Origin: Chloroflexus aurantiacus J-10-fl
Lineage (GTDB): Bacteria > Chloroflexota > Chloroflexia > Chloroflexales > Chloroflexaceae
DNA: 64,000 nt
Direction of reading: 5' to 3'
Assembly (NCBI RefSeq): GCF_000018865.1
Contig: NC_010175.1
Coordinates: forward strand, 2,294,001-2,358,000
Shown: piece by piece, positions 1 through 64,000 of the stretch
Numbering within the stretch: position 1 is the stretch's first letter
Layout of the letters: every line of letters begins with the position of its first letter
Notes under the pieces: generated by a model
What the model was told of the DNA's origin: nothing
Seen by the model: the letters and a program-made list of their open reading frames with translations, nothing else
The model's database searches: none
Program-made: the position numbers and the translations under genes

Positions 1-1236
1 TTACAACAACTGGCCGAATTGCTCCTCAATCACGAGACAATCTTCTTCCGCAATCGTCCGCACATGGACGCCTTACGTAAAACGTTGTTGCCGTCATTGC
101 ATGCCACGCTGCCACCGGGGATGCCGATCAAAATCTGGAGCGCCGGGTGTGCTACCGGTGAAGAACCATATTCGATAGCCATAACTGCGCTGGAAGCTCT
201 CGGCGATCCCCTCCCACGTCCAGTTTCGATTCTGGCGACCGATCTCAGTGCGTCGGCATTGGCAAAGGCCCGGCAGGGAGTGTACCGCGGGCGAACGATC
301 TCCAATCTGACTCCGGCCCAACGCGCGCGCTTCTTTACCACCACCGATGCTGGCCTGTCGATTCACGAACGGGTACGGCAACTGGTCACATTTGTCCAAC
401 ATAATCTGCTCGAACCCTTTCCGGCAGCGGCTTATGGCACTCATATCCTCTTTTGTCAAAATGTAACGATCTACTTTTCGCTTGATACCTGTCGTAGCCT
501 GATGGCCCGCTTCTACGATGCACTGGCAGATGGCGGCATCCTGTGCCTTGGCTTCTCCGAAACGCTCTGGAACATTTTCGACCGCCTGACACCGGTTGCT
601 GTTGATGGTGCATTTCTGTATCGCAAAGATCCGCCGCCGGCCCGGTGGATGCCGACGACCACCGGTCAACGGTTGCCGGCACCGGCTCTGCGTACTCGTG
701 CGCCGCGTCCGCTCGAACGAAAAGTGACATTATTTACCGAGGAAGCCGTCGTTCAGGAAGGTCGCCAGTTGATCGAAAATGGCCAAATCGATACAGCACT
801 GGAATTATTCGCCCGTGTGCCATTGGCCGGTCGTCATGCACCCATGGTGTTGGCTCTTGCTGCCCAGGCCCATGCCAATCGCGGCGATCTCGATCTGGCC
901 TTGGCCGAAGCACGGCGTGCGCTGGAGCTGAATCCACTACTGACCGAGGCGTATCTCTTGCTGGGTTTGATCTATGAGCGACAACAACAAATGCCTCTTG
1001 CCATTCGGCACCTGGAGCGGGCACGGTATTTGAACCGCGACCATCCATTGGTGGCCTTCCATCTGGCCGAGTGCTACCGTCAGAACCGACAGATCACCGA
1101 GGCTATCCGCGAATATCGAAATGCTGAACGCTTATTAAACAATCTACCACCTGATCAGCTTCTGGAAGGGGTTGCAGTACAATGGCTGATTGAGAGTTGC
1201 CGGCGTTGGATCGGCCGGCTTGAGGGAGAGCGTTAA
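1..1236 (+). CDS. CheR-type protein-glutamate methyltransferase with C-terminal TPRs (5' end cut by window)
   Basis: This is a SAM-dependent methyltransferase of the CheR family, which methylates glutamates of chemoreceptors. The reading frame is open from the first base, so the N-terminal helical domain lies outside the window. SAM motif I is visible (SAGCATGEEPYS), followed by an acidic strand (ILATDLSASAL) and the family's FCRNVxIYF-type motif, here FCQNVTIYF with Gln for Arg. The distal third carries TPR-like helices, as in other CheR-TPR fusions. It abuts a PP2C phosphatase gene whose ribosome binding site lies inside this gene's end, so the two are probably translated together. No receptor, CheA or CheB is visible nearby, so a chemosensory-like or other signalling role is open. 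Confidence 0.85.
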   Translation, partial: LQQLAELLLNHETIFFRNRPHMDALRKTLLPSLHATLPPGMPIKIWSAGCATGEEPYSIAITALEALGDPLPRPVSILATDLSASALAKARQGVYRGRTISNLTPAQRARFFTTTDAGLSIHERVRQLVTFVQHNLLEPFPAAAYGTHILFCQNVTIYFSLDTCRSLMARFYDALADGGILCLGFSETLWNIFDRLTPVAVDGAFLYRKDPPPARWMPTTTGQRLPAPALRTRAPRPLERKVTLFTEEAVVQEGRQLIENGQIDTALELFARVPLAGRHAPMVLALAAQAHANRGDLDLALAEARRALELNPLLTEAYLLLGLIYERQQQMPLAIRHLERARYLNRDHPLVAFHLAECYRQNRQITEAIREYRNAERLLNNLPPDQLLEGVAVQWLIESCRRWIGRLEGER

Positions 1237-2358
1237 ATGCCCGTCCGTCATGATCGTCTGCTGCCAGCACTGCCCACACGGCGCCGGGTCTGGCCGAGTC
1301 TGTTAAGTCATCGCCAGCGCAGACGAATAGTTGTGCCAAAACGTCAGTCGCCAGGAGAACCTGCTCTTCATGAACCGGTAGTCGATGAGGCTGCCCAGCA
1401 GCGTGCCCGTGAGATTGAACAGGAGTTGCAGCTTGCCCGTGATATTCAGCAGGGCCTCTTGCTAGAGGCGGCGCCTCATCTCCCCGGCTGGGAAGTGACG
1501 GCGATCTCATTGCCGGCTCGTGATTTAGGTGGTGACCTCTACGATTTTCTCCCTCTGGCTAATGGCCTGCACGGCATCATGATCGGTGATGTCAGCGGCA
1601 AAGGTTTGCCTGCAGCTCTGCGTATGGCCGTGGCACGTACCGTCTTTCGCCACGAAGCCCGTCGGTATGCCGATCCGGCATCGACGATAGCTGCCGTAAA
1701 TCGTGGTATCTTGAGCGAAATTCCGCATGGCATGGTCACGATGCTGTATCTGCACCTTGAACCGCATACGGGAGCGGTACGTTGTGCGAATGCCGGTCAT
1801 ACCTTTCCGTTGTTGATTACCGATACGATCCAGGAGCTAGAGATCAGCGGCTTACCATTAGGGGTTGATAGCGAGAGCGAATATACCGAATTGAATGCGG
1901 TCATTGCACCGGGTGAAAGCCTGCTGTTGTACACCGATGGTCTGATCGAAGCCACCCGTGCGGATGGTGCGATTTTGGGTTTCGAGCGTCTGGTCGAACT
2001 GATAATGGTTCAGCCACAGCGTAAGCCTCGTGCGCTAGCTGCGGCATTGGTGCAAGAGGTTCGTACCTGGACGAATGGTGTGCTCAGTGATGATGTGACC
2101 CTCGTGATCCTGCGGCGGCGGTTGCTCGATCTGGCAGCCGAAATGCGCAGCGTAATTGTCGATGTGATTGGGAGCGAGGCCATGCACACGCTTTGGGCAA
2201 CGGCTTTTGCCGATGGGGTGCCGGCTACAGTTGAAGCATGGCGCGAGCGTCTGCCTCAATTACAATCACTGGCCCAGGCTCAGTTTGGACGTGGTCTGGC
2301 CCGCGAGCTATTGCAACAGATACGACTGACGCTCGATGACTATCGCGAGCATGTTTGA
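1237..2358 (+). CDS. PP2C-type (SpoIIE/RsbU) serine phosphatase
   Basis: This cytoplasmic phosphatase probably dephosphorylates an STAS-domain anti-anti-sigma protein. All PP2C/SpoIIE metal-binding motifs are present: GGDLYDF, GDVSGKG, LLYTDGLIEA and SDDVTLVIL. A coiled segment (EIEQELQLARDIQQGLL) precedes the domain, as in RsbU-like proteins. About 90 residues after the domain have no recognisable motif. The start ATG directly follows the TAA of the CheR gene, with GAGGGAG about 9 bases upstream. The kinase and STAS genes at 4776-5527 are likely partners, giving a phosphatase-kinase-antagonist set; this is inferred from position and family roles. No sensor domain is visible, so the input may come from the upstream CheR-TPR protein. 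Confidence 0.88.
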   Translation: MPVRHDRLLPALPTRRRVWPSLLSHRQRRRIVVPKRQSPGEPALHEPVVDEAAQQRAREIEQELQLARDIQQGLLLEAAPHLPGWEVTAISLPARDLGGDLYDFLPLANGLHGIMIGDVSGKGLPAALRMAVARTVFRHEARRYADPASTIAAVNRGILSEIPHGMVTMLYLHLEPHTGAVRCANAGHTFPLLITDTIQELEISGLPLGVDSESEYTELNAVIAPGESLLLYTDGLIEATRADGAILGFERLVELIMVQPQRKPRALAAALVQEVRTWTNGVLSDDVTLVILRRRLLDLAAEMRSVIVDVIGSEAMHTLWATAFADGVPATVEAWRERLPQLQSLAQAQFGRGLARELLQQIRLTLDDYREHV

Positions 2359-2491
2359 GCGAGTGAACGTAGGTGATTCCATCAGAGTTAGTAGCCATCT
2401 CATCCATCCACCAAGAGCGCGACCGCCAGAAGATCACGTTGCGGCGAGAATACCGTTGCCAGACCGGATTGCCCATGGCGCGCAGGTTGGA

Positions 2492-2514
2492 GTGCGGCAG
2501 CCGCGCTGCCGCGC
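2492..2514 (+). repeat. Dispersed palindromic repeat, family A, copy 1 (core)
   Basis: The core is GTGCGGCAGC, a 3-base spacer, then GCTGCCGCGC, followed by a CAGCCGT stretch also seen in copies at 9491, 11093, 30150, 34331 and 47571. Only about 50-80 bases around the core resemble the longer copies. Confidence 0.6.
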
Positions 2515-2619
2515 AGCCGTCCTCACGCGCCGACGTGGGGCGCAGCGGTTTGCTCATCGGTCACTACCCGCCGCAGCGATCCGTGGGTGTCACCTGCATG
2601 GTACAGATGGGTGGATTCC

Positions 2620-2648
2620 GTCGGGGTGGGTTCAAAACCCGCCCCGAC
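2620..2648. repeat. 29 bp hairpin repeat related to GTAGGGGC palindromes
   Basis: The arms GTCGGGGTGGGTT and AACCCGCCCCGAC pair over 13 bases with one G-T, around a 3-base loop. The centre GGGTT/AACC matches the elements at 29813 and 30294. The closest upstream gene is the PP2C gene, more than 250 bp away, so it looks more like a repeat than its terminator. Confidence 0.6.
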
Positions 2649-3131
2649 CTTACCATGCATGGGATGCAGCGAACGAAGGGGTGGCGGAAAGGTACGTCTT
2701 GAATCGCATGCCATGCATGGTATTTTTCAGATGTGATATACGCAGTCCGCAAGTGGAGAAGCCATGCTTCCGCATTCATCGTAAACCCTTTCGAGTGCCT
2801 GTGCCCCAGACCAATCCCTGATCGCTCGCATAAGCACGCTTGCTATCGAGAGTGGGTGATATGAACATCATTAGCATCTTTGGGCTGCCGGGTCGTTCTG
2901 CGCGATCCATTTTATTACCTTACAGACTCTTCACAATCTGGTGCAGTTGCGCGAAGTGCATCGTTTGATATATCCTTCAACGGCAACCTTCTCATGTATT
3001 CTTCACAACATACTCGCGGATGAACAAAACTACATATTGTCGTATTTTTCTGTATGACGATTCTACCATATACGAATGACAAGGGGCATGTTATAGTAGA
3101 GATCAGTACATTTTGGTTGCCGAGGTGCACT

Positions 3132-4694
3132 ATGGCGTCAACCAACGAACTACAATTCATGCCCCTCGATCTCGACACCTTTACCGGGAGCGAGCGCTTC
3201 ATGACCGGAACGCGGCTGGGTGCTGCGTTCAGTCAGGGAATGCGTGCATACCTGCGAGCGGCGTATGCTGATGCGATTGAACATTTCAAAGCTGCTCTGA
3301 TAGCCGCGTATGTGGACGGAGAAGAGCAGGCGCAAATCTACGAGCGTGAGCGGGCGATTATTTACCTCTACATTGGTAATTCGCTTGCCTTTCAAGATCA
3401 CTGGGAAGAAGCGTTACGCGAATATCTTGAAGCGGTACAGACCGATCCCCAGTTAGCCGAAGCGCATTACAACCTGGGGGTCGCGTTTGCTGCTCTCGGT
3501 CAGATTGATCGGGCGATTGCTGCATTTAAAGAGACGCTTGAGCACAATCCCAACCTCTACGAAGCCCACTTTGCGCTTGGCCGCTGCTACCAGCGGATCG
3601 ATGATGCTGGCCGGGCATACATTCATTTCAGCAGCGCCTGTAATGCACGTCCGCAGGCTGCCGAACCTCGTTACTACATGGGCTTGATGCATCAGAGCCA
3701 CGGTGCGCACGAGCTGGCGCAACGCTGTTTTGCCGAAGCATTGCGGGTCGAGCCAACCTTTGTTTCGCCGGAGCCATTACCCGATGAACCACTGGTGCAG
3801 CGCAGTGAAGAAGAGGTGGCCCAATGGTATTACCGGCTGAGTCAGGCGCTGAAACAGCAGGGGTACGAAGAAGAGGCTGAGCGGATTTATCGAGCACTGT
3901 TGCAATGGCGTCCGCAAGAGTATGCTGCTCGCTATCTGCTGGGCAACCTTCTGGCCCGCCAGCGTCGGTTTGAGGAAGCCTACGCCGAATACGAACAGAT
4001 ACCACCCCAGCACCGCCACTACGTCGATGCCCGCTTGCGCATGAGTGCCATTCTGCGCCTGCAAAAGAAACCGAAACAGGCGTATGAACTGCTCTTTGCC
4101 TGTGCCCGGCTCAACCCGCATCACGGTCAACTCTTCTTGCACATGGGTAAGCTCCTCTACGATATGGGGATGAATACTCAGGCAGCCCGTGCATTCGAGC
4201 GTGCCGTTCAACTGATGCCAACCGATGCGCAGGCTCATTATCTGCTCGGTTTTGTCTACAATACATTAGGGCGTGACACCTGGGCGCTGGCGGCCTGGCG
4301 GAAAGCTGTACAGTTGGCTCCCGAAGCCCATTCGCTGCGCTTCGATTTGGGCTACATGTACATTCGGCGTGGTCGTTACGACCTGGCGGCGGCAGAGTTT
4401 CAGCAGGTCCTCGAACAATGGCCAGACGATCTGGAAACCCAGTTTATGCTGGGTTTGTGCTACAAAGAACTTCTCGAACCGGCGCGGGCAATCCCGTTGT
4501 TTGAAAAAGTGCTCCGGCGTAACCCTCGTCACGCTCAGGCATTGTATTATCTCGGTGCTTGCTACCTGCAAGTAGGTAATACCTCGCTTGGCAAGGCGTA
4601 TCTGCGTCGCTATGATCATCTCGTTCGTCAGACAGCAACGATGAATGGTAATTCCCGGTCGCGTCCGGTGCCTTCATCGCGCCTGTCATCGTGA
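3132..4694 (+). CDS. Tetratricopeptide-repeat protein
   Basis: This 520-residue protein consists almost wholly of TPR helix pairs, for example LAEAHYNLGVAFAALGQIDR and AQALYYLGACYLQVGNTSLG. No catalytic domain, signal peptide or membrane segment is visible, so it is probably a cytoplasmic scaffold. I chose the ATG at 3132 (MASTNELQF) because GAGGTG lies 6 bases upstream. An in-frame ATG at 3054 would give 26 poorly conserved-looking residues and would place a likely -10 (TATAGT, 3092) inside the gene. Its place between a PP2C phosphatase and an RsbW-like kinase suggests a part in that signalling system, which is inference only. Confidence 0.8.
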   Translation: MASTNELQFMPLDLDTFTGSERFMTGTRLGAAFSQGMRAYLRAAYADAIEHFKAALIAAYVDGEEQAQIYERERAIIYLYIGNSLAFQDHWEEALREYLEAVQTDPQLAEAHYNLGVAFAALGQIDRAIAAFKETLEHNPNLYEAHFALGRCYQRIDDAGRAYIHFSSACNARPQAAEPRYYMGLMHQSHGAHELAQRCFAEALRVEPTFVSPEPLPDEPLVQRSEEEVAQWYYRLSQALKQQGYEEEAERIYRALLQWRPQEYAARYLLGNLLARQRRFEEAYAEYEQIPPQHRHYVDARLRMSAILRLQKKPKQAYELLFACARLNPHHGQLFLHMGKLLYDMGMNTQAARAFERAVQLMPTDAQAHYLLGFVYNTLGRDTWALAAWRKAVQLAPEAHSLRFDLGYMYIRRGRYDLAAAEFQQVLEQWPDDLETQFMLGLCYKELLEPARAIPLFEKVLRRNPRHAQALYYLGACYLQVGNTSLGKAYLRRYDHLVRQTATMNGNSRSRPVPSSRLSS

Positions 4695-4728
4695 ATGGCA
4701 ATACAATGGTTCGCTTGAGCCAGTACAC

Positions 4729-4734
4729 TATAAT
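4729..4734 (+). promoter_or_regulatory. Candidate -10 (TATAAT) of the rsbW-like/STAS pair
   Basis: A perfect TATAAT lies 42 bases upstream of the kinase ATG. No good -35 hexamer is seen at the usual distance. Confidence 0.4.
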
Positions 4735-4775
4735 TGGTGTAAGGCTGAACGAACGATGTGCGTAGAGGCAGTGGC

Positions 4776-5204
4776 ATGCAACGAGTAGAGTTACGTATTC
4801 CATCAATCCCTATCTTCGAGCGAGTGGTGCGGGCCAGCGCTGCTGAAGTTGGGAGTGCCGCCGGTTTTAGCCCCGAGCAGGTTGAAGATTTGAAACTGGC
4901 CGTCAGCGAAGCGGTCAACAATGCGATTGACCACGGGAATCGTGGGGATGTAGCTAAACTGGTTGCAGTAACGTTCGAGATCGACGGTGAAAAACTTGAG
5001 ATTCGGGTGAGCGATCAGGGCGGCGGCATTGAACGAATCGATGTCTCGCGGCGCGTTGTTGATGATGCTACCCTTGATGCCGGCTATCTGCGCGGCTTTG
5101 GCATGTATCTGATCAGTGCGTTAGTTGATGATTATGAGGTCGATTCATCGCAACAGGGAACGGTGTTAACCCTTCGTTTGTATCGGAAGGATCGGCAACA
5201 ATGA
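4776..5204 (+). CDS. RsbW/SpoIIAB-like serine kinase (anti-sigma regulatory factor)
   Basis: This 142-residue protein is a GHKL ATPase of the anti-sigma-factor kinase family. The N box (VSEAVNNAIDHGN), G1 box (VSDQGGGIERI) and G2 box (RGFGMYLISALVDD) are all present. In this family the protein phosphorylates an STAS-domain partner and may also bind a sigma factor. The STAS partner is the next gene, overlapping by four bases (ATGA), so the two are translationally coupled. The ATG at 4776 is preferred over an in-frame GTG at 4758. No sigma factor gene is seen in the window, so the downstream target is unknown. Confidence 0.88.
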   Translation: MQRVELRIPSIPIFERVVRASAAEVGSAAGFSPEQVEDLKLAVSEAVNNAIDHGNRGDVAKLVAVTFEIDGEKLEIRVSDQGGGIERIDVSRRVVDDATLDAGYLRGFGMYLISALVDDYEVDSSQQGTVLTLRLYRKDRQQ

Positions 5205-5527
5205 GCGACATTATTCGACGAGAAGAATTTGGCGACGTCGTTGTGCTCCACATCTTGACCACCAGCGTTGATGCCATCTCGGCTGCCGCTATTGCTGCTG
5301 AGTGTCAAGAGATGCGTCCGATTACGGTGCTCGATTTTAGCGAGGTTTCGTTTATCAATTCAGCCGGCATCTCAGCATTGCTCAAGTTTGTTGTCAGTGC
5401 ACGTAAATCGGGGTATCAGCTCTTTGCGATGAACGTGACCCCTCATCACCAGAAGATTTTTAAGATGGTTGAGATGTCACGCTATATGCCGACTATCGAT
5501 GAACGCGATCTGGCGGCGTACCGCTGA
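5201..5527 (+). CDS. STAS-domain anti-anti-sigma factor
   Basis: This 108-residue single STAS domain resembles RsbV and SpoIIAA. The phosphoacceptor loop reads FINSAGISALL, where the family has DS(S/T)G. Ser54 is kept, while the preceding Asp is Asn and the following Ser/Thr is Ala. It should be phosphorylated by the overlapping upstream kinase and dephosphorylated by the PP2C phosphatase at 1237. This partner-switch reading rests on family knowledge and gene order. Confidence 0.88.
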   Translation: MSDIIRREEFGDVVVLHILTTSVDAISAAAIAAECQEMRPITVLDFSEVSFINSAGISALLKFVVSARKSGYQLFAMNVTPHHQKIFKMVEMSRYMPTIDERDLAAYR

Positions 5528-6078
5528 TCCCCGGTGGCTGCCTGACCAGATCGGCGCAATAACACCTTTCGACGAGTGTGATCTGGTGGCACGCTGTTTC
5601 TACTGTCAAATAAACATGTTTCCAGTCCTGGAGATAAAGAATCCCTCTTACCGACCGGGTTGCGTGCCGACCTGGTAAATACCTCTGTCTTTTTCATATA
5701 CTGATCGGGTGGAAGTAATCTCATCTATCCAGGGATCAAAGATGACGCTGGATACTACCTCTTCCATCCCCAATGTACCCTTGCGGTGCTGTGCGGAATG
5801 CGGAAGCCGGGCAGTTGCATTCTCCGTGCTCGTGTGAAACTGAACCACTCACCATGCGAGTGTGCGTCTACATATAGGCACATGTTTGTCAACAGACGAT
5901 GCGTGCTATCAGGGTGGCTATTGATCACGCTGTACGATACCTGTGCCATCCCACGCTCTTATCGTAGATGTACGAGATGAATTCTGGCGTTGTGCGGCGC
6001 TATATCCCTGTAATCTGAACCGGATACGCAATCTCTGGTGCGATATGGTATGATAAGAGCGAACAGAAGGAGTATGCT
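5528..6078. other. Intergenic region upstream of lactate dehydrogenase
   Basis: No gene with a start, ribosome binding site and recognisable protein is present in these 551 bases. A short stretch near 5790-5830 (GGAATGCGGAAGCC then GGGCAGTTGC) may be a very decayed family A repeat. The right end carries the lactate dehydrogenase promoter. Confidence 0.5.
6046..6054 (+). promoter_or_regulatory. Extended -10 promoter (TGG-TATGAT) of ldh
   Basis: TGG directly precedes TATGAT. AAGGAG and the ATG of the lactate dehydrogenase gene follow within 25 bases. The same TGG-hexamer arrangement recurs upstream of many genes in the window. Confidence 0.55.
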
Positions 6079-7029
6079 ATGAGTTTGCGTAAACGCACCG
6101 GTAAAGTTGGCGTCGTCGGAACAGGCATGGTTGGTACCTCCTTTGCCTATGCACTGATGCAGCGCAGCCTGGCCAGCGAACTGGTGTTGATTGATATTGA
6201 TCATGCCCGTGCAGAAGGGGAGGCGATGGATCTTAATCACGGCCTGCCCTTTGTTCGCCCAATGCGCATCTATGCCGGTACCTATGATGATCTGGCCGGC
6301 GCCGACTTGATAGTCATCGCTGCCGGGGCAAATCAGCGGCCTGGCGAGACCCGGCTCGATTTATTGAATCGGAATGTAGCCATTTTCCGTGAGATCATTC
6401 CTCCAATTCTGGCAGCCAATGATGATGGAATCATCGTTGTTGCCACTAATCCAGTGGACATCTTAACCACCATTGGGGCACAGATTGCCGGTCCCGCAGC
6501 GAATCGAGTGATCGGATCAGGGACCATCCTTGATACGGCACGCTTTCGCTACTTGCTTGGTCAGCACTACGGTGTCGATCCCCGCTCTGTGCACGCCTAC
6601 ATTGTCGGCGAACATGGCGATAGCGAGTTAGCGCTCTGGAGCCTGGCAAATATTGCCGGAGTCAGGCTAGTTGATTTTGTCGGTGCAAATGGTCAGGGCT
6701 ACAATCAGGCAGCGCTTGATGCGATTCTCGAACAAACCCGTAACGCTGCATACGAGATTATTAAGCGCAAGCGGGCAACCTATTATGCTATCGGTCTGGG
6801 ACTGCTATCGATTGCCGAAGCAGTGCTGCGTGATCAACACACGGTGATGACGATCAGCAGCTTGATGAACGGTCAGTATGGAGTAAGCGGGATTGCAATC
6901 AGTCTACCAACAATCGTTGGTCGTGATGGTGCTGAGGAGGTGCTCAATTTACCATTGTCCGAACAGGAGATTGCTCTCTTTCAGCGCTCTGCCGGTATTC
7001 TAAAAGAACACCTGTCTCACGTTCAGTAA
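6079..7029 (+). CDS. ldh: L-lactate dehydrogenase
   Basis: This 316-residue enzyme reduces pyruvate to L-lactate with NADH. The Rossmann motif GVVGTGMVGTSFAYAL begins near residue 11. The specificity loop reads GANQRPGETRLDL: Gln at the discriminating position indicates lactate rather than malate dehydrogenase, which has Arg there. The catalytic His lies in GEHGDSELALW and the substrate Arg in TRLDLLNRN. Length fits the family. AAGGAG lies 7 bases before the ATG. It is flanked by signalling genes but has its own promoter, so I see no functional link with them. Confidence 0.93.
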   Translation: MSLRKRTGKVGVVGTGMVGTSFAYALMQRSLASELVLIDIDHARAEGEAMDLNHGLPFVRPMRIYAGTYDDLAGADLIVIAAGANQRPGETRLDLLNRNVAIFREIIPPILAANDDGIIVVATNPVDILTTIGAQIAGPAANRVIGSGTILDTARFRYLLGQHYGVDPRSVHAYIVGEHGDSELALWSLANIAGVRLVDFVGANGQGYNQAALDAILEQTRNAAYEIIKRKRATYYAIGLGLLSIAEAVLRDQHTVMTISSLMNGQYGVSGIAISLPTIVGRDGAEEVLNLPLSEQEIALFQRSAGILKEHLSHVQ

Positions 7030-7068
7030 AGAGATCGCTGTATCGTGTACACTTGAGGAGAGTGCGCC

Positions 7069-7449
7069 GTGCCCCACACCATTATGGTTGTTGAAGATGA
7101 TGCTGCTACTCGCCGGCTTTATCGTTTTCTGCTACGTAATAGCGGCTACGATGTGATCGAAGCCGAAGATGGAATCGACGCGCTGGAAAAGCTGGCCGTG
7201 CATGATTGCGATGTGGTTATTACCGATATGAATATGCCACGCATGGGTGGTATTGAGTTGGTACGCACTCTCCGCCAAAATCAATCACAAGTGTACGTGA
7301 TCCTGGTCACCGCTTTCGGTACTCCCGATACCGAAAAGAATGCGCTGCGTGCTGGCGTTAACGAATATTTAACGAAACCGTTTGACTTCGATGAGTTAGA
7401 GCGACGACTGCAACTCTATTTCTCCCGTCGCGCGCAAGGCGGTTCCTGA
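7069..7449 (+). CDS. Single-domain CheY-like response regulator
   Basis: This 126-residue receiver domain has no output domain. The acidic pair (VEDD), phosphoacceptor Asp53 (ITDMNMP), Thr of VTAFG and Lys of LTKPF are all present. I chose the GTG at 7069, which has GAGGAG about 8 bases upstream, over an ATG five codons later. No histidine kinase is adjacent. Nearby CheR-like and HD-GYP genes suggest use in the same signalling network, which is inferred. Confidence 0.88.
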   Translation: MPHTIMVVEDDAATRRLYRFLLRNSGYDVIEAEDGIDALEKLAVHDCDVVITDMNMPRMGGIELVRTLRQNQSQVYVILVTAFGTPDTEKNALRAGVNEYLTKPFDFDELERRLQLYFSRRAQGGS

Positions 7450-7638
7450 GCATATGCTGCACCTACAGGTGTTGTAGCAATAACGGTTGAGTTTGCCCTG
7501 GCATCCATTACTCAATGACAATTCTGTTACCGACATGACGGTCATTGTAGCCTTTATGCAAACTTAGCTTGCTACATTACAAACGAAATAGCCGGCAATC
7601 TGCTCTGTGCAGATGTGCATGTCTGGGGAGCCTGATCT

Positions 7639-9120
7639 ATGGCGGACTACGCAAACTCTTCCCCTGAGCGCCCCCGGATTCTCATTGTGGAGGACGAAGT
7701 CAATATCCGTGAATTCTGTCGTCTGCTCCTCCGTCGGCATTACGATGTCGTTGCGGTTGGGGATGGTCTCGCAGCGATAGAGTTGCTGTCTACGCAGACG
7801 TTTGATCTGGTGTTGACCGATCTGCAAATGCCGAATCTGGATGGGATTGCGCTTGTTCAATACTTGCGTGCCCATCATCTGGAAACCGATGCGGTCGTTA
7901 TGACGGCACATGCGACGGTCGAAACTGCACGCGAAGCACTTAAGCTCGGTGCTCTTGACTACATTGCCAAACCTGTTGATGCCGAGCAATTACAAAAGAC
8001 AGTACGAACGGCACTGGAATTGCGTCGTGTGCGCCGCGAGAAGGAGCGTCTCTCCGACCTGGTGCTAATGTATCAGTTTAGCCAGGTGATTACTGCTTCG
8101 CTCGATGTTCAGGAACAATCCGCTCACCTACTTGAATTCGTCGGTCGTCGTTTTGCCCCAAGCAACATCGGATTGTCGCTAATTGACGCTGATGGTGATA
8201 CGCTGGTGGTGCTGATCGGTCCCGAACCCGGCCAGAGTCTGTCCCTGAGCGAACGTGACGAACAGAGTCTGCGAGCGGCGCACTACCAGTTGATCGAATG
8301 TCCGACCACGTCATCAGATCGCCTCATCGAAGTAGTCTTGCGGAGTCGCGACCATGCCATTGGCTTCCTCAATTTGACCCGCAATAGTGAACAACCCTCG
8401 TTCGATGCCGCTGATCGGCATCTGATCGAAATTTTTGCTTCGCAGATTGCCGCTGCGCTGGACAATGCGCGTCTGTATCGTGCCCTCAAAGATCAATACG
8501 AGCAGATGATTGCTGCGCTGGCCGGGGCAATCGAAGCCCGTGATGCCTATACCTATGGCCATTCGCGCCAGGTTAGTCGCTACGCTGTCCGCCTGGCGCA
8601 AGAATTGGGTCTCAGTCCTGCGGAGATTGAGCGCATTCACTATGCCGGTCTCTTGCATGATATTGGTAAGATTGGTATTCGCGACGATATCTTACTCAAA
8701 CCGGGTCCTCTTTCACCTGAAGAGCTGACCCAGATGCGCCGCCATCCGCAAATCGGAGTACGTATTCTTGAGCAGATCAGTGGCTTACGTGATATATTGC
8801 CGATTATCGCTGCCCACCACGAACGTTTCGATGGTACCGGCTATCCATACGGTTTGAAGGGAGAAGAGATACCATTCGAGGCGCGTATTCTAGCGGTGGC
8901 CGATACCTTCGAGGCGCTAACCGCTGACCGCGCCTACCGTTCGGCGATGAGTCCTGAAGCGGTGCTCCAGATCATCCAGGATGGTAGGGGTACCCATTGG
9001 GATCCGCAGGTGGTTGATGCTTTTTTGCGACTGATGCGCCGTGAGCGGTTATGGGAACAATCACCACGGTTGCGGCAGGTGATACAACCACCATTGTCGG
9101 TAGAGTCAATTTCTTCGTGA
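7639..9120 (+). CDS. Response regulator: receiver, GAF-like and HD-GYP domains
   Basis: This 493-residue protein is a likely cyclic di-GMP phosphodiesterase under phosphorelay control. The receiver comes first, with Asp61 in TDLQMP. Residues of about 130-280 look like a GAF domain (LEFVGRRFAPSNIGLSLIDADG onward), flanked by helical linkers. The HD-GYP domain follows, with HDIGKIGI near residue 339 and HHERFDGTGYP near residue 397, so both catalytic signatures are intact. GGGGAG precedes the ATG. Downstream DNA is repeat-rich and non-coding. Cyclic di-GMP hydrolysis is the family activity; the GAF ligand is unknown. Confidence 0.9.
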   Translation: MADYANSSPERPRILIVEDEVNIREFCRLLLRRHYDVVAVGDGLAAIELLSTQTFDLVLTDLQMPNLDGIALVQYLRAHHLETDAVVMTAHATVETAREALKLGALDYIAKPVDAEQLQKTVRTALELRRVRREKERLSDLVLMYQFSQVITASLDVQEQSAHLLEFVGRRFAPSNIGLSLIDADGDTLVVLIGPEPGQSLSLSERDEQSLRAAHYQLIECPTTSSDRLIEVVLRSRDHAIGFLNLTRNSEQPSFDAADRHLIEIFASQIAAALDNARLYRALKDQYEQMIAALAGAIEARDAYTYGHSRQVSRYAVRLAQELGLSPAEIERIHYAGLLHDIGKIGIRDDILLKPGPLSPEELTQMRRHPQIGVRILEQISGLRDILPIIAAHHERFDGTGYPYGLKGEEIPFEARILAVADTFEALTADRAYRSAMSPEAVLQIIQDGRGTHWDPQVVDAFLRLMRRERLWEQSPRLRQVIQPPLSVESISS

Positions 9121-9140
9121 CATAAGCTCATTCCGCGTTA

Positions 9141-9275
9141 GCGACCATCTACGATGCAATCAGCCGCTGGATTGGTTGCCTTGCGCGCTCGTCATGCCCG
9201 TAGCGTATCATTTGGCGTGCGACCGCCCCGCTCCCGCGCCAGCCGTACTCACGATCCGGCGTGTGGTATATGCGG
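9141..9275 (+). repeat. Family A repeat, copy 2
   Basis: It aligns well with copy 4 at 11017, sharing GCGACCATCT, CGCTGGATTGGTTGCCTTGC, TTTGGCGTGCG and CGCGCCAGCCGT. The central palindrome is degraded here (GTGCGACCGCCCCGCTCCCG). Confidence 0.7.
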
Positions 9276-9279
9276 TGCC

Positions 9280-9450
9280 CTGATGATACGGTAGTTCAGC
9301 AGCACATCAGAATATCACCACAGAGTCACAGAGAGCACAGAGGGGGACTGTGTCACTGTATCAGAACGGTTGTCTCATCATCTGCGGTTGACAATGCCCC
9401 ACATTTGACCCACCGAACCAGCGCTTCCATTCCGCAAACCAGCGGGGACA
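9280..9450 (+). repeat. Repeat unit C, copy 1, with CCACAGAG motif
   Basis: It shares TGATACGGT, GTTCAG, ATCACCACAGAG/ATCATCACAGAA, TGACAATGC and GAACCAGCGCT(T/C)CCATTCC with 11270-11430. A related CACAGAGGCAC motif in reverse orientation is at about 40725-40760. Similar CCACAGAG repeats are known from many bacterial genomes. Confidence 0.6.
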
Positions 9451-9460
9451 CTGCTTTCCA

Positions 9461-9618
9461 GGTCGGATTGACTGTGGCGCATAGCCTGGAGTGCGGTAGC
9501 CATGCCGCCGCGCCAGCCGTGCTCACGATCCGGCGCGTGGTACGCCTTTGACCCGGCTGGTCACGCGGATACAGGGTGTGCTCGTCACAATCATGGAGAC
9601 TGTCAGCCATCAATGAGA
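9461..9618 (+). repeat. Family A repeat, copy 3
   Basis: The core is GTGCGGTAGC, spacer, then GCCGCCGCGC at 9491-9513. It is followed by CAGCCGTGCTCACGATC, GACCCGGCTGGTCACGCG, GTGTGCTCGTCAC and AATGAGATAAC, all of which recur at 11114-11222. Confidence 0.7.
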
Positions 9619-9825
9619 TAACTGCTAGCGACTAAGATCTGATATGACCTGGCGATGAAGCGCGACTCCCTCGATGATCCCCTGGCGCAATGTGACCTGC
9701 TGCGAAAAGATGAAACAGTCCCTCTTCACAGGCATGTACTGCTCATATCTGTACGTGCCATTGTCGTAATGGAATACGTGTAAGATATGTCTGGTTCGCG
9801 CTTTTGATAACGATGAGGCCTTACA

Positions 9826-10881
9826 ATGTTCAAACGTTCCCGCAAAAGGCTTGTCGATGGTTATGTTACTCAATTGATCGTAGTTGCTCTTGTATCGCTC
9901 TGGTTCTACTTTTCCGCACTAACCATCTGGTGGCAAGTAACCATCGTTACCGGACTTGTTTCCCTCTTTATTCTGCTCTTTGCATGGTGGAACGATCACC
10001 GTCAACGCTCACTACGTCGCAAGCAATTGCTGGAATTATCTCCCGCTGAATTTGAAGAACGTGTTGCGCAGCTTTTACGCGATCTGGGATGGCAGCGCGT
10101 ACAGGTACGAGGGGGCAGTGGTGATCGCGGGGTAGATATTACTGCCGAACGGAATGGTCAACTCTATCTTATTCAATGTAAGCGATATACCAAACCGGTA
10201 AGACCAAATTATGTGCGTGACCTGGTCGGGGCGCTGCATATTCAACGGGCTAACCAGGCAATTCTTGTCACCACAAGCGGCTTTACCCGTCAGTGTTATC
10301 TGGAAGCCAAAAATCAACCTGTCCAGTTGTGGGATGGCCGCAAACTCTTGCGCTATATCGACATCGCAGAACACCGCGGAGCCGTTCGTTTACCTGTGTG
10401 GCAGCAGTGGCCTTTTTTAATCGGTACAACGCTATTGGGGGTGAGTCTGATGTTGGCCGGTGTAGCCATCCTTATGGGACCTGCCACACAGTCGGTTGTC
10501 ACCACCCAAATCAGTGATCAGCCGAACCAGGGTGTCCTCTTCGATGTGAACAGAACGGCCACAGCAGAGACCATCCCGGCCACGCCGACGGTTATGCGAC
10601 AGGATGTACAGCCAACCCGGCCGGTGCCCACTGTCCGTCCAACTGACCTGCCGGCTCTGGCGACTGTTTTCAATGGTGGTAATGTGCGATTAGCGCCAAA
10701 TCTACGCGGGACGGTGATCGACCAGATTCATGCCGGTGAGGCTGTCACCCTTCTCGGTCGCAGTCCTGATGGCGAGTGGTTGCGGATGATTAATCTACGC
10801 CAGACAGAAGGTTGGGTACACCGTTCACTGCTCACCATTGATCCGGTCGTTGAAGCGCAGTTGCCTATCGTTGAACCGTAG
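9826..10881 (+). CDS. Membrane-anchored Mrr-like endonuclease with C-terminal SH3b domain
   Basis: This 351-residue protein has two N-terminal membrane segments (about 14-50), then a restriction-endonuclease-like Mrr domain (about 68-175). The catalytic set is visible: Asp of GGSGDRGVDI and QCKRY of the D...QxK motif. A third membrane segment (FLIGTTLLGVSLMLAGVAI) follows, then a Thr/Pro-rich linker and an SH3b domain (VFNGGNVRLAPNLRG to WVHRSLL). The topology would put the nuclease in the cytoplasm and the SH3b outside. No methyltransferase is adjacent. Both sides carry the same repeat units. The domain calls are firm, but the role, for example cleavage of incoming or modified DNA at the membrane, is inference. 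Confidence 0.83.
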   Translation: MFKRSRKRLVDGYVTQLIVVALVSLWFYFSALTIWWQVTIVTGLVSLFILLFAWWNDHRQRSLRRKQLLELSPAEFEERVAQLLRDLGWQRVQVRGGSGDRGVDITAERNGQLYLIQCKRYTKPVRPNYVRDLVGALHIQRANQAILVTTSGFTRQCYLEAKNQPVQLWDGRKLLRYIDIAEHRGAVRLPVWQQWPFLIGTTLLGVSLMLAGVAILMGPATQSVVTTQISDQPNQGVLFDVNRTATAETIPATPTVMRQDVQPTRPVPTVRPTDLPALATVFNGGNVRLAPNLRGTVIDQIHAGEAVTLLGRSPDGEWLRMINLRQTEGWVHRSLLTIDPVVEAQLPIVEP

Positions 10882-11016
10882 ATTGCAATAGCAAATCCAG
10901 TTTATCTCTCAAGCTGTCGTACTACCAGACTGTCACCCAGGCCCATGAACGCTTGCCAATCACCAACGACAGCATATCCAGGTCCCGGCGCGCCGGTGTG
11001 GAAGAGAAGAGCGCTG

Positions 11017-11222
11017 GCGACCATCTATGGTGCCATCACTCGCTGGATTGGTTGCCTTGCCCGCTCATCATGCGCGTGTCGCGAAGTTTGGCGTGCGGCA
11101 GCCGTGCTGCCGCGCCAGCCGTGCTTGCGATCTGGCACGTGTCAGGTCGTTGACCCGGCTGGTCACGCGAATGCCGGGTGTGCTCGTCACGATCATGGAA
11201 TCGGTCGGCAATGAATGAGATA
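11017..11222 (+). repeat. Family A repeat, copy 4 (best-preserved forward copy)
   Basis: The unit runs from GCGACCATCT through GTTGCCTTGCCCGCTCATCA, the core GTGCGGCAGC-CGT-GCTGCCGC (11093-11113), then CACGTGTCAGG, TTGACCCGGCTGGTCACGCG and GTGCTCGTCACGATCATGGA to ATGAGATACC. Its reverse complement matches 30030-30215 along most of its length. Confidence 0.75.
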
Positions 11223-11269
11223 CCTTCTAGTAGATGTTTTTTTGAAACAGGTTCTAGTGTCCCTGATGG

Positions 11270-11430
11270 TAAAATCTGATACGGTTGTTCAGAGACACAC
11301 TATATCATCACAGAAGCACAGAGGGGTGCTGTATCAAATCTGGTGTCCTGAAGGTCTGAACGTGCGGTCTGACAATGCACCACTCCCAAGCGTGGATGTG
11401 CTGAACCAGCGCTCCCATTCCATGATGCAC
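11270..11430 (+). repeat. Repeat unit C, copy 2
   Basis: It aligns with 9280-9450 in the same orientation and again lies directly after a family A copy. Confidence 0.55.
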
Positions 11431-11736
11431 TGTATTATGATGAGGGGTCGCTCGCCGGGTTGGCCCCACCTGAGCTTCAGTGCCGTAAGGCGGGCTTTCA
11501 ACCTGCTGGCTCATCGCCCATCGTTTTCGTGGCATTGTGTCGCTTCATTTGACTCCCACTCACAGCGACAGGTATAATCTGCCGGGCTGCTTGAGTGATT
11601 GTATCAGTTGTTAACTCGCTTTTAAGCCACATATCAGCCATTCATCAGCCATTCGCTATGTAAGTCTCGCTACGGTAGCGGTTATGACATGTAGTAGTGA
11701 TTCGATGGTGAACACAGTGAGTGAGGGGGTTGTTGC

Positions 11737-13539
11737 ATGACACGACGGATCTTTGCTGTACTGGGCTTACTGGTGCTATCCGTTTCATTGCTGGCCTGGC
11801 CACGACCCGGTGCAGCGCAGGGCGGTGTGCCCGATACGTATCCGCCGTATCAGGCGCGCTATTTTCCCGAGACCGGCCATAGCGCGGTGAACTGGTTCCT
11901 GGAGACCTGGAAAAATACGCCAAATGCGCTGTTTGTGCTAGGGTATCCCATTTCGGAACCGTTTATCGAGGAGAGCTTTACCGAGCCGGGTAAGTTTTAC
12001 CGGGTGCAATATTTCGAGCGGGCTATTCTCGAAGAGCATCCTGAAAACTTCGGTCAGCAAAATAACCGGTACTATATCCTGGGCCGCTTGCTTGGTCGGC
12101 GGTTGGTTGAAGGCCGTGAGAATGAACCGCCGTTCCAACGGGTTGCCGATCCCGGTGACGGTACGTGGTTTGCCGAGACCGGCCACACCTTACGCGATAG
12201 CCCGGCACCGTTCCGCACGTTCTGGCTCAACAACGGTGGTCTTGAGGTCTTTGGTTATCCGCTCTCCGAGCAGTTCCAGGAGCGTAATCAGGCCACCGGT
12301 GAAATCTATTGGGTGCAGTACTTCGAGCGGCAGCGCATGGAGTGGCATCCCGATGAACCCGATCCCCGCTACCGCATTCTGCTCGGCTTGCTGGGCAATG
12401 AGTATCGCGATTTGCGACACCGCACAAATCCGGCATTTAACTACCGGCCACCCGATCAATCATTGCCGCGACAATTCATTTATGGCTTCAATGCACACCT
12501 CTACGGACAGGGGACAGCCTGGCAGGATCGCAACCGCGTCTTGCAAATGAGCCGTGATGCAGGTGTCTACTGGATTCGGCAACAGGTGCGCTGGATGGAT
12601 CTGCACGACCGTTCAGGTGCCATCTATTGGGCCGAACTTGACGACATTGTGGCCGATGCGAATCGTCAGGGGGTGAATCTGTTACTGAGCATTGTCGCTG
12701 CACCCAGCTGGGCGACGGCAAACGGTAGTAACGGTATGCCCAGGCGCGAAAACTTCAAGGATTTCGCCTACTTCGTCGGCGAAATGGCAAAGCGTTACAA
12801 AGGGCGAGTTCAGGCGTATCAGATCTGGAACGAGCAGAATCGGGCGTGCGAAAATGGCGGTGATTGTGCCCGCGATGGAGGGGTGGGTGGCCGGGTGGCC
12901 GATGCGAGCTACTACGTTGATCTGCTTGAGGTTGCGTACAAGGCGATCAAAGCCAACGACCCGATGGCCATCGTGGTGAGTGGTGCGCCAACCAGCACCG
13001 AGACGAATGATCCTAATATCGCGCTGAGCGATACATCGTATATGCGCTCGATGGCCTCTAACCCCAAGTTCCGGGCCAATGTCGATGCTATCGGTGTGCA
13101 TCCCGGTGGTCACTACAATCCGCCCGATACCCTCTGGCCTAACCGACCCGGTCCTGGCCCGCAGTGGCGTACAAGCCGTGAATTCTACTTCCGCCGGATC
13201 GAAGACATTCGTAACGTGCTGGTAGAAAATGGCCTGGGCGACAAGCAAATCTGGATTACCGAATTCGGCTGGGCAACCCGCAATAACACTCCTGGCTATG
13301 AGTACGGTAATTCGATCACCTTTGAACAGCAGGCCGAGTGGATTGTGCGTGCGTTCCAGATTGGGCGCCGCGAGTATGCACCGTGGGTGGGGGCCATGTT
13401 CCTCTGGAACCTGAACTTTGCCGTGCCGTGGCGTGCGCAGGGTAATGAGTTGCACGAACAGGCATCGTTTGGGGTGATTAATGGTGACTGGAGTCCCCGT
13501 CCGGCGTGGTTTGCCATCCAGGCAATGCCAAAAGATTAG
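11737..13539 (+). CDS. Secreted clan GH-A glycosidase with two FPETGH-type repeats
   Basis: This 600-residue exported protein has a signal peptide ending near AWPRPGAAQG. Two related domains of about 80 residues follow (FPETGHSAVNWF near 46; FAETGHTLRDSP near 147), each ending in a VQYFER...HPE/D block. The C-terminal 370 residues form a TIM-barrel glycosidase resembling GH39/GH5. The general acid/base is Glu366 in IWNEQN and the nucleophile is Glu509 in WITEFGWAT, so the enzyme should be active and retaining. The substrate cannot be read from sequence. The next gene is a paralogue of this catalytic domain. Cell-wall or extracellular polysaccharide processing is plausible but inferred. Confidence 0.83.
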   Translation: MTRRIFAVLGLLVLSVSLLAWPRPGAAQGGVPDTYPPYQARYFPETGHSAVNWFLETWKNTPNALFVLGYPISEPFIEESFTEPGKFYRVQYFERAILEEHPENFGQQNNRYYILGRLLGRRLVEGRENEPPFQRVADPGDGTWFAETGHTLRDSPAPFRTFWLNNGGLEVFGYPLSEQFQERNQATGEIYWVQYFERQRMEWHPDEPDPRYRILLGLLGNEYRDLRHRTNPAFNYRPPDQSLPRQFIYGFNAHLYGQGTAWQDRNRVLQMSRDAGVYWIRQQVRWMDLHDRSGAIYWAELDDIVADANRQGVNLLLSIVAAPSWATANGSNGMPRRENFKDFAYFVGEMAKRYKGRVQAYQIWNEQNRACENGGDCARDGGVGGRVADASYYVDLLEVAYKAIKANDPMAIVVSGAPTSTETNDPNIALSDTSYMRSMASNPKFRANVDAIGVHPGGHYNPPDTLWPNRPGPGPQWRTSREFYFRRIEDIRNVLVENGLGDKQIWITEFGWATRNNTPGYEYGNSITFEQQAEWIVRAFQIGRREYAPWVGAMFLWNLNFAVPWRAQGNELHEQASFGVINGDWSPRPAWFAIQAMPKD

Positions 13540-13609
13540 CGAAGAGCAGGTGAGCGGTATAACCCGCCGGGTTGTACCGCTCTACAACGTGTAAGAAGGA
13601 AGAATTCGT

Positions 13610-14959
13610 ATGACTCGGAGATGGAAGATGCATCGTATCCGGCGCTGGCCGGCTCTGATCCTTTGTTTGATGATTGTATCCGCGTTGTTGGCTGCTTGTG
13701 GTGGTGAGCCAACGACACCGCCGGTGAGCAATGTGCCAACGGCAGCAGTGGTGGCGACTCCTGATACTTCGACGCCACCCACAGCAGTACCGACGACTGC
13801 ACCGGTTGAGCCGACTGCGGTACCGGCTGAGCCAACCCCGGTACCGGCTGAGCCGACCCCTGTACCGATTAACCCTGATTATCTGGAGTTCGGTATTGTT
13901 GGTCACCTCTACTACACCGACCGCGACCGCGTCTTGCAACTGGCGAATAATGCCGGTTTTGACTGGTTCCGCCAGCAGGTAGTCTGGAAAGATATCGAAG
14001 ACCCGGTAAAGGGAATCTACGGTTGGGATGAGCTGGATCGCATCGTTGAGGCGGTTGATCGATCTGGGATCAAGTTACTGGTGAATGTGGTACGTTCACC
14101 GACCGCGTATAACGCGACCAATGGTTTGCCCGACGATCCTGAGACACTGGCCAATTTCCTGGAGCAGATGATACGCCGCTACGGTGATAAGATCCATGCC
14201 TATGAGATTTGGAATGAACCGAACCTGGCGGTTGAGAATGGTGGCGAGATTGTGCCGGAAGATGTCGGGCATTATGTTGAGATTCTGAAAGCAGCCTACA
14301 CGCGGATTAAGTCGCTCAAACCAGATGCAATCGTGCTGGCAGCCGCCTCTTCGTCAAGTGGTGTGACCAACCCGGCAATTGCGCTTTCTGACCAGGAATT
14401 CTACCGCCTGATGTATACCTACAACAACGGTGAAGTACGCAATTACTTCGATGTTCAGGCGGTCCATCCGGGTGGCGCGGCTAATCCGCCCGATACCCTC
14501 TGGCCCGACAATCCGAGCTACATTCCCGGTTGTCAACCGGCGCCTGATCGCTGCTGGAATGACCACGAGACGCACTATTTCCGGCATGTCGAGAATGTGC
14601 GGAAGTGGATGGAGCAGTATGGGATGGGCGACAAGGAAATCTGGATTACTGAATACGGCTGGGCAACGGCGAATAATACACCGGGGTACGAGTTTGGCAA
14701 CTACGTGACACCAGAGCAGCAGGCGGAATACATTCGCTCGGCGATGCTGCGGGTTTACGATAATTATCCGTTCGTTGGTAATATGTTCCTCTGGAATATC
14801 AATTTTGCCGTGCTCTGGGGTGAGCAGGGTAACCCGAACCACGAACAGGCGGCATTCGCCATTCTCAATCCCGACTGGAGTCCGCGGCTGTCGTATTTGC
14901 GGGCGCAGGATACGATTGCCCAGATCAAGATGTGGCAGGGGCGCTTTGTTGCGCCGTAA
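13610..14959 (+). CDS. Lipoprotein glycosidase, clan GH-A
   Basis: This 449-residue paralogue of the preceding protein lacks the two FPETGH repeats. It has a lipoprotein signal with Cys30 in SALLAACGG, then a Pro/Thr/Glu linker with near-perfect PTAVPAEPTPVPAEPTPVP repeats. The catalytic domain has Glu203 in IWNEPN and Glu348 in WITEYGWAT, the acid/base and nucleophile positions of clan GH-A. AAGGAAG precedes the ATG. The 70-base gap to the upstream gene suggests one transcript. It is probably anchored on the outer face of the membrane while its partner is released, which is inference. Confidence 0.83.
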   Translation: MTRRWKMHRIRRWPALILCLMIVSALLAACGGEPTTPPVSNVPTAAVVATPDTSTPPTAVPTTAPVEPTAVPAEPTPVPAEPTPVPINPDYLEFGIVGHLYYTDRDRVLQLANNAGFDWFRQQVVWKDIEDPVKGIYGWDELDRIVEAVDRSGIKLLVNVVRSPTAYNATNGLPDDPETLANFLEQMIRRYGDKIHAYEIWNEPNLAVENGGEIVPEDVGHYVEILKAAYTRIKSLKPDAIVLAAASSSSGVTNPAIALSDQEFYRLMYTYNNGEVRNYFDVQAVHPGGAANPPDTLWPDNPSYIPGCQPAPDRCWNDHETHYFRHVENVRKWMEQYGMGDKEIWITEYGWATANNTPGYEFGNYVTPEQQAEYIRSAMLRVYDNYPFVGNMFLWNINFAVLWGEQGNPNHEQAAFAILNPDWSPRLSYLRAQDTIAQIKMWQGRFVAP

Positions 14960-15003
14960 CGTGTCTGGAACGTAAGCACGCAGGGCTGTGTAGCCCGACA
15001 CCG

Positions 15004-15032
15004 GGAGGGGCAGGCTGTATGCCTGTCCCTCC
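15004..15032 (+). terminator. Hairpin after the glycosidase pair
   Basis: The arms GGAGGGGCAGGC and GCCTGTCCCTCC pair over 12 bases with one G-T around TGTAT. The tail TGATTATG is not U-rich, so it may be a weak terminator or a repeat. Confidence 0.45.
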
Positions 15033-15362
15033 TGATTATGTATGGCGTCAATTTGGTGTTTATTGACATAACGTAAACATCGTCTCTGCATCATGCTGTG
15101 ATGGGCGTGATCGTGGTGTGATTCTGCCGGGTGGTGCTAAGACAGAGACCGTACATCGAACTGAGACTGCGTATGTCTTCAGGTGGTCAGGTTGTATGTT
15201 GAATCAGAAGAGAACCTATGGGCATAGGCTGAAGCTCGTGCTCCATTCGGATGACAATTATTTGACAGCCTTTCATTGGTGTTCGGAATAAGACAGTCAT
15301 ATCTACTGAATATCATCCGTACAAATCTGTGCCATACGACACAAGGTTGTCGCGGAAGGTTG

Positions 15363-15371
15363 TGGTATACT
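15363..15371 (+). promoter_or_regulatory. Extended -10 promoter (TGG-TATACT) of potABCD
   Basis: TGG directly precedes TATACT, about 170 bases upstream of the potA start. No clear -35 is present. The long leader shows no structure I recognise. Confidence 0.5.
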
Positions 15372-15538
15372 ACCTCTCAAACACAAGCACAGTGTGATGC
15401 CAGCAGGCCACGATGCCGGTGAATGATCCTGGCAAATGGGGGTGAAGTGGTGCGATGTACGATGGGCTTTCACCAACCGTCGTACCGCAATTCGCGTTAC
15501 TCAGAACTGGGGTGCAACCAGTTGGCAGGAGTGTTCAG

Positions 15539-16636
15539 GTGAGCGACTCGATCGCAATTGAACTCCGTGACGTTGTCAAACGATTTGGCGATGTCGTGGC
15601 CGTCGATCACGTTAATCTGCAAATTCGTGACGGCGAATTTTTCTCTTTGTTAGGGCCAAGCGGTTGTGGCAAGACATCGAGTTTGCGAATGATCGCCGGG
15701 TTTGAATTGCCAACCGCCGGCAGTATCCTTATTCACGGTCGTGAAATGGGTATTACGCCACCACACCTGCGACCGGTGAATACGGTGTTTCAATCGTATG
15801 CCCTCTTTCCACACATGACCGTTGCGCAAAATGTTGCCTTTGGCCTCGAAATGCGCAAAACGCCGAAGGCCGAGATTGCCCATCGTGTTCGGGAAGCGCT
15901 TGAACTGGTGCGCCTGACCGGCCTGGAAGAACGGCGACCGCGCCAGCTTTCCGGTGGTCAACAACAGCGGGTTGCGCTGGCGCGTGCGCTCGTTAACCAT
16001 CCCGAAGTCCTGTTGCTCGATGAGCCACTCGGTGCGCTTGACCAAAAACTGCGCAAAGAGATGCAACTTGAGCTGAAGAGCCTTCAGGCGCGGGTGGGTA
16101 TTACCTTCGTGTTTGTGACCCACGATCAGGAAGAAGCCTTGACGATGTCGGATCGCATTGCGGTCATGAACAAGGGCAAGATTCTGCAAGTGGGAACACC
16201 AACTGAGATCTACGAGCGGCCAAATTGCCGTTTCGTTGCCGACTTTATCGGTGAGACCAACTTTATCGATGGCGTGGTGATCGGGCGTGATGGCAATTAC
16301 ACGGTGTTAGAGACGCCAGAGGGTTTACGCTTTCGTGGCCTGGCCTCTCGTCCATTGAGTGAAGGGACAGCGGTTACCTATTCGATCCGGCCCGAAAAAG
16401 TACGTTTACTGGCTGCCAATGGTGAGTTGCCGATAGATGGTCTGGCCGGTACGGTGATGAGTGTTAATTATATCGGTAGTGATACGCGAATTACGGTTCG
16501 CATTAACGAGCGCCGCACGATTGACATCTGGGAACAAAATACCCGCTCGACGCTTGACCGTGATGAATACTGGCAGCCGGGCGAAGCCGCCATCATTGTC
16601 TGTCCACCCGACAATGCATTGGTGCTCAGTGAATAG
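15539..16636 (+). CDS. potA: Spermidine/putrescine ABC transporter, ATP-binding protein
   Basis: This 365-residue ATPase drives polyamine import. Walker A (LLGPSGCGKTSSLRM), Q loop (VFQSYALFPHM), signature (LSGGQQQRVALARAL), Walker B (VLLLDEPLGALD) and the H loop (FVTHDQEEA) are intact. A TOBE-like C-terminal domain follows. I chose the GTG at 15539 (SDSIAIELRDVV) because AGGAG lies 7 bases upstream; an ATG at 15455 would add 28 residues unlike the family. It is followed within 10 bases by the two permease genes, then the binding protein, the usual potABCD order. Confidence 0.9.
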   Translation: MSDSIAIELRDVVKRFGDVVAVDHVNLQIRDGEFFSLLGPSGCGKTSSLRMIAGFELPTAGSILIHGREMGITPPHLRPVNTVFQSYALFPHMTVAQNVAFGLEMRKTPKAEIAHRVREALELVRLTGLEERRPRQLSGGQQQRVALARALVNHPEVLLLDEPLGALDQKLRKEMQLELKSLQARVGITFVFVTHDQEEALTMSDRIAVMNKGKILQVGTPTEIYERPNCRFVADFIGETNFIDGVVIGRDGNYTVLETPEGLRFRGLASRPLSEGTAVTYSIRPEKVRLLAANGELPIDGLAGTVMSVNYIGSDTRITVRINERRTIDIWEQNTRSTLDRDEYWQPGEAAIIVCPPDNALVLSE

Positions 16637-16645
16637 GAGGGCGCG

Positions 16646-17515
16646 ATGACCATGCTTCAACAGCAACAACAGCGTCGCGACCGTGTCCGGCTCTTGTTGC
16701 TGCTCTCTCCTGGTCTGCTCTGGCTCTTACTCTTCTTTGCGTTGCCGTTGGTCATTATTCTTGTCTACAGCTTTATGACCAACGATGCATTGGGACGGGT
16801 TGTCTATCAACCAACGCTCGATAACTACATTACGATCTTCACGCAGAGCCTGTACGTTAACGCCTACTGGCGCTCGATCTGGACCAGTGTCCTGACGACG
16901 GTGATTTGCCTGTTGATCGGCTATCCGCTGGCGCTCTTCATTGCCCGCAGTCCGCAACAATGGCGTATGCCGCTGCTGATGCTGATTCTGATTCCATTTT
17001 GGACCAACTTTCTGGTGCGTATCTATGCCTGGCAGATCATTCTGGCCAACAATGGGATTATCAACGGTTTCCTTGAAATCATCGGGGTCGGTCGGCTCCC
17101 TTTGCTCAACAACGAAGGCGCTACACTCCTTGGCCTGGTCTACGGTGAATTACCGTTTATGGTGTTGCCACTCTATGCCGCACTTGATCGTTTCGATTTC
17201 ACGCTGATGGAAGCCGCTGCCGATCTTGGCGCAAACAAGGTACAGGCTTTTCTGCGCGTGATGCTGCCAATGACGATGCCAGGGATCGTGGCCGGATCGG
17301 TGCTGGTCTTCATTCCAACCCTCGGTCAGTTCGTTGTCTCTGAACTCCTCGGCGGGGCAAAGGTTGACTACCTGGGTAATCTGATTCAGCGGCTCTTCCT
17401 GCGGGCAAATCCGATTAACTGGCCACTCGGCTCAGCAATGGCTGTGCTGATGATGATCGTGCTGCTGGTGCTGATTATGATGTACTTCCGCGCAACAACG
17501 GAGGAAGAGCGATGA
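16646..17515 (+). CDS. potB: Spermidine/putrescine ABC transporter permease PotB
   Basis: This 289-residue inner-membrane protein has about six membrane segments, beginning LLLLLSPGLLWLLLFFALPL. The cytoplasmic EAA loop that contacts the ATPase reads LMEAAADLGANKVQAFLRVM. It pairs with PotC to form the channel. AGGAGG lies just upstream. The next gene starts within its stop codon (ATGA). Confidence 0.9.
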   Translation: MTMLQQQQQRRDRVRLLLLLSPGLLWLLLFFALPLVIILVYSFMTNDALGRVVYQPTLDNYITIFTQSLYVNAYWRSIWTSVLTTVICLLIGYPLALFIARSPQQWRMPLLMLILIPFWTNFLVRIYAWQIILANNGIINGFLEIIGVGRLPLLNNEGATLLGLVYGELPFMVLPLYAALDRFDFTLMEAAADLGANKVQAFLRVMLPMTMPGIVAGSVLVFIPTLGQFVVSELLGGAKVDYLGNLIQRLFLRANPINWPLGSAMAVLMMIVLLVLIMMYFRATTEEER

Positions 17516-18378
17516 TCAAGACAGCACCCGCTTCAACCACGCTGACCCGCGCCCGTGGTGCGTTTGCTGAGGGGCGCCTGACGTGGAGCGGTGTGGGATT
17601 GACGATCTTCTCAATCCTGGTCTATCTGTTCCTGTATGCGCCGATTGTCATTCTGGTCATCTTTTCCTTTACCCGCGATGAGTTTGGTGTGCGTTGGACA
17701 GGCTTTACACTTGACTGGTATATCCGCCTGTTCAACAATCCACGTATGATGGGGGCCGCCTGGAATACGTTAGTCGTGGCCAGTGTGTCAACGGTTGTGT
17801 CAACGATCATCGGTACCTTGCTGGCGATGGCGATGGAGCGCTATCGGTTTCAGGGGCGGGGAGCGATGGAAGGGTTGATTTATCTCCCGATTGTGGTGCC
17901 CGAAATCGTGATGGCGGTCGCTCTGCTGGCGTTCTCGGCAATTGCCTTTGACCTGATCAAAATGGTGACCGGTGAGACGCTGCGGCGTAATCTCACCACG
18001 GTGACGATTGGCCACATCGCCTTCAGCATCTCGTTTGTCGTGGTTGTTGTGCGTACCAGCCTCAAAAATTTCGACCGTCGGCTCGAAGAAGCAGCAGCCG
18101 ATTTAGGGGCCGACAACTGGAACATTTTCTGGCGCATTACCTTTCCGCTGATCTTGCCCGGTATCGTGGGTGGTGCTTTGCTGGCCTTTACCCTCTCGCT
18201 CGACGACTTCATCATTTCGCTGTTCCTCTCCGGGCCGGGAACTTCCCTCCTACCGGTGGAAGTGTATAACCGTGTGCGACGAGCAGTGACGCCAGAAATT
18301 AACGCTATTTCTACCCTGATGCTGCTGTTGTCGATGGTGCTGGTCGCACTGTCGCAACTTTTGCAGCGACGACGATAG
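17512..18378 (+). CDS. potC: Spermidine/putrescine ABC transporter permease PotC
   Basis: This 288-residue permease has about six membrane segments and an EAA loop reading LEEAAADLGADNWNIFWRIT. The sequence LSLDDFIISLFLSGPG near the C-terminus is typical of PotC. It overlaps potB by four bases and ends 32 bases before potD, so the complex is made from one transcript. Confidence 0.9.
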   Translation: MIKTAPASTTLTRARGAFAEGRLTWSGVGLTIFSILVYLFLYAPIVILVIFSFTRDEFGVRWTGFTLDWYIRLFNNPRMMGAAWNTLVVASVSTVVSTIIGTLLAMAMERYRFQGRGAMEGLIYLPIVVPEIVMAVALLAFSAIAFDLIKMVTGETLRRNLTTVTIGHIAFSISFVVVVVRTSLKNFDRRLEEAAADLGADNWNIFWRITFPLILPGIVGGALLAFTLSLDDFIISLFLSGPGTSLLPVEVYNRVRRAVTPEINAISTLMLLLSMVLVALSQLLQRRR

Positions 18379-18410
18379 GTCTGGATACACAGTAGTGAGG
18401 GAGGTTGAGA

Positions 18411-19562
18411 ATGCAGATGCTTCGATTGCTGGTGCTGGTGCTGCTTCTGATACTAACGGCGTGTGGTGGCGGTGGTGCAACCACCAGTCCCGGTAACGAA
18501 TACGGTACCGGCAGCGGTGATACAACGCAGACAACCGGTGATGGTGTTGATCGCAGCAGATTGTCAGATACGCTCTACTTCTACAACTGGTCAGATTATA
18601 TCGATCCGGCGATCCTCGACCAGTTCAAGGCCGAGTATGGCGTTGAAGTCGTGGTTGACACCTACGACAGCAACGAAGACATGCTGGCAAAGGTGCGGGC
18701 CGGTAATTCGGGGTACGATATTGTCGTTCCCTCGGATTATGCGGTGCAGATCATGGTGGCAGAGGGATTAGCTGCACCGATAGACAAGTCCTTGCTCACT
18801 AATCTGGTGCATATCGATCCCAACCTGCTAGATCAGTACTTCGACAAAGGAAATGCCTATTCGGTGCCGTACATGTATGGCATTACCGGCATTGCCTACA
18901 ACACGAAATTCTTCCCGAACGGCATCGATAGCTGGGCTGCGATCTTTGAACCCGATCAGATTGCTCAGTTTGCCGGCAAGTTTAGCATGCTCGATGATGC
19001 GCGTGAGACTCCGGGGGCGGCGCTACGCTATATCGGTCAGTCACTCAATTCCACCGATCCGGCGGCATTAGAGCGGGTTAAGGAGATTCTTCTGACCCAG
19101 AAGCAATACCTGGCAGCCTATAACAGTTCTGACGTGAACCGCAAACTTGCCAGCGAGGAATACGTTATGGCCCATGCCTGGAGCGGAACGGCTATGCAGG
19201 CGCGCAATGGGTTGGGTGACGAGTTCAGCGGTAATCCGAACATCGCCTTTGTGATCCCCAAAGAGGGTGGCATGATCTGGATGGACAATCTCGTTATCCT
19301 CAAGGACTCACCCAATGCCTATACGGCCCACGTCTTCATCAATTTTCTCATGCGACCGGAAATCTCCGCTCAAAATACCGAGTATGTCGGCTATCTGACC
19401 CCCAATAAAGATGCGCTGCCACTCATTTCCGCCGAGGTGCGTGAATTGTACGCACAAGGCTTTGCCCCCGATGACGCGATGTATCAGCGCCTTGAGTGGG
19501 CAGTGCGTAATGAGGGCACGACTGCCTTCGATGATCTGTGGACTGAGATCAAGGGTGAGTAG
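18411..19562 (+). CDS. potD: Spermidine/putrescine-binding lipoprotein PotD
   Basis: This 383-residue substrate-binding protein is anchored by a lipoprotein signal with Cys18 in LLLILTACGG. A Gly/Thr linker precedes a PotD/PotF-like fold: FYNWSDYIDPAILDQFK, YDIVVPSDYAVQIM and VPYMYGITGIAYNTKFF are family hallmarks. I start at the ATG at 18411, which has AGGGAGG 6 bases upstream. It captures polyamine outside the membrane and delivers it to PotBC; spermidine versus putrescine preference cannot be decided here. Confidence 0.9.
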   Translation: MQMLRLLVLVLLLILTACGGGGATTSPGNEYGTGSGDTTQTTGDGVDRSRLSDTLYFYNWSDYIDPAILDQFKAEYGVEVVVDTYDSNEDMLAKVRAGNSGYDIVVPSDYAVQIMVAEGLAAPIDKSLLTNLVHIDPNLLDQYFDKGNAYSVPYMYGITGIAYNTKFFPNGIDSWAAIFEPDQIAQFAGKFSMLDDARETPGAALRYIGQSLNSTDPAALERVKEILLTQKQYLAAYNSSDVNRKLASEEYVMAHAWSGTAMQARNGLGDEFSGNPNIAFVIPKEGGMIWMDNLVILKDSPNAYTAHVFINFLMRPEISAQNTEYVGYLTPNKDALPLISAEVRELYAQGFAPDDAMYQRLEWAVRNEGTTAFDDLWTEIKGE

Positions 19563-19587
19563 GCAGTACGAACATGTCTGATTGCAG

Positions 19588-19617
19588 GAGAGGAGTATGC
19601 ACTGGCATGCTCCTCTC
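19588..19617 (+). terminator. Terminator of the pot operon
   Basis: The arms GAGAGGAGTATGC and GCATGCTCCTCTC pair over 13 bases with one G-T around ACTG. They lie 25 bases after the potD stop and are followed by TGATTCTTC. Confidence 0.65.
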
Positions 19618-19851
19618 TGATTCTTCAGGGCTTTGTCTGTGCTTCAGGCCCCTGGTTCACATCCATGCAGGCGATGGCGCGGGGGATGTCGTTTACACCT
19701 CTCCGATCAGTGTTCTCTGTGAGAAATAAACCTGCTCTCCCGGTTCCACTTTTTTCATCACACACGTTTATTACAACGACGGTAACATGTACGGTCGGTC
19801 TGTGGTATCCTACACCTATTCGCAGATCACAGGCGTGTAGAGGAGGAAGGC

Positions 19852-20529
19852 ATGGAGATCCGCGACCGCTCCGACCACGATCCGGTTGCCGATTTGCTAT
19901 TGGTTGATGCGTATATGCGTTGGGCATTACTGGCAGCCGAAGAGGTGATCGGGCGCAACGGTCTGGCCGTCGTGCTACGACAAGCCGGCTTAAGCCATCT
20001 GATCGGCAATTATCCGCCGGAACAACTGAAAGCCACGACCGGTCTGACATTTTATCACTATGCGTCACTCAATGCCGGCCTGATCAATTTTTTTGGTCGT
20101 TCGGCGCGTAGTATGGCGTTGCGGATCGGGCGGCAGACCGCGCGTCTGGCCATCGCAAACCAGAGTGCCTTATTTGGGACGGCTGCGCTGATTGCGTCAA
20201 AGGTCTTGCCCTTTGCTACTCAGGTGAAACTGGGGCTGTCGGCAATGCAGGCCGGTTTACGTCGCCTGAGTCAAGCCGTGAATCAAGATCGCCGGCTGGC
20301 GTTGGAGGATAGGGGGGAAGCCTGGGCCTATATTGACTACACCTGCTCGATGTCGGCTGGGAAGCAGGCCGATGAACCTATCGGTTATATCCAGTGTGGT
20401 GTATTACAAGAGGCTCTACACTGGCAAACCGGTCGTGAATTTGCCGTAGAACAGATTGCCTGTCGTTCAATGGGGGCGCCGGCGTCGATCTGGCTGGTCT
20501 CGAAGACGCCGACGCTGCCGTACAACTGA
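19852..20529 (+). CDS. V4R-domain (BchJ-like) protein
   Basis: I read this 225-residue protein as a V4R-type small-molecule-binding protein, the fold shared with BchJ of bacteriochlorophyll synthesis and other hydrocarbon-binding regulators. The C-terminal block VEQIACRSMGAPASIWLV resembles the family's E..C.a.GdpxCxF ending, although the second Cys is missing. The N-terminal half is helical. AGGAGGAAGG precedes the ATG. The pentapeptide-repeat gene follows after 18 bases, probably in the same transcript. If the organism is phototrophic a pigment-related role is possible, but this is speculative; the family call itself is moderate. Confidence 0.55.
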   Translation: MEIRDRSDHDPVADLLLVDAYMRWALLAAEEVIGRNGLAVVLRQAGLSHLIGNYPPEQLKATTGLTFYHYASLNAGLINFFGRSARSMALRIGRQTARLAIANQSALFGTAALIASKVLPFATQVKLGLSAMQAGLRRLSQAVNQDRRLALEDRGEAWAYIDYTCSMSAGKQADEPIGYIQCGVLQEALHWQTGREFAVEQIACRSMGAPASIWLVSKTPTLPYN

Positions 20530-20547
20530 TGTGTAAAGGAGGGCCGT

Positions 20548-21489
20548 ATGGCCGACCTGACTCCTGAACAGATTTTTGACCTCCTCAACCGACCTGGCCC
20601 GTTGTGGCTGGTGGGGGCGAATTTGAGTGGTGCGAACCTGAGTGCTGCTAATCTGAGCAATGCCAACTTAAGCGAAGCCCAATTGAGCCGTACCCGCCTC
20701 ACCGATGCCAACCTGTACCGGGCCGATCTGAGTGTGTGTGAGTTGGGTGGTGCCAATCTGAGCTGGGCCAATCTGCGTGAAGCGCGATTGAATTGGGCAC
20801 AACTGGTGCGTGCCGATTTGAGTGATGCTGATTTGCGTAAGGCCGATCTGAGCTGGGCTAACCTGGAATTTGCGTCGCTGGTTGGCGCCAATCTGCGCGG
20901 CGCTAATTTAAGTGCTGCCGACTTCAGTGGGGCCAATCTGTACGGGGCAAACCTCAGCCTGTGCAATCTCAGTGGTGCCGATCTGCGCGATACGGTGATG
21001 ATCGGGGCAAATCTGAGCGAAGCACAACTGCGCGAGGCGCAACTGGTGAATTTGAGTGGCGCAAATCTGAGTGGTGCTATCCTGATTCGGGTGAGCCTCA
21101 ATGGCGTCAACGGCAACGGGGCCAATCTGGCGAATGCCAATTTGATGCACGCCAATCTGCGTGAGGCGACCTTCGATGAGGCAAATTTTATCGGTGCCAA
21201 TCTCAGCGAAGCCAATTTAGGCGAAGCCAGTTTGTGTAATGCCGATTTCAGCGAGGCGAACCTTAGCGGTATTTACCTCAGCGGCGCTAATCTCCGCGGG
21301 GCGATCTTCACGCGGGCCAATCTGTCTCGTGCGAACCTGAGTGGGGCCAACCTGCGTGGTGCGAACCTGCGTGGCGCGAACCTGCGTGAAGCGAGTCTGG
21401 CCGACGCCGATTTGACCGAGGCCGATCTGACTGATGCCGATCTGACCGATTGTGATCTGACCGGTGCGAAGGGGGTGGCGGGATTGTAG
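20548..21489 (+). CDS. Pentapeptide-repeat protein
   Basis: This 313-residue protein is built almost wholly from A(D/N)LXX pentapeptides (for example LSGANLSAANLSNANLSEAQ), predicting a right-handed quadrilateral beta-helix of about 12-13 turns. About 20 N-terminal residues (MADLTPEQIFDLLNRPGPLW) precede the repeats. No signal peptide or membrane segment is present. AAGGAGGG precedes the ATG. Some pentapeptide proteins mimic DNA and protect gyrase, but nothing here assigns that role. The V4R-like gene directly upstream is the likely operon partner. Confidence 0.9.
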   Translation: MADLTPEQIFDLLNRPGPLWLVGANLSGANLSAANLSNANLSEAQLSRTRLTDANLYRADLSVCELGGANLSWANLREARLNWAQLVRADLSDADLRKADLSWANLEFASLVGANLRGANLSAADFSGANLYGANLSLCNLSGADLRDTVMIGANLSEAQLREAQLVNLSGANLSGAILIRVSLNGVNGNGANLANANLMHANLREATFDEANFIGANLSEANLGEASLCNADFSEANLSGIYLSGANLRGAIFTRANLSRANLSGANLRGANLRGANLREASLADADLTEADLTDADLTDCDLTGAKGVAGL

Positions 21490-21537
21490 TCAGAGAATCG
21501 TTGCAAGAGTTACCAATTTGCTATGCCATGGGCTATC

Positions 21538-21605
21538 AAACCTCGCGAGCCAATCATATGCCGGACATAGAGTACGGATGACTGTGCTCGCGGGTTTGCT
21601 TTTTC
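21538..21605 (+). terminator. Long-loop terminator after the pentapeptide gene
   Basis: AAACCTCGCGAGC (21538-21550) pairs with GCTCGCGGGTTT (21586-21597) with one bulge. The loop is 35 bases, and GCTTTTTCT follows. It sits between convergent genes. Confidence 0.5.
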
Positions 21606-21613
21606 TAACTATG

Positions 21614-22141
21614 CTACTCGTATGGACCCAGAAAGCGTTCCCCATTAAAATGAACAATATGACCTGGAGACTCTGCTATCCAGACTTCCGTTGCCCAGGC
21701 GATTTCTTGAAGATACTTTTTCATTACTTTTCGTGTAGGAAATGCTGTTACAAACACTAAAGGAGATTTACTAGCTCTAAACAGATCTTTGAGTTCGTTA
21801 TGGCGTTTCATATTGATCGGGCCATGACTGGTCACTGCTTCGATGAGAACAAGCCAGTTTTGATCTGGTACATGGATAATCACATCTGGCATCTTGCTGT
21901 GCTCATTCACATGAACACCCAATTGTTCAAAATATGTTCGCTCAAATAGCTTGAACTTGTCACCGGCGTCGCCCACGTATATGACAACTCCCCCCGGTGT
22001 AAAACGCGGACAGAAATCCTCGATAATCTGCTTAATGAGCGTATTTTGTCCTCCTGCGGTTATGTTGATTTCGCTACCATCCGGCAATCGCACAGGGATT
22101 AATGCCTGAGACCGTTCCCTTTCGCGCAGGCGTTGCAGTCC
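21614..22141 (-). pseudogene. BsuBI/PstI-type restriction endonuclease, C-terminal domain (split off by a stop codon)
   Basis: This 175-codon stretch continues in exactly the same frame as the methyltransferase gene after its TAG at 22144-22142. It encodes the C-terminal nuclease domain of the BsuBI/PstI family: GGQNTLIKQIIEDFCPRFTP, YVGDAGDK, MPDVIIHVPD and LVLIEAVTSHGPINMKRH. The domain looks complete to its natural end. No ATG lies between the TAG and the conserved core; the only early alternative start is a GTG at 22093 without a convincing ribosome binding site. The rest of the nuclease lies upstream of the TAG. It is either a decayed gene, a sequencing error, a readthrough product or a split enzyme. 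Confidence 0.8.
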
Positions 22142-24121
22142 CTAAGCAGTCGCCAGATAGTTTCTCAGCTTGTTTTCCCATGCATCTGTACCAAATGACT
22201 TGATTAATGCCAGAAGGTTGGATTCCATCTGATAACGTGTCTTGGGGCTGTTGATAGGTCTATCCGGGTCGTCTGGATTAGGAATGACGAGATTCATCTG
22301 CACAAACTGATGAATGGTCTGGCGACGCACAGTTTCGCGCGTGTTTGGTGCATACGTGATACCAAATTGATCTCGGAAGTAATTCATCATTTCTGTTATG
22401 CCATACAAAGGAGCAGATGCATCTGCCCAATCGCTGTCTGGTCTGACGTTTGCGAGTGCAAGCAATGTGAGAGCAGAGCGTTGATTGATCAGGACCCTGG
22501 GCACCTGAAGTGCACGAAGAATTTCCATCGCCTCTTCAATCTTTTTTCTGGCCTGCAAATCATTACTCGTTGTGGCCATGCCCAGCCTTTCTATCACGAG
22601 ATCATCCAGTTGTTGTTGCGGTGGGAATGTCTCACCAATACTTTCACCTATTGCAATCAATTGATCTTTTGTTGGATACCTGAAGTTGCGTAAATCTGTG
22701 GCATTGACCTGAGTATGTCCACTGAACTGTCTGAAATATTCATCTGCGATTGTAGAATTGAGGAAAGCTGCAATCCCTTTCGCCAGAGCCGGCAATAAGC
22801 CATGACCATCTTGATGATAGTAATTCAAGTGATTTTCAAATCCCGTAAGGTCTGCATCAATTCTGTCAGGGTTATATACTGCTGCAACTAATCTACGCTT
22901 TTCTTCTTTTGCAGAAAAGCGCTTAACCAGAACATACCAGCCACGTGGAAGTAACAGACTCGCTGTGGCGGGGTGGATTTTGATAGCATTTGGTTTCTTT
23001 CCAGGTTTACCGGGCCATGTGATGTATCCTTCCAAAAAATTGTTTGGATAAATAAGGGGAGCCTTTTCTTCCCCATTTCCTTCACAGAGAAATTCCTTAA
23101 CGCGAAAATCAACCACTCTCCCGGTTGAAATCTGAATACCTAACTCGCTGAGCGATGTTGAAAGCCGCTCTACATGCTGTCCTATGTGTTGATGCAATGT
23201 GTCAGGCACAATCCGAATAAATAGTGCTGGATCATCCGGTTTCACAACCTGATCGAAAGTGACTTCTCGTATAGACATCCATGCATCATCAGGCCCCTCG
23301 CTGGCAGAGATGGCAATCTTGTTGCGCTGTTGGGATTTTACTGCGTGTACGATGATGTTCTCTTGAAGGACATCTTCTTCGTGGAAAGCTCTATCACGAT
23401 GCTCAAAAACGTGAATTCTTTGAATAGACATTGTAGATAAGAAGGCTTTTCTGAACGGAAGAAAATAAGGCCCATTGCAGAAACTTCGCGGGGTTATGGC
23501 TGCAATTTGTCCGTTAGGCTCAAGTAGTTCGAGGGCAATCCAGAAAAAAGCGGTATATAGATTGCTGGTTTCTATGCCGGCTTTTTGTAGTAGTCGGCGA
23601 GTGCGTGATTTTCCGTGAATTTTCTTATATGGAGGGTTCATGATAATAGTGTTAAAAGATTTGCAAAGTGGAGCAAAAAGGGTTTTATTGCTCATGAGCA
23701 TGTCAATGCCTGCCTCAATAAAGTCTTCTGGGATAATCTCATAATCAAAATCAATATCCTTTTGCCGACATATCTGGCAACAATGCTCCAGTGTCGATTG
23801 CAAATATTCTCGTAAGACTGGATCAATTTCGTAGGCAGTAATCTTGATCCGGGCAGGTGGTGTTTGCCACGTGCAGGCTGCAGCAACCAGGGCCGCTGAT
23901 AAAGAGCCGACACCTGCACCGGGATCGAGGACATGTAAGGTGTCAGGTCTGTGCGTGAAAAGGCCAGCCATGAATTGCGCGATACCTTGAGGGGTAAAAA
24001 ACTGTCCCTTCTCGGCGCGATTGGCTTCGAGCTGCTGACTGGCTTTCAGGCGCAGTAATTCGACCCTTTCAAGCAAGTGTTCGTGTTGAATAGGGTTTAT
24101 AATCAATGTGTCCGTTGTCAT
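22142..24121 (-). CDS. N6-adenine DNA methyltransferase fused to BsuBI/PstI endonuclease N-terminal domain
   Basis: This 659-residue protein methylates adenine in a target site, presumably a PstI-like sequence. Residues 1-480 or so carry the methyltransferase: FFTPQGIAQFMAGLF, SAM motif I (VLDPGAGVGSLSAAL) and catalytic NPPY in TIIMNPPYKK. The last 160 residues are unlike a methyltransferase and match the helical N-terminal domain of BsuBI/PstI nucleases, for example LINQRSALTLLALANVRPDS, YAPNTRETVRRQTIHQF and RPINSPKTRYQ. The frame then meets TAG and continues into the nuclease C-terminal domain. I start at the ATG at 24121, with AGGA about 13 bases upstream, rather than a GTG at 24142. It lies 53 bases after uvrA on the same strand. 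Confidence 0.85.
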   Translation of the reverse strand: MTTDTLIINPIQHEHLLERVELLRLKASQQLEANRAEKGQFFTPQGIAQFMAGLFTHRPDTLHVLDPGAGVGSLSAALVAAACTWQTPPARIKITAYEIDPVLREYLQSTLEHCCQICRQKDIDFDYEIIPEDFIEAGIDMLMSNKTLFAPLCKSFNTIIMNPPYKKIHGKSRTRRLLQKAGIETSNLYTAFFWIALELLEPNGQIAAITPRSFCNGPYFLPFRKAFLSTMSIQRIHVFEHRDRAFHEEDVLQENIIVHAVKSQQRNKIAISASEGPDDAWMSIREVTFDQVVKPDDPALFIRIVPDTLHQHIGQHVERLSTSLSELGIQISTGRVVDFRVKEFLCEGNGEEKAPLIYPNNFLEGYITWPGKPGKKPNAIKIHPATASLLLPRGWYVLVKRFSAKEEKRRLVAAVYNPDRIDADLTGFENHLNYYHQDGHGLLPALAKGIAAFLNSTIADEYFRQFSGHTQVNATDLRNFRYPTKDQLIAIGESIGETFPPQQQLDDLVIERLGMATTSNDLQARKKIEEAMEILRALQVPRVLINQRSALTLLALANVRPDSDWADASAPLYGITEMMNYFRDQFGITYAPNTRETVRRQTIHQFVQMNLVIPNPDDPDRPINSPKTRYQMESNLLALIKSFGTDAWENKLRNYLATA

Positions 24122-24174
24122 CTTGATGGTATTCCTGCGCACCGATCAAGGGATGTGTGGCATTCACCAGACAA

Positions 24175-27072
24175 TTATTCAACCACCGTTGCCAGATCAA
24201 GAATGTCGCGTAGAAATCGTCCGGTATGCGACGTGGGATGGCGGGCAACCTCTTCCGGGGTGCCCAGAGCGACCACTTCACCGCCGCCGTCGCCCCCTTC
24301 CGGCCCCATATCGATGACATAATCCGCCGTCTTGATCACGTCGAGGTTGTGCTCGATCACGACAACCGTGTTGCCGGCATCAACCAGACGGTGCAACACC
24401 CGCAGCAGGTTTTGAATATCGGCAAAGTGTAAACCGGTGGTTGGTTCATCGAGAATGTAGATGGTGCGACCGGTTGCCACGCGCGCCAGTTCCTTCGCCA
24501 GTTTGACGCGCTGGGCTTCACCGCCAGAGAGGGTGGTCGCCGGTTGACCGAGTTTGATGTAGTCGAGGCCAACATCGTGCAGGGTTTGCAGAATCCGGCG
24601 TACCCGTGGCACGTTGGCGAAAAACTCCAGCGCCGTTTGCACATCCATATCGAGCACGTCGGCGATGGTCTTGCCTTTGTACTTCACCTGCAACGTCTCG
24701 CGGTTGTAGCGTTTGCCCTTGCACTCGGCGCAGCGTACCCAGACATCGGCCAGGAATTGCATGTCAATCTTGATTTCACCGTTCCCCTCACAGGCTTCAC
24801 AGCGTCCACCTTTGAGGTTGAAGCTAAAGCGGCCTGGCCCGTAACCGCGCAGTTTGGCTTCGGGCGTTTCGGCAAATAGCTCGCGCAAGAGATCGAACAG
24901 CTTCACATAGGTCGCCGGATTTGAACGCGGTGTGCGCCCAATCGGCTGCTGGTCGATGTTGATGACCTTGTCGAGCTGCTCAAGTCCGTACAGGTTGCGG
25001 AAGGGGCCGGGTTTGAGCTGGGCACGGTTGAGGCGATTAGCCAGGGCCGGGTAAAGTGTTTCGGTAATGAGGGATGATTTGCCCGAACCGGAGACACCGG
25101 TAACGGCGATGAAGCAGCCAAGTGGGAAACTGACGGTGACATCGCGCAGGTTGTTGAGCGTTGCTCCTTCCAGCGTCAACCATCCCTTCGTCGCCGAACG
25201 ACGGCTGGTTGGGATGTGTATCGTCAGTCGACCGGAGAGGTACTGCCCGGTGAGCGAGGTTGGATGTTGGGCAACCTGATCCGGGGTACCGGCAGTAACG
25301 ATCTGCCCGCCCTTCACACCGGCTCCGGGGCCAAAGTCAATGATCCAGTCGGCGGCCTGCATCGTTTCCAGGTCGTGTTCGACGACGATCAGGGTGTTAC
25401 CCAGATCACGTAAGCGCAACAGTGAGTCGAGGAGTTTGCGATTATCGCGTTGATGCAAACCGATACTCGGCTCATCGAGAATATACATCACGCCAACCAG
25501 CCCGGAACCGATCTGTGAGGCCAGCCGAATCCGTTGCGCTTCCCCGCCGGAGAGAGTTGGCGCGGCCCGGTCGAGGGTCAGGTAGTGCAGACCAACGTTG
25601 TGCAGGAAGCCGAGTCGTTCGCGAATCTCTTTCAGCACATCACCGACGATTGCCTGCTCGGTCTCGTTGAGGTGATGGGGTAACTCACGCGCCCAATCGA
25701 GGGCTTGCGCGATATTCATCCGGGTCACATCGCGAATCGTGCGGCCAACCACGCGCACGGCCAGACTTTCCGGGCGGAGCCGGGCACCCTGACAATCCGG
25801 GCAGGGCTGCTCGCTCATATACTGCGTGTAATATTCGCGCATGGTGTCTGAGCCGCTCTGCATGTAGCGACGCCGGATTTCGCTCGCCAGCCCTTCCCAG
25901 GTGCGATAATACTCGCCGCGGGAACCATGCTCATTCGTCCACGAAAACCGGATGCGTTCCTGACCACTCCCGTAGATGATGGCATCGCGTTGACGCTGGG
26001 TCAGCGTATGCCATGGCGCGTCGAGATCGATCCGGTAGTGGGCGGCAATCGCCTGTAACGCCTTATACGCCCAGGTGTCCTGCTTCTTGCGCATTTCGCC
26101 CCAATAAGTGACTGCACCATCGTGGATCGAGAGCGCGTCGTTGGGCACCAGCAGCGCCGGATCGACCTCCAGCCGTGCGCCCAGGCCACTACAGGTCGGG
26201 CAGGCGCCTTGAGGCGAGTTGAATGAAAACATCTGCGGGGTCAGTTCCGGGAAGGAGATACCACACGACGGACAGGTATTGCTTTCGCTCATCATCCACT
26301 CGCGGGGTTGAGCAGGATCGGCAGGCTCGTCGGCCAGGCTGATGATGACTTTTCCTTCGCCTACCCGCAATGCGGTTTCGATGCTGTCGGTCAGGCGGGT
26401 GATAAAACCTTCCCGATCACCATTATCACTTGCCGCCGGCAGGGCCAGACGGTCAATGACAACCTCTATCGAGTGTTTGACTTTCTTGTTGAGCTTGATC
26501 TCTTCGTCGAGCGAGCGGATTTCACCGTCTACCCGCACCCGCACAAAACCTTCCGCCTTCGCTTCGGCGAAAATGTCTTTGTACTCACCTTTGCGTTGCG
26601 AGACAACGGGGGCCAGCACCATAAAGCGGGTGCCCGGTGGGAGTAAGAGCACCCGATCAACCATCTGTTGAGCCGATTGCGCAGCGACGGGTTGACCACA
26701 ACGATGACAGTACTGATGACCAATGCGGGCGAAGAGCAGACGCAGGTAATCGTAAATTTCGGTAACGGTGCCAACGGTTGAGCGCGGGTTCTTACTGGCG
26801 CTCTTCTGTTCGATAGCGATTGCCGGTGACAAGCCTTCGATCAGATCGACCTGCGGTTTTTCCATCTGACCGAGAAACTGGCGTGCGTAGGCCGATAAGC
26901 TCTCGACATAGCGTCGTTGACCTTCGGCGTAGAGCGTATCAAACGCCAGCGAGCTTTTTCCCGATCCACTGACACCCGTCAATACCACCAGCCGGTCACG
27001 CGGAATTTCAACATCAATCCCTTTGAGGTTGTGCTCGCGGGCACCCTTGATTACGATTGTCGTCCTGGCCAC
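24175..27072 (-). CDS. uvrA: Excinuclease ABC subunit A
   Basis: This 965-residue UvrA is the damage-recognition ATPase of nucleotide excision repair. Both ABC modules are complete: Walker A motifs [18 protein letters not shown] and [18 protein letters not shown], signatures [12 protein letters not shown] and [12 protein letters not shown], and Walker B motifs [11 protein letters not shown] and [11 protein letters not shown]. Zinc-binding pairs are at [15 protein letters not shown] and [19 protein letters not shown]. Translation starts at a GTG with GGAG 8 bases upstream. Its extended -10 lies about 70 bases upstream. The restriction-modification gene follows closely, but a shared function is not implied. 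Confidence 0.96.
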
Positions 27073-27104
27073 GACTGTCTCCGCTGTTATACAGACGAAA
27101 CAAG

Positions 27105-27129
27105 AGCGTCGTCCCTGTACGACGACGCT
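27105..27129 (-). promoter_or_regulatory. Hairpin in the uvrA leader
   Basis: AGCGTCGT and ACGACGCT (8 bp arms, 9-base loop) lie between the presumed uvrA transcription start and its GTG start. They could affect translation or message stability, but no U-tract follows. Confidence 0.4.
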
Positions 27130-27141
27130 GACCTATCTTTT

Positions 27142-27150
27142 AGTATACCA
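27142..27150 (-). promoter_or_regulatory. Extended -10 promoter (TGG-TATACT) of uvrA
   Basis: On the minus strand TGG directly precedes TATACT, about 70 bases before the GTG start. No clear SOS box of the GAAC-N4-GTTC type is seen next to it. Confidence 0.55.
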
Positions 27151-27242
27151 CTCTTTGGTAGAACAAACGAACTATGAATCAGAGATTTTCGCAGGGTAAT
27201 GACTCCAGCCTACGATGATTCCGCTGACTGATGTGATCGCCG

Positions 27243-28781
27243 CTACCGATTCTTCCACCAGGTTGCACTCTCTACAAACAACGGCGTATCGGGCTGCAAC
27301 TGCGCAGCGCGGTCGAGATCAGTTGCAATCGCGGGATCAGTTGCATCAACCAAAAATCTGCCCCATGCCTGGACGAAGAAAACCTCTGCGCGATCCGGTT
27401 GGATTGCCAGTACTCGTTCAGTTGCCGAGATCAAATGCTCACCCAACGTAGTTTCCCAGCCCTCTGCTACCGTCCCCACGATGAGCGGCGATTTGGTACT
27501 GAAAATCTCAGCCGGTGCGGTTTGTCGCATCTGATCAACGACACCGTTATAATCGCCGTAAAACACGCGGTTCAGCAAGGGGAAGGCGCTGTTCACAATC
27601 GCCTCCAGATGAGCATCGTGCATCTTCTGGATCAGGCGCTGATTCCAGCGGAGTGATCCGCCGGTCGTGGGCGGATCGGCACTGCCGGCAGCGGCGACTG
27701 CTGCGTTGATCGCGGTTAAAGCCTCTGCCCACAAATCGGTCTGCGCAAATGTGACGGCCTGGCCGTTCTGTTCGGCATACGGCGCGGTTTGATATTGGGG
27801 CACCAGCTCGCTTATCGTGCGTTCAACCATCGAGCCGTTTTCCCAGGCGTAGACCTGATAAAAAGGATAGTAGACGCCACAGGCATAGCAGAAGATGTAG
27901 CGCTCCGACCGATCAAGAACCACCTCGGCAATTCCATCGCCATCCAGGTCTGCGATGGAACCCACCCCAGGACTCGATGCATAGGCGGCAAGCTCCAGGC
28001 GCAGGGTATCAGCGGCAAAACTGAACAGGTGATAACTACCGCTGTGCGCACCCAGCCCCCCTTCGACCTGCAACCAGATGCGATCTGGGCTAATCTTGAC
28101 CTGGCGAACAGCCCCGATAAAGTCTGGTTCGAGAGAGGATCCGTCCTCTTCTGATACTGACACCAGGTTCTGCCGACTAAGAAGTTGCCAGTGCTCGTTG
28201 GTGTAGGCGTACACCGCAATAAAATGCGGTACTGGCGGATCGAGATCGAAGTTGCGCATGCCGGTGCTGTACACCGCCCACAATTGCCGCTCAGGGGTGG
28301 AAGGCAACGGTTGGGCGGCAAACGAATCAAACGCCTGTGGTGGTAGTTCGGCCTTCACCAGGGCAAACAGCTCGCGCACAACCGGATCGAGAGTCGTTGT
28401 ATCGCTGACGGCATTTGAGTCGATTTGGTACTGCTGGCCCGGTGCGCATTCACCGCGTAGAAAGGCCCACTCTTCGCATACCGTTCCGTCATTGAACACA
28501 CATAAGCCCAGTTGCGCACCATCAGCAGTGGTCTGTATCTCTACCTGCCCACCCTGTTCAATGCAGTATCTCGCCGCCGGGTTGGCAAGACCGATCATCG
28601 GCGCTACCGTTGGGCGTGGCGGTTCTGGTGTGGGTTGGCGATCTGGTGTAGCAGTGGCAGTGATTGGTTGAGCGGTTGGTGAGGATGTTGCTGCCGGTGC
28701 CCAGGTACAGCCGGCACTAAACATAAGAAAACTTATGATCAGGCCGAGCAGAGAATAACGAGAGATCGTTGCCGGGCGCAT
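27243..28781 (-). CDS. DUF333-containing lipoprotein
   Basis: This 512-residue exported lipoprotein has a lipobox Cys in FLMFSAGCTW, then a Thr/Pro-rich linker. A DUF333 domain follows at about 70-118, with its typical NPAARYCIEQGG and GTVCEEWAFLRGEC blocks. A middle region holds a DLDGDGIAEVVLD segment that resembles an FG-GAP/VCBS Ca-binding loop. The C-terminal part is helical with TPR-like character. DUF333 has no established biochemical role. The AhpD-like gene lies 59 bases upstream on the same strand, so co-transcription is possible. Confidence 0.75.
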   Translation of the reverse strand: MRPATISRYSLLGLIISFLMFSAGCTWAPAATSSPTAQPITATATPDRQPTPEPPRPTVAPMIGLANPAARYCIEQGGQVEIQTTADGAQLGLCVFNDGTVCEEWAFLRGECAPGQQYQIDSNAVSDTTTLDPVVRELFALVKAELPPQAFDSFAAQPLPSTPERQLWAVYSTGMRNFDLDPPVPHFIAVYAYTNEHWQLLSRQNLVSVSEEDGSSLEPDFIGAVRQVKISPDRIWLQVEGGLGAHSGSYHLFSFAADTLRLELAAYASSPGVGSIADLDGDGIAEVVLDRSERYIFCYACGVYYPFYQVYAWENGSMVERTISELVPQYQTAPYAEQNGQAVTFAQTDLWAEALTAINAAVAAAGSADPPTTGGSLRWNQRLIQKMHDAHLEAIVNSAFPLLNRVFYGDYNGVVDQMRQTAPAEIFSTKSPLIVGTVAEGWETTLGEHLISATERVLAIQPDRAEVFFVQAWGRFLVDATDPAIATDLDRAAQLQPDTPLFVESATWWKNR

Positions 28782-28840
28782 AATAATCCATCTCTACCGG
28801 GGTGTGGCCCGGAAAATGAAGATCAGAGAATATGGTTCCC

Positions 28841-29419
28841 TCACCGGCCCATCGTATAGAACTCGTCGTTAGGCCGCAGCGCACTCATATTGGCCAGTCG
28901 GTTACTCATTGCGAAGAACGCCGCTATCGCACCGATCTCCCAGATGTCGTCGAGGGTCAGGCCGTGCGCCATCAGCGGTTGCCAGTCCTCTTCGCTGATG
29001 CGGGCCGAATCCAGGGCCACTTTTAGCGCATAATCGAGAATGGCGCACTGACGGGGCGTAATCTCGGCGCGTCGATAGTTAGTTGCAACCTGCTCGGCCA
29101 GCCGCGGATTTTTACTGCGGATACGCAGAATGGCGCCGTGGGCAATCACACAGTACAGACAATCATTGGCCGCCGAGGTAGCGACGACTATCATCTCTTT
29201 CTCGGCCTTGCTCAGGTTTGAGGGGCGCTCCATCAGCGCATCGTGGTAAGCAAAAAAGGCGCGAAATTCGTCGGGGCGTTGCGCCAGAGCCAGGAAGACG
29301 TTAGGGATAAAACCGCTCTTTTCGGCTACCTTTTCAATACGTTCACGAATGTCAACCGGCAAGTCGTCGAGTCGCTCAGGATAGGGAAACCGACTAATTG
29401 GGCGCTCACTATGATCCAT
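28841..29419 (-). CDS. AhpD/carboxymuconolactone decarboxylase-like protein
   Basis: This 192-residue member of the AhpD-like family has the CxxC and His of the active site in NDCLYCVIAHGAILR. The family includes peroxidase-related proteins in which the two Cys reduce peroxides. I start at the ATG at 29419 (MDHSERPISRF), which has AAGGAG 9 bases upstream; a longer frame reaching 29536 adds sequence with no homology signal. The upstream gap is full of repeats. Confidence 0.82.
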   Translation of the reverse strand: MDHSERPISRFPYPERLDDLPVDIRERIEKVAEKSGFIPNVFLALAQRPDEFRAFFAYHDALMERPSNLSKAEKEMIVVATSAANDCLYCVIAHGAILRIRSKNPRLAEQVATNYRRAEITPRQCAILDYALKVALDSARISEEDWQPLMAHGLTLDDIWEIGAIAAFFAMSNRLANMSALRPNDEFYTMGR

Positions 29420-29729
29420 AGGTTTACTCCTTACGTGTCCGGGCAACAAGGGTATTATACTGCGCGAATGCCAATGCGTGCAGTACATGGTGATGATGAT
29501 GTGGTGAGAAGAGATTGTAACAGGGTGGACATTCACCCACTACCAGTGCGCTCTGGGGTGTTACGGCGGGTGGGTATGTGGTAGAGCGATACTGGCGATG
29601 GTGAGTTCATGCTGCCCTGTCAGTAGGGGCACGTACCGGCCAGGGAAACCACTACCATCCGCACCTGGTCATGAGCACGGATGGTGTGGTCGTGTAGCTG
29701 TTGCACGCCACACGATGCGACACGGAATG

Positions 29730-29833
29730 TATTTTCACCGGCGCGTGATACCACTGCGTGTACGGAGGAACTGTTGTTCTCTGTACCGTATTCCACCGCC
29801 GTCCGAGGGGCAGTAGGGGTGGGTTCTGAACCG
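29730..29833 (+). repeat. 104 bp direct repeat, left copy
   Basis: It matches 30212-30314 at nearly every position, beginning TATTTTCACCGGCGCGTGAT and ending GGGTTCTGAACCG. Differences cluster at GGAGGAACTG versus AGCGAACCG. Confidence 0.85.
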
Positions 29834-29840
29834 CCCCGCC
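29813..29840. repeat. 28 bp GTAGGGG-ended hairpin element
   Basis: An imperfect palindrome begins GTAGGGGTGGGTTC and ends GAACCGCCCCGCC. It is the same size class as the elements at 30294, 56554 and 56640. Confidence 0.55.
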
Positions 29841-29852
29841 CTCACCCCCGGT

Positions 29853-29882
29853 CCCTCTCCCGCGCACTAGCGCGGGAGAGGG
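29853..29882. repeat. Hairpin with perfect 13 bp arms
   Basis: CCCTCTCCCGCGC and GCGCGGGAGAGGG flank ACTA. No gene ends nearby, so a terminator role is doubtful. Confidence 0.6.
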
Positions 29883-29983
29883 GAGAGCAGCAGTCTGGAT
29901 CGGGACATCCTGGTGAGATAGTCGCTGTGTCAGGTCATACTTTCTGTTCATCCCTGAACCCTCGCCGGGATGAGCGCACGGTG

Positions 29984-30035
29984 GTGTGCTGAGCATAGCC
30001 GGGCGAATGGTGGCGGGCTTTTCCGGTGAGGGTTG
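29984..30035 (+). repeat. Short direct repeat, left copy
   Basis: GTGTGCTGAGCATAGC followed by CGAATGG and GCTTTTCCGGTGAGGGTTG recurs at 30333-30383. Confidence 0.75.
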
Positions 30036-30215
30036 AGAAGAATTTATCTCATTAATTACTGACAGACTACATGACATGACGAATGCACACACATACCCGT
30101 GATCAGTCGGGTCAACAGCCTGACACGCGCCTGGCACGAAGCACGGCTGGTGCGGCAGCCATGCTGCCGCACTCCAAACGTCGCGACACGGGCAACCCAG
30201 TCGGCAAACTGTATT
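30030..30215 (-). repeat. Family A repeat, copy 5 (reverse)
   Basis: It is the reverse complement of copy 4. The core GTGCGGCAGC-CAT-GCTGCCGCAC (30150-30172) is a perfect 10 bp-arm palindrome, flanked by GTCGGGTCAAC, GACACGCGC, GGCACGAAGCACGGCTGG and TCGCGACACG. Confidence 0.75.
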
Positions 30216-30314
30216 TTCACCGGCGCGTGATACCACTGCGTGTACAGCGAACCGTTGTTCTCTGTACCGTATTCCACCGCCGTCCGAGGGGCAGTAGGGG
30301 CGGGTTCTGAACCG
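30212..30314 (+). repeat. 104 bp direct repeat, right copy
   Basis: Second copy of the element at 29730, separated by 482 bases. Confidence 0.85.
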
Positions 30315-30321
30315 CTCCTAC
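30294..30321. repeat. 28 bp GTAGGGGC-ended palindrome
   Basis: It begins GTAGGGGCGGGTTC and ends GAACCGCTCCTAC, a near-palindrome with a few mismatches. Confidence 0.55.
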
Positions 30322-30332
30322 CTGAACGTTCG

Positions 30333-30383
30333 TGTGCTGAGCATAGCTGAACGAATGGCGGCTAGCTTTTCCGGTGAGGGTTG
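30333..30383 (+). repeat. Short direct repeat, right copy
   Basis: Second copy of the element at 29984. Confidence 0.75.
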
Positions 30384-30401
30384 CGTCGTGTATGGCGCAA
30401 G

Positions 30402-30442
30402 GAATGCGCTTGAACCGATTCTGAAGCGGTTCAAGCGCATTC
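30402..30442 (-). terminator. Hairpin terminator after the bkd operon
   Basis: Two perfect 16-base arms (30402-30417 and 30427-30442; core AATGCGCTTGAACCG) flank a 9-base loop, 15 bases past the E2 stop. The downstream minus-strand tail is only mildly U-rich (TTCCTTGCG). Confidence 0.65.
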
Positions 30443-30456
30443 GTTATGTGTGGGGC

Positions 30457-31791
30457 CTATCCTTCCCACTCTTCAAGGCGTTTTTTCACCGTTGCCAGGA
30501 ACTGATCGGCGGTCGCGCCATCGGCAATCCGGTGATCGAAGGTGAATGAGAGGTAACAGAGCGGACGAATGGCGATTGCATCAAGCCCGTTTTGCGTGAT
30601 CACGACCGGGCGTTTGACAATCGCGCCGACGCCGAGGATGCCGGCCTGGGGCTGGTTGATGATCGGGGTGGCGAAGAGGCTGCCGGTCACACCGTGATTG
30701 GTGATAGTGAAGGTACCACCCTGGGTCTCTTCCGGGCGCAATCGTTTGGTGCGAGCGCGCTCGGCGAGGTCGCTGACGGCACGGGCCAGACCGAGCAGAT
30801 TCTTCTCGTCGGCATCAGGGATTACCGGCACCAGCAAGCCTTCCTGCAGCGCGACCGCTACGCCGATGTTGATCCGCCGATGCAGGATGATCCCCTGGTC
30901 GGTGAAACTGCCGTTGAACACCGGCACTGCCTGGAGGCCGGCAACTGCTGCCATCACAAAATAGGGGGTCATGGTCAGACGCACACCCTGGCGACTGAAC
31001 GCTTCCTGGTGGGCGGCGCGATGGGCAATGACGCGACTCAGATCGACCTCCATCACCGTGGTCACGTGGGGTGAGGTGCGCACCGAACGTACCATATGTT
31101 CGGCAATACTGCGTCGCATCGGGGTGAGTGGCACCAATTCTGCATCCGCAGGAATATCGAAGGTTGCCGGTGCAGGGGCTGGTGCCGGGGTCGGTGCCGG
31201 GGTCGGTGCCGGGGTTGGACTTACCGGTGCGGGGGCTGGTGCCGGGGCCGGCGAGGGTGCGACAGGGGTGGGAGCGACCGGCGCCGCCACCGGCGCAGAC
31301 GGTTGTTGTTGTCGTTCGGCCAGGAAGCGCAACACGTCCTGCTTGGTGATACGGCCACCCTGACCGGTACCGCGAATCTGGCCGGGATCGAGGTTGTGCT
31401 CGGACAGTAAGCGGGCAACCACCGGCGAAAGATAGGTGTTACGCCCATCTGCTACCGGTGGAGCTACGGTAGCCGTCACGGTGGTGGTAGCTGATGCCGT
31501 TGCGGCGACGGTGGTTGCGGCTGGTGCCGAAGCCGGTGTTGCAGGTACCGTTGCGCCTGCCGGGGCCAGGCGCGCGATGACCGTCCCGACCCGCACTGTC
31601 TCCCCCTCCGGTACCAGAATCTCGTGGAGTACGCCGGCTTCAGGAGCCGGCACTTCGGTGTCAACTTTGTCTGTCACCACTTCGAGCAGCGGTTCGTATT
31701 TAGCGACCGGATCGCCGGGCCGCTTGAGCCAGCGCCCAACTGTGCCCTCGGTGACACTCTCACCGAGCTGAGGCATTTTGATATCGATCAT
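30457..31791 (-). CDS. 2-Oxoacid dehydrogenase E2 (dihydrolipoyl acyltransferase)
   Basis: This 444-residue core subunit carries acyl groups from E1 to CoA. The lipoyl domain has Lys42 in VVTDKVDTEV. A peripheral subunit-binding domain follows (YLSPVVARLLSEHNLDP to QDVLRFL), between long Ala/Pro/Thr linkers. The catalytic domain ends with the His/Asp motif FTFDHRIADGATADQFL. I start at the ATG at 31791 because AGGTGA lies just upstream; a GTG three codons earlier is possible. With the E1alpha and E1beta genes upstream it forms a branched-chain-type complex. No E3 (dihydrolipoamide dehydrogenase) gene is present, so E3 must come from elsewhere. Confidence 0.9.
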   Translation of the reverse strand: MIDIKMPQLGESVTEGTVGRWLKRPGDPVAKYEPLLEVVTDKVDTEVPAPEAGVLHEILVPEGETVRVGTVIARLAPAGATVPATPASAPAATTVAATASATTTVTATVAPPVADGRNTYLSPVVARLLSEHNLDPGQIRGTGQGGRITKQDVLRFLAERQQQPSAPVAAPVAPTPVAPSPAPAPAPAPVSPTPAPTPAPTPAPAPAPATFDIPADAELVPLTPMRRSIAEHMVRSVRTSPHVTTVMEVDLSRVIAHRAAHQEAFSRQGVRLTMTPYFVMAAVAGLQAVPVFNGSFTDQGIILHRRINIGVAVALQEGLLVPVIPDADEKNLLGLARAVSDLAERARTKRLRPEETQGGTFTITNHGVTGSLFATPIINQPQAGILGVGAIVKRPVVITQNGLDAIAIRPLCYLSFTFDHRIADGATADQFLATVKKRLEEWEG

Positions 31792-31864
31792 GAAGCTCAC
31801 CTGCTACGTAACTCACGAAAGAATGTGTCCACTCTCCAATCAGTCGCAGGACTAATGACAGCCA

Positions 31865-32848
31865 TCAGTAAGCGGCCAGCCGCCGCATTGCTGCTGCAAT
31901 CGAGGCCGGAGAGGGCATAAACGCCGCTTCCAGCGAATGAGCAAAGGGCATCGCCGGCACATCAGGGCCACCGATACGCACAATTGGCCCATCGAGATAC
32001 TCAAATGCGTGTTCGGCAATGATCGCTGCTACTTCACCACCAAAACCGCCAAACAGATTATCCTCGTGGACGATCAAGACCTTGCCGGTACGGCGGACAC
32101 TGGCGAGGATCGTTTCGGTATCGAGTGGTCGCAGGGTGCGTAGATCGACAACCTCTACGCTCACCCCTTCTGCGGCCAGGGTTTGGGCTGCTTCGAGGCA
32201 GTAGTGCAGCATCAGTCCGTAGGCAAAGACTGACATGTCTTCACCGGGACGTTTGATGTCGGCGGGGCCAATCGGCACTCGATAATCTTCTTCGGGCACA
32301 AACCCCTTAATCAGCCGGTAGGTCTTCTTGTGTTCGAGGAAGAGGACTGGATTGGGGTCTTCAATCGCGCTCTTCAGCAACCCTTTTGCATCGTAAGGGG
32401 TAGCCGGGGTCACGACCTTCAGGCCGGGCACGTGGGCGAAGAAGGCTTCCACGCTTTGGCTATGGTAGAGTGCCCCGTGAATACCGCCGCCGTAAGGCAC
32501 CCGAATGACCAGCGGTACTTCCCAGTCACCATTAGAGCGGTAGTGAATACGGGCCGCTTCCTGCACGATCTGATTAAAAGCTGGGGCAATAAAATCGGCA
32601 AACTGAATCTCGGCGATGGGCAATGTATCGTTCATTGCGGCGCCGATACAGGCGCCTACAATGACACTCTCGGCCAGCGGCGAGTCAATGACGCGCATGG
32701 GGCCATACTTGTCGTACAAACCTTCGGTGACACGGAAGACACCGCCGCGTTTGCCCACATCTTCACCGAAAATGAATACCCGTGAATCGGCAGCCATGGC
32801 TTCATCGAGGCCCTGGCGAATAGCTTCCAGCAAGTTCATCTCAGGCAT
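31865..32848 (-). CDS. 2-Oxoacid dehydrogenase E1 beta subunit
   Basis: This 327-residue protein is the beta half of the thiamine-diphosphate-dependent decarboxylase. MNLLEAIRQGLDEAM, FGEDVGKRGGVFRVT, ESVIVGACIGAA, EIQFADFIAPAFNQI and RVPYGGGIHG are typical of this subunit in branched-chain and pyruvate complexes. GGGAGG precedes the ATG. It lies 18 bases after E1alpha and 73 before E2, a standard operon. Confidence 0.9.
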   Translation of the reverse strand: MPEMNLLEAIRQGLDEAMAADSRVFIFGEDVGKRGGVFRVTEGLYDKYGPMRVIDSPLAESVIVGACIGAAMNDTLPIAEIQFADFIAPAFNQIVQEAARIHYRSNGDWEVPLVIRVPYGGGIHGALYHSQSVEAFFAHVPGLKVVTPATPYDAKGLLKSAIEDPNPVLFLEHKKTYRLIKGFVPEEDYRVPIGPADIKRPGEDMSVFAYGLMLHYCLEAAQTLAAEGVSVEVVDLRTLRPLDTETILASVRRTGKVLIVHEDNLFGGFGGEVAAIIAEHAFEYLDGPIVRIGGPDVPAMPFAHSLEAAFMPSPASIAAAMRRLAAY

Positions 32849-32866
32849 ATTTATCCTCCCCGCATA

Positions 32867-33895
32867 TCAGCGACGCTGGCGCAACGGCGCGTAGACGTGG
32901 TCGTAGAGGGTTTCCGGTTCTGGCATCGGTGCTCGCTCGGCCTCTTCGGTGGCGCGATCAACGATTGCCTTCACCTCGGCACGCATCTCTTGTTCTTCGG
33001 CTTCACTCAAGATACCGTGCTCACGCAACTGGGCCACAAAGCGCACAATTGGGTCTTGATGACGAACAAGGGCAATCTCGTGCGGTGGGCGGTAGGTGCG
33101 GTCGTTGTCGTCACTGGAGTGGGCCGTCATGCGCACGACTCGTGCTTCGATCAGCGTAGGGCCATCACCACGGCGTGCCCGTTCAACTGCACGGCGAGTC
33201 ACTTCATAGACGGCGAGGACATCGGTTCCATCAACGCTAATGCCGGGAATGCCGTAGGCCGCAGCCCGTTCGGCAACGCTGCCAATGGCCATTTGCTGGC
33301 GTTGATGAACACTGATCGCGTATTCATTATTTTCGCATTGGAAAATAACCGGCAGCCGGTGGACGGCTGCCAGATTGACTCCTTCGTGAAAATCACCCTG
33401 GCTGGTGGTGCCCTCACCGAAGGATACCCATACTACCGCGTCACCGCCTTTAATCTTTTCGGCCAGACCAATCCCTGCCGCGTGCGGTATCTGGGTGCCG
33501 ACCGGCGAGGATTGGGTCACAATCTTCAGGCGCCGACAGCCGTAGTGGGCCGGCATCTGTCGTCCACCTGAACTGGGATCGGTGGCGCGGGCGAACAGAC
33601 CGAGCATCACTTCCGTCGGTGTCATACCCATCACCAGGACGGTTGCCAGCCCGCGATAGTAGGGCAGAATGAAGTCTTTACCACGCATTAAGGCAAACGC
33701 GGCGCCAACCTGAGCCGCTTCGTGGCCCTGACAACTAATCACAAAGGGCGCTTTGCCGGCCCGATTGAGCACCCACATACGCTCGTCGAGCGCTCGCGCC
33801 AGCATCATATACCGCAGCATATCGCGTAGCGTGTGCGGTGGTAGATCGTGCCCAAATCCTGGATCGGTGCTAATTTCATTGATTGAGAGGGTCAT
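32867..33895 (-). CDS. 2-Oxoacid dehydrogenase E1 alpha subunit (branched-chain type)
   Basis: This 342-residue subunit binds thiamine diphosphate and decarboxylates a 2-oxoacid. The cofactor motif spans GEGTTSQGDFHEGVNLAAVH to CENNEYAISVH. The motifs FVISCQGHEAAQVGAAFAL and MTAHSSDDNDRTYR resemble branched-chain rather than pyruvate E1alpha, so I favour branched-chain 2-oxoacids as substrates, with moderate certainty. AAGGGAG lies 6 bases before the ATG. The leader from 33896 to about 34037 can form a terminator-like hairpin. Confidence 0.87.
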   Translation of the reverse strand: MTLSINEISTDPGFGHDLPPHTLRDMLRYMMLARALDERMWVLNRAGKAPFVISCQGHEAAQVGAAFALMRGKDFILPYYRGLATVLVMGMTPTEVMLGLFARATDPSSGGRQMPAHYGCRRLKIVTQSSPVGTQIPHAAGIGLAEKIKGGDAVVWVSFGEGTTSQGDFHEGVNLAAVHRLPVIFQCENNEYAISVHQRQQMAIGSVAERAAAYGIPGISVDGTDVLAVYEVTRRAVERARRGDGPTLIEARVVRMTAHSSDDNDRTYRPPHEIALVRHQDPIVRFVAQLREHGILSEAEEQEMRAEVKAIVDRATEEAERAPMPEPETLYDHVYAPLRQRR

Positions 33896-34037
33896 CGGCG
33901 CTCCCTTTCTCTAAACGGATATCCTGAAAACGAAAGTCCCGCCACGGTTCGCCGTAGCAGGACGCACCAACGCAGGCGTATGCTGTCTCACGCTTACGTT
34001 CCGTCCCCATCGACGGCGAGCAAATCATCAGCTAATC
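33896..34037 (-). promoter_or_regulatory. Structured leader with attenuator-like hairpin ahead of the bkd operon
   Basis: In RNA sense, UCCUGCUACGG (33962-33952), loop CGAA and CCGUGGCGGGA (33947-33937) form an 11 bp stem with two G-U pairs, followed by CUUUCGUUUU, a terminator shape. Upstream, GGACG (34006-34002) pairs with CGUCC (33964-33960), enclosing AACG/CGUU and GCGU/ACGC helices. That outer stem shares UCC with the terminator. CCGUC (34016-34012) offers another partner for GACGG. I do not recognise a known riboswitch class. The arrangement suggests, but does not prove, conditional termination. Confidence 0.5.
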
Positions 34038-34043
34038 ATGAAT

Positions 34044-34049
34044 AGTATA
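34044..34049 (-). promoter_or_regulatory. Candidate -10 (TATACT) of the bkd operon
   Basis: TATACT on the minus strand would place the transcription start near 34037 and give a leader of about 140 bases. Confidence 0.5.
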
Positions 34050-34688
34050 GCCGAAAAACAGGGTTGATGCGAATAGATGGTATTGGTCTTTTGTCATAGT
34101 ATGGATTAACATAACGTCAGTTTAAGATGCGAGACGTTGTTTTCGCTCCGGGCATCGTTGCTACCGCGCTATCTCCGGCGTCAGGTAGTATCGGCGGTAG
34201 GGGTGCGTGATAGCAGCCTGGAAGTTATCTCATTCATTACTGACAGACGACAAGATCGTGACGATCACACACAGCATCCCCGTACCAGCGGTGAACGGCG
34301 TGACACGCGCCCGGCACGAATTATGGCAGGGGCAGCAGCCACACTGCCGCACTCCAAATGAGGCGACACGCCCATGGCAAGCGTGCAACGCAACCAGTCC
34401 AGCGCGTGATGGCACTGGAGATGGTTGTTAGCACTCCTCGCTGCTATGCCGGTGGAGATACTGTCGTTGCTGATTGGCAAGCATTCACGAGCCTGTGCGA
34501 CAGTCGGGGAGCACGACGGCACAGCTTGAGATAGTTCTACACCACGCCGACGTTATGGGCTAACGAGAGTCCTATCGAGCCATCCTGCCGATTTGGGAAA
34601 GCCAACAGCATTGCTTTCGCCTAACCGGTGGTACAGATCGTGCAGGCATCGACCCGACCACGCGCCATATGTGGCGTTGGGGATTTGC
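34050..34688. other. Intergenic region with family A repeat
   Basis: No gene is supported. A reverse family A copy fills about 34216-34440. The remaining 250 bases to the next gene show no motif I recognise. Confidence 0.55.
34216..34440 (-). repeat. Family A repeat, copy 6 (reverse)
   Basis: It shares GTTATCTCATTCATTACTGACAG, GATCGTGACGA, GACACGCGCCCGGCACGAA, the core GGCAGCAGCC...CTGCCGCACTCCAAA and CAACGCAACCAGTCCAGCG with copies 4, 5 and 8. Confidence 0.7.
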
Positions 34689-35759
34689 CTACCGAATGGT
34701 GTACGCGCTTATCAAACTCTCTTCGCCTAAGAGTTGAAGCTGGGCCTGGAACCCGACCTGTGCTCGTTCGATAAACGCTCGTGCCTCTTGAAAACGCAGG
34801 GCAGCGCGATTGGCATGAGCGACATCATACGTGCTGTAAAACTCCAGAATCGCATCCAGCCCGGCCAGTTCCAGCTCAAGGCCACGGCGGTAGTCTTCGT
34901 GGGCCGGCAGCAGGACACCCGGTACACGTAGCTCTCCCAAATTGGCCAACGCCTGCGCAACCGTTGATCGCAACCGTTGCGTGGCTGCAACGTGGTTAAC
35001 TGAGGCGCCGCCGGGCTGGCTGGTCTCTTGACGATACGTCATCGTCGCTGTGCGGAGATCGGCACGTATCGCCTCAACTGCACTGAGGTAAGAGACGGTC
35101 AGACTCTCAACCACTGCCAGTGGCTCTGCTTCGAGTGCCGGGATAGGCGTAGGGGTAGCAACAGCTACAACTGATGGTGACTCCACAGTAAAAGCCGACG
35201 CTTGTTCGGCAGCCAGCGCTGCCAGCGCTTGCTCGCGGGCAATACTCACACTTTGATGCAGGAAGACTGCTACTGACAGCAACACAATCGGCAAAATCCA
35301 GAGCACGAGCCGCACCCGTGATGTTTCGCGATGTTGCCAGCGCCAGTGCAACCACCAGTCGCGGTGTGCCGTATCTTTCGCCGGCGATGTTGCCGGCGTA
35401 GCAGGCGTTTCAGTCGTTGTTTCCGGTGCAGCCGCCGGTACACTCAGATCGGCTATCGGACGTGCGTTTACCGTTCCTTGTCGTTCGAGGTAGGCCAGGC
35501 CACGGCGGGCGTGAGGGTTTTGTGGATTGATACGCAACACGGCCTGTAAGCAAAACGCACGTTGGGCCGGATCATCAACGACACCGCTCAGCCACAGCCA
35601 TGCCCGTTCGTCGCGCGGATCGAGCTTCAAAGCACGTGCCAGCAATCCCGCCGCAACACGGCGCTGACCACCGCGTGCGGCGGCGATCCCGCGTTCGACT
35701 AATTCACGCGCTTCAGCCGGATTGGCTCGAACACCAGATTCATTGACAGTGGTTGTCAT
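34689..35759 (-). CDS. TPR-containing single-pass membrane protein
   Basis: This 356-residue protein has N-terminal TPR-like helices (ARELVERGIAAARGGQRRVA to AWLWLSGVVDDPAQRAFCLQ), a Thr/Pro/Ala linker, and one membrane segment (RLVLWILPIVLLSVAVFLH) near residue 155. The outer part is helical and has no recognised domain. I start at the ATG at 35759 (MTTTVNESG), because the longer frame's 29 extra residues look non-coding and overlap an operator-like inverted repeat. Its ribosome binding site is weak. No partner is assigned. Confidence 0.7.
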   Translation of the reverse strand: MTTTVNESGVRANPAEARELVERGIAAARGGQRRVAAGLLARALKLDPRDERAWLWLSGVVDDPAQRAFCLQAVLRINPQNPHARRGLAYLERQGTVNARPIADLSVPAAAPETTTETPATPATSPAKDTAHRDWWLHWRWQHRETSRVRLVLWILPIVLLSVAVFLHQSVSIAREQALAALAAEQASAFTVESPSVVAVATPTPIPALEAEPLAVVESLTVSYLSAVEAIRADLRTATMTYRQETSQPGGASVNHVAATQRLRSTVAQALANLGELRVPGVLLPAHEDYRRGLELELAGLDAILEFYSTYDVAHANRAALRFQEARAFIERAQVGFQAQLQLLGEESLISAYTIR

Positions 35760-35790
35760 TGCGATCTCGTTATGTAGCGCTGCCCGCCAT

Positions 35791-35818
35791 GATATGTTAT
35801 GGGTTACTGTAACATATC
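35791..35818. promoter_or_regulatory. Operator-like inverted repeat upstream of the TPR membrane gene
   Basis: GATATGTTA and TAACATATC form 9 bp perfect arms around TGGGTTACTG. A second palindrome, GTTAC-T-GTAAC, overlaps the right half. It lies about 30-60 bases upstream of the chosen start. No regulator is adjacent. Confidence 0.45.
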
Positions 35819-35923
35819 GGTTATCGTGGGCAACGAGATTGCACATCTACACCAGGTAAACGCAGAAATTGGTCTCAATCACACAAGTATAGTCTGATCA
35901 GAACACTTATGCAATGCATACGC

Positions 35924-37171
35924 TCAATGATCAGGGAGTAATTCGTTGAGCGCTCGCTGGATCAGGGTCGAGTCTTGCACAAGATTGGCTCGTACCGTCT
36001 GCCAGTATTCGGGCCGTTCATAGCCCAATTGCCAGATGGCAATCCCGGCCAAATCGAGCTTCTGTACAGTTGCAATCTTATCGGCCAGACCGGTATCGGT
36101 CATAAACCAGACGGTGCGGGTACCGGCACTGGTGCGATAGGTAAAGGTGCTCTCTCCCACCCGACCACGGGCATTACGTTCGATAAAACTGACCGTTGGC
36201 TGGTACTCGTTGATAATCTCTTCAATCACGCGCCACGGACGAGCAGTGGCATTGCCGTTCGGCGGCCAATCGTAGCCGTAGAAGTGAACGCCGATCAATA
36301 CTTTCGCCGGATCAACAACCTCACGGGCATAACTGGCGACCGCTTCGATCCAGTAGGCCGGTGCTACCGGGCCAGGGCCGGAACCGCGCCAATGATAGTC
36401 GTAGGTCATAATCCGCAACTGATCGACGTGTGGCCCAATGGCTGCCCAATCTTGAAATGCCCCTAAACCACCGTCATCCCGATCCTTGGCGTGGACGGCT
36501 ACCGTCAGCAGCTTGTTGTGGGCATGCAGTGCTGCGGCCAGATCAACGATAAACGCGGTATAGTCATCGCGTAGTGATGGTGCCAGTGACTCATAATCGA
36601 TGTCAATGCCATCGTACCCACGGGCCAATACCTCATCCACAATATTCTGGATATGCCGCGCCCGCAGTTGGGGATTGGTCAGCACCGGAACCACCGCACC
36701 AGGATTATTAACATTGTGAATGGAGGGGATAATCCGCACATTGTTCTCGTGCGCTATCCGCACCAATTCGTCATCGCGTTGTCCATAAAGACGGCCACTG
36801 GCATCGGTGGTGTACCAGAATGGGCTGATGTCGTCGATAATGTCAACATTCGCAAAGAACGACTCGCGGGCATCACCGGTAAAATTGGGCGGTAACCAGA
36901 CAGCGATATAACGCCCGCTCTTTGGGTGGTAGCCGGCCATATCCGGTTCGGGAGGAGCCGCAGTTGGTACCGGTGTGGGAGGAATCGGCGTTGGCAAAAC
37001 CAGCAAGGGGGCTGCGGTCGCGGTTGGTTCTGGGGCAATCGTCGGTGAAGGAGCGGTAGCCGAGAACGTGATCAACGTACTCGACATTTGCAGGGTCTGC
37101 CAGAGGAGCACACCGGCAATGACCAATGCACTGATGTAGATAGTTCCAGTAATGATCGTGCCAGCTCGCAC
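35924..37171 (-). CDS. Exported GH18-like glycosidase
   Basis: This 415-residue protein has an N-terminal signal anchor (TGTIYISALVIAGVLLWQTL), a Thr/Pro/Ala linker and a GH18 barrel. The catalytic DxxDxDxE motif is intact in YDGIDIDYESL. The order resembles spore-germination-type (YaaH) enzymes that act on peptidoglycan sugars rather than true chitinases, but the substrate is not determined. Translation begins at a GTG with GAGG close upstream. The small metallopeptidase gene lies 32 bases upstream on the same strand. Confidence 0.83.
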   Translation of the reverse strand: MRAGTIITGTIYISALVIAGVLLWQTLQMSSTLITFSATAPSPTIAPEPTATAAPLLVLPTPIPPTPVPTAAPPEPDMAGYHPKSGRYIAVWLPPNFTGDARESFFANVDIIDDISPFWYTTDASGRLYGQRDDELVRIAHENNVRIIPSIHNVNNPGAVVPVLTNPQLRARHIQNIVDEVLARGYDGIDIDYESLAPSLRDDYTAFIVDLAAALHAHNKLLTVAVHAKDRDDGGLGAFQDWAAIGPHVDQLRIMTYDYHWRGSGPGPVAPAYWIEAVASYAREVVDPAKVLIGVHFYGYDWPPNGNATARPWRVIEEIINEYQPTVSFIERNARGRVGESTFTYRTSAGTRTVWFMTDTGLADKIATVQKLDLAGIAIWQLGYERPEYWQTVRANLVQDSTLIQRALNELLPDH

Positions 37172-37203
37172 GCTCGCCTCACTCTCCTGCTATCATGCCT
37201 GGA

Positions 37204-37569
37204 CTAGTAAGCACCCAGCTCTCGTAAACGTTCATCGCTGATGCCGAAGTGATGAGCTATTTCATGCAACACCGTGCGCCGTACCTGTTCGCGTAGGGCT
37301 GATCTGGTGCGAAAATCGCGTTCAAGAGGCTCCTGGAAGATGGTGATGGTTGCCGGCAAGAAGATACCATCGCTATGTTGTTCAGTCAGCGGCGTCCCTT
37401 CGTAGAGACCGTAGATGGTCTGCCATGGGCGTAAACCGAGCGCCCGGCGCTGTTCACGACTTGGACGCGGAGCAACCACGACCTCGACGGTGTCCAGGTG
37501 GCGGGCAAAAGCCGGTGGCAGGCTCTTGAGAACGTCGGCAACAAGATCGGCAAATTCTGATGTGTTCAT
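37204..37569 (-). CDS. Small zincin-like metallopeptidase
   Basis: This protein of about 121 residues has the zinc motif in RTVLHEIAHHFGISDERL (HExxHxxGxxD). The preceding FLPATITIFQEPLERDF and C-terminal ISDERLRELGAY are typical of the short metallopeptidase family formerly called DUF1025. I use the ATG at 37569; an in-frame ATG at 37611 overlaps a TATAAT-like hexamer and could be a leaderless start. The physiological substrate of this family is unknown. Confidence 0.8.
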   Translation of the reverse strand: MNTSEFADLVADVLKSLPPAFARHLDTVEVVVAPRPSREQRRALGLRPWQTIYGLYEGTPLTEQHSDGIFLPATITIFQEPLERDFRTRSALREQVRRTVLHEIAHHFGISDERLRELGAY

Positions 37570-37769
37570 CACGTTGACAATATTTGTGTTTGATAACATA
37601 TCAAAGCTCATTATACCGGTTGCGTTGAGATAGCGTCAAGCATTTTACCGATTTTGAACGCAAAGTACAGGATGCATTCGCAGGTTGTGGGTCAAAAACC
37701 AATAACACTAATGATGCGTTATACTAGACACAGGTACAGGCAACCCTGTTTTATCTACGAGAAGGACGT

Positions 37770-38834
37770 ATGGAACTTGCACAAATCTCCTTTCTGAAAC
37801 GGCTGCTCGCTACGCCTGGCCCTTCGGGTGACGAAGATCAGGCAGCGCGGGTATGGCGGGCCGAAGCGCGCACGTTTGCCGATCAGGTCTATAGTGATGT
37901 GCTAGGCAACAGCTTTGCGGTGTTGGAAGGCAGTGGGCCACGGATTCTGCTGGCTGGTCATATCGATGAGATTGGCTTGATGATCAGCCATATCGACGAT
38001 CAAGGCTTTCTGTTCTTTAGCCCGATTGGTGGTTGGGATGCGCAGGTTCTGGTTGGTCAGCGTGTGCGCTTGCTGGGCAAGAACGGTGACGTGATAGGGG
38101 TGATCGGGAAGAAGCCGATTCACCTGCTCAAGCCCGACGAACGCAATCAGGCCACGAAAATCGAACAGATGTGGATTGATATTGGGGCGACGAGCAAGAG
38201 CGAAGCCAGTGAACTGGTTCAGGTCGGCGATGTTGGCGTCATTGACGCACCGGTCTACGAGCTACCGGGGGGGCGCATTGTCAGTCGCTCTATCGACAAC
38301 CGGATCGGTGCCTTTACCGTTCTGGAAGCCTTGCGTCTACTCAGCCAGAATCGGCCCAACGCTCACGTGGCGGCTGTTGCCACAACTCAGGAAGAGATCA
38401 CCTTTGGCGGAGCAACGACGGCGGCGTTCAGTTTCGATCCACAGATTGCGCTGGTGGTAGATGTCACTTTTGCTACCGACCACCCCGACTCGGATCAGCG
38501 CCAGTGGAACGTGGTCAAACTGGGTGGTGGCCCGGTGTTGTCACGCGGCTCAGCCAACAGTGGTCGGGTTTTTCGGCGGCTGGTTGAGCTGGCCGAGCGC
38601 GAAGCGATCCCGTACAGTGTGCAAATCTCGCCACGGTACACCGGTACCGATGCCGACGCGATCCATCATGTGCGAGGAGGTATTGCCAGTGCCGTCATCT
38701 CTATCCCCAACCGCTATATGCATTCGCCGAACGAGATGATTGCATTGCACGACGTGGAGTGCGCAGTGCGCCTGATCGCCGCTTTTGTGCATTCAGTCAG
38801 TAATGTGAACGAATTTATTCCACAAGATGAATAA
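37770..38834 (+). CDS. M42-family aminopeptidase
   Basis: This 354-residue cocatalytic metallo-aminopeptidase resembles CelM/FrvX and forms large tetrahedral complexes in the family. Metal and catalytic positions are visible: His and Asp in LLAGHIDEIGLM, Asp in SRSIDNRIGAF, the Glu pair in TTQEEITFGGA, Asp in ALVVDVTFATDHPD and His in YMHSPNEMIALHD. It trims peptides in the cytoplasm. A TATACT at 37720 is a possible -10. AGAAGGA precedes the ATG. Confidence 0.9.
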   Translation: MELAQISFLKRLLATPGPSGDEDQAARVWRAEARTFADQVYSDVLGNSFAVLEGSGPRILLAGHIDEIGLMISHIDDQGFLFFSPIGGWDAQVLVGQRVRLLGKNGDVIGVIGKKPIHLLKPDERNQATKIEQMWIDIGATSKSEASELVQVGDVGVIDAPVYELPGGRIVSRSIDNRIGAFTVLEALRLLSQNRPNAHVAAVATTQEEITFGGATTAAFSFDPQIALVVDVTFATDHPDSDQRQWNVVKLGGGPVLSRGSANSGRVFRRLVELAEREAIPYSVQISPRYTGTDADAIHHVRGGIASAVISIPNRYMHSPNEMIALHDVECAVRLIAAFVHSVSNVNEFIPQDE

Positions 38835-38862
38835 AAATTATAACGTATCAGCTATGGCACCG

Positions 38863-38871
38863 TGGTACAAT
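38863..38871 (+). promoter_or_regulatory. Extended -10 promoter (TGG-TACAAT) of gdhA
   Basis: TGG directly precedes TACAAT, 75 bases upstream of the glutamate dehydrogenase ATG. Confidence 0.5.
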
Positions 38872-38945
38872 AGGGGCTGTCGCGCCGGCGTTGTCGCGAC
38901 CGGCCAGCGTTGGCCGATTCTACTCATCGTTGAGGGGTAAAGGTC

Positions 38946-40232
38946 ATGGTGATGACAGATATTGAACGATCTGCCGCCGCGCCTTCTGAGAGCGTTGATC
39001 TGCTGAACATTGTGCAGCAGCATTTTGATCAGGCGGCTGAACTGCTCGACCTTCCGGCACGTCTCCGCGGCATTTTACGAGTGCCGCAGCGCGAATTGAC
39101 CGTCAACTTTCCGGTGAAGCGGGATAGTGGACGGATCGAGGTCTTTCAGGGCTTTCGTGTCCAGCACAATCTGGCCCGTGGCCCAACGAAAGGCGGCATT
39201 CGCTACCACCCCAATGTCACGCTTGACGAGACCCGCGCCCTGGCCATGTTGATGACCTGGAAGTGTGCGCTGGCCGGTTTGCCATACGGCGGTGCGAAAG
39301 GTGCGGTGATTGTTGATCCCAAACAGCTTTCAGTCGGTGAAATCGAACGCCTGACCCGGCGTTTTGCCACCGAGATTAGTGTTGTAATCGGCCCTGAGCG
39401 CGATATTCCGGCGCCCGATGTCGGTACCAACCCCCAGGTGATGGCGTGGATTATGGATACCATCTCGATGCACCAGGGCCATACCGTACCGGCAGTCGTA
39501 ACCGGGAAGCCGATCAATATCGGCGGCTCGGAAGGGCGGCGCGAGGCTACCGGTCGCGGATTAACCTACGTGTTGACGGCTGCGGCCCACCATCTCGGTC
39601 TGAATATCTCGGATATCCGGCTGGCGATACAGGGGTGTGGCAATGTTGGCTCAACCGTGGCCCGCGAAGCAGTCGCGCTGGGGATGAAGGTCATTGCCCT
39701 TAGTGACAGCCGTGGTGGAGTCTACAATCCGCACGGACTGGATATTGAGGCTATCCTGGCTCACAAAGCGCATACCGGCAGTGTGGTTGGTGCCGTCAAT
39801 GCCGACTCACTGACCAACGAAGAATTGCTGGAAGTTGAATGCGATGTATTAGTGCCGGCAGCGTTGAGTGGTGTGATCACAGCCCAAAACGCCGGTCGGA
39901 TCAGAGCGCAGATCGTCGCTGAAGCGGCCAATGGCCCCACCACCAAAGCTGCCGATGCGATCCTGTATGATCGGGGATGCCTGGTCATTCCAGACATTCT
40001 CGCCAATGCCGGTGGTGTCACCGTGAGCTACTTCGAGTGGGTGCAGGGTTTGCAAGAGTTTTTCTGGAGCGAGCGGGAAGTCAACACGCAGTTGCGCCGA
40101 GTGATGACCAATGCGTTGCAACAGGTCTTGCGGGTCTCAGCCGAGCGACAGGTCGATCTGCGCACGGCATCGTATATGCTGGCCGTGCAGCGCGTGGCCG
40201 ATGCCGTCACGACCCGCGGTATTTATCCGTAG
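38946..40232 (+). CDS. gdhA: Glutamate dehydrogenase
   Basis: This 428-residue enzyme interconverts glutamate and 2-oxoglutarate plus ammonia. The motif GPTKGGIRYHP, catalytic Lys in LPYGGAKGAVIVDP, DIPAPDVGT and the nucleotide motif IQGCGNVGSTVAREAV are all intact. Length fits the hexameric class. GAGGGG precedes the ATG. A tiny membrane protein gene follows after 12 bases. NAD versus NADP use cannot be settled here. Confidence 0.94.
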   Translation: MVMTDIERSAAAPSESVDLLNIVQQHFDQAAELLDLPARLRGILRVPQRELTVNFPVKRDSGRIEVFQGFRVQHNLARGPTKGGIRYHPNVTLDETRALAMLMTWKCALAGLPYGGAKGAVIVDPKQLSVGEIERLTRRFATEISVVIGPERDIPAPDVGTNPQVMAWIMDTISMHQGHTVPAVVTGKPINIGGSEGRREATGRGLTYVLTAAAHHLGLNISDIRLAIQGCGNVGSTVAREAVALGMKVIALSDSRGGVYNPHGLDIEAILAHKAHTGSVVGAVNADSLTNEELLEVECDVLVPAALSGVITAQNAGRIRAQIVAEAANGPTTKAADAILYDRGCLVIPDILANAGGVTVSYFEWVQGLQEFFWSEREVNTQLRRVMTNALQQVLRVSAERQVDLRTASYMLAVQRVADAVTTRGIYP

Positions 40233-40244
40233 CATGGGCAGGTT

Positions 40245-40472
40245 ATGGACGAACTGGATGCAATGATCACCGACCTCGTTCCGCACCCGATCAGCGGAAG
40301 GCGGTTTCTCTTCGGTCTCCTGTTAGGCTTCGCCGGGGGCGCAAGCGTCGCTGCGCTCCTGCTTCCCCGTAGTGGCCCGGCGCTACGGCAGTGGCTCAAC
40401 GAACGCGCCACGGCGCTGGTTGGTCAGATTCGGCATATCCTGGCCGGTGAGGATAAGCTGGGGTATAGTTGA
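40245..40472 (+). CDS. Small YtxH-like membrane protein
   Basis: This 75-residue protein has one membrane segment (RRFLFGLLLGFAGGASVAALLLP) followed by a basic amphipathic tail. It resembles YtxH-like proteins, whose role is unclear. It starts 12 bases after gdhA and is probably co-transcribed. Confidence 0.65.
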   Translation: MDELDAMITDLVPHPISGRRFLFGLLLGFAGGASVAALLLPRSGPALRQWLNERATALVGQIRHILAGEDKLGYS

Positions 40473-40517
40473 TTGTCGCGTTATTTCTGCCTAATCCGTC
40501 CGGTGGTGTAGTGTATG

Positions 40518-40542
40518 TCGCCCAGGCCATCAGCCTGGGCGA
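40518..40542 (+). terminator. Terminator after gdhA
   Basis: TCGCCCAGGC and GCCTGGGCGA form a perfect 10 bp stem around CATCA. TAAGTTGTCTT follows. Confidence 0.55.
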
Positions 40543-40903
40543 TAAGTTGTCTTAACCCAAGTTGCCATCTATGCTGTGATCAGGCCGCGTAAAGCTGACT
40601 GCCAGGATGCACAGCACGACGTTGCGCACAACATCGTGCAGCGTACCTGTGTGAACGATGTGGACAGCAACCAGTTCCCATCGACGCACTATGTCACGTC
40701 TTACAGTAGCAACCTGGGTTATGCCCATTCTCTGCGTCCTCCGTGCCTCTGTGGTGATAAAGGGCAATCTGGGTTATGTTACCCGTTCCTTTGCGGCAGA
40801 TTTTGCAAAAATCCAACATTCTACCAACATCCGGTTGTCATTCAAGAGTGGTATACTGTGCGTAGCATTGAGACACATTACATTCCCTCTGAGGAGGTCG
40901 TCT
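40543..40903. other. Intergenic region with CACAGAG-type repeat
   Basis: No gene is supported. A reverse CCACAGAG-type motif lies at about 40725-40760 between two 13-base direct repeats, AA(C/T)CTGGGTTATG at 40711 and 40766. The next gene's promoter is at the right end. Confidence 0.5.
40849..40857 (+). promoter_or_regulatory. Extended -10 promoter (TGG-TATACT) of the zinc metallopeptidase gene
   Basis: TGG directly precedes TATACT, 47 bases upstream of the ATG. Confidence 0.55.
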
Positions 40904-41611
40904 ATGCCGTTCTTTTTCGATCCAACTTATCTGATCTTTGCCGTGCCGGCGATGCTCTTTGCCCTTTGGGCACAGTTTCAGGTTCAGTCGGCCTTTAATA
41001 AATGGTCGCAAGTCGCCAATATGCGCCGCCTGAATGGGTTTGATGTGGCGCGGGTGTTGATGCGTAACGAAGGACTGGATCATGTCGGGGTCGAGACGAT
41101 TCCCGGTATGCTAACCGATCACTACGATCCTTCCAGCAAAGTCATCCGGCTTTCGCAAGGGTCATTGCAGCCGTCAGTCGCAGCGATGGCCATTGTCGCG
41201 CATGAGTTGGGCCACGCCGCACAAGATAAAGAGGGCTATGCCTGGTTGCGGGTTCGTTCCGGGATTGTCGGTTTTGCCAACATCGGTTCTCAGCTTGGTA
41301 CCTGGCTCTTCTTTATCGGGATGCTGCTGAGTGCTGCCGGAGGCCGGGGGTTCGGTTTCCAGTTGGCCGTTGTTGGGGTCATTCTGTTCAGTGCAGCGGT
41401 AGCTTTTACGCTGGTTACCCTGCCGGTTGAGTTTAACGCCAGCGCTCGTGCCCGTGAGATGTTGCAACGGGCCGGTCTGGTCACTGTGCAAGAGGCCGAA
41501 GGCGTGAACGCGGTGTTGAATGCAGCGGCGTTAACGTATGTTGCTGCCGCAGCACAGGCTATTGCGCAGTTGCTGTACTTTGTGACTGTTTTGATGCGAC
41601 GGAGGGAATAA
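40904..41611 (+). CDS. Membrane zinc metallopeptidase (YugP-like)
   Basis: This 235-residue membrane protein has an N-terminal segment (LIFAVPAMLFALWAQF), the zinc motif in AIVAHELGHAAQD and several C-terminal membrane segments. It belongs to the neutral zinc metallopeptidase family that includes YugP. I start at the ATG at 40904, with GAGGAGG 6 bases upstream. A 46-residue membrane protein gene follows after 4 bases. Substrates are unknown. Confidence 0.87.
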   Translation: MPFFFDPTYLIFAVPAMLFALWAQFQVQSAFNKWSQVANMRRLNGFDVARVLMRNEGLDHVGVETIPGMLTDHYDPSSKVIRLSQGSLQPSVAAMAIVAHELGHAAQDKEGYAWLRVRSGIVGFANIGSQLGTWLFFIGMLLSAAGGRGFGFQLAVVGVILFSAAVAFTLVTLPVEFNASARAREMLQRAGLVTVQEAEGVNAVLNAAALTYVAAAAQAIAQLLYFVTVLMRRRE

Positions 41612-41615
41612 TCGC

Positions 41616-41756
41616 ATGACGGAAGAAGAGTTGCGGCGAAAGTTAGTCCACGGGTTGCTGAGTCTGGTGCTGAGCCTGGCAGCAGCATGGCTGGCGACGT
41701 ATCTGACGAATAAGCTGCTGGGTGAACCACCAAAATCAGAATCGCAGACAGTGTAA
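41616..41756 (+). CDS. 46-residue membrane protein
   Basis: This short frame begins MTEEELRRKLVHGLLSLVL and has one membrane segment, LSLVLSLAAAWLATYL. GGAGGG lies just upstream of its ATG, and it follows the metallopeptidase gene by 4 bases, so translation is likely. No family is recognised. Confidence 0.6.
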   Translation: MTEEELRRKLVHGLLSLVLSLAAAWLATYLTNKLLGEPPKSESQTV

Positions 41757-41925
41757 GATGACAATCATGGTTAACTCGTGATCAACCTGTACGGGATGAT
41801 GTCGATCACGGGAGCGGTAGATACTGCCGGTTTCTGGTATCGTACATCTCCCTATTGAGGTTCTGGCGTGGGGCGTGCCCGGTGGAACGCCCCTTCTTCT
41901 ATGTTTGAATGATGTTCTACGGCGT

Positions 41926-42555
41926 ATGAGTACCTACCCAATCATTATCGGGGTCGCCGGTGGCAGCGCCAGCGGCAAGACAAGCGTTGCGCAGGCTATT
42001 TTGCAACGAGTCGGTGCTGATCGGATTGCCCACATCGACCACGACCGCTACTACAAAGATTTGAGCCATCTGCCCCTTGAAGAACGGGCAAAGTTCAATT
42101 TCGATCATCCCGATGCGCTTGATAACGATCTGCTGGTTGCCCATCTCGATGCGCTTTGTGCCGGTCAATCGGTAGATTTGCCGACCTACGACTATGCAAC
42201 TTACGTGCGTCTACCGCAAACCGAGCGGATCGAACCTCGTCCGGTGATTCTGGTCGAGGGGATTTTGATCTTCTACGAGCCGGTGTTACGGCGGCGGATG
42301 CAAATTAAGTTGTTTGTTGATACTGACGCCGATCTGCGCTTTATCAGACGGTTGCGTCGTGATATTGTCGAGCGCGGTCGTTCGGTCGAGTCGGTGATCG
42401 AGCAGTATCTGGCGACAGTGCGTCCAATGCATCTTGAATTCGTGGAACCGACCAAGCGGTATGCGGATGTGATCTTCCCCGGCGGGGGGCGAAATCCGAT
42501 TGCGATTGATATGGTGGTGGCCCGCATCGAAGCCGCACTGCAAGCAACGCCTTGA
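41926..42555 (+). CDS. udk: Uridine kinase
   Basis: This 209-residue enzyme phosphorylates uridine or cytidine in pyrimidine salvage. The P loop is GVAGGSASGKTSVA. The substrate segments HIDHDRYYKDLS, FDHPDALDNDLL and TYDYATYVR, and the LVEGILIF strand, are typical. I start at the ATG at 41926 (MSTYPIIIG); the upstream 17 codons are not conserved-looking. The ribosome binding site is weak. Confidence 0.92.
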   Translation: MSTYPIIIGVAGGSASGKTSVAQAILQRVGADRIAHIDHDRYYKDLSHLPLEERAKFNFDHPDALDNDLLVAHLDALCAGQSVDLPTYDYATYVRLPQTERIEPRPVILVEGILIFYEPVLRRRMQIKLFVDTDADLRFIRRLRRDIVERGRSVESVIEQYLATVRPMHLEFVEPTKRYADVIFPGGGRNPIAIDMVVARIEAALQATP

Positions 42556-42631
42556 CAGCGACTCATAACCGGGCGCAAACTACTAACAGAACCCGATCTG
42601 GCTGTTGGCGTTAAACCGGTTGTGAATACGT

Positions 42632-43546
42632 ATGCCACTTACCCCCACCCTTGCTGATGAATTACCGCTCAGTTGGACACGGGCCTGCCTGCCGTCACCG
42701 CGCTGGCAGGCCATTCGCTTACCATTTTCTGGTTTCACCTGGCTGGCCTACGCAACGCTACCGCCCGACTACACGCTTGACCATCTCCAGCGCGAGTATC
42801 TACCGGGAACACGGCTGCTGTTGCGGGGTTGTTCTGCCAGTCTGGCCGGTCAACTGGCGATGGCCGACTGGGAATGTATCCGGGTTGGGATTGAAGGTCT
42901 GGTTGACCTGCGCGGCCACAGCCTGCAACGGCGTTCAGTACGCAAGATGGTTCGTGCTGCGAGTCGGTATGGGTACGTGGTCGAGATGCCGTGGAGTCCA
43001 TCGGCAGTGGCTCATCTGCGCTGGCTGGCCCGTGAAGCGCGTTACGGGCAGCGACCGCAACTGCGCTACCTGTTTCGCACCATCTTTGAGCCTGAGACTC
43101 GTCTGTTTGTTTTTGTTGACGCCGATGGCATCTGGCAGGGTGCGTTGCTGCTCACGCAGCCCTCGGCGACAACTGCGGTGACCGAACTGATGTTGCGCAG
43201 GCAGCAGGCTCCTGCCGGTGTGATGGAAGCGCTCTTTGCAACGGCTGGACAGACGTTACAGGCTGAAGGGTTTCACTTCTTGAGCCTCAATGAAGTGCCG
43301 TTCCACCATCTCGATCACCGTCTCCGACCGCTGGAACGCCTGGTGACGCTGGTGGGGCGGCAGATGGGTGCCGTCTACGATACCAATGGTCTCTACCACT
43401 TCAAGGCCAAATTTGCCCCCGTCTGGCGACCGGTCTACATTTGTGCGCAGCCACGCCTTTCCCTGCTGGCCTTTGTTGATCTCTTCACGGTGTCTGGGTG
43501 TCTGGAGCTGGCGGCCAGTAGCCTCTATCGTCAGCGGGCGGCGTAA
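42632..43546 (+). CDS. DUF2156-family (MprF C-terminal-like) protein
   Basis: This 304-residue protein resembles the GNAT-like domain at the C-terminus of phosphatidylglycerol lysyltransferases. Typical parts are GLVDLRGHSLQRRSVRKMVR, SRYGYVVEM, and the ending LYHFKAKFAPVWRPVYI. No flippase membrane region is present, so it is a stand-alone form that may transfer an aminoacyl group in the cytoplasm, which is inferred. It overlaps the convergent phosphatase gene by 62 bases. Confidence 0.7.
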   Translation: MPLTPTLADELPLSWTRACLPSPRWQAIRLPFSGFTWLAYATLPPDYTLDHLQREYLPGTRLLLRGCSASLAGQLAMADWECIRVGIEGLVDLRGHSLQRRSVRKMVRAASRYGYVVEMPWSPSAVAHLRWLAREARYGQRPQLRYLFRTIFEPETRLFVFVDADGIWQGALLLTQPSATTAVTELMLRRQQAPAGVMEALFATAGQTLQAEGFHFLSLNEVPFHHLDHRLRPLERLVTLVGRQMGAVYDTNGLYHFKAKFAPVWRPVYICAQPRLSLLAFVDLFTVSGCLELAASSLYRQRAA

Positions 43547-44051
43547 ACTGACTGGATCGTCGGCGACGAGCCAGTATTTGCTCGTATGCCTGAAGTTGAC
43601 GCAGTTGACGCCGGTTAGGCCGAATAATGGGACGTGCCATGCGCAAGGTGGCGAGTGCCGCCCGATGACCGATACCATGATGGGCCATCAGATATGCCGC
43701 CGTCATCAATGGTGCTCTGCCGACACCGGCGTGGCAATGGACAAACACCGGTAAGCCATCGCTAATCGCCTGAGCAATAAAATGCACCCCTTCATCAAGC
43801 TGTTCAATCGTTGGTGGATGGAAATCTGGTACCAGTAACCGTAAACTGCGCGCCGGCAGCGGCTCGCGAAAGGGATCAGCTCGCTCGGCTTGTAGCGAGA
43901 GCACTGCCCGCACACCGAGCTGATGAATAGCAGGCCATTGTTGAGCACTAAACTGACCGCCGACGAAGAGCATTGGGGTAACGAGAGAGATATTCAAACC
44001 GAAAAACCGTTGCCATTGGGTGGCAAGATAGGTACGCACGCGACGAATCAT
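43485..44051 (-). CDS. Dual-specificity protein phosphatase
   Basis: This 188-residue protein has the Cys-based signature VHCHAGVGRAP (CxxxxxR) and a general-acid Asp in VPDFHPP. The upstream block LVTPMLFVGGQFSAQQWP is typical of DSP/kinase-associated phosphatases. I start at the ATG at 44051, with AGAGAAG close upstream. It is divergent from a GNAT gene across 54 bases and overlaps the 3' end of the DUF2156 gene. It could also act on lipid or nucleotide phosphates. Confidence 0.83.
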   Translation of the reverse strand: MIRRVRTYLATQWQRFFGLNISLVTPMLFVGGQFSAQQWPAIHQLGVRAVLSLQAERADPFREPLPARSLRLLVPDFHPPTIEQLDEGVHFIAQAISDGLPVFVHCHAGVGRAPLMTAAYLMAHHGIGHRAALATLRMARPIIRPNRRQLRQLQAYEQILARRRRSSQFTPPADDRGYWPPAPDTQTP

Positions 44052-44061
44052 AAGACTTCTC

Positions 44062-44070
44062 TGGTACAAT
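44062..44070 (+). promoter_or_regulatory. Extended -10 promoter (TGG-TACAAT) of the GNAT gene
   Basis: TGG directly precedes TACAAT, 35 bases upstream of the ATG, in the gap between divergent genes. Confidence 0.5.
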
Positions 44071-44105
44071 ACAAACTCAGACTCCGTAAGTATGGTAACA
44101 CAGCT

Positions 44106-44990
44106 ATGTGGCCATTTCGAAAACCTGTCGATCTCCAGGCAACAACGATTCGTCCGGGCCAGCCAGCCGATGTGACGGCGGTGAGCCTGCTCTTTCGGCA
44201 GGCTGGACGCCGCTTTCTGGCGACGAACGGGAACGAATTGTATACCGCCGTCGAAGAGGGACGAGCGGTCGTCCTTCAGCTCGATCACGATCTGCTGGCC
44301 GTGGCTACCTTGAGCAAGCCGATTGATCGAGTTGTCTGGTTGCGGTCACTGGCAATCAGTGAACGTGTACCGCCGAAAGAGGCGTTGAAGGTATTAACCC
44401 CTGCTATCGAACAGCTCGCCCGTGATCGGTCTATCACCCACATCTACTATGCCGGCGATGAGCAGACCGATCAGTGGTTGCGTCCGCTCCTCGAAGCTGC
44501 CGGTTACTACCATCAAACTGATGTGGTCGTCTATGAGAAACGGGGCTGGGAAATTCCGGCAACCGGCAATCCCGATGTGCAAGTTCGCCCTGCCCTTGCC
44601 GTTGATTTAGCCGAAGTGTTGCGACTCGATACGCGCTGTTTCGAGCCGCAATGGGTCAAGAATGAAGATATTCTGGCACCGGCTATCGCCGACGGCTCGT
44701 TCTTTGTGATGGCCGAGATCGATGGTGAGGTTGTGGGGTACAGTTACGCAACCAGTCATTTTGGTGGCCGACTGATGCACCTGGTACGAATTGCCGTTGA
44801 TCCGGCATTGCGTGGCCGTGGAATTGGTGTGCGGTTGCTGGCAGAATTCGTGACCTATGCGGCTGAAGCCGGCGCCGGGTTGCTCACTCTCAACACACAG
44901 GCGTACAACCATCATGCCCAGCGGCTCTACCGCTGGTTTGGCTTTGTGCCAACCGGCGAACGGCAGCCGGTGCTGTGTCGCTGGTTGTAG
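44106..44990 (+). CDS. GNAT-family acetyltransferase
   Basis: This 294-residue protein looks like two GNAT-like halves. The C-terminal half has the acetyl-CoA motif VDPALRGRGIGVRLL and the closing block LNTQAYNHHAQRLYRWFGFV. The N-terminal half (IRPGQPADVTAVSLLFRQAG) is degenerate. I begin at the ATG at 44106 (MWPFRKPVD), because the longer frame runs back through the divergent phosphatase start. The SH3b gene follows after 12 bases. The substrate is unknown. Confidence 0.83.
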   Translation: MWPFRKPVDLQATTIRPGQPADVTAVSLLFRQAGRRFLATNGNELYTAVEEGRAVVLQLDHDLLAVATLSKPIDRVVWLRSLAISERVPPKEALKVLTPAIEQLARDRSITHIYYAGDEQTDQWLRPLLEAAGYYHQTDVVVYEKRGWEIPATGNPDVQVRPALAVDLAEVLRLDTRCFEPQWVKNEDILAPAIADGSFFVMAEIDGEVVGYSYATSHFGGRLMHLVRIAVDPALRGRGIGVRLLAEFVTYAAEAGAGLLTLNTQAYNHHAQRLYRWFGFVPTGERQPVLCRWL

Positions 44991-45002
44991 AGAGGGAGAA
45001 CC

Positions 45003-45566
45003 GTGCCACCAAAAACTGATCCACGTGACTGGGAGCGGCTGTTTGAAGGGCGGCGGCGGCGACGTGGGCCGCTGCGTATCGTGATGATTGCGCTGGTCGC
45101 CGGCATCCTGACTCTCGGACTGATCGGAGCGGCACCGTTTGTGCTTGATCAGATCGAAACAAGCCGCATTATTGCCCGCCAGACCCAGATTGCATCGCAA
45201 ACCCGCGAAGCTCGTGCAACAGCGCAACAGGCAGCGATGCAGAGCGCTATTCCCACGCAAACTCCATCCCCTTCGCCCACCGCTACACTGCCATCTGCGC
45301 CCACATCAGCGCCGATCATTGGCCGGGCGCAAGTCATCAATGGCGGCAACATTCGCAGTGCCCCTCGCGTCAGTGCCGAGACTGTCATCGGTCAGGTCTG
45401 TGTTGGTGATCGCGTTGAGTTACTGGAAGAACAGACCATCGGTGAAAACAATCGCTGGTATCGCTTGCGCGTCGTCGCAACCGCCGATGACTGTGTCCCA
45501 CAACGGGTCAGCGCAGGTACTGAAGAGTGGGTTAGCGCCACGCTGCTGAGTCAGCCGGAACCGTGA
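45003..45566 (+). CDS. Single-pass membrane protein with extracytoplasmic SH3b domain
   Basis: This 187-residue protein has a basic N-terminus (RRRRRGPLR), one membrane segment (VMIALVAGILTLGLIGAAPFV), a coiled linker rich in Arg, Thr and Gln, a Pro/Ser/Thr stretch and a C-terminal SH3b domain (VINGGNIRSAPRVSAETVIG to EEWVSATLL). It starts at a GTG with AGGGAG 6 bases upstream. The SH3b resembles those at 9826 and 60597. Cell-wall binding is the usual family role. Confidence 0.8.
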   Translation: MPPKTDPRDWERLFEGRRRRRGPLRIVMIALVAGILTLGLIGAAPFVLDQIETSRIIARQTQIASQTREARATAQQAAMQSAIPTQTPSPSPTATLPSAPTSAPIIGRAQVINGGNIRSAPRVSAETVIGQVCVGDRVELLEEQTIGENNRWYRLRVVATADDCVPQRVSAGTEEWVSATLLSQPEP

Positions 45567-45632
45567 TCCGATGCTGGTTGGGCCAGGGATGACTTTGCTA
45601 CAAGCCCATCATTGTGTTGTCGCAAGGTAAGG

Positions 45633-45690
45633 TGCCGTGTGCGAACAGGGTACATCACCAGTTTGTGTTTCTCTCTGTTCGCACACGGCA
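45633..45690. terminator. Long inverted repeat between convergent genes
   Basis: Perfect 16-base arms at 45633-45648 and 45675-45690 (TGCCGTGTGCGAACAG and its complement) flank a 26-base loop. It lies between the ends of the SH3b gene and the glycosyltransferase gene and could terminate both. Confidence 0.55.
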
Positions 45691-45721
45691 TACCATCCTG
45701 ACTCACCTTCATTTGAGCCTG

Positions 45722-46849
45722 TCATCTGGCCGCGACGTGTTCGTACACATCCAGCGTGGCCTGGGCCGTGGCTCGCCACGAAAAGCGCGCCGCCTGACGC
45801 TGCCCGCGCTCGCGCAGAAAGCGGGCCAGATCGGGCGAGCGCAACACGCGCAAGATGCCCTCGGCGATCTCGTGCATGTTGTGCGGATCGACGGTGAGCG
45901 CCGCTTCTCCAACGACTTCCGGTAAACTGCCGGCATACGCACAGACCACCGGCGTGCCGCAAGCCATGGCCTCTAGCGGTGGCAGGCCAAATCCTTCATA
46001 CGATGACGGAAATACAAACAGTAAGGCACCGCTGTACAGGGCCGGCAGGTCATCGTCACTCACCCCAGGAAGAATCTTCACCCGCTCGCTCAAACCGCGC
46101 TCGTTCGCAATCGTTGCAGGTAGTGGATAGCGCGGATCGAACTTACCGGCAATGACCAGTACCGTATCGGTGAGCGACGCCGGCAGTTCGGGGATGACGC
46201 GCTCCCAGGCTCGCAGCAGCCGGTCAATGTTCTTGTGCGGTTTGTTTGAGCCGACGTACAACACATAATGGCGGGGAAGCCCATACCGCAAGCGCATATC
46301 GGTGATCTCATCGACCGGCTGGGGAGTAAACGAAGGCGCCGCAGCCAGCGGTGTGACCACAATCCGTTCGCGAGGAATGCGCAGATGAAACGCAAGATCG
46401 TCGCGCGAAACAGTCGAAATAGTGATCAGGCTGCGCGCACTCCGCGCAGCAAGGCGCAAGGCCAGCCGGTAGAAGCGTCGTCCGCGTGGGCTAAGCGTGG
46501 TCGGGTAGCGCAAAGGCAAGACATCGTAAATGGTGACAACCGAAGGACAGGGGAGGAGATACGGCTTCACGATGTAAGGGGAATGGAGTACATCGAGCTG
46601 TAACCGGGTTGCCAGTAACGGTAGTTCGAGCTGCTGGGTGAGCGCAAAGGGTGTACTCCGCACAGTAATCCGCTCGACACTCGTGCCGTTCAACGGTGGC
46701 AGTGCTTGATCGGCATTTACCAGCACAAACAGATGATGTTGGCGACTGAGAGAACTCAGCTCCGGTAGCAGGGCAGTGATATAGCGACCAATGCCGGGAA
46801 AATGGTCGCCGATATAACGGGCATCAAAGCCGATCCGCAGTGATTGCAT
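45722..46849 (-). CDS. GT4-family glycosyltransferase
   Basis: This 375-residue protein is a GT-B glycosyltransferase of the GT4 type. The N-terminal GIGRYITALLPEL, the hinge VLYVGSNKPHKNIDRLLRAW and the donor-site motif PSSYEGFGLPPLEAMACGTP are present. It transfers a sugar from a nucleotide donor, probably to a lipid or polysaccharide. A TATAAT on the minus strand ends only 9 bases before the ATG, so the transcript may be leaderless. No polysaccharide cluster surrounds it. Confidence 0.9.
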   Translation of the reverse strand: MQSLRIGFDARYIGDHFPGIGRYITALLPELSSLSRQHHLFVLVNADQALPPLNGTSVERITVRSTPFALTQQLELPLLATRLQLDVLHSPYIVKPYLLPCPSVVTIYDVLPLRYPTTLSPRGRRFYRLALRLAARSARSLITISTVSRDDLAFHLRIPRERIVVTPLAAAPSFTPQPVDEITDMRLRYGLPRHYVLYVGSNKPHKNIDRLLRAWERVIPELPASLTDTVLVIAGKFDPRYPLPATIANERGLSERVKILPGVSDDDLPALYSGALLFVFPSSYEGFGLPPLEAMACGTPVVCAYAGSLPEVVGEAALTVDPHNMHEIAEGILRVLRSPDLARFLRERGQRQAARFSWRATAQATLDVYEHVAAR

Positions 46850-46857
46850 CAGTGTTC

Positions 46858-46863
46858 ATTATA
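46858..46863 (-). promoter_or_regulatory. -10 (TATAAT) of the glycosyltransferase gene
   Basis: TATAAT on the minus strand ends 9 bases from the ATG, predicting a transcript that starts almost at the start codon. Confidence 0.5.
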
Positions 46864-46966
46864 GCCGGGATGAGGAGAGTAAAAACAGGGTGCGTGCTAT
46901 ATTCTGTGCGTCTGGTATCGAGGGTGGTGTGATCTGGCACAGCAGTGTCGTATCACCAACGCATTG

Positions 46967-47015
46967 ATAGGGGCGCACGGCCTGCCGCACCAGCCATGCT
47001 CTCGATCAGGCACAG
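46967..47015 (+). repeat. Family A repeat, partial copy 7
   Basis: It shares CTGCCGCACCAGCCATGCTC and TCGATCAGGCACAGG with the 3' half of the forward copies. Confidence 0.5.
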
Positions 47016-47477
47016 GGCATAGTGGTTCCTTGCAAACGCCTGGCTTGACCATCCGTGATGAGCTGATATGACATCGTGACTACCACCATTCATAATGCAG
47101 GTTGTCAGATCAATGCAGGAACGCTGCCGTGCGTGTCATCGGTGAGCCGCCGGTGCGTTGTTGTTGGTGCAGGAGTCCTGACCGATTCACTGCATCCACT
47201 CTCAGGTGCAATGTCAGGATGATGGGATGGAAGCGTGATACGCTACTTCTGCTGCCGGTAGGGGTATGCGACCCGCCCCCACCCTCACCCGCTGGGCTAT
47301 GCATTACCCACATGTCACGCTGCGTTAGATCAGGCTGCAAGCGCTCCCCGTGGCGCGGGCTTCCAGCCTGCGTGCAGGCATCCTCTCCGCCGCCGTCAGG
47401 GGTTGGCCGTGGCCGCTGGTGCGCAGGCACGAACCTGGTTCAACAATACCTCTACGCGCAGGGATCCCATGCATGCC

Positions 47478-47735
47478 TGACGGACGCGATGATCGGCACG
47501 ATCCCATCCAGCATCCCCGTGACCAGGATGGGTAACGGTATGCCACGCGCCGGATCGTGAGCGCGGCTGGCGCGGCAGCATGGCTGCCGCACGCCAAACT
47601 GCGCGACACGCACATGATGCGCGTGTAAGGCAACCCATCCAGCACGTGATAGCACGGCTGGAGCTGCGCACTGCCACCGGGCCAGTCGCCCACAACAGCA
47701 CCTATGGCGATCATACTCGCTGATACGCACGTAGT
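47478..47735 (-). repeat. Family A repeat, copy 8 (reverse)
   Basis: It runs parallel to copies 5 and 6: CCCCGTGACC, CCACGCGCCGGATCGTGAGC, the core CGCGGCAGC-ATG-GCTGCCGCACGCCAAA (47571-47597), GCGCGACACGC, AAGGCAACCCATCCAGC and GTGATAGCAC. Confidence 0.72.
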
Positions 47736-48341
47736 TAACACCAGGTATGGGTAATGCGTAGCCGGGTGGGAGAGGGGAGGGCAGACGTTTGATCCAGGGC
47801 TTCCTGATAGGTTAGACGTTGTGATCGATCATCTGTCCTGGCCGTCCGTGACTGCCGCCAGGGGCGGGAGCTTGCGCCTGGCTCCTCCTTCCAGCACTGG
47901 TACCGGCACCATGTGCGCCGGCGGCGCGCGCTCCCAGCTCCCGGCTGGGGAGCACACCCGTCATCACGCCCCCGCCCCGCTCCGGCACGCGGGCAATGCA
48001 GTATGCGAGGTATGGGTAATGCATAGCCCGCCGAGGGCGGGAACCACCGGTGCCGGATGGCACCCACGGTCGTGCACTGGGCGGTGTCAGGTGATGAGCG
48101 AGCCAGAGGCTCGCGCTCTCAGGCGATCCGGCGCGTGTGCATCACGATGGTACACTGACAGTCGCTACGTAAGGGTAACGGGAGCGAGTGGGCAACGACT
48201 GTTATTGCATCAGATTCGATATGATACCAGTTTGACGCAGGATATACGCATTGCGGCAAGCAAACACTCTCTGATGGCCGGGGGCGTTTTCGGCTGATGT
48301 GCCGTACTGTACCGTGCGGTATGTTTGCTACGAGTTGGCAT

Positions 48342-48359
48342 AATGAGAAATATCTCATT
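48342..48359. promoter_or_regulatory. Upstream operator candidate of marR
   Basis: AATGAGA and TCTCATT form 7 bp perfect arms around AATA, directly upstream of the -35. Confidence 0.5.
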
Positions 48360-48363
48360 TCAT

Positions 48364-48393
48364 TTGACAAGTCAATAATTTGTCGGCTATCAT
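48364..48393 (+). promoter_or_regulatory. Promoter of the marR-ABC operon
   Basis: A perfect -35 TTGACA (48364-48369) and a -10 TATCAT (48388-48393) are 18 bases apart. Unlike most promoters here, it does not have the TGG extended -10. Confidence 0.6.
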
Positions 48394-48397
48394 ACTG

Positions 48398-48414
48398 TTA
48401 GTTCGTCTAACTAA
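48398..48414. promoter_or_regulatory. MarR-type operator
   Basis: TTAGTT and AACTAA flank CGTCT. It resembles MarR-family boxes and lies between the -10 and the start codon, where a bound repressor would block transcription. Confidence 0.6.
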
Positions 48415-48420
48415 TGGTTG

Positions 48421-48858
48421 ATGTTCATGGATCAAACCACTATCGCCAACGCCCAACGCTTGCTCACCCTGCTCGACTGCATGCGAGCGAGACAGCCGCG
48501 TAGCCCTCTGTTCGATCAACTCAATGAATGGGGGTTATCGATCTCGCACCTGCGCCTGCTCGGTTTGCTGGCCCCTGACCGGGAATTGTCAATGCGCGAA
48601 CTGGCTGAAGCGCTGAATATCAAGCCGCCATCACTGACGGCCCTGACACGTCGCTTGCTGCAGAATGGGTTGCTTGAACGCCGTCCTCATCCCGACGATA
48701 GCCGGGTAATCCTGCTCTCGCTAAGTGAGGCTGGTCGGCAGCTTCATCGCGATCTCGAACGCGAGCGGTTGAGTCAACTGGTACATCTCCTGTCCGGTTT
48801 GAGCCACACCGAGCAACAGGTGTTTCTCGATCTGCTTGAACGGGCAATGCGGGCGTAA
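48421..48858 (+). CDS. MarR-family transcriptional regulator
   Basis: This 145-residue regulator has a winged helix with SISHLRLLGLLAPDRELSMR, the recognition helix region IKPPSLTALTRRLLQNGLLE and wing RRPHPDDSRVILLSLSEAG. MarR dimers repress nearby genes and are released by small molecules. Two heterodimeric exporter genes follow on the same strand, and two inverted repeats surround the promoter, so it probably represses its own operon. ATGs at 48421 and 48427 are both possible starts. Confidence 0.9.
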   Translation: MFMDQTTIANAQRLLTLLDCMRARQPRSPLFDQLNEWGLSISHLRLLGLLAPDRELSMRELAEALNIKPPSLTALTRRLLQNGLLERRPHPDDSRVILLSLSEAGRQLHRDLERERLSQLVHLLSGLSHTEQQVFLDLLERAMRA

Positions 48859-48902
48859 CGGGTTTCGGTTTCGATTAGCAAAGGTTCAGGAAAGAAACAG
48901 GT

Positions 48903-50831
48903 ATGCAGGCTCAGCGTGGAATGACTTCCGTACCGGCTCAGCGCCCGGCTTCTGGTGCGTTGATACGGGCCATTCGCTATCTTGGCCGTCAGCGACGCAC
49001 TGTGCTGATCGCCTACGGTTCACTGGTGTTGGCCACCCTGGCTCAGTTAGCCGTACCACAACTGGTACAAAATATGATCGACGCGGTCACGCGCAGTATT
49101 GTCGCGACCCGGATTTTGACGGAAGTGCCGGCGGCATTTCAGGCTGCGGCAGCGGCACAGCTTGGTCTGACCATCGAAGCGTTGCAGCGTGATGCGGCAA
49201 ATGCTGAAGGGATTGTGCTTAATGCCGCGCTATTGATCCTGGTCTTCGCCGTCATGCGCGGTGTCTTCTCGTTTTTACAATCGTTCATGGCAGAGCAGAC
49301 TTCGCACGGTCTGGCTTTCGATCTACGCAATGCAATCTTCAGCAAGATTCAACGCATGTCGTTTAGTTTCTATGATCGCAATCAGACCGGGCAATTAATG
49401 GTACGTGCTACCGATGATGTTGAACGGGTGCGCACATTCGTGGCTCAGGGTCTGGTGCTGGCTGCCCAATCGTTTCTACTGTTAATCGGGGCGTTGATTG
49501 TGCTGGCCTTTACCAACTGGCAATTAACGCTGGTTATTCTGCCTTTGTTGCCAATTGCGCTTGCTGTGTTCTTTGTCTTTGGTCGCATCAGCCAGCCACT
49601 CTTCCTGGAAGTGCAAAATCGGCTTTCCCGTCTCAACACGATTTTGCAAGAAAATATCGCCGGGATTAAGGTCGTGAAGGCATTTGCCCGCGAGCCGTAT
49701 GAAGAACAACGGTTTGATCAGGCGGCTACTGCGCTGATGGAGCAGCAAATTCGGGTGAACCGGATTTTTGCCTTCCTCTTCCCGGTGATATTTTTAATTG
49801 CCCAATTAGGCCAGGCCGCCATTCTCTATTTTGGTGGTCAACAAATTCTAAACGGAACGCTGGAACTCGGTGAATATCAGAAGTTTAGTCTCTATCTGGT
49901 GTATGTCTTCTTCCCACTCGGTCAGCTCGGTTTCATTATCGCATTGCTGGCCCAGGCCGGCGCCTCAGCCGGGCGCATCTTTGAAGTGCTCGATGCGCAG
50001 AGTGAGATTGTCGAACGACCAGACGCTATCGTGCTGCCACCGTTGCAGGGGCGGGTAGAGTTTCGCCATGTCACTTTCCGTTACTTCAACAGCAGCGCTC
50101 CCGTGTTGCAAGATGTCAGTTTTGTGGTCGAGCCGGGACAAACGGTTGCTCTGCTCGGCGCAACCGGCAGTGGCAAAACGTCGATCATCAATCTCATCCC
50201 GCGTTTCTACGATGTCAGCGAGGGGGCTGTGCTCATCGATGGCTATGACGTGCGCGACGTCACTATCGACAGTCTGCGCAGCCAGATCGGGATTGTGTTG
50301 CAAGAGAGCAATCTGTTTAGCGGAACGATCCGCGAGAATATTGCCTTTGGCCGCCCTGATGCCAGTGATGACGAGATCATTGCCGCAGCTAAGGCCGCGG
50401 CTGCACACGATTTCATTATGAGTTTTCCTGATGGCTACAACACGCGGGTGGGTGAACGGGGGATGACGCTTTCCGGTGGGCAGAAACAGCGGATTGCGAT
50501 TGCCCGTGCGCTCTTGCTCGACCCACGGCTGCTCATTCTCGACGATAGCACCAGCAATGTTGATGTGGCAACCGAAGCACTGATTCAGCGGGCGCTCGAC
50601 CGTCTGATGCGTGGCCGTACCAGTTTCGTGATTGCCCAACGAATTAGCACCGTGCGCAACGCCGATCTGATCCTCGTCCTCGACAAAGGGCGACTGGTGG
50701 CCAGCGGTACGCACGCCGAATTGCTTGAACAAAGCCCAATCTACGCCGAAATCTACGCTTCGCAACTGATTGAAGACGCCCCGCTACCCTCTACGAATGG
50801 TCAGGGTGAAGAAGGAGTGACAGGACGATGA
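48903..50831 (+). CDS. ABC exporter subunit with degenerate ATPase site
   Basis: This 642-residue half-transporter has an N-terminal six-helix domain and a C-terminal ATPase. Walker A is LLGATGSGKTSIINL and the signature LSGGQKQRIAIARAL. After Walker B the catalytic Glu is replaced: LLILDDSTSNVD has Asp548 where ABC exporters have Glu. With the altered signature of the next protein this makes one non-hydrolysing site, as in TM287/288-type heterodimers. AGGAAAG precedes the ATG. The extra-long N-terminal loop (MIDAVTRSIVATRILTEVPA onward) is unusual. Drug or lipid export is inferred from the MarR gene. Confidence 0.9.
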   Translation: MQAQRGMTSVPAQRPASGALIRAIRYLGRQRRTVLIAYGSLVLATLAQLAVPQLVQNMIDAVTRSIVATRILTEVPAAFQAAAAAQLGLTIEALQRDAANAEGIVLNAALLILVFAVMRGVFSFLQSFMAEQTSHGLAFDLRNAIFSKIQRMSFSFYDRNQTGQLMVRATDDVERVRTFVAQGLVLAAQSFLLLIGALIVLAFTNWQLTLVILPLLPIALAVFFVFGRISQPLFLEVQNRLSRLNTILQENIAGIKVVKAFAREPYEEQRFDQAATALMEQQIRVNRIFAFLFPVIFLIAQLGQAAILYFGGQQILNGTLELGEYQKFSLYLVYVFFPLGQLGFIIALLAQAGASAGRIFEVLDAQSEIVERPDAIVLPPLQGRVEFRHVTFRYFNSSAPVLQDVSFVVEPGQTVALLGATGSGKTSIINLIPRFYDVSEGAVLIDGYDVRDVTIDSLRSQIGIVLQESNLFSGTIRENIAFGRPDASDDEIIAAAKAAAAHDFIMSFPDGYNTRVGERGMTLSGGQKQRIAIARALLLDPRLLILDDSTSNVDVATEALIQRALDRLMRGRTSFVIAQRISTVRNADLILVLDKGRLVASGTHAELLEQSPIYAEIYASQLIEDAPLPSTNGQGEEGVTGR

Positions 50832-52705
50832 TGGGAGGACTGGGCGGCCAAGGCCGCATGCTGAACACTGATGTCCAGAAGCCGAAGAATGTACTGGCGA
50901 CGATTGCCCGCTTCTGGCCCTACTTTCGCCCCTACTGGCCGGTCGTGGTGCTCACCTTCGTCTTGATCACCGCCAGTGCCCAGTTGCAGGTCACTGCTCC
51001 TGAACTGATCGGTCAGGCGGTTGACTGCTACCTCTTCCCGCGGGCCGATGCCTGCTGGTACACCACGGTCGATGCCGCAGCAACGAATGCCGACCGTCTG
51101 AGCGGGCTGACCGGCCTGGTCGGTTGGTTGCTGGTTGTGTTTGTCGGTGGTGCTTTTCTCCAGGGCCTGGCCTTCTTCAGTATGAACTGGGTTGGGCAGC
51201 GAGCACTCCGGCAGATACGAGAGGATGTTTTCGCGCACATTCATCGGCTCTCGCTGGGTTATTTTGCTCGTAACGAAGCCGGTAATGTGATGAGCCGGAT
51301 CACCAGTGACACCGATACGATTCAGCAGGCCCTGAGTTTTGCCTTGCTGAGCGTTGTCAGCGGCTTCTTGCAGATTGGTTTGACCATCAATGCAATGGTT
51401 CTAAGCAATCTGCCGTATGCGCTGATCAGCCTGAGTGTGGTGCCATTTATGGTGTTGGCGACCTTCTATTTTTCCACCCAGGCCCGGCGAGCGTTTCGCG
51501 CCAGTCGGCAACAAATGGGCAATGTGAACGCCGGTTTGCAAGAGAGTATTGCCGGCGCTCGCGAAGTACAGGCCTTCAACCGTGAGGCAGAGAGCATTGC
51601 CCAGTTTGAGCGGACCAATGCCGCCAACCGCGATGCAAATATTCGAGCAGCCAGTTTCACCAGTGCCCTGAACCCGGTGCTGGAAGCCCTGGGATATGTG
51701 GCCATCGCCATCGTTGTGGTTGTCGGTGCGCTGAGTGCGCTGCGCAATGTGCCCCTCTTCGGTACCGGGATCATTTCACTGGGAACGATCTTTGCCTTCA
51801 TTCAATACGTGCAACGCTTCAATCAGCCCATTCAGCAAATTGCTTCTCTCTGGACAAATGTCCAGAACGCGATTGCCGGTGGTGAACGCATCTTCGGGCT
51901 GCTTGATGTGCAACCCGATCTGGTTGATGCACCGAATGCGTATCCGCTACCGCCGATCCAGGGTCGGGTCGTCTTCGATCACGTCTGGGCCGAATATAAA
52001 CCGGGTGAGCCGGTACTGCGTGATGTAAGTTTTATCGCTGAACCGGGACAAACCATCGCTATCGTCGGCCCGACCGGTGCCGGCAAGACCACGCTGGTCA
52101 ATCTCATCCCGCGTTTTTACGATGTCAGCGCCGGGCAGGTGACAATTGACGGTCACGATGTACGTGCGGTGACCGCCGCCAGCCTGCGTTCGCAGATCGG
52201 CATTGTGCTGCAAGACACCTTCCTGTTTGCCGATACGGTGATGAACAATATCCGTTATGGACGCCTGTCTGCCACCGATGACGAGGTCATCGCTGCGGCT
52301 CAACTGGTCGGCGCGCAAGAGTTCATCGAGCGGTTACCCGACGGCTACCAGACGATCCTCGGCGAGCGAGGTACCGGCCTTAGTCAGGGGCAACGGCAAC
52401 TGATCGCGATTGCGCGCGCAGCGTTGGCCAATCCCCGCATTTTGATCCTCGATGAAGCGACCAGTAGCGTTGACACCCGCACCGAGCGGATCATTCAGCG
52501 CGCGTTTGATCAGATGCTGGCGGAACGAACCAGCTTTGTGATTGCTCATCGCCTGAGCACAATCCGTAATGCCGATCTGGTGCTGATGGTCAAGAATGGT
52601 CAGATCGTCGAACGCGGCTCGCATCAGGAGCTGTTGGCCTTGCGCGGCGCGTATTACGATCTGTATCAACAGCAATTTGCCGCCGGGGTAGAGGCAATTT
52701 CCTGA
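50828..52705 (+). CDS. ABC exporter subunit with canonical catalytic Glu
   Basis: This 625-residue partner overlaps the previous gene by four bases (ATGA). It has a six-helix domain with a long first periplasm-side loop containing Cys (CYLFPRADACWY), then an ATPase. Walker A is IVGPTGAGKTTLVNL and Walker B keeps Glu543 (ILDEATSSVD). Its signature is LSQGQRQLIAIARA, with Gln for Gly. The canonical site therefore combines this Walker B with the partner's LSGGQ, and the other site is degenerate. Confidence 0.9.
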   Translation: MMGGLGGQGRMLNTDVQKPKNVLATIARFWPYFRPYWPVVVLTFVLITASAQLQVTAPELIGQAVDCYLFPRADACWYTTVDAAATNADRLSGLTGLVGWLLVVFVGGAFLQGLAFFSMNWVGQRALRQIREDVFAHIHRLSLGYFARNEAGNVMSRITSDTDTIQQALSFALLSVVSGFLQIGLTINAMVLSNLPYALISLSVVPFMVLATFYFSTQARRAFRASRQQMGNVNAGLQESIAGAREVQAFNREAESIAQFERTNAANRDANIRAASFTSALNPVLEALGYVAIAIVVVVGALSALRNVPLFGTGIISLGTIFAFIQYVQRFNQPIQQIASLWTNVQNAIAGGERIFGLLDVQPDLVDAPNAYPLPPIQGRVVFDHVWAEYKPGEPVLRDVSFIAEPGQTIAIVGPTGAGKTTLVNLIPRFYDVSAGQVTIDGHDVRAVTAASLRSQIGIVLQDTFLFADTVMNNIRYGRLSATDDEVIAAAQLVGAQEFIERLPDGYQTILGERGTGLSQGQRQLIAIARAALANPRILILDEATSSVDTRTERIIQRAFDQMLAERTSFVIAHRLSTIRNADLVLMVKNGQIVERGSHQELLALRGAYYDLYQQQFAAGVEAIS

Positions 52706-52800
52706 GTAGAACCTCTCTCGCCAACTGGCAGCCACGCAGGCTGACCGCAGCCGGTCTTATCCGCGCCGGCATAAGGGGCGGGAGATGATTTATTCCATCC

Positions 52801-52845
52801 TACAGAGTAGGGTAGGTGCAGTCAACGCCTGCGCCTACCTCTGTA
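52801..52845. terminator. Hairpin between convergent exporter and C11-like genes
   Basis: TACAGAG/CTCTGTA and GTAGGTGCAG/CTGCGCCTAC stack in one bulged stem. It lies about 95 bases after the exporter stop and 45 before the end of the convergent gene. Confidence 0.5.
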
Positions 52846-52889
52846 GAGAGCGTGCAGGACTCCCTGTGTCGCACTGTTTAGTGCAATGG

Positions 52890-55613
52890 TCAGCGGGCAA
52901 CGATGGGTAGATAGCGATCATACGCCAGTGGTAGTCCGGTAATGAGCGGGAACGGCGTGCCGCCGGTCGGGACATCAGTGACGCCGCCAATGCCGACTGG
53001 TCGATCTGTTGCCAGGTATTGACGAACAAAGGCGCTCCAGTCATCGTTCTGGCCGCGATACAGCAGATATTCGACCAGCAGCGGTTGGGTGCCCAAGAGA
53101 GCGTGGTGAGGGAACAATTCGGCCAGACCAGCGCCGATGGGTAACTCTGGTAGCCCGACCTGTCCGTTTGCCAGGCGGCGGGTGGCTATGACCAGTGGTG
53201 TACTTCCACCAAGGGCATTTCGCAGGTTCAGGGTCGCAGTACGGGCTGCCGCCAGATCGGCGGCCTGTAGCGCTGGTGCATTAGCCAGAGCTGTCGCAAA
53301 ATCACCGAGATCGATAAAGGCATCTTCCGGTGCCGGGAAGCGCTCTCCAAGTGAGTCCCGCATTGCATTGATCAGCCCATTTCCTGAGCTATCATAGGCT
53401 GTACTGCCGGCACGCACATCCATCAGCAACAATTGCATTATGGCGGCGCGCTCATTGAGGACACGTGTTAATTCAACCGCCAGCGCATCGCGTGCCGCCT
53501 TCACTTCATCAGCACGCGCAAGGTCAAGGGCCGTCAGCGCATATTCACGCAAAACACCATCGGCCCGCACGGCGTTGCCGTACAATGCCGGCAGATCAAT
53601 CGCAACCTCCCGCGGCGTGTTGTTAGTCGCGTTTAGCCGATTCAACACGCGGTTGAGCCAGGCGGTGCGCCAGATTTGTCCGGGTGGTGCAACCAGATAA
53701 TCAGCCGCCGGGGCCAGGGCCAGTGCTGTGTTCAGATTGGCCGTGAGAGGGGCCTGCATCAGGATCAGATCGAGGCGTTTCGCTGCGGCTGTGGTGGCAT
53801 TGGTCAGCGCCGTACCGAGATCGGCCATCGTCATGGCCGGTATATTCGCGACCGACTCATCACTGCCAAAACCGAGTGCCGGGTGAGCCGGGCCAACGAG
53901 CACCAGCATAGTGCGAGTAGCCGGAAATTCGGTCAGGCCAAATCTAACAAATTCGCGCAGAGTCGCCGGATCGGCACTGTTTGGCTCTAATCGGTTCCGG
54001 CAATCAACGGCACTGCCACGCAAGGCACACATCTGACCACCGGTACTCCCATAACCGTCGTAGAAGGTCACAATCGAAAGATTGGGATAGGTCGTCGCCA
54101 ATGAGCGCAGGCGCTCTAGTTCGAAATCCGGGCGTGCAACAGCACTAGTGCGCAATGGATCGCCGAGTGCATTATCAGCCGCAACGTAGATCAACACCGT
54201 CCAGCTCGCCGACGGCAGACCATCCGGCAATCCCTCATCATCGACCGGTCGCACCGGCAGCGAAGGAGGTTCAGGCAGAAATGTGATCGTCCGTTCGGCA
54301 AAGCTGTAACCGTAGGCGGGCAACTGCTCTGTGCCGCGATTGTCGTGAACGATAGCGTACCAGCGATACGGATGGCCGTAGCGCAGGGGGAAGGTGGCAA
54401 AACTGGCCGGCACGAGATCAATGTACGGTTCATCCGCGGTGAGCAGTGGACTGCACAATTGCGGTGGTAAGCCGGTTTCCGGGACAATCACCACCGGATC
54501 GTAGAGACAAATCTGATACAACTCGTCTTCGCTGCCTCGCGGTTCGATGGAGAGACGCACCGGACTGTCCTCGCGCAGCACCAGGCGGGCACCAGGTTGT
54601 GGATCAAGCAGGCGCGGTGAACTAAGCTCCAGGTCGAGGTCGAGAATCTCTTCACCGGCGGCCAGTTCGCTAACAACCGGACCGGCCAGGAGGCCAAGAC
54701 GACGCTGATCTCGACTCCCACTCAACGGCTGATTGACAAACCAGACCTGATACCTTTCTCCGTCCGCGAGCGGCGGCACATCGAACTGATAGCGAAACCC
54801 ATCATCGGCAGGGGCTACATCGGCGGTGGCAACAACCGTCTGACCGTTCGTGTCGGAGCGTACCAGAAGAACCTGCACATCGCTCAGATCGGCTGTGTCC
54901 CGGTTGAGCTGGCTGACCCGACCACCCAGGGTCGCCAGTGTGCGTGTGCATACCTGGGCTTCAATGTCATCGAACGAAAGCGCGAGTGCGGTACCGTCAT
55001 TGACGCCGCGCATCGTGATCTGCAACCGCGCAGCGCCTTGATCGACCAGCGATGCCACGTCGGTGGCTGCCCAGGTGAAGCTGCGCCAGTTACCATCGGC
55101 CCGGCCACTGAGCGGAATATCCACGGCAAAGACACGTCCGGCAGGTGTAGGGTCATCGGGTAGATTGAGCGAAATGGTCACACTATCGTTTGGGCCGAGG
55201 GCATCCGGCACAATCCGGTACCGTAATGAACCAATTATCTGTTCGGTAGTTGGTGGTATTGAAAATCGTTGCCCGAAGGCATCAACATCGATGCCACCAT
55301 CACCGTCGCCATCGTCATCCTCGACCAGAAAGATGGCCTGGGGTGGTGAAAAGACGCGGGCAGCCGCCGTGGTAAAACTGACCTCGTTTCGCAGTGGTCG
55401 CCAGGGGGAGGAGGATGGCGAGCGATCAATAGCCGCGTCCTCAGTCGCATCGAAGCAAACCAGATTTGCCAGAGTTGCTGATGGCTCATCGTGCGCAGCA
55501 CCGGATTGTGCCGGCCAGGCAGTCATCAGCAACATGAGGCAGAAGAGTATTGAAAGCCGGCGCAGCCAGTACGCAACCCGCCGGGTCGAAGTCTGGTACA
55601 CGAGAGTCACCAT
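52890..55613 (-). CDS. Large exported clostripain-like (C11) protein lacking the catalytic Cys
   Basis: This 907-residue protein has a signal segment (LRRLSILFCLMLLMTAWPAQ). A long N-terminal region with beta-sandwich-like segments (about 60-470) precedes a part that resembles peptidase family C11: SWTVLIYVAADNALGDPLRT, VTFYDGYGS, and DLILMQAPLTANLNTALALA. In active members the last block is D..DACLMG; here Pro stands at the Cys position. A His lies in VGPAHPALGFG. The likely start is the ATG at 55613; a GTG 15 bases upstream is possible. The end PLAYDRYLPIVAR resembles surface-anchoring tails of Chloroflexi exported proteins. Function is unknown. Confidence 0.65.
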   Translation of the reverse strand: MVTLVYQTSTRRVAYWLRRLSILFCLMLLMTAWPAQSGAAHDEPSATLANLVCFDATEDAAIDRSPSSSPWRPLRNEVSFTTAAARVFSPPQAIFLVEDDDGDGDGGIDVDAFGQRFSIPPTTEQIIGSLRYRIVPDALGPNDSVTISLNLPDDPTPAGRVFAVDIPLSGRADGNWRSFTWAATDVASLVDQGAARLQITMRGVNDGTALALSFDDIEAQVCTRTLATLGGRVSQLNRDTADLSDVQVLLVRSDTNGQTVVATADVAPADDGFRYQFDVPPLADGERYQVWFVNQPLSGSRDQRRLGLLAGPVVSELAAGEEILDLDLELSSPRLLDPQPGARLVLREDSPVRLSIEPRGSEDELYQICLYDPVVIVPETGLPPQLCSPLLTADEPYIDLVPASFATFPLRYGHPYRWYAIVHDNRGTEQLPAYGYSFAERTITFLPEPPSLPVRPVDDEGLPDGLPSASWTVLIYVAADNALGDPLRTSAVARPDFELERLRSLATTYPNLSIVTFYDGYGSTGGQMCALRGSAVDCRNRLEPNSADPATLREFVRFGLTEFPATRTMLVLVGPAHPALGFGSDESVANIPAMTMADLGTALTNATTAAAKRLDLILMQAPLTANLNTALALAPAADYLVAPPGQIWRTAWLNRVLNRLNATNNTPREVAIDLPALYGNAVRADGVLREYALTALDLARADEVKAARDALAVELTRVLNERAAIMQLLLMDVRAGSTAYDSSGNGLINAMRDSLGERFPAPEDAFIDLGDFATALANAPALQAADLAAARTATLNLRNALGGSTPLVIATRRLANGQVGLPELPIGAGLAELFPHHALLGTQPLLVEYLLYRGQNDDWSAFVRQYLATDRPVGIGGVTDVPTGGTPFPLITGLPLAYDRYLPIVAR

Positions 55614-55635
55614 GCGTTGCTGCTCCACTACAGGC

Positions 55636-55644
55636 GATATACCA
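55636..55644 (-). promoter_or_regulatory. Extended -10-like promoter of the C11-like gene
   Basis: On the minus strand TGG directly precedes TATATC, 22 bases upstream of the ATG. Confidence 0.35.
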
Positions 55645-55914
55645 TATCACCCCGGTATCCTCAAAGTCGTTCTCGCTATTGGTGACATCGTAGCGGACAC
55701 ATTACCTGATTCCGGTATCAGCTTTGGAGTGACGTTGTGCAGGTCGTGATACCAATCGTGACACCTTTTATAGCGTGACCGACTCGATCCTCCATAATGC
55801 GCTGGTTACAGGTGTCAGATTCTCACTATGAGTTCATGCTACTACATCCTACATCGTTGTGGCTGCTGAAGCCAGTACAAATTTGGTTAACTTGAGTACC
55901 AATTGTTGGGTAGC

Positions 55915-56092
55915 ACCGGCTTCGGTGCGGACCCCCGATCCTGCGCGTATCAGGTGGGAAGCGCGCCTCTGGCGCGCTCCCAGGGGGAGTACCGGCTTTA
56001 GGAAGGGTTACCGATCCTCTATGAGCGCGCCAGAGGCGCACGCTCCCAGGGGGCACTGGCTTCAACCTGGACTCCCGATCCTGCACAGATGG
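55915..56092 (+). repeat. Tandem repeat, three partial units with hairpins
   Basis: Units begin AC(C/T)GGCTT at 55915, 55991 and 56055, then CCCGATCCTG or its variant. Units 1 and 2 end with hairpins (GCGCGCC-TCT-GGCGCGC and GCGCGCC-AGA-GGCGC) followed by GCTCCCAGGGGG. Confidence 0.65.
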
Positions 56093-56469
56093 TGGATGAG
56101 TGACCATGCAGCCGCAGGGTTTCCCCCTGACACATGTTCGTCATTGACAGGCCAGATGATCGTGATGAGAACACATGTTGTACCCGTAAACTGAAGAGTA
56201 ACCGGTGTAGAGGACGTGGATAGCGTACTTCCACGCGTCAGACTACGCTACACGTGCATGAGTGCGCGAGAACGATGTCCCATCGTAATTGCGCTGTGGA
56301 TGGACGAAATAGCTTTAGGCAGTAATGCAGGGTACAGGAATGATTTATGAGTGAGTACACTCAGCCACTGTTGGTCAGGTAAGCCGGGTCTCCTTCAGTC
56401 AGGCGGAGCAGTGGATGAGATGCTGGACACGCATTGTTGCATGCATAAGACCAAATCTTACTCAACAAT

Positions 56470-56581
56470 GTGCATCGTTCAGGTGTGATCCTCGTGCTGA
56501 GGCATTGCCAGGTATGTCACCGGCGAGTCGGTTAGTTGTCGTCTACGTAGGCCGTAGGGGCACGGCATGCCGTGCCCCTAC
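56470..56581. repeat. Palindrome module 1
   Basis: ATCGTTCAGGTGTG followed by TGCTGAGGCATTGCC leads to a perfect 28 bp palindrome at 56554-56581 (half-site GTAGGGGCACGGCA). Confidence 0.75.
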
Positions 56582-56596
56582 TGGAGTCCAGCGGTG

Positions 56597-56667
56597 TATC
56601 GTTCAGGTGTGTTCTTCATGTTGAAGTATTACCGAGGCCGTAGGGGCGACGCATGCGTCGCCCCTAC
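56597..56667. repeat. Palindrome module 2
   Basis: ATCGTTCAGGTGTG followed by TGTTGAAGTATTACC leads to a perfect 28 bp palindrome at 56640-56667 (half-site GTAGGGGCGACGCA). Confidence 0.75.
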
Positions 56668-56754
56668 AAGCTAACGGATTTGATTTGATACAAGATTTTC
56701 GCAGATCGTCCTGTTCAGTAGCCTGATGGACCCTCTCTCTGCCTGGGCGAAGTC

Positions 56755-56763
56755 TGGTACAAT
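56755..56763 (+). promoter_or_regulatory. Extended -10 promoter (TGG-TACAAT) of gatA
   Basis: TGG directly precedes TACAAT. The start would lie near 56770, just before an in-frame ATG at 56773 and 30 bases before the preferred ATG. Confidence 0.55.
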
Positions 56764-56799
56764 AGAGCGACTATGCGCCACGACTCCACTGGAGGCGAT

Positions 56800-58263
56800 A
56801 TGACTGAACTACACCATCTCACCGTCACTGCTGCACAAGCAGCACTCGCTGCCGGCGACATCACGGCGGTGGAACTTACTGAAGCCTGTCTGGCCCGGAT
56901 CAACGCTACTGAACCGACAATCCGTGCCTTTCTTCATCTCACACCAGATGCAGCCCTGGCTGCGGCACGGGCTGCCGATGAGCGGCGGCAACAAGGACGC
57001 TCACTTGGACCGCTCGACGGCATTCCCATCGCGATCAAAGATGTTATCTGCACCGATGGCGTTCCGACGACTGCCGGCTCACGGATTCTGGCCGGTTTTC
57101 GCCCCCCGTACAATGCCACAGTGATCGAGCGCCTTGTTGCGGCGGGGGCCGTTCTGGTCGGTAAACTCAACTGCGATGAGTTTGCTATGGGTTCGAGCAC
57201 CGAGAATAGTGCCTATCAGATTACCACCAACCCGTGGGACCCAACCAGGGTCCCAGGCGGGAGCAGTGGTGGTAGCGCGGCAGCAGTCGCTGCCGGGCAG
57301 GTGCCGGCAACCCTGGGGACCGATACTGGCGGCTCGATTCGCCAACCGGCTGCGCTCTGTGGGATCAGCGGTCTCAAGCCGACGTATGGCCGGGTCAGCC
57401 GTTACGGTCTCATTGCCTATGGATCGTCACTCGATCAAATCGGGCCAATGGCCTGGACAGTTGCCGATCTGGCGGTACTGCTCAACGTCATTGCCGGCCA
57501 TGATCCACGTGATGGTACCAGTGCTCCCATTGACACTCCCGATTACACCACAGCTCTGACCGGTGACATTCGCGGGTTGCGGATCGGTATTCCCCGTGAA
57601 TATTTTGTTGAAGGGATGGAGCCTGGTGTCGAGTCGGCTACCCGTACCGCTATCGAGGTGTTGCGCGATCTGGGTGCGATCCTGGTCGATGTTTCGTTGC
57701 CACACACCAGATATGCGTTGCCCACCTACTACATCATTGCCCCCGCCGAAGCCAGTGCCAACCTGGCCCGCTTCGACGGCGTGCGCTACGGCTTCCGGGC
57801 CGAGGGTGAAACGATGTGGGAGCAGATCGAACAGACCCGTGGTCAGGGATTTGGTCCCGAAGTTCGGCGTCGCATCATGCTCGGTACCTATGCTCTCTCC
57901 GCAGGGTATTACGATGCCTATTATCGACGGGCCCAGCAGGTGCGCACGTTAATCAAGCGCGACTTTGAGCAGGTGTTTACGCAGGTCGACCTGTTGGCAG
58001 CACCGACCTCGCCAACCGTTGCCTTTCCGATTGGTCAGAAGATTAACGATCCGCTGGCAATGTATCTGAGCGATGTCTGTACGTTGCCGATCAACCTGGC
58101 CGGTGTACCGGCGCTGGTCGTCCCATGCGGTTTCAGTGAGGGGCTGCCGGTAGGCCTGCAACTGATCGGACGCCCCTTCGATGAGGCCACGCTGCTACGG
58201 GTAGGTGATGCCTACCAGCGCCTGACCGAATGGCATACGCAGCGTCCCAGGCTAGTGGTTTAG
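56800..58263 (+). CDS. gatA: Aspartyl/glutamyl-tRNA amidotransferase subunit A
   Basis: This 487-residue amidase subunit releases ammonia from glutamine to convert Glu-tRNA(Gln) or Asp-tRNA(Asn) into the amidated forms. The Ser-cisSer-Lys triad is intact: Lys in [12 protein letters not shown] and the serines in [14 protein letters not shown] and [16 protein letters not shown] start at the ATG at 56800 (MTELHHL), with GGAGG 4 bases upstream. A leaderless start at 56773 is possible. gatB and gatC are not adjacent. Confidence 0.93.
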
Positions 58264-58299
58264 GCAGCCGGCGTCTTTGCGCACTGATCGGTCAAGATA

Positions 58300-58308
58300 T
58301 GGTATACT
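58300..58308 (+). promoter_or_regulatory. Extended -10 promoter (TGG-TATACT) of rpsR
   Basis: TGG directly precedes TATACT, 58 bases upstream of the rpsR ATG. Confidence 0.55.
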
Positions 58309-58365
58309 AGAAGACGGCTTAAAACAAATATGTCGCGTCGAAAGATATAAGGAGAGAGACAATCA

Positions 58366-58611
58366 ATGAGTCGTTCGCGAGCTTCAGGTCGGCCTCGTTC
58401 GCGCCGCCGCGAGTGTGAATTCACCAAGCTGGGCATCGTCCCGGACTACAAGGATGTCAAGCGCTTGCAGAAGTACCTGACGGCGCAAGGCAAGATTCTC
58501 CCCCGTCGCCGTACCGGCGTCTCGGCTAAGATGCAGCGCCGTCTGGCGGTTGCGATTAAGCGAGCACGTCACCTGGCCCTCTTGCCGGTTGCTCCATCGC
58601 ATACGCGCTAA
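58366..58611 (+). CDS. rpsR: 30S ribosomal protein S18
   Basis: This 81-residue protein is bS18. The core [20 protein letters not shown] and [20 protein letters not shown] is the family's most conserved part; [10 protein letters not shown] ends it. The N-terminus lacks the CxxC of zinc-binding S18 forms and has only one Cys. AGGAGAGAG precedes the ATG. It is not next to rpsF or ssb, the usual neighbours, so it may be a second or relocated copy. Confidence 0.92.
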
Positions 58612-58635
58612 CGCACCGTGGTGTAACGCCTGTTG

Positions 58636-58656
58636 GGGCGGCCCTTGTGGCCGCCC
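58636..58656 (+). terminator. Terminator after rpsR
   Basis: GGGCGGCC and GGCCGCCC form a perfect 8 bp stem around CTTGT, 24 bases after the stop. The tail TATGTCC is not U-rich. Confidence 0.5.
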
Positions 58657-58720
58657 TATGTCCATCGTATACGCGCTAACAACAGTGGTGCGACGCACTT
58701 GCTGAGAGCGTTGCACCTGG

Positions 58721-59203
58721 ATGCAAAGCACTATGACCACAAATGCTTCCTCATCACCCCAACCGTCGCTTGATACACAGGCCTGGCTCAATAGTGTTCG
58801 GGCAGCATGGCAGCGTACCGGTTTGCGCATTACGCTTCCTCGCATGCGGGTGATTGAAACGATTGCGTCATACCGTGCTCCTTTCAGTGCCGAACAGCTT
58901 TACGCCGATCTGTGTACGCACAGTGAAACTCCTGGCCGGGCAACTGTTTATCGCACCATTGAACAACTTCACGCCAGTGGCTGGTTGGCCCGTATTCATG
59001 GGCCGGTCGGCGAAGAGGGGTATGTACCTTGCCATCCTGGTCATCTTCACCACCTGGTCTGTACCAGGTGCGGTGCGGTCACCAGCTTTGAAGGGTGCGA
59101 TCTCGATAATTTGCTGAATCGGGTTGCGGCTGAAACTGGCTTTAGCGTGGAGGGGCATCTCTTGCAGCTCTTTGGCCGTTGTGCGCGCTGTCAGGCCAAT
59201 TGA
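58721..59203 (+). CDS. Fur-family metal- or peroxide-responsive regulator
   Basis: This 160-residue protein has the Fur winged helix (RMRVIETIASYRAPFSAEQL, TVYRTIEQLHASGWL) and both structural zinc pairs (LVCTRCGAV and GRCARCQAN). The regulatory-site His cluster PCHPGHLHHLVC is present. The family covers Fur, Zur and PerR; which metal it senses is not clear, and no transporter gene is nearby. I start at the ATG at 58721, but one four codons later is possible. A strong terminator follows. Confidence 0.88.
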   Translation: MQSTMTTNASSSPQPSLDTQAWLNSVRAAWQRTGLRITLPRMRVIETIASYRAPFSAEQLYADLCTHSETPGRATVYRTIEQLHASGWLARIHGPVGEEGYVPCHPGHLHHLVCTRCGAVTSFEGCDLDNLLNRVAAETGFSVEGHLLQLFGRCARCQAN

Positions 59204-59233
59204 TACAAGCTTATCGAAGTAACTGTGTAGAGG

Positions 59234-59268
59234 AAGAAACGGCGAAGGTAGTGCTTTTGCCGTTTCTT
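59234..59268 (+). terminator. Terminator of the Fur-family gene
   Basis: AAGAAACGGC and GCCGTTTCTT form a perfect 10 bp stem, 31 bases after the stop, followed by TGTTTGGGGG. Confidence 0.65.
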
Positions 59269-59312
59269 TGTTTGGGGGTTGAACAGGAACTAAGGACACC
59301 CTCGACAAAGGC

Positions 59313-59347
59313 GAAGAGGCGGTATGGTTACGCCATACCGCCTCTTC
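59313..59347 (-). terminator. Terminator of the GNAT/nucleotidyltransferase pair
   Basis: GAAGAGGCGGTATGG and CCATACCGCCTCTTC form a perfect 15 bp stem around TTACG, 24 bases past the convergent gene's stop. Confidence 0.65.
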
Positions 59348-59370
59348 TCGTTTGAACTGACATCTCGATG

Positions 59371-59919
59371 CTACGGTATGGTAATCCCGAAATCGAGGAG
59401 ACGGGGGCGAACGATATCGAGTGCGTTCATGCGTTGGAGACGCATAATCAGATAATCTATATCAAGCTGGTGACGCCGGATGATCCCAGCCGCATCCTGC
59501 GTATCGTGCTTACCCTGTTCAGGCCCACGCTGTAATAACAATTTGTGGGCCACAATATCTTCGGGCGCAGCCAGAAATACCTGGGCACCGAGGAGTGGCG
59601 CACGACGCCGTCGTTCCTGCATGAGATCGTCAAGCCAGAATGGATGACTGGTTCCGGATCGCCGCACGCTAAGGTCCTCAAAGACTTTGATACCACGCCA
59701 GATCACGCGCGAACCATCAGATTGCACCGCTTTATGGGATTGCTGCAATAGATTGACGATCCGCGACAATGCCTGTCGTTGCACCAAAATATCTACGTCA
59801 TTCAGAGGACGGCGGTCACCATACACATGAGCTGCTGCTCCACCGATAACTGCCCAGGCTATCTGATCGCCGTCGAGTAAACGTTGGACGATTGCAAGAT
59901 TTCCGGCGATGAGTGACAT
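59371..59919 (-). CDS. Nucleotidyltransferase-fold protein
   Basis: This 182-residue protein has the nucleotidyltransferase core GGAAAHVYGDRRPLNDVDIL, with GG and DxD catalytic positions. The C-terminal part is helical (EDIVAHKLLLQRGPEQGKHD). Similar stand-alone proteins appear in toxin-antitoxin (AbiEii-like) or antibiotic adenylyltransferase groups, but no partner antitoxin is adjacent. AGAGGGAA precedes the ATG. It follows the GNAT gene by 9 bases, so the two form an operon. Confidence 0.75.
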   Translation of the reverse strand: MSLIAGNLAIVQRLLDGDQIAWAVIGGAAAHVYGDRRPLNDVDILVQRQALSRIVNLLQQSHKAVQSDGSRVIWRGIKVFEDLSVRRSGTSHPFWLDDLMQERRRRAPLLGAQVFLAAPEDIVAHKLLLQRGPEQGKHDTQDAAGIIRRHQLDIDYLIMRLQRMNALDIVRPRLLDFGITIP

Positions 59920-59928
59920 GATTCCCTC

Positions 59929-60546
59929 TTAAATAAGCGCACCACCGGCGGCTAGCCACGCCTCGCGGGTTAATTCCATCTCGTAAAACTCAACCTGTGC
60001 ATCGAAGCGATTGCGCCGAAAATAAGGGCGCAAGTGTTGATACTGTTCTTCATCTAACAAGCGTAACACTGGCTCATTACCAACATGGCGCCATTCGCTG
60101 CCTAAACCAACAAAACCCAATCGCTGATAGCAGCGCACTGCCCGTCGATTGAAAGCCGCCACATCGAGAACCATACGCTGGTAACCAAGCGAGCCAAAGT
60201 AGTAGGCCAGGAAGAGGCGCAGTGCTTCCCCACCGAAACCCTGACCAACATACGGCTGGGCCAGGGAAATACCTAACCGTGCCGACTGACGTTGGCGATC
60301 AATTTCACGTAACGATAAGCGACCGATCAACGTTCCTGACCTCAACTCAATGGCCCACGCCTCAGTTGCACCTGTCCAAAACTGATCATCGCGATCAGCC
60401 TGATATGGACGCGGGATATTCCACAAGGAACTGAACGGTTCACTATAACGCGGCCAGCGCTCTTGCATCAATGTGTCGGCTCGTCGCCATGGACGAATTT
60501 TTACCCGTTCACCGAGCAATTCGCGCTTCTCCGCTTCCTGCTCCAC
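59929..60546 (-). CDS. RimJ/RimL-type acetyltransferase
   Basis: This protein of about 205 residues belongs to the GNAT family. The acetyl-CoA motif is ISLAQPYVGQGFGGEALRLF, and RAVRCYQRLGFVGLG is the closing block. I prefer the GTG at 60546, which has AGGAGG just upstream, because the in-frame ATG at 60561 overlaps a TGG-TATGAT promoter hexamer. The substrate, an amine or protein N-terminus, is unknown. Confidence 0.8.
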   Translation of the reverse strand: MEQEAEKRELLGERVKIRPWRRADTLMQERWPRYSEPFSSLWNIPRPYQADRDDQFWTGATEAWAIELRSGTLIGRLSLREIDRQRQSARLGISLAQPYVGQGFGGEALRLFLAYYFGSLGYQRMVLDVAAFNRRAVRCYQRLGFVGLGSEWRHVGNEPVLRLLDEEQYQHLRPYFRRNRFDAQVEFYEMELTREAWLAAGGALI

Positions 60547-60596
60547 ACCGCCTCCTATCATACCACGATTAAACTACGCTTCAACGCTGCTGGAAC

Positions 60597-62021
60597 TTAC
60601 TGCTGTCGACGCAGATAGTTCATTGACATCCAGCCTTCAATCACCTGGCCGTTGAGTTCAAACTGCACTTTTAACCATGGAATATTATCGGCCATCACCG
60701 GGCCTTCCAGCTTACGCACGACCGTGCCGTTGGGGACAACCATCATGATTGTCTCCGGTCGAGTATCTGGTGCAGAACGTAAATTTAAGCCCTCATTGAT
60801 ATTTACGACGTATAGTTCCTGGGTGTTTTGGTCGGCAAGGTTCAGATCGGGCCACTGCCATGCGGGTAATTCCGGCAGGCGTGGCGCACTTAGATTCAAG
60901 CGATCAAAGGCCCAGGTTACTGCCCAATACGATCCAAAGGCAACGGCGAGTAACAGCAATATCATGATAAGCCAGCCGGTCAGGCTACGCCGCCGATCCT
61001 GGCGGCGAAATTGATCAATGTCGAAGGCAGCGGTTATAGCCTGGCTGAAGCGGTCACGCAGGTCTTGCGAGCGCGAAGGAGCCGGTGTGCGAGCAGGGTT
61101 GGTACTGCCGACCGGCGCTGCTGTTCGTTCTGGTACCGGCAATGCAACCTGTGCCACTTCTGGTCGGTTCACAGCGAGTCGGCGCGTAGGCACGGTCAAC
61201 TGATGCCAGAGATTGTTGATAGCAGAGCCAAACACCTGGGCATCGGCGAAGCGTTGCCCTGGTTCGCGAGCGGTCGCCTGGGCAATAAGATCGTCAAGTG
61301 AAGGTACGTGCATTGTCGGGCGTACCTGTGACAACGAAGGAACCGATTGCGTGAGGTGGGCCAGTGCAGTTGTTTTGGCATCCTCACCGCGGATCGGTCG
61401 CTGGCCGGTAATCAGTTCAAAGAGTAAGATGCCCAATGCATAGACCACACTTGCCGGCTGGGCTGTCTGACCGGTGCTTAATTCGGGTGCCCGATAGTAG
61501 GCCAGATCGGCGGGTACCAGGGCAGGTGCAAGGAGCCAGCTCTCGACGAGTTTGACCTGATTATCACCGACAAGTAACAGGTTCGCGCTGCTAATGGGGG
61601 GATGATACAATCCCAGCGGGAGTTCGGCTGAACGTTGGCGCTGACAGAGCGCAATAGCATCGGCCACCTGGCGCACAATGCTAAGAGCCTGGGCAACGCT
61701 TAAGGCACCAATTCCGTACAGTGGACGGCCTTCGGCGGCTTCGGTAATCAGGAAGGGGCGACCATTGCTTTCACCGCTGTCGAACACTTCCAGGAAGACG
61801 GGGTGGGATCGGCGGGCACTTTGGGCCGCTTCAGCGAGAAACTGCTGCCGCTTCTGTTCATTACCGAGCAGAGACTTTCGTAACAGATGCACAAATACCT
61901 GTCGCTGAAGCCGCAAATCGGTTGCTTTGTACACCACCGCGAGGCGTGTCTCTCCGAGCGCCTCGTGGACCTGATAACGGCCAAAGATGACTGGCGGATT
62001 TGTTGTTCCAGGTGAGGTCAT
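60597..62021 (-). CDS. Membrane-anchored Ser/Thr pseudokinase with extracytoplasmic SH3b domain
   Basis: This 474-residue protein has the outline of a bacterial Hanks-type kinase (FGRYQVHEALGETRLAVVYK to YRAPELSTGQTAQPASVVYA), but the catalytic motifs are lost. The Gly-rich loop lacks its glycines, the VAIK Lys is His (VFVHLL), HRD is HPP (YHPPISSANLLL) and DFG is ESW (KLVESWLL). The APE motif remains. One membrane segment follows (LTGWLIMILLLLAVAFGSYW), then an SH3b domain (INEGLNLRSAPDTRP to MSMNYLRR). It is probably a scaffold or ligand sensor. Family membership is firm, inactivity is inferred. Confidence 0.83.
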   Translation of the reverse strand: MTSPGTTNPPVIFGRYQVHEALGETRLAVVYKATDLRLQRQVFVHLLRKSLLGNEQKRQQFLAEAAQSARRSHPVFLEVFDSGESNGRPFLITEAAEGRPLYGIGALSVAQALSIVRQVADAIALCQRQRSAELPLGLYHPPISSANLLLVGDNQVKLVESWLLAPALVPADLAYYRAPELSTGQTAQPASVVYALGILLFELITGQRPIRGEDAKTTALAHLTQSVPSLSQVRPTMHVPSLDDLIAQATAREPGQRFADAQVFGSAINNLWHQLTVPTRRLAVNRPEVAQVALPVPERTAAPVGSTNPARTPAPSRSQDLRDRFSQAITAAFDIDQFRRQDRRRSLTGWLIMILLLLAVAFGSYWAVTWAFDRLNLSAPRLPELPAWQWPDLNLADQNTQELYVVNINEGLNLRSAPDTRPETIMMVVPNGTVVRKLEGPVMADNIPWLKVQFELNGQVIEGWMSMNYLRRQQ

Positions 62022-62251
62022 GCGCGAGACCTGTCACTCGTGTCTGACAGTATCGTTTTAACTATTACCAATAGTGTTGCTGATCTTACTACAAGTCTTT
62101 CAAGTCGATCAGCAGATAACTATACTTTACCCGCTCCGGTAGCGTTTTGGGATAGGCTCTACATCTCTACTCTTAGTATACCGCTGTCGCGCAAAATGTG
62201 CATCATCTAACCCGGGATGAGGGCGTTGCCACCAGCTTATTTTTGCATACG

Positions 62252-62280
62252 GGGCAACCCACATGTACCGCGGGTTGCCC
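62252..62280 (-). terminator. Hairpin after the aminotransferase gene
   Basis: GGGCAACCC and GGGTTGCCC form a 9 bp stem, 14 bases past the stop. The minus-strand tail is not U-rich. Confidence 0.4.
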
Positions 62281-62294
62281 TCCTTCTGCCCAGG

Positions 62295-63644
62295 CTACGC
62301 AGTCAGACAGGCTTCAATTGCCAGTGCAAACCGGGCTACGGCCTCGTCGGCCTGAGCTTTCGTCAGGGTCAATGGTGGGCAGAAGCGGATTGTTGAGGCA
62401 CCGCAGGTGAGTACCAGCAGTCCTTTGCGAAAACTCTCGACCATCACTGCCTCGGCCAGCGCACCGGCGGGATTGCCCTGACTATCGACAAACTCGACAC
62501 CGATCATCAGGCCGCGCCCGCGTACTGCTCCGATCTGCGGGAATCGCTGCTGAAGGGCTTGCAGTTGTTCGAGGAGATAGGCACCAACCGTGGCGGCATT
62601 GTCCATCAACTCCTCTTCAACCATCGTGAGCAGTTCATACGCGACCGCACAGGTCAGACCATTCCCGCCATACGTATTGCCATGCGAACCGGGTTGCCAT
62701 TTGCGGGCCAGCTCGCTGCGGGCGATCATGGCACCCAGCGGTAAACCACCGCCCAGTCCCTTGGCCGAAGCCACAATATCGGGCACAATACCCTCGTGTT
62801 CAAAAGCCCACATCTTACCGGTACGACCCACACCACTCTGCACCTCATCAACGATGAGCAGAATGCCGTAACGATCACAGATCGAGCGCAGACGAGCCAG
62901 CGCTCCGGGAGGCGGCACTACATAGCCACCCTCACCCTGGATCGGCTCGATAATGATGGCGGCAACTTCTTCCGGGGGGGTTGTGGTCTTGAACAACGTG
63001 CGCTCGATCAGATCAAGACAGGCAATGTCACACTCTGGAAAACGAAGATTGATCGGGCAGCGGTAACAATTGGGATAGTAGGTATGGCTGACGCCGGGTA
63101 GCAGCGGGAAGAACCCCTGGCGCTGGCGTGGTTTGGACGCGGTGAGCGAAAGGCTGCCGTAGCTGCGACCGTGAAATGCGCCGTAAAAGGCAATAATGTT
63201 CTGGCGACCGGTTGCATAACGGGCCAGTTTAATACTGGCTTCAACTGCTTCCGTGCCACTGTTCGTGAAAAAAACCTGCCAGTCCTTGCCGCCGGGCATC
63301 AGTGAGACCAGCTTCTCGGCAGCGCGCACCATTGGTTCGTTGTAGAAGTCGGTGCCTGCCATGTGGGTGAAGCGTTGAAGCTGTTCCTGGGCAACCTGGA
63401 TCAGACGCGGATGGCAATGACCGGCAGCCAAAACTGCAATGCCTGCATTCATATCGAGGAAGCGATTGCCATCGACATCCCAGACCTCGCAGCCCTGCGC
63501 ATGGTCAATCACCAGGGGGTACACCCGTCCGAGTGGGGCAATTACAGTGTGATCGCGAGCCACCAGCTCCTGCGCTCGTGGGCCAGGAACCGGGCCCGGC
63601 ATGTAATCGGTTGGCAACCGTGCCGTTTCAGTGTGTGTGGTCAT
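62295..63644 (-). CDS. Class III (ornithine/GABA-type) aminotransferase
   Basis: This 449-residue PLP enzyme moves an omega- or acetylornithine-type amino group to 2-oxoglutarate. NSGTEAVEASIKLARYAT binds PLP phosphate, IIIEPIQGEGGY and LLIVDEVQSGVGRTG bracket the site, and the Schiff-base Lys is in IVASAKGLGGGLPLGAM. PNCYRCPINLRFPECDIACL resembles GABA aminotransferases more than acetylornithine ones. I start at the ATG at 63644, which has AGGGAG 7 bases upstream, not 27 bases earlier. Confidence 0.87.
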   Translation of the reverse strand: MTTHTETARLPTDYMPGPVPGPRAQELVARDHTVIAPLGRVYPLVIDHAQGCEVWDVDGNRFLDMNAGIAVLAAGHCHPRLIQVAQEQLQRFTHMAGTDFYNEPMVRAAEKLVSLMPGGKDWQVFFTNSGTEAVEASIKLARYATGRQNIIAFYGAFHGRSYGSLSLTASKPRQRQGFFPLLPGVSHTYYPNCYRCPINLRFPECDIACLDLIERTLFKTTTPPEEVAAIIIEPIQGEGGYVVPPPGALARLRSICDRYGILLIVDEVQSGVGRTGKMWAFEHEGIVPDIVASAKGLGGGLPLGAMIARSELARKWQPGSHGNTYGGNGLTCAVAYELLTMVEEELMDNAATVGAYLLEQLQALQQRFPQIGAVRGRGLMIGVEFVDSQGNPAGALAEAVMVESFRKGLLVLTCGASTIRFCPPLTLTKAQADEAVARFALAIEACLTA

Positions 63645-64000
63645 GATGTGCTCCCTTGCGGCTAACTCCAATTGTCAGGGTCATCATTGTAGCCGACGTG
63701 CAGATCAGGCGTCAAGCATTGTCAATGGCGGTATAGTTCAGGCGTTGAGATTGTCCTCACTTACCTGTGGCTATCGTTCCTGTTTCCTATTTTCTATCTC
63801 CTGTCTTCTCTGCAACATACACATTAACCCAAGAGTCGGCAATCCTGGACATACCTGTTATGATGAGAATGCGATATTTCTTGCTCGTTTATAACGATGA
63901 CATCTCATCGTGAGCAGTTGTATGACACCATTGTTGAATTCTCATCATCGCCTCTGGACAGCCATAGAAGAGCAGATAACTACACCTTCTGCGCAGCGGC
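63645..64000. other. Region upstream of the aminotransferase to window end
   Basis: I see no repeat, terminator or convincing gene. An open frame beginning ATG at 63897 runs off the end but has no ribosome binding site or recognisable protein. Confidence 0.4.

What the first reader, a model, noticed from the sequence alone, without database searches (positions are those of the whole stretch)
21614..24121. One in-frame TAG cuts a methyltransferase-endonuclease fusion within its nuclease
Seen directly: the frame of the methyltransferase meets TAG at 22144-22142 and reopens in the same frame without a shift. The sequence before TAG matches the BsuBI/PstI nuclease N-terminal domain; after it comes the complete C-terminal domain. 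The nuclease body is intact on both sides. Such a lone stop could be a recent inactivating mutation that leaves a protective methylase, a readthrough site giving a little fused enzyme, or a sequencing error. That the two halves make a working split enzyme is less likely, as no good ribosome binding site precedes the second part.
Basis: partly seen in the sequence, partly recalled or inferred. Interest (0 to 1): 0.8.

Follow-up and report, generated by a model that had tools for sequence, protein, structure and literature searches.

The report
Restriction enzyme fusion cut by stop
A bacterial gene that joins a DNA-marking enzyme to a DNA-cutting enzyme carries one stop signal between the two parts of the cutter, so the cell most likely still marks its DNA but can no longer cut foreign DNA with this enzyme; this looks like ordinary decay of a defence gene, with the twist that broken relatives tend to break at the same joint.

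Summary
On the minus strand a fused N6-adenine methyltransferase / BsuBI-PstI nuclease gene (24121-21614) meets one in-frame TAG at 22144-22142. It lies in the linker between the nuclease's HTH domain (complete before it) and its catalytic domain (complete after it). The two nearest relatives (63-64% identical, one in the same genus) are single open frames there. The gene is a horizontal insertion: 7 of 7 other genomes of the genus lack it at this site, and its GC is 45% against 56% in the window. I found no sign of recoding: TAG ends 16 of 39 likely window genes, no CTA anticodon among 48 tRNA loci, no unusual RNA fold, no start with a ribosome-site word just after the stop. Best reading: a recent nonsense mutation removed the nuclease and left a methyltransferase-HTH protein. 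Unexpected: among 102 collected fused frames, 11 of 14 independent nuclease lesions (this one included) fall in the same stretch of 56 of 309 codons. This was seen first and tested after. In one cyanobacterial lineage a methyltransferase-HTH product without nuclease shows low dN/dS. Sequencing error could not be tested.

The parts
22145..24121 (-). methyltransferase plus nuclease HTH domain: the 659-codon product expected from the gene as it stands
   Evidence: open frame; Pfam N6_Mtase 34-212, Eco57I 153-243, BsuBI_PstI_RE_N 526-658
22145..22546 (-). nuclease N-terminal HTH domain, residues 526-659
   Evidence: Pfam PF17728, E 3.5e-48 in the truncated protein, profile 2-134 of 140; predicted fold
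22142..22144 (-). in-frame TAG in the interdomain linker
   Evidence: a residue in 82 of 82 relatives without lesion, variable column
21617..22141 (-). 175 codons, same frame, holding the whole catalytic domain; no plausible start found
   Evidence: Pfam PF06616 full length 1-154/154, E 6.3e-63; start scan
21614..21616 (-). TAG at the end of the fused frame; the protein of L083 aligns to the last residue before it
   Evidence: alignment to L083
24175..27072 (-). uvrA, upstream neighbour; in relatives its end lies next to the pentapeptide-repeat gene (empty site)
   Evidence: the name uvrA is from reading the sequence, not from a family scan
20548..21489 (+). pentapeptide-repeat-like gene, the other edge of the insertion site
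   Evidence: name from reading the sequence, not from a family scan

Best explanation
A horizontally acquired, single-chain type II restriction-modification gene (adenine methyltransferase fused to a BsuBI/PstI/SdaI-type nuclease) has taken a recent nonsense mutation in the linker of its nuclease. Shown: open frames on both sides, the domain-boundary position, open frames in the two nearest relatives, the empty insertion site, no tRNA or RNA signal for recoding found, no likely start found after the stop. Inferred: translation ends at the TAG; the product is a methyltransferase carrying the nuclease's HTH domain; it still methylates its (unknown) site and restriction by this enzyme is lost; the downstream half is untranslated.
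For: Domains and frame. Nearest relatives single open frames: L083 (another genus of the family, 536 of 835 identical) and L084 (same genus). Downstream half little degenerate: identity to L083 is 0.747 in the catalytic domain against 0.617 in the methyltransferase and 0.664 in the HTH, so the stop is recent against the divergence from these relatives. TAG is an ordinary stop here (16 of 39 large frames that I took as likely genes); none of 48 tRNA loci has a CTA anticodon; RNA fold around the TAG z = -0.27. Similar outcome elsewhere: 11 of 14 independent nuclease lesions in fused genes lie at columns 645-700 (10 of 13 without the window's own). In L286/L287/L288, which by eye share one deletion of the catalytic domain and its flank, dN/dS is 0.17-0.25 in the methyltransferase and 0.16-0.25 in the HTH.
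Against: No expression, methylation or protein data; an error at one base was not testable. Methylation by the 659-residue product is assumed. The catalytic half departs from 4 of 42 columns conserved at 95% or more (4 of 82 relatives score as high or higher), one of them a glutamate kept by 81 of 82; the HTH domain departs at one column where 82 of 82 have Q. This hints at some relaxation or an older defect, but at the 80% threshold the catalytic half is unremarkable (39 of 82 as high or higher).
Confidence: 0.83

Rival explanations
1. Sequencing or assembly error: the living strain has a sense codon and a working fused enzyme.
For: One base would be enough; both halves look nearly intact.
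Against: The genome is held as one contig, 99.95% complete, which speaks for a finished assembly but does not test this base. Stops at or near this linker also occur in independent genomes, for example L195 (TGA at column 665, on a contig at least 4.4 Mb long).
Confidence: 0.08
2. Leaky or programmed readthrough of the TAG makes a little full-length enzyme, keeping restriction low.
For: The frame stays open and well conserved after the stop.
Against: No CTA anticodon among 48 tRNA loci, one of which got no clear identity; no structure beyond shuffles; TAG a common natural stop; the two nearest relatives have no stop here.
Confidence: 0.05
3. Functional split: methyltransferase-HTH and a free catalytic domain made separately work together.
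For: The cut is at a domain joint; catalytic-domain-only open frames exist in cyanobacteria (L211, L212).
Against: No start with a ribosome-site word just after the TAG. 61 of 81 relatives without a stop have a Met at column 672 or 674, where this gene has Q and L. No ribosome-site-like codon bias at the conserved Arg before it: AGG/CGG 13 of 79 against 895 of 3838 for all Arg. The catalytic-only frames have no methyltransferase match in the fetched stretches of 6.3-7.0 kb, and one (L213) is itself frame-shifted at its start by eye.
Confidence: 0.03

Closest known systems
SdaI (PDB 2ixs) and the BsuBI/PstI nuclease family (PF17728 + PF06616)
   Same: both domains, whole length: phmmer E 1.3e-75; Foldseek E 1.5e-30 over 310 columns
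   Different: 2ixs is a nuclease chain of 323 residues; here the nuclease is fused behind a methyltransferase and interrupted by TAG between its two domains. As one rigid body the model fits poorly (TM 0.47, rmsd 11.8), in line with unsure domain placement (pTM 0.53). Site specificity here is unknown.
Fused single-chain methyltransferase-BsuBI/PstI nucleases (PADLOC PDLC03359, 840 positions)
   Same: same order and length, E 1.3e-184 before and 5.7e-65 after the stop; 102 distinct fused frames collected, the window's included
   Different: this copy's frame stops before the catalytic domain
Type IIC fusions such as the engineered RM.Eco29kI (PMC3039593, passages read)
   Same: both activities in one chain
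   Different: there the nuclease comes first and the fusion was engineered; here the methyltransferase comes first, the fusion is natural and it is broken
Solitary (orphan) methyltransferases (PMC12707154, passages read)
   Same: expected outcome: modification without a partner restriction function
   Different: here the nuclease's HTH domain stays attached and the catalytic half still lies downstream

Membership tests
BsuBI/PstI-type restriction endonuclease | N-terminal HTH domain | tested here: met
   PF17728, 526-661, E 1.8e-48
BsuBI/PstI-type restriction endonuclease | catalytic domain with the conserved core residues | tested here: met
   PF06616 1-154/154; the near-invariant D746, E761, H766, G767 and R773 are kept, E810 (81 of 82) is A. 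That these belong to a PD-(D/E)XK active site is recalled.
BsuBI/PstI-type restriction endonuclease | domains made as one polypeptide | tested here: not met
   TAG at 22144-22142; no tRNA or RNA signal for reading it found
Fused (type IIC-like) R-M enzyme | methyltransferase and whole nuclease in one frame | tested here: not met
   met up to the HTH domain only; met by 82 of 102 collected fused frames without a lesion row
N6-adenine methyltransferase | N6_Mtase/Eco57I domain with the NPPY motif, open frame | tested here: met
   NPPY seen; 1 of 76 columns conserved at 95% departs
N6-adenine methyltransferase | methylation of a defined site | not testable with these tools
   CTGCAG is depleted in this genome (24 against 136 expected in 400 kb) but as much in G006 (15 against 99), which has no match to the system, so this says nothing
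Stop-codon readthrough / recoded TAG | suppressor tRNA, reassigned TAG or a stimulatory structure | tested here: not met
Split enzyme of two genes | start codon and ribosome site for the second part | tested here: not met

The most novel reading that the evidence does not exclude
The linker of these fused enzymes is a preferred exit: nuclease loss is tolerated mainly when the cut leaves whole domains, because the HTH domain has become part of a working methyltransferase. The interrupted gene would then be one of many convergent conversions of a restriction enzyme into an HTH-bearing solitary methyltransferase, not simple decay.
Probability: 0.22. Interest if true: 0.5.

Novelty: new member of a known kind. 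Interest (0 to 1): 0.27.

Why it matters
By itself it is one more restriction gene that lost its nuclease. If the linker pattern holds, it offers a test of whether fused restriction enzymes decay in a preferred way and whether a nuclease's recognition domain helps the methyltransferase it stays attached to.

Tried and rejected
Suppressor or reassigned TAG: no support. Of the 48 tRNA loci one (L167) got no clear identity, anticodon read 'cgaa'; a tRNA that Rfam's model misses would not be seen. Recoding structure: none. Internal start at the catalytic domain as a conserved device: no codon bias. CTGCAG avoidance as a trace of past PstI-type restriction: as strong in G006, which has no match to the system, so dropped. 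The 39 'window genes' are large frames that I picked as likely genes, not annotated genes.

Confirmation of the linker cluster on a new sample (interval written down) had almost no power. The new sample added one independent event (L290, inside), three rows of a lineage already counted (L286-L288) and one re-find of L039 (L289). The cluster is therefore mainly the post hoc set.

Selection: the 102 fused frames come from loci that the tools returned (80 of 131, at most 30 per genome search, best first) plus stretches I fetched by hand, mostly because the match looked partial. Seven of the 102 were fetched so, four of them with a lesion (L286, L287, L288, L290). So 82 of 102 is not a population rate.

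Rows dropped before the 11 of 14: L037, L087 and L102 (matches end 120, 5 and 120 bases from the end of the stretch; with L037 and L102 counted as outside it is 11 of 16). L291 (stops at the methyltransferase/nuclease junction) and L298 (deletion starting near column 528, same cyanobacterial group) were not counted; both lie outside the interval. Nine rows with a stop at the junction (two genes in frame, L291 among them) were set aside. L286, L287, L288 and L202 were counted once, on the ground of a downstream flank shared by eye. Pieces without a methyltransferase start (L112, L214, L215, L211-L213, L292, L293 and others) were not counted. Lesions of stand-alone nucleases were not counted either: about 648 (L091), 679 (L207), 699 (L093), 711 (L049), 715 (L108), 737 (L265), that is 3 of 6 inside the interval, a weaker pattern. 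Two counts of unbroken rows differ by one: 82. The extra row is L229, for which one search lists one TAG; I did not locate it.

Papers: PMC3150298 (genome paper; only passages for chosen terms, no occurrence of restriction, pseudogene or methylase), PMC3039593 and PMC12707154 (passages). No paper on this gene or on linker breaks in this family appeared in the lists of nine searches of the open-access library; most listed papers were not opened. The SdaI structure paper did not appear.

Full report
What is there. On the minus strand the frame from ATG 24121 runs 659 codons to TAG 22144-22142 and then 175 codons in the same frame to TAG 21616-21614. Pfam places N6-adenine methyltransferase models at residues 34-243, the BsuBI/PstI nuclease HTH domain at 526-661 and the whole catalytic domain at 675-828. 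PADLOC's type II model of 840 positions covers both pieces. The only solved relative found for the nuclease part is SdaI, by sequence and as the one Foldseek match at E 0.001 or better (E 1.5e-30, but TM 0.47 and rmsd 11.8 as one body). In a predicted model of the nuclease part (mean pLDDT 85.5, pTM 0.53) the last HTH helix ends at 141, the stop is residue 143, at the start of a short linker helix, and mean confidence dips to 69 and 63 over residues 141-160. The stop therefore sits in the linker.

Where it lies. The genome is one contig of 5,258,541 bases; I recall this as the size of Chloroflexus aurantiacus J-10-fl, and no call names the genome. The gene is single in it. In 7 of 7 other genomes of the genus the upstream gene (uvrA by its sequence) is followed within about 200 bases by the pentapeptide-repeat gene; only here does the R-M gene lie between them. 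In G011 and G009 the pentapeptide gene matched only in part. The gene's GC is 45.2% against 55.6% for the window, and its third-position GC is 42-43% in both halves against 67% in uvrA. This is a horizontal insertion. G008, in the same genus, carries an unbroken relative at another place.

Relatives at the stop. L083 (another genus of the family, 64%) and L084 (same genus, 63%) are single open frames across the place. In 82 relatives the column has a residue every time, of 11 kinds, so it is a free linker position. Genomes with some match to the query: 26 of 41 in the family (E 0.001, this genome included), 35 of 400 in the phylum (E 1e-20), 9 of 398 and 40 of 386 in the phyla of G418 and G419 (E 1e-40), 99 of 340 in the order of G1195, 16 of 198 and 15 of 194 in the phyla of G420 and G421 (E 1e-40; some genomes recur between calls).

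State of the two halves. Identity to L083 is 0.617 in the methyltransferase, 0.664 in the HTH and 0.747 in the catalytic domain; L083 and L084 are 0.88-0.90 alike in all three. The catalytic half has thus not run ahead of the rest, which points to a recent stop. Against this, it departs from 4 of 42 columns conserved at 95% or more (4 of 82 relatives score as high or higher), among them a glutamate kept by 81 of 82; at the 80% threshold it is ordinary (39 of 82 as high or higher). The HTH domain departs at one column where 82 of 82 have Q.

Could the stop be read? None of 48 tRNA loci has a CTA anticodon; one got no clear identity. TAG ends 16 of 39 large frames taken as likely genes. The RNA around the stop folds no better than shuffles, z = -0.27. 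Could the second half start by itself? The first in-frame ATG/GTG/TTG codons are GTG 22093 and TTG 22087, with none of four ribosome-site words in the 15 bases before them. Of 81 relatives without a stop 61 have a Met near the start of the catalytic domain, column 672 or 674; this gene has Q and L. Arg codons before it show no bias towards a ribosome site. Neither readthrough nor a split enzyme is supported; neither is disproved.

A pattern beyond the window. I collected 191 distinct methyltransferase frames, 102 of them continuing in frame into the HTH domain, the window's included. Twenty of the 102 have a lesion in the nuclease part. After removal of three that end at the edge of their stretch, and counting one cyanobacterial lineage once, 14 events remain, the window's included. 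Eleven fall in columns 645-700, which are 56 of 309 codons (binomial 1.5e-6; a scan that lets the interval move freely gives 8e-5, or 5e-4 with two of the edge rows counted as outside). Without the window's own event it is 10 of 13 (binomial 6e-6, scan 2e-4). The lesions are of different kinds: nonsense, frame shift, inserted bases, loss of the whole catalytic domain. On a FastTree tree of the methyltransferases (93 of 188 inner branches well supported) the linker-broken state needs 13 changes for 14 rows, against the single event that I assume for four of them from their shared flank. In L286, L287 and L288 dN/dS is 0.17-0.25 (methyltransferase) and 0.16-0.25 (HTH). L202, of the same lineage, gives 0.25-0.27 and 0.23-0.31 against L286 and L288, with signs of recombination (HTH far less diverged than methyltransferase); an unbroken relative, L199, nests among them and gives 0.11 and 0.42 against L286. 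So the constraint may partly predate the loss. Six stand-alone nucleases with a lesion show it inside the interval in only 3 cases. My reading: when the nuclease is lost, cuts that leave whole folded domains are tolerated best, because the methyltransferase must stay sound. This is inference; the interval was seen first and tested after, and the new sample added only one independent event.

Verdict. An ordinary, well-preserved, probably recently broken restriction-modification gene. Specificity is unknown; the CTGCAG depletion seen here is shared by a genome of the genus without the system and proves nothing.

Noticed in passing
L211 (G906), L212 (G867), L213 (G883): Cyanobacteria with only the catalytic domain of this nuclease as a short frame and no methyltransferase match in the fetched stretch; L213 is frame-shifted near its start by eye.
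   Followed up: partly
L091 (G007, same genus), column 648: A stand-alone relative of the nuclease with a TGA near the same linker, next to its own methyltransferase.
   Followed up: no
L207/L218 (G1105), linker of the stand-alone nuclease: A tandem duplication of about two dozen bases shifts the frame in the linker region (seen by eye).
   Followed up: no
G008:C1:1772537-1772800: A 3' remnant of a second BsuBI/PstI nuclease with a TAG in a genome that also holds an unbroken fused copy.
   Followed up: no
three Chloroflexus genomes, 400 kb each (L330-L389; genus name recalled): Several six-base palindromes (CGATCG, CAGCTG, CTGCAG, GAGCTC, CGTACG) are strongly depleted in all three, also in G006, which lacks this system; other R-M genes were not surveyed.
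   Followed up: partly
L167 (G000:C1:3029330-3029510): A tRNA gene that ARAGORN could not name, anticodon loop read as 'cgaa'.
   Followed up: no
window 21520-21600: Inverted repeat AAACCCGCGAGC...GCTCGCGAGGTTT just after the gene's last stop, perhaps a terminator; seen by eye, not reported by the scan.
   Followed up: no
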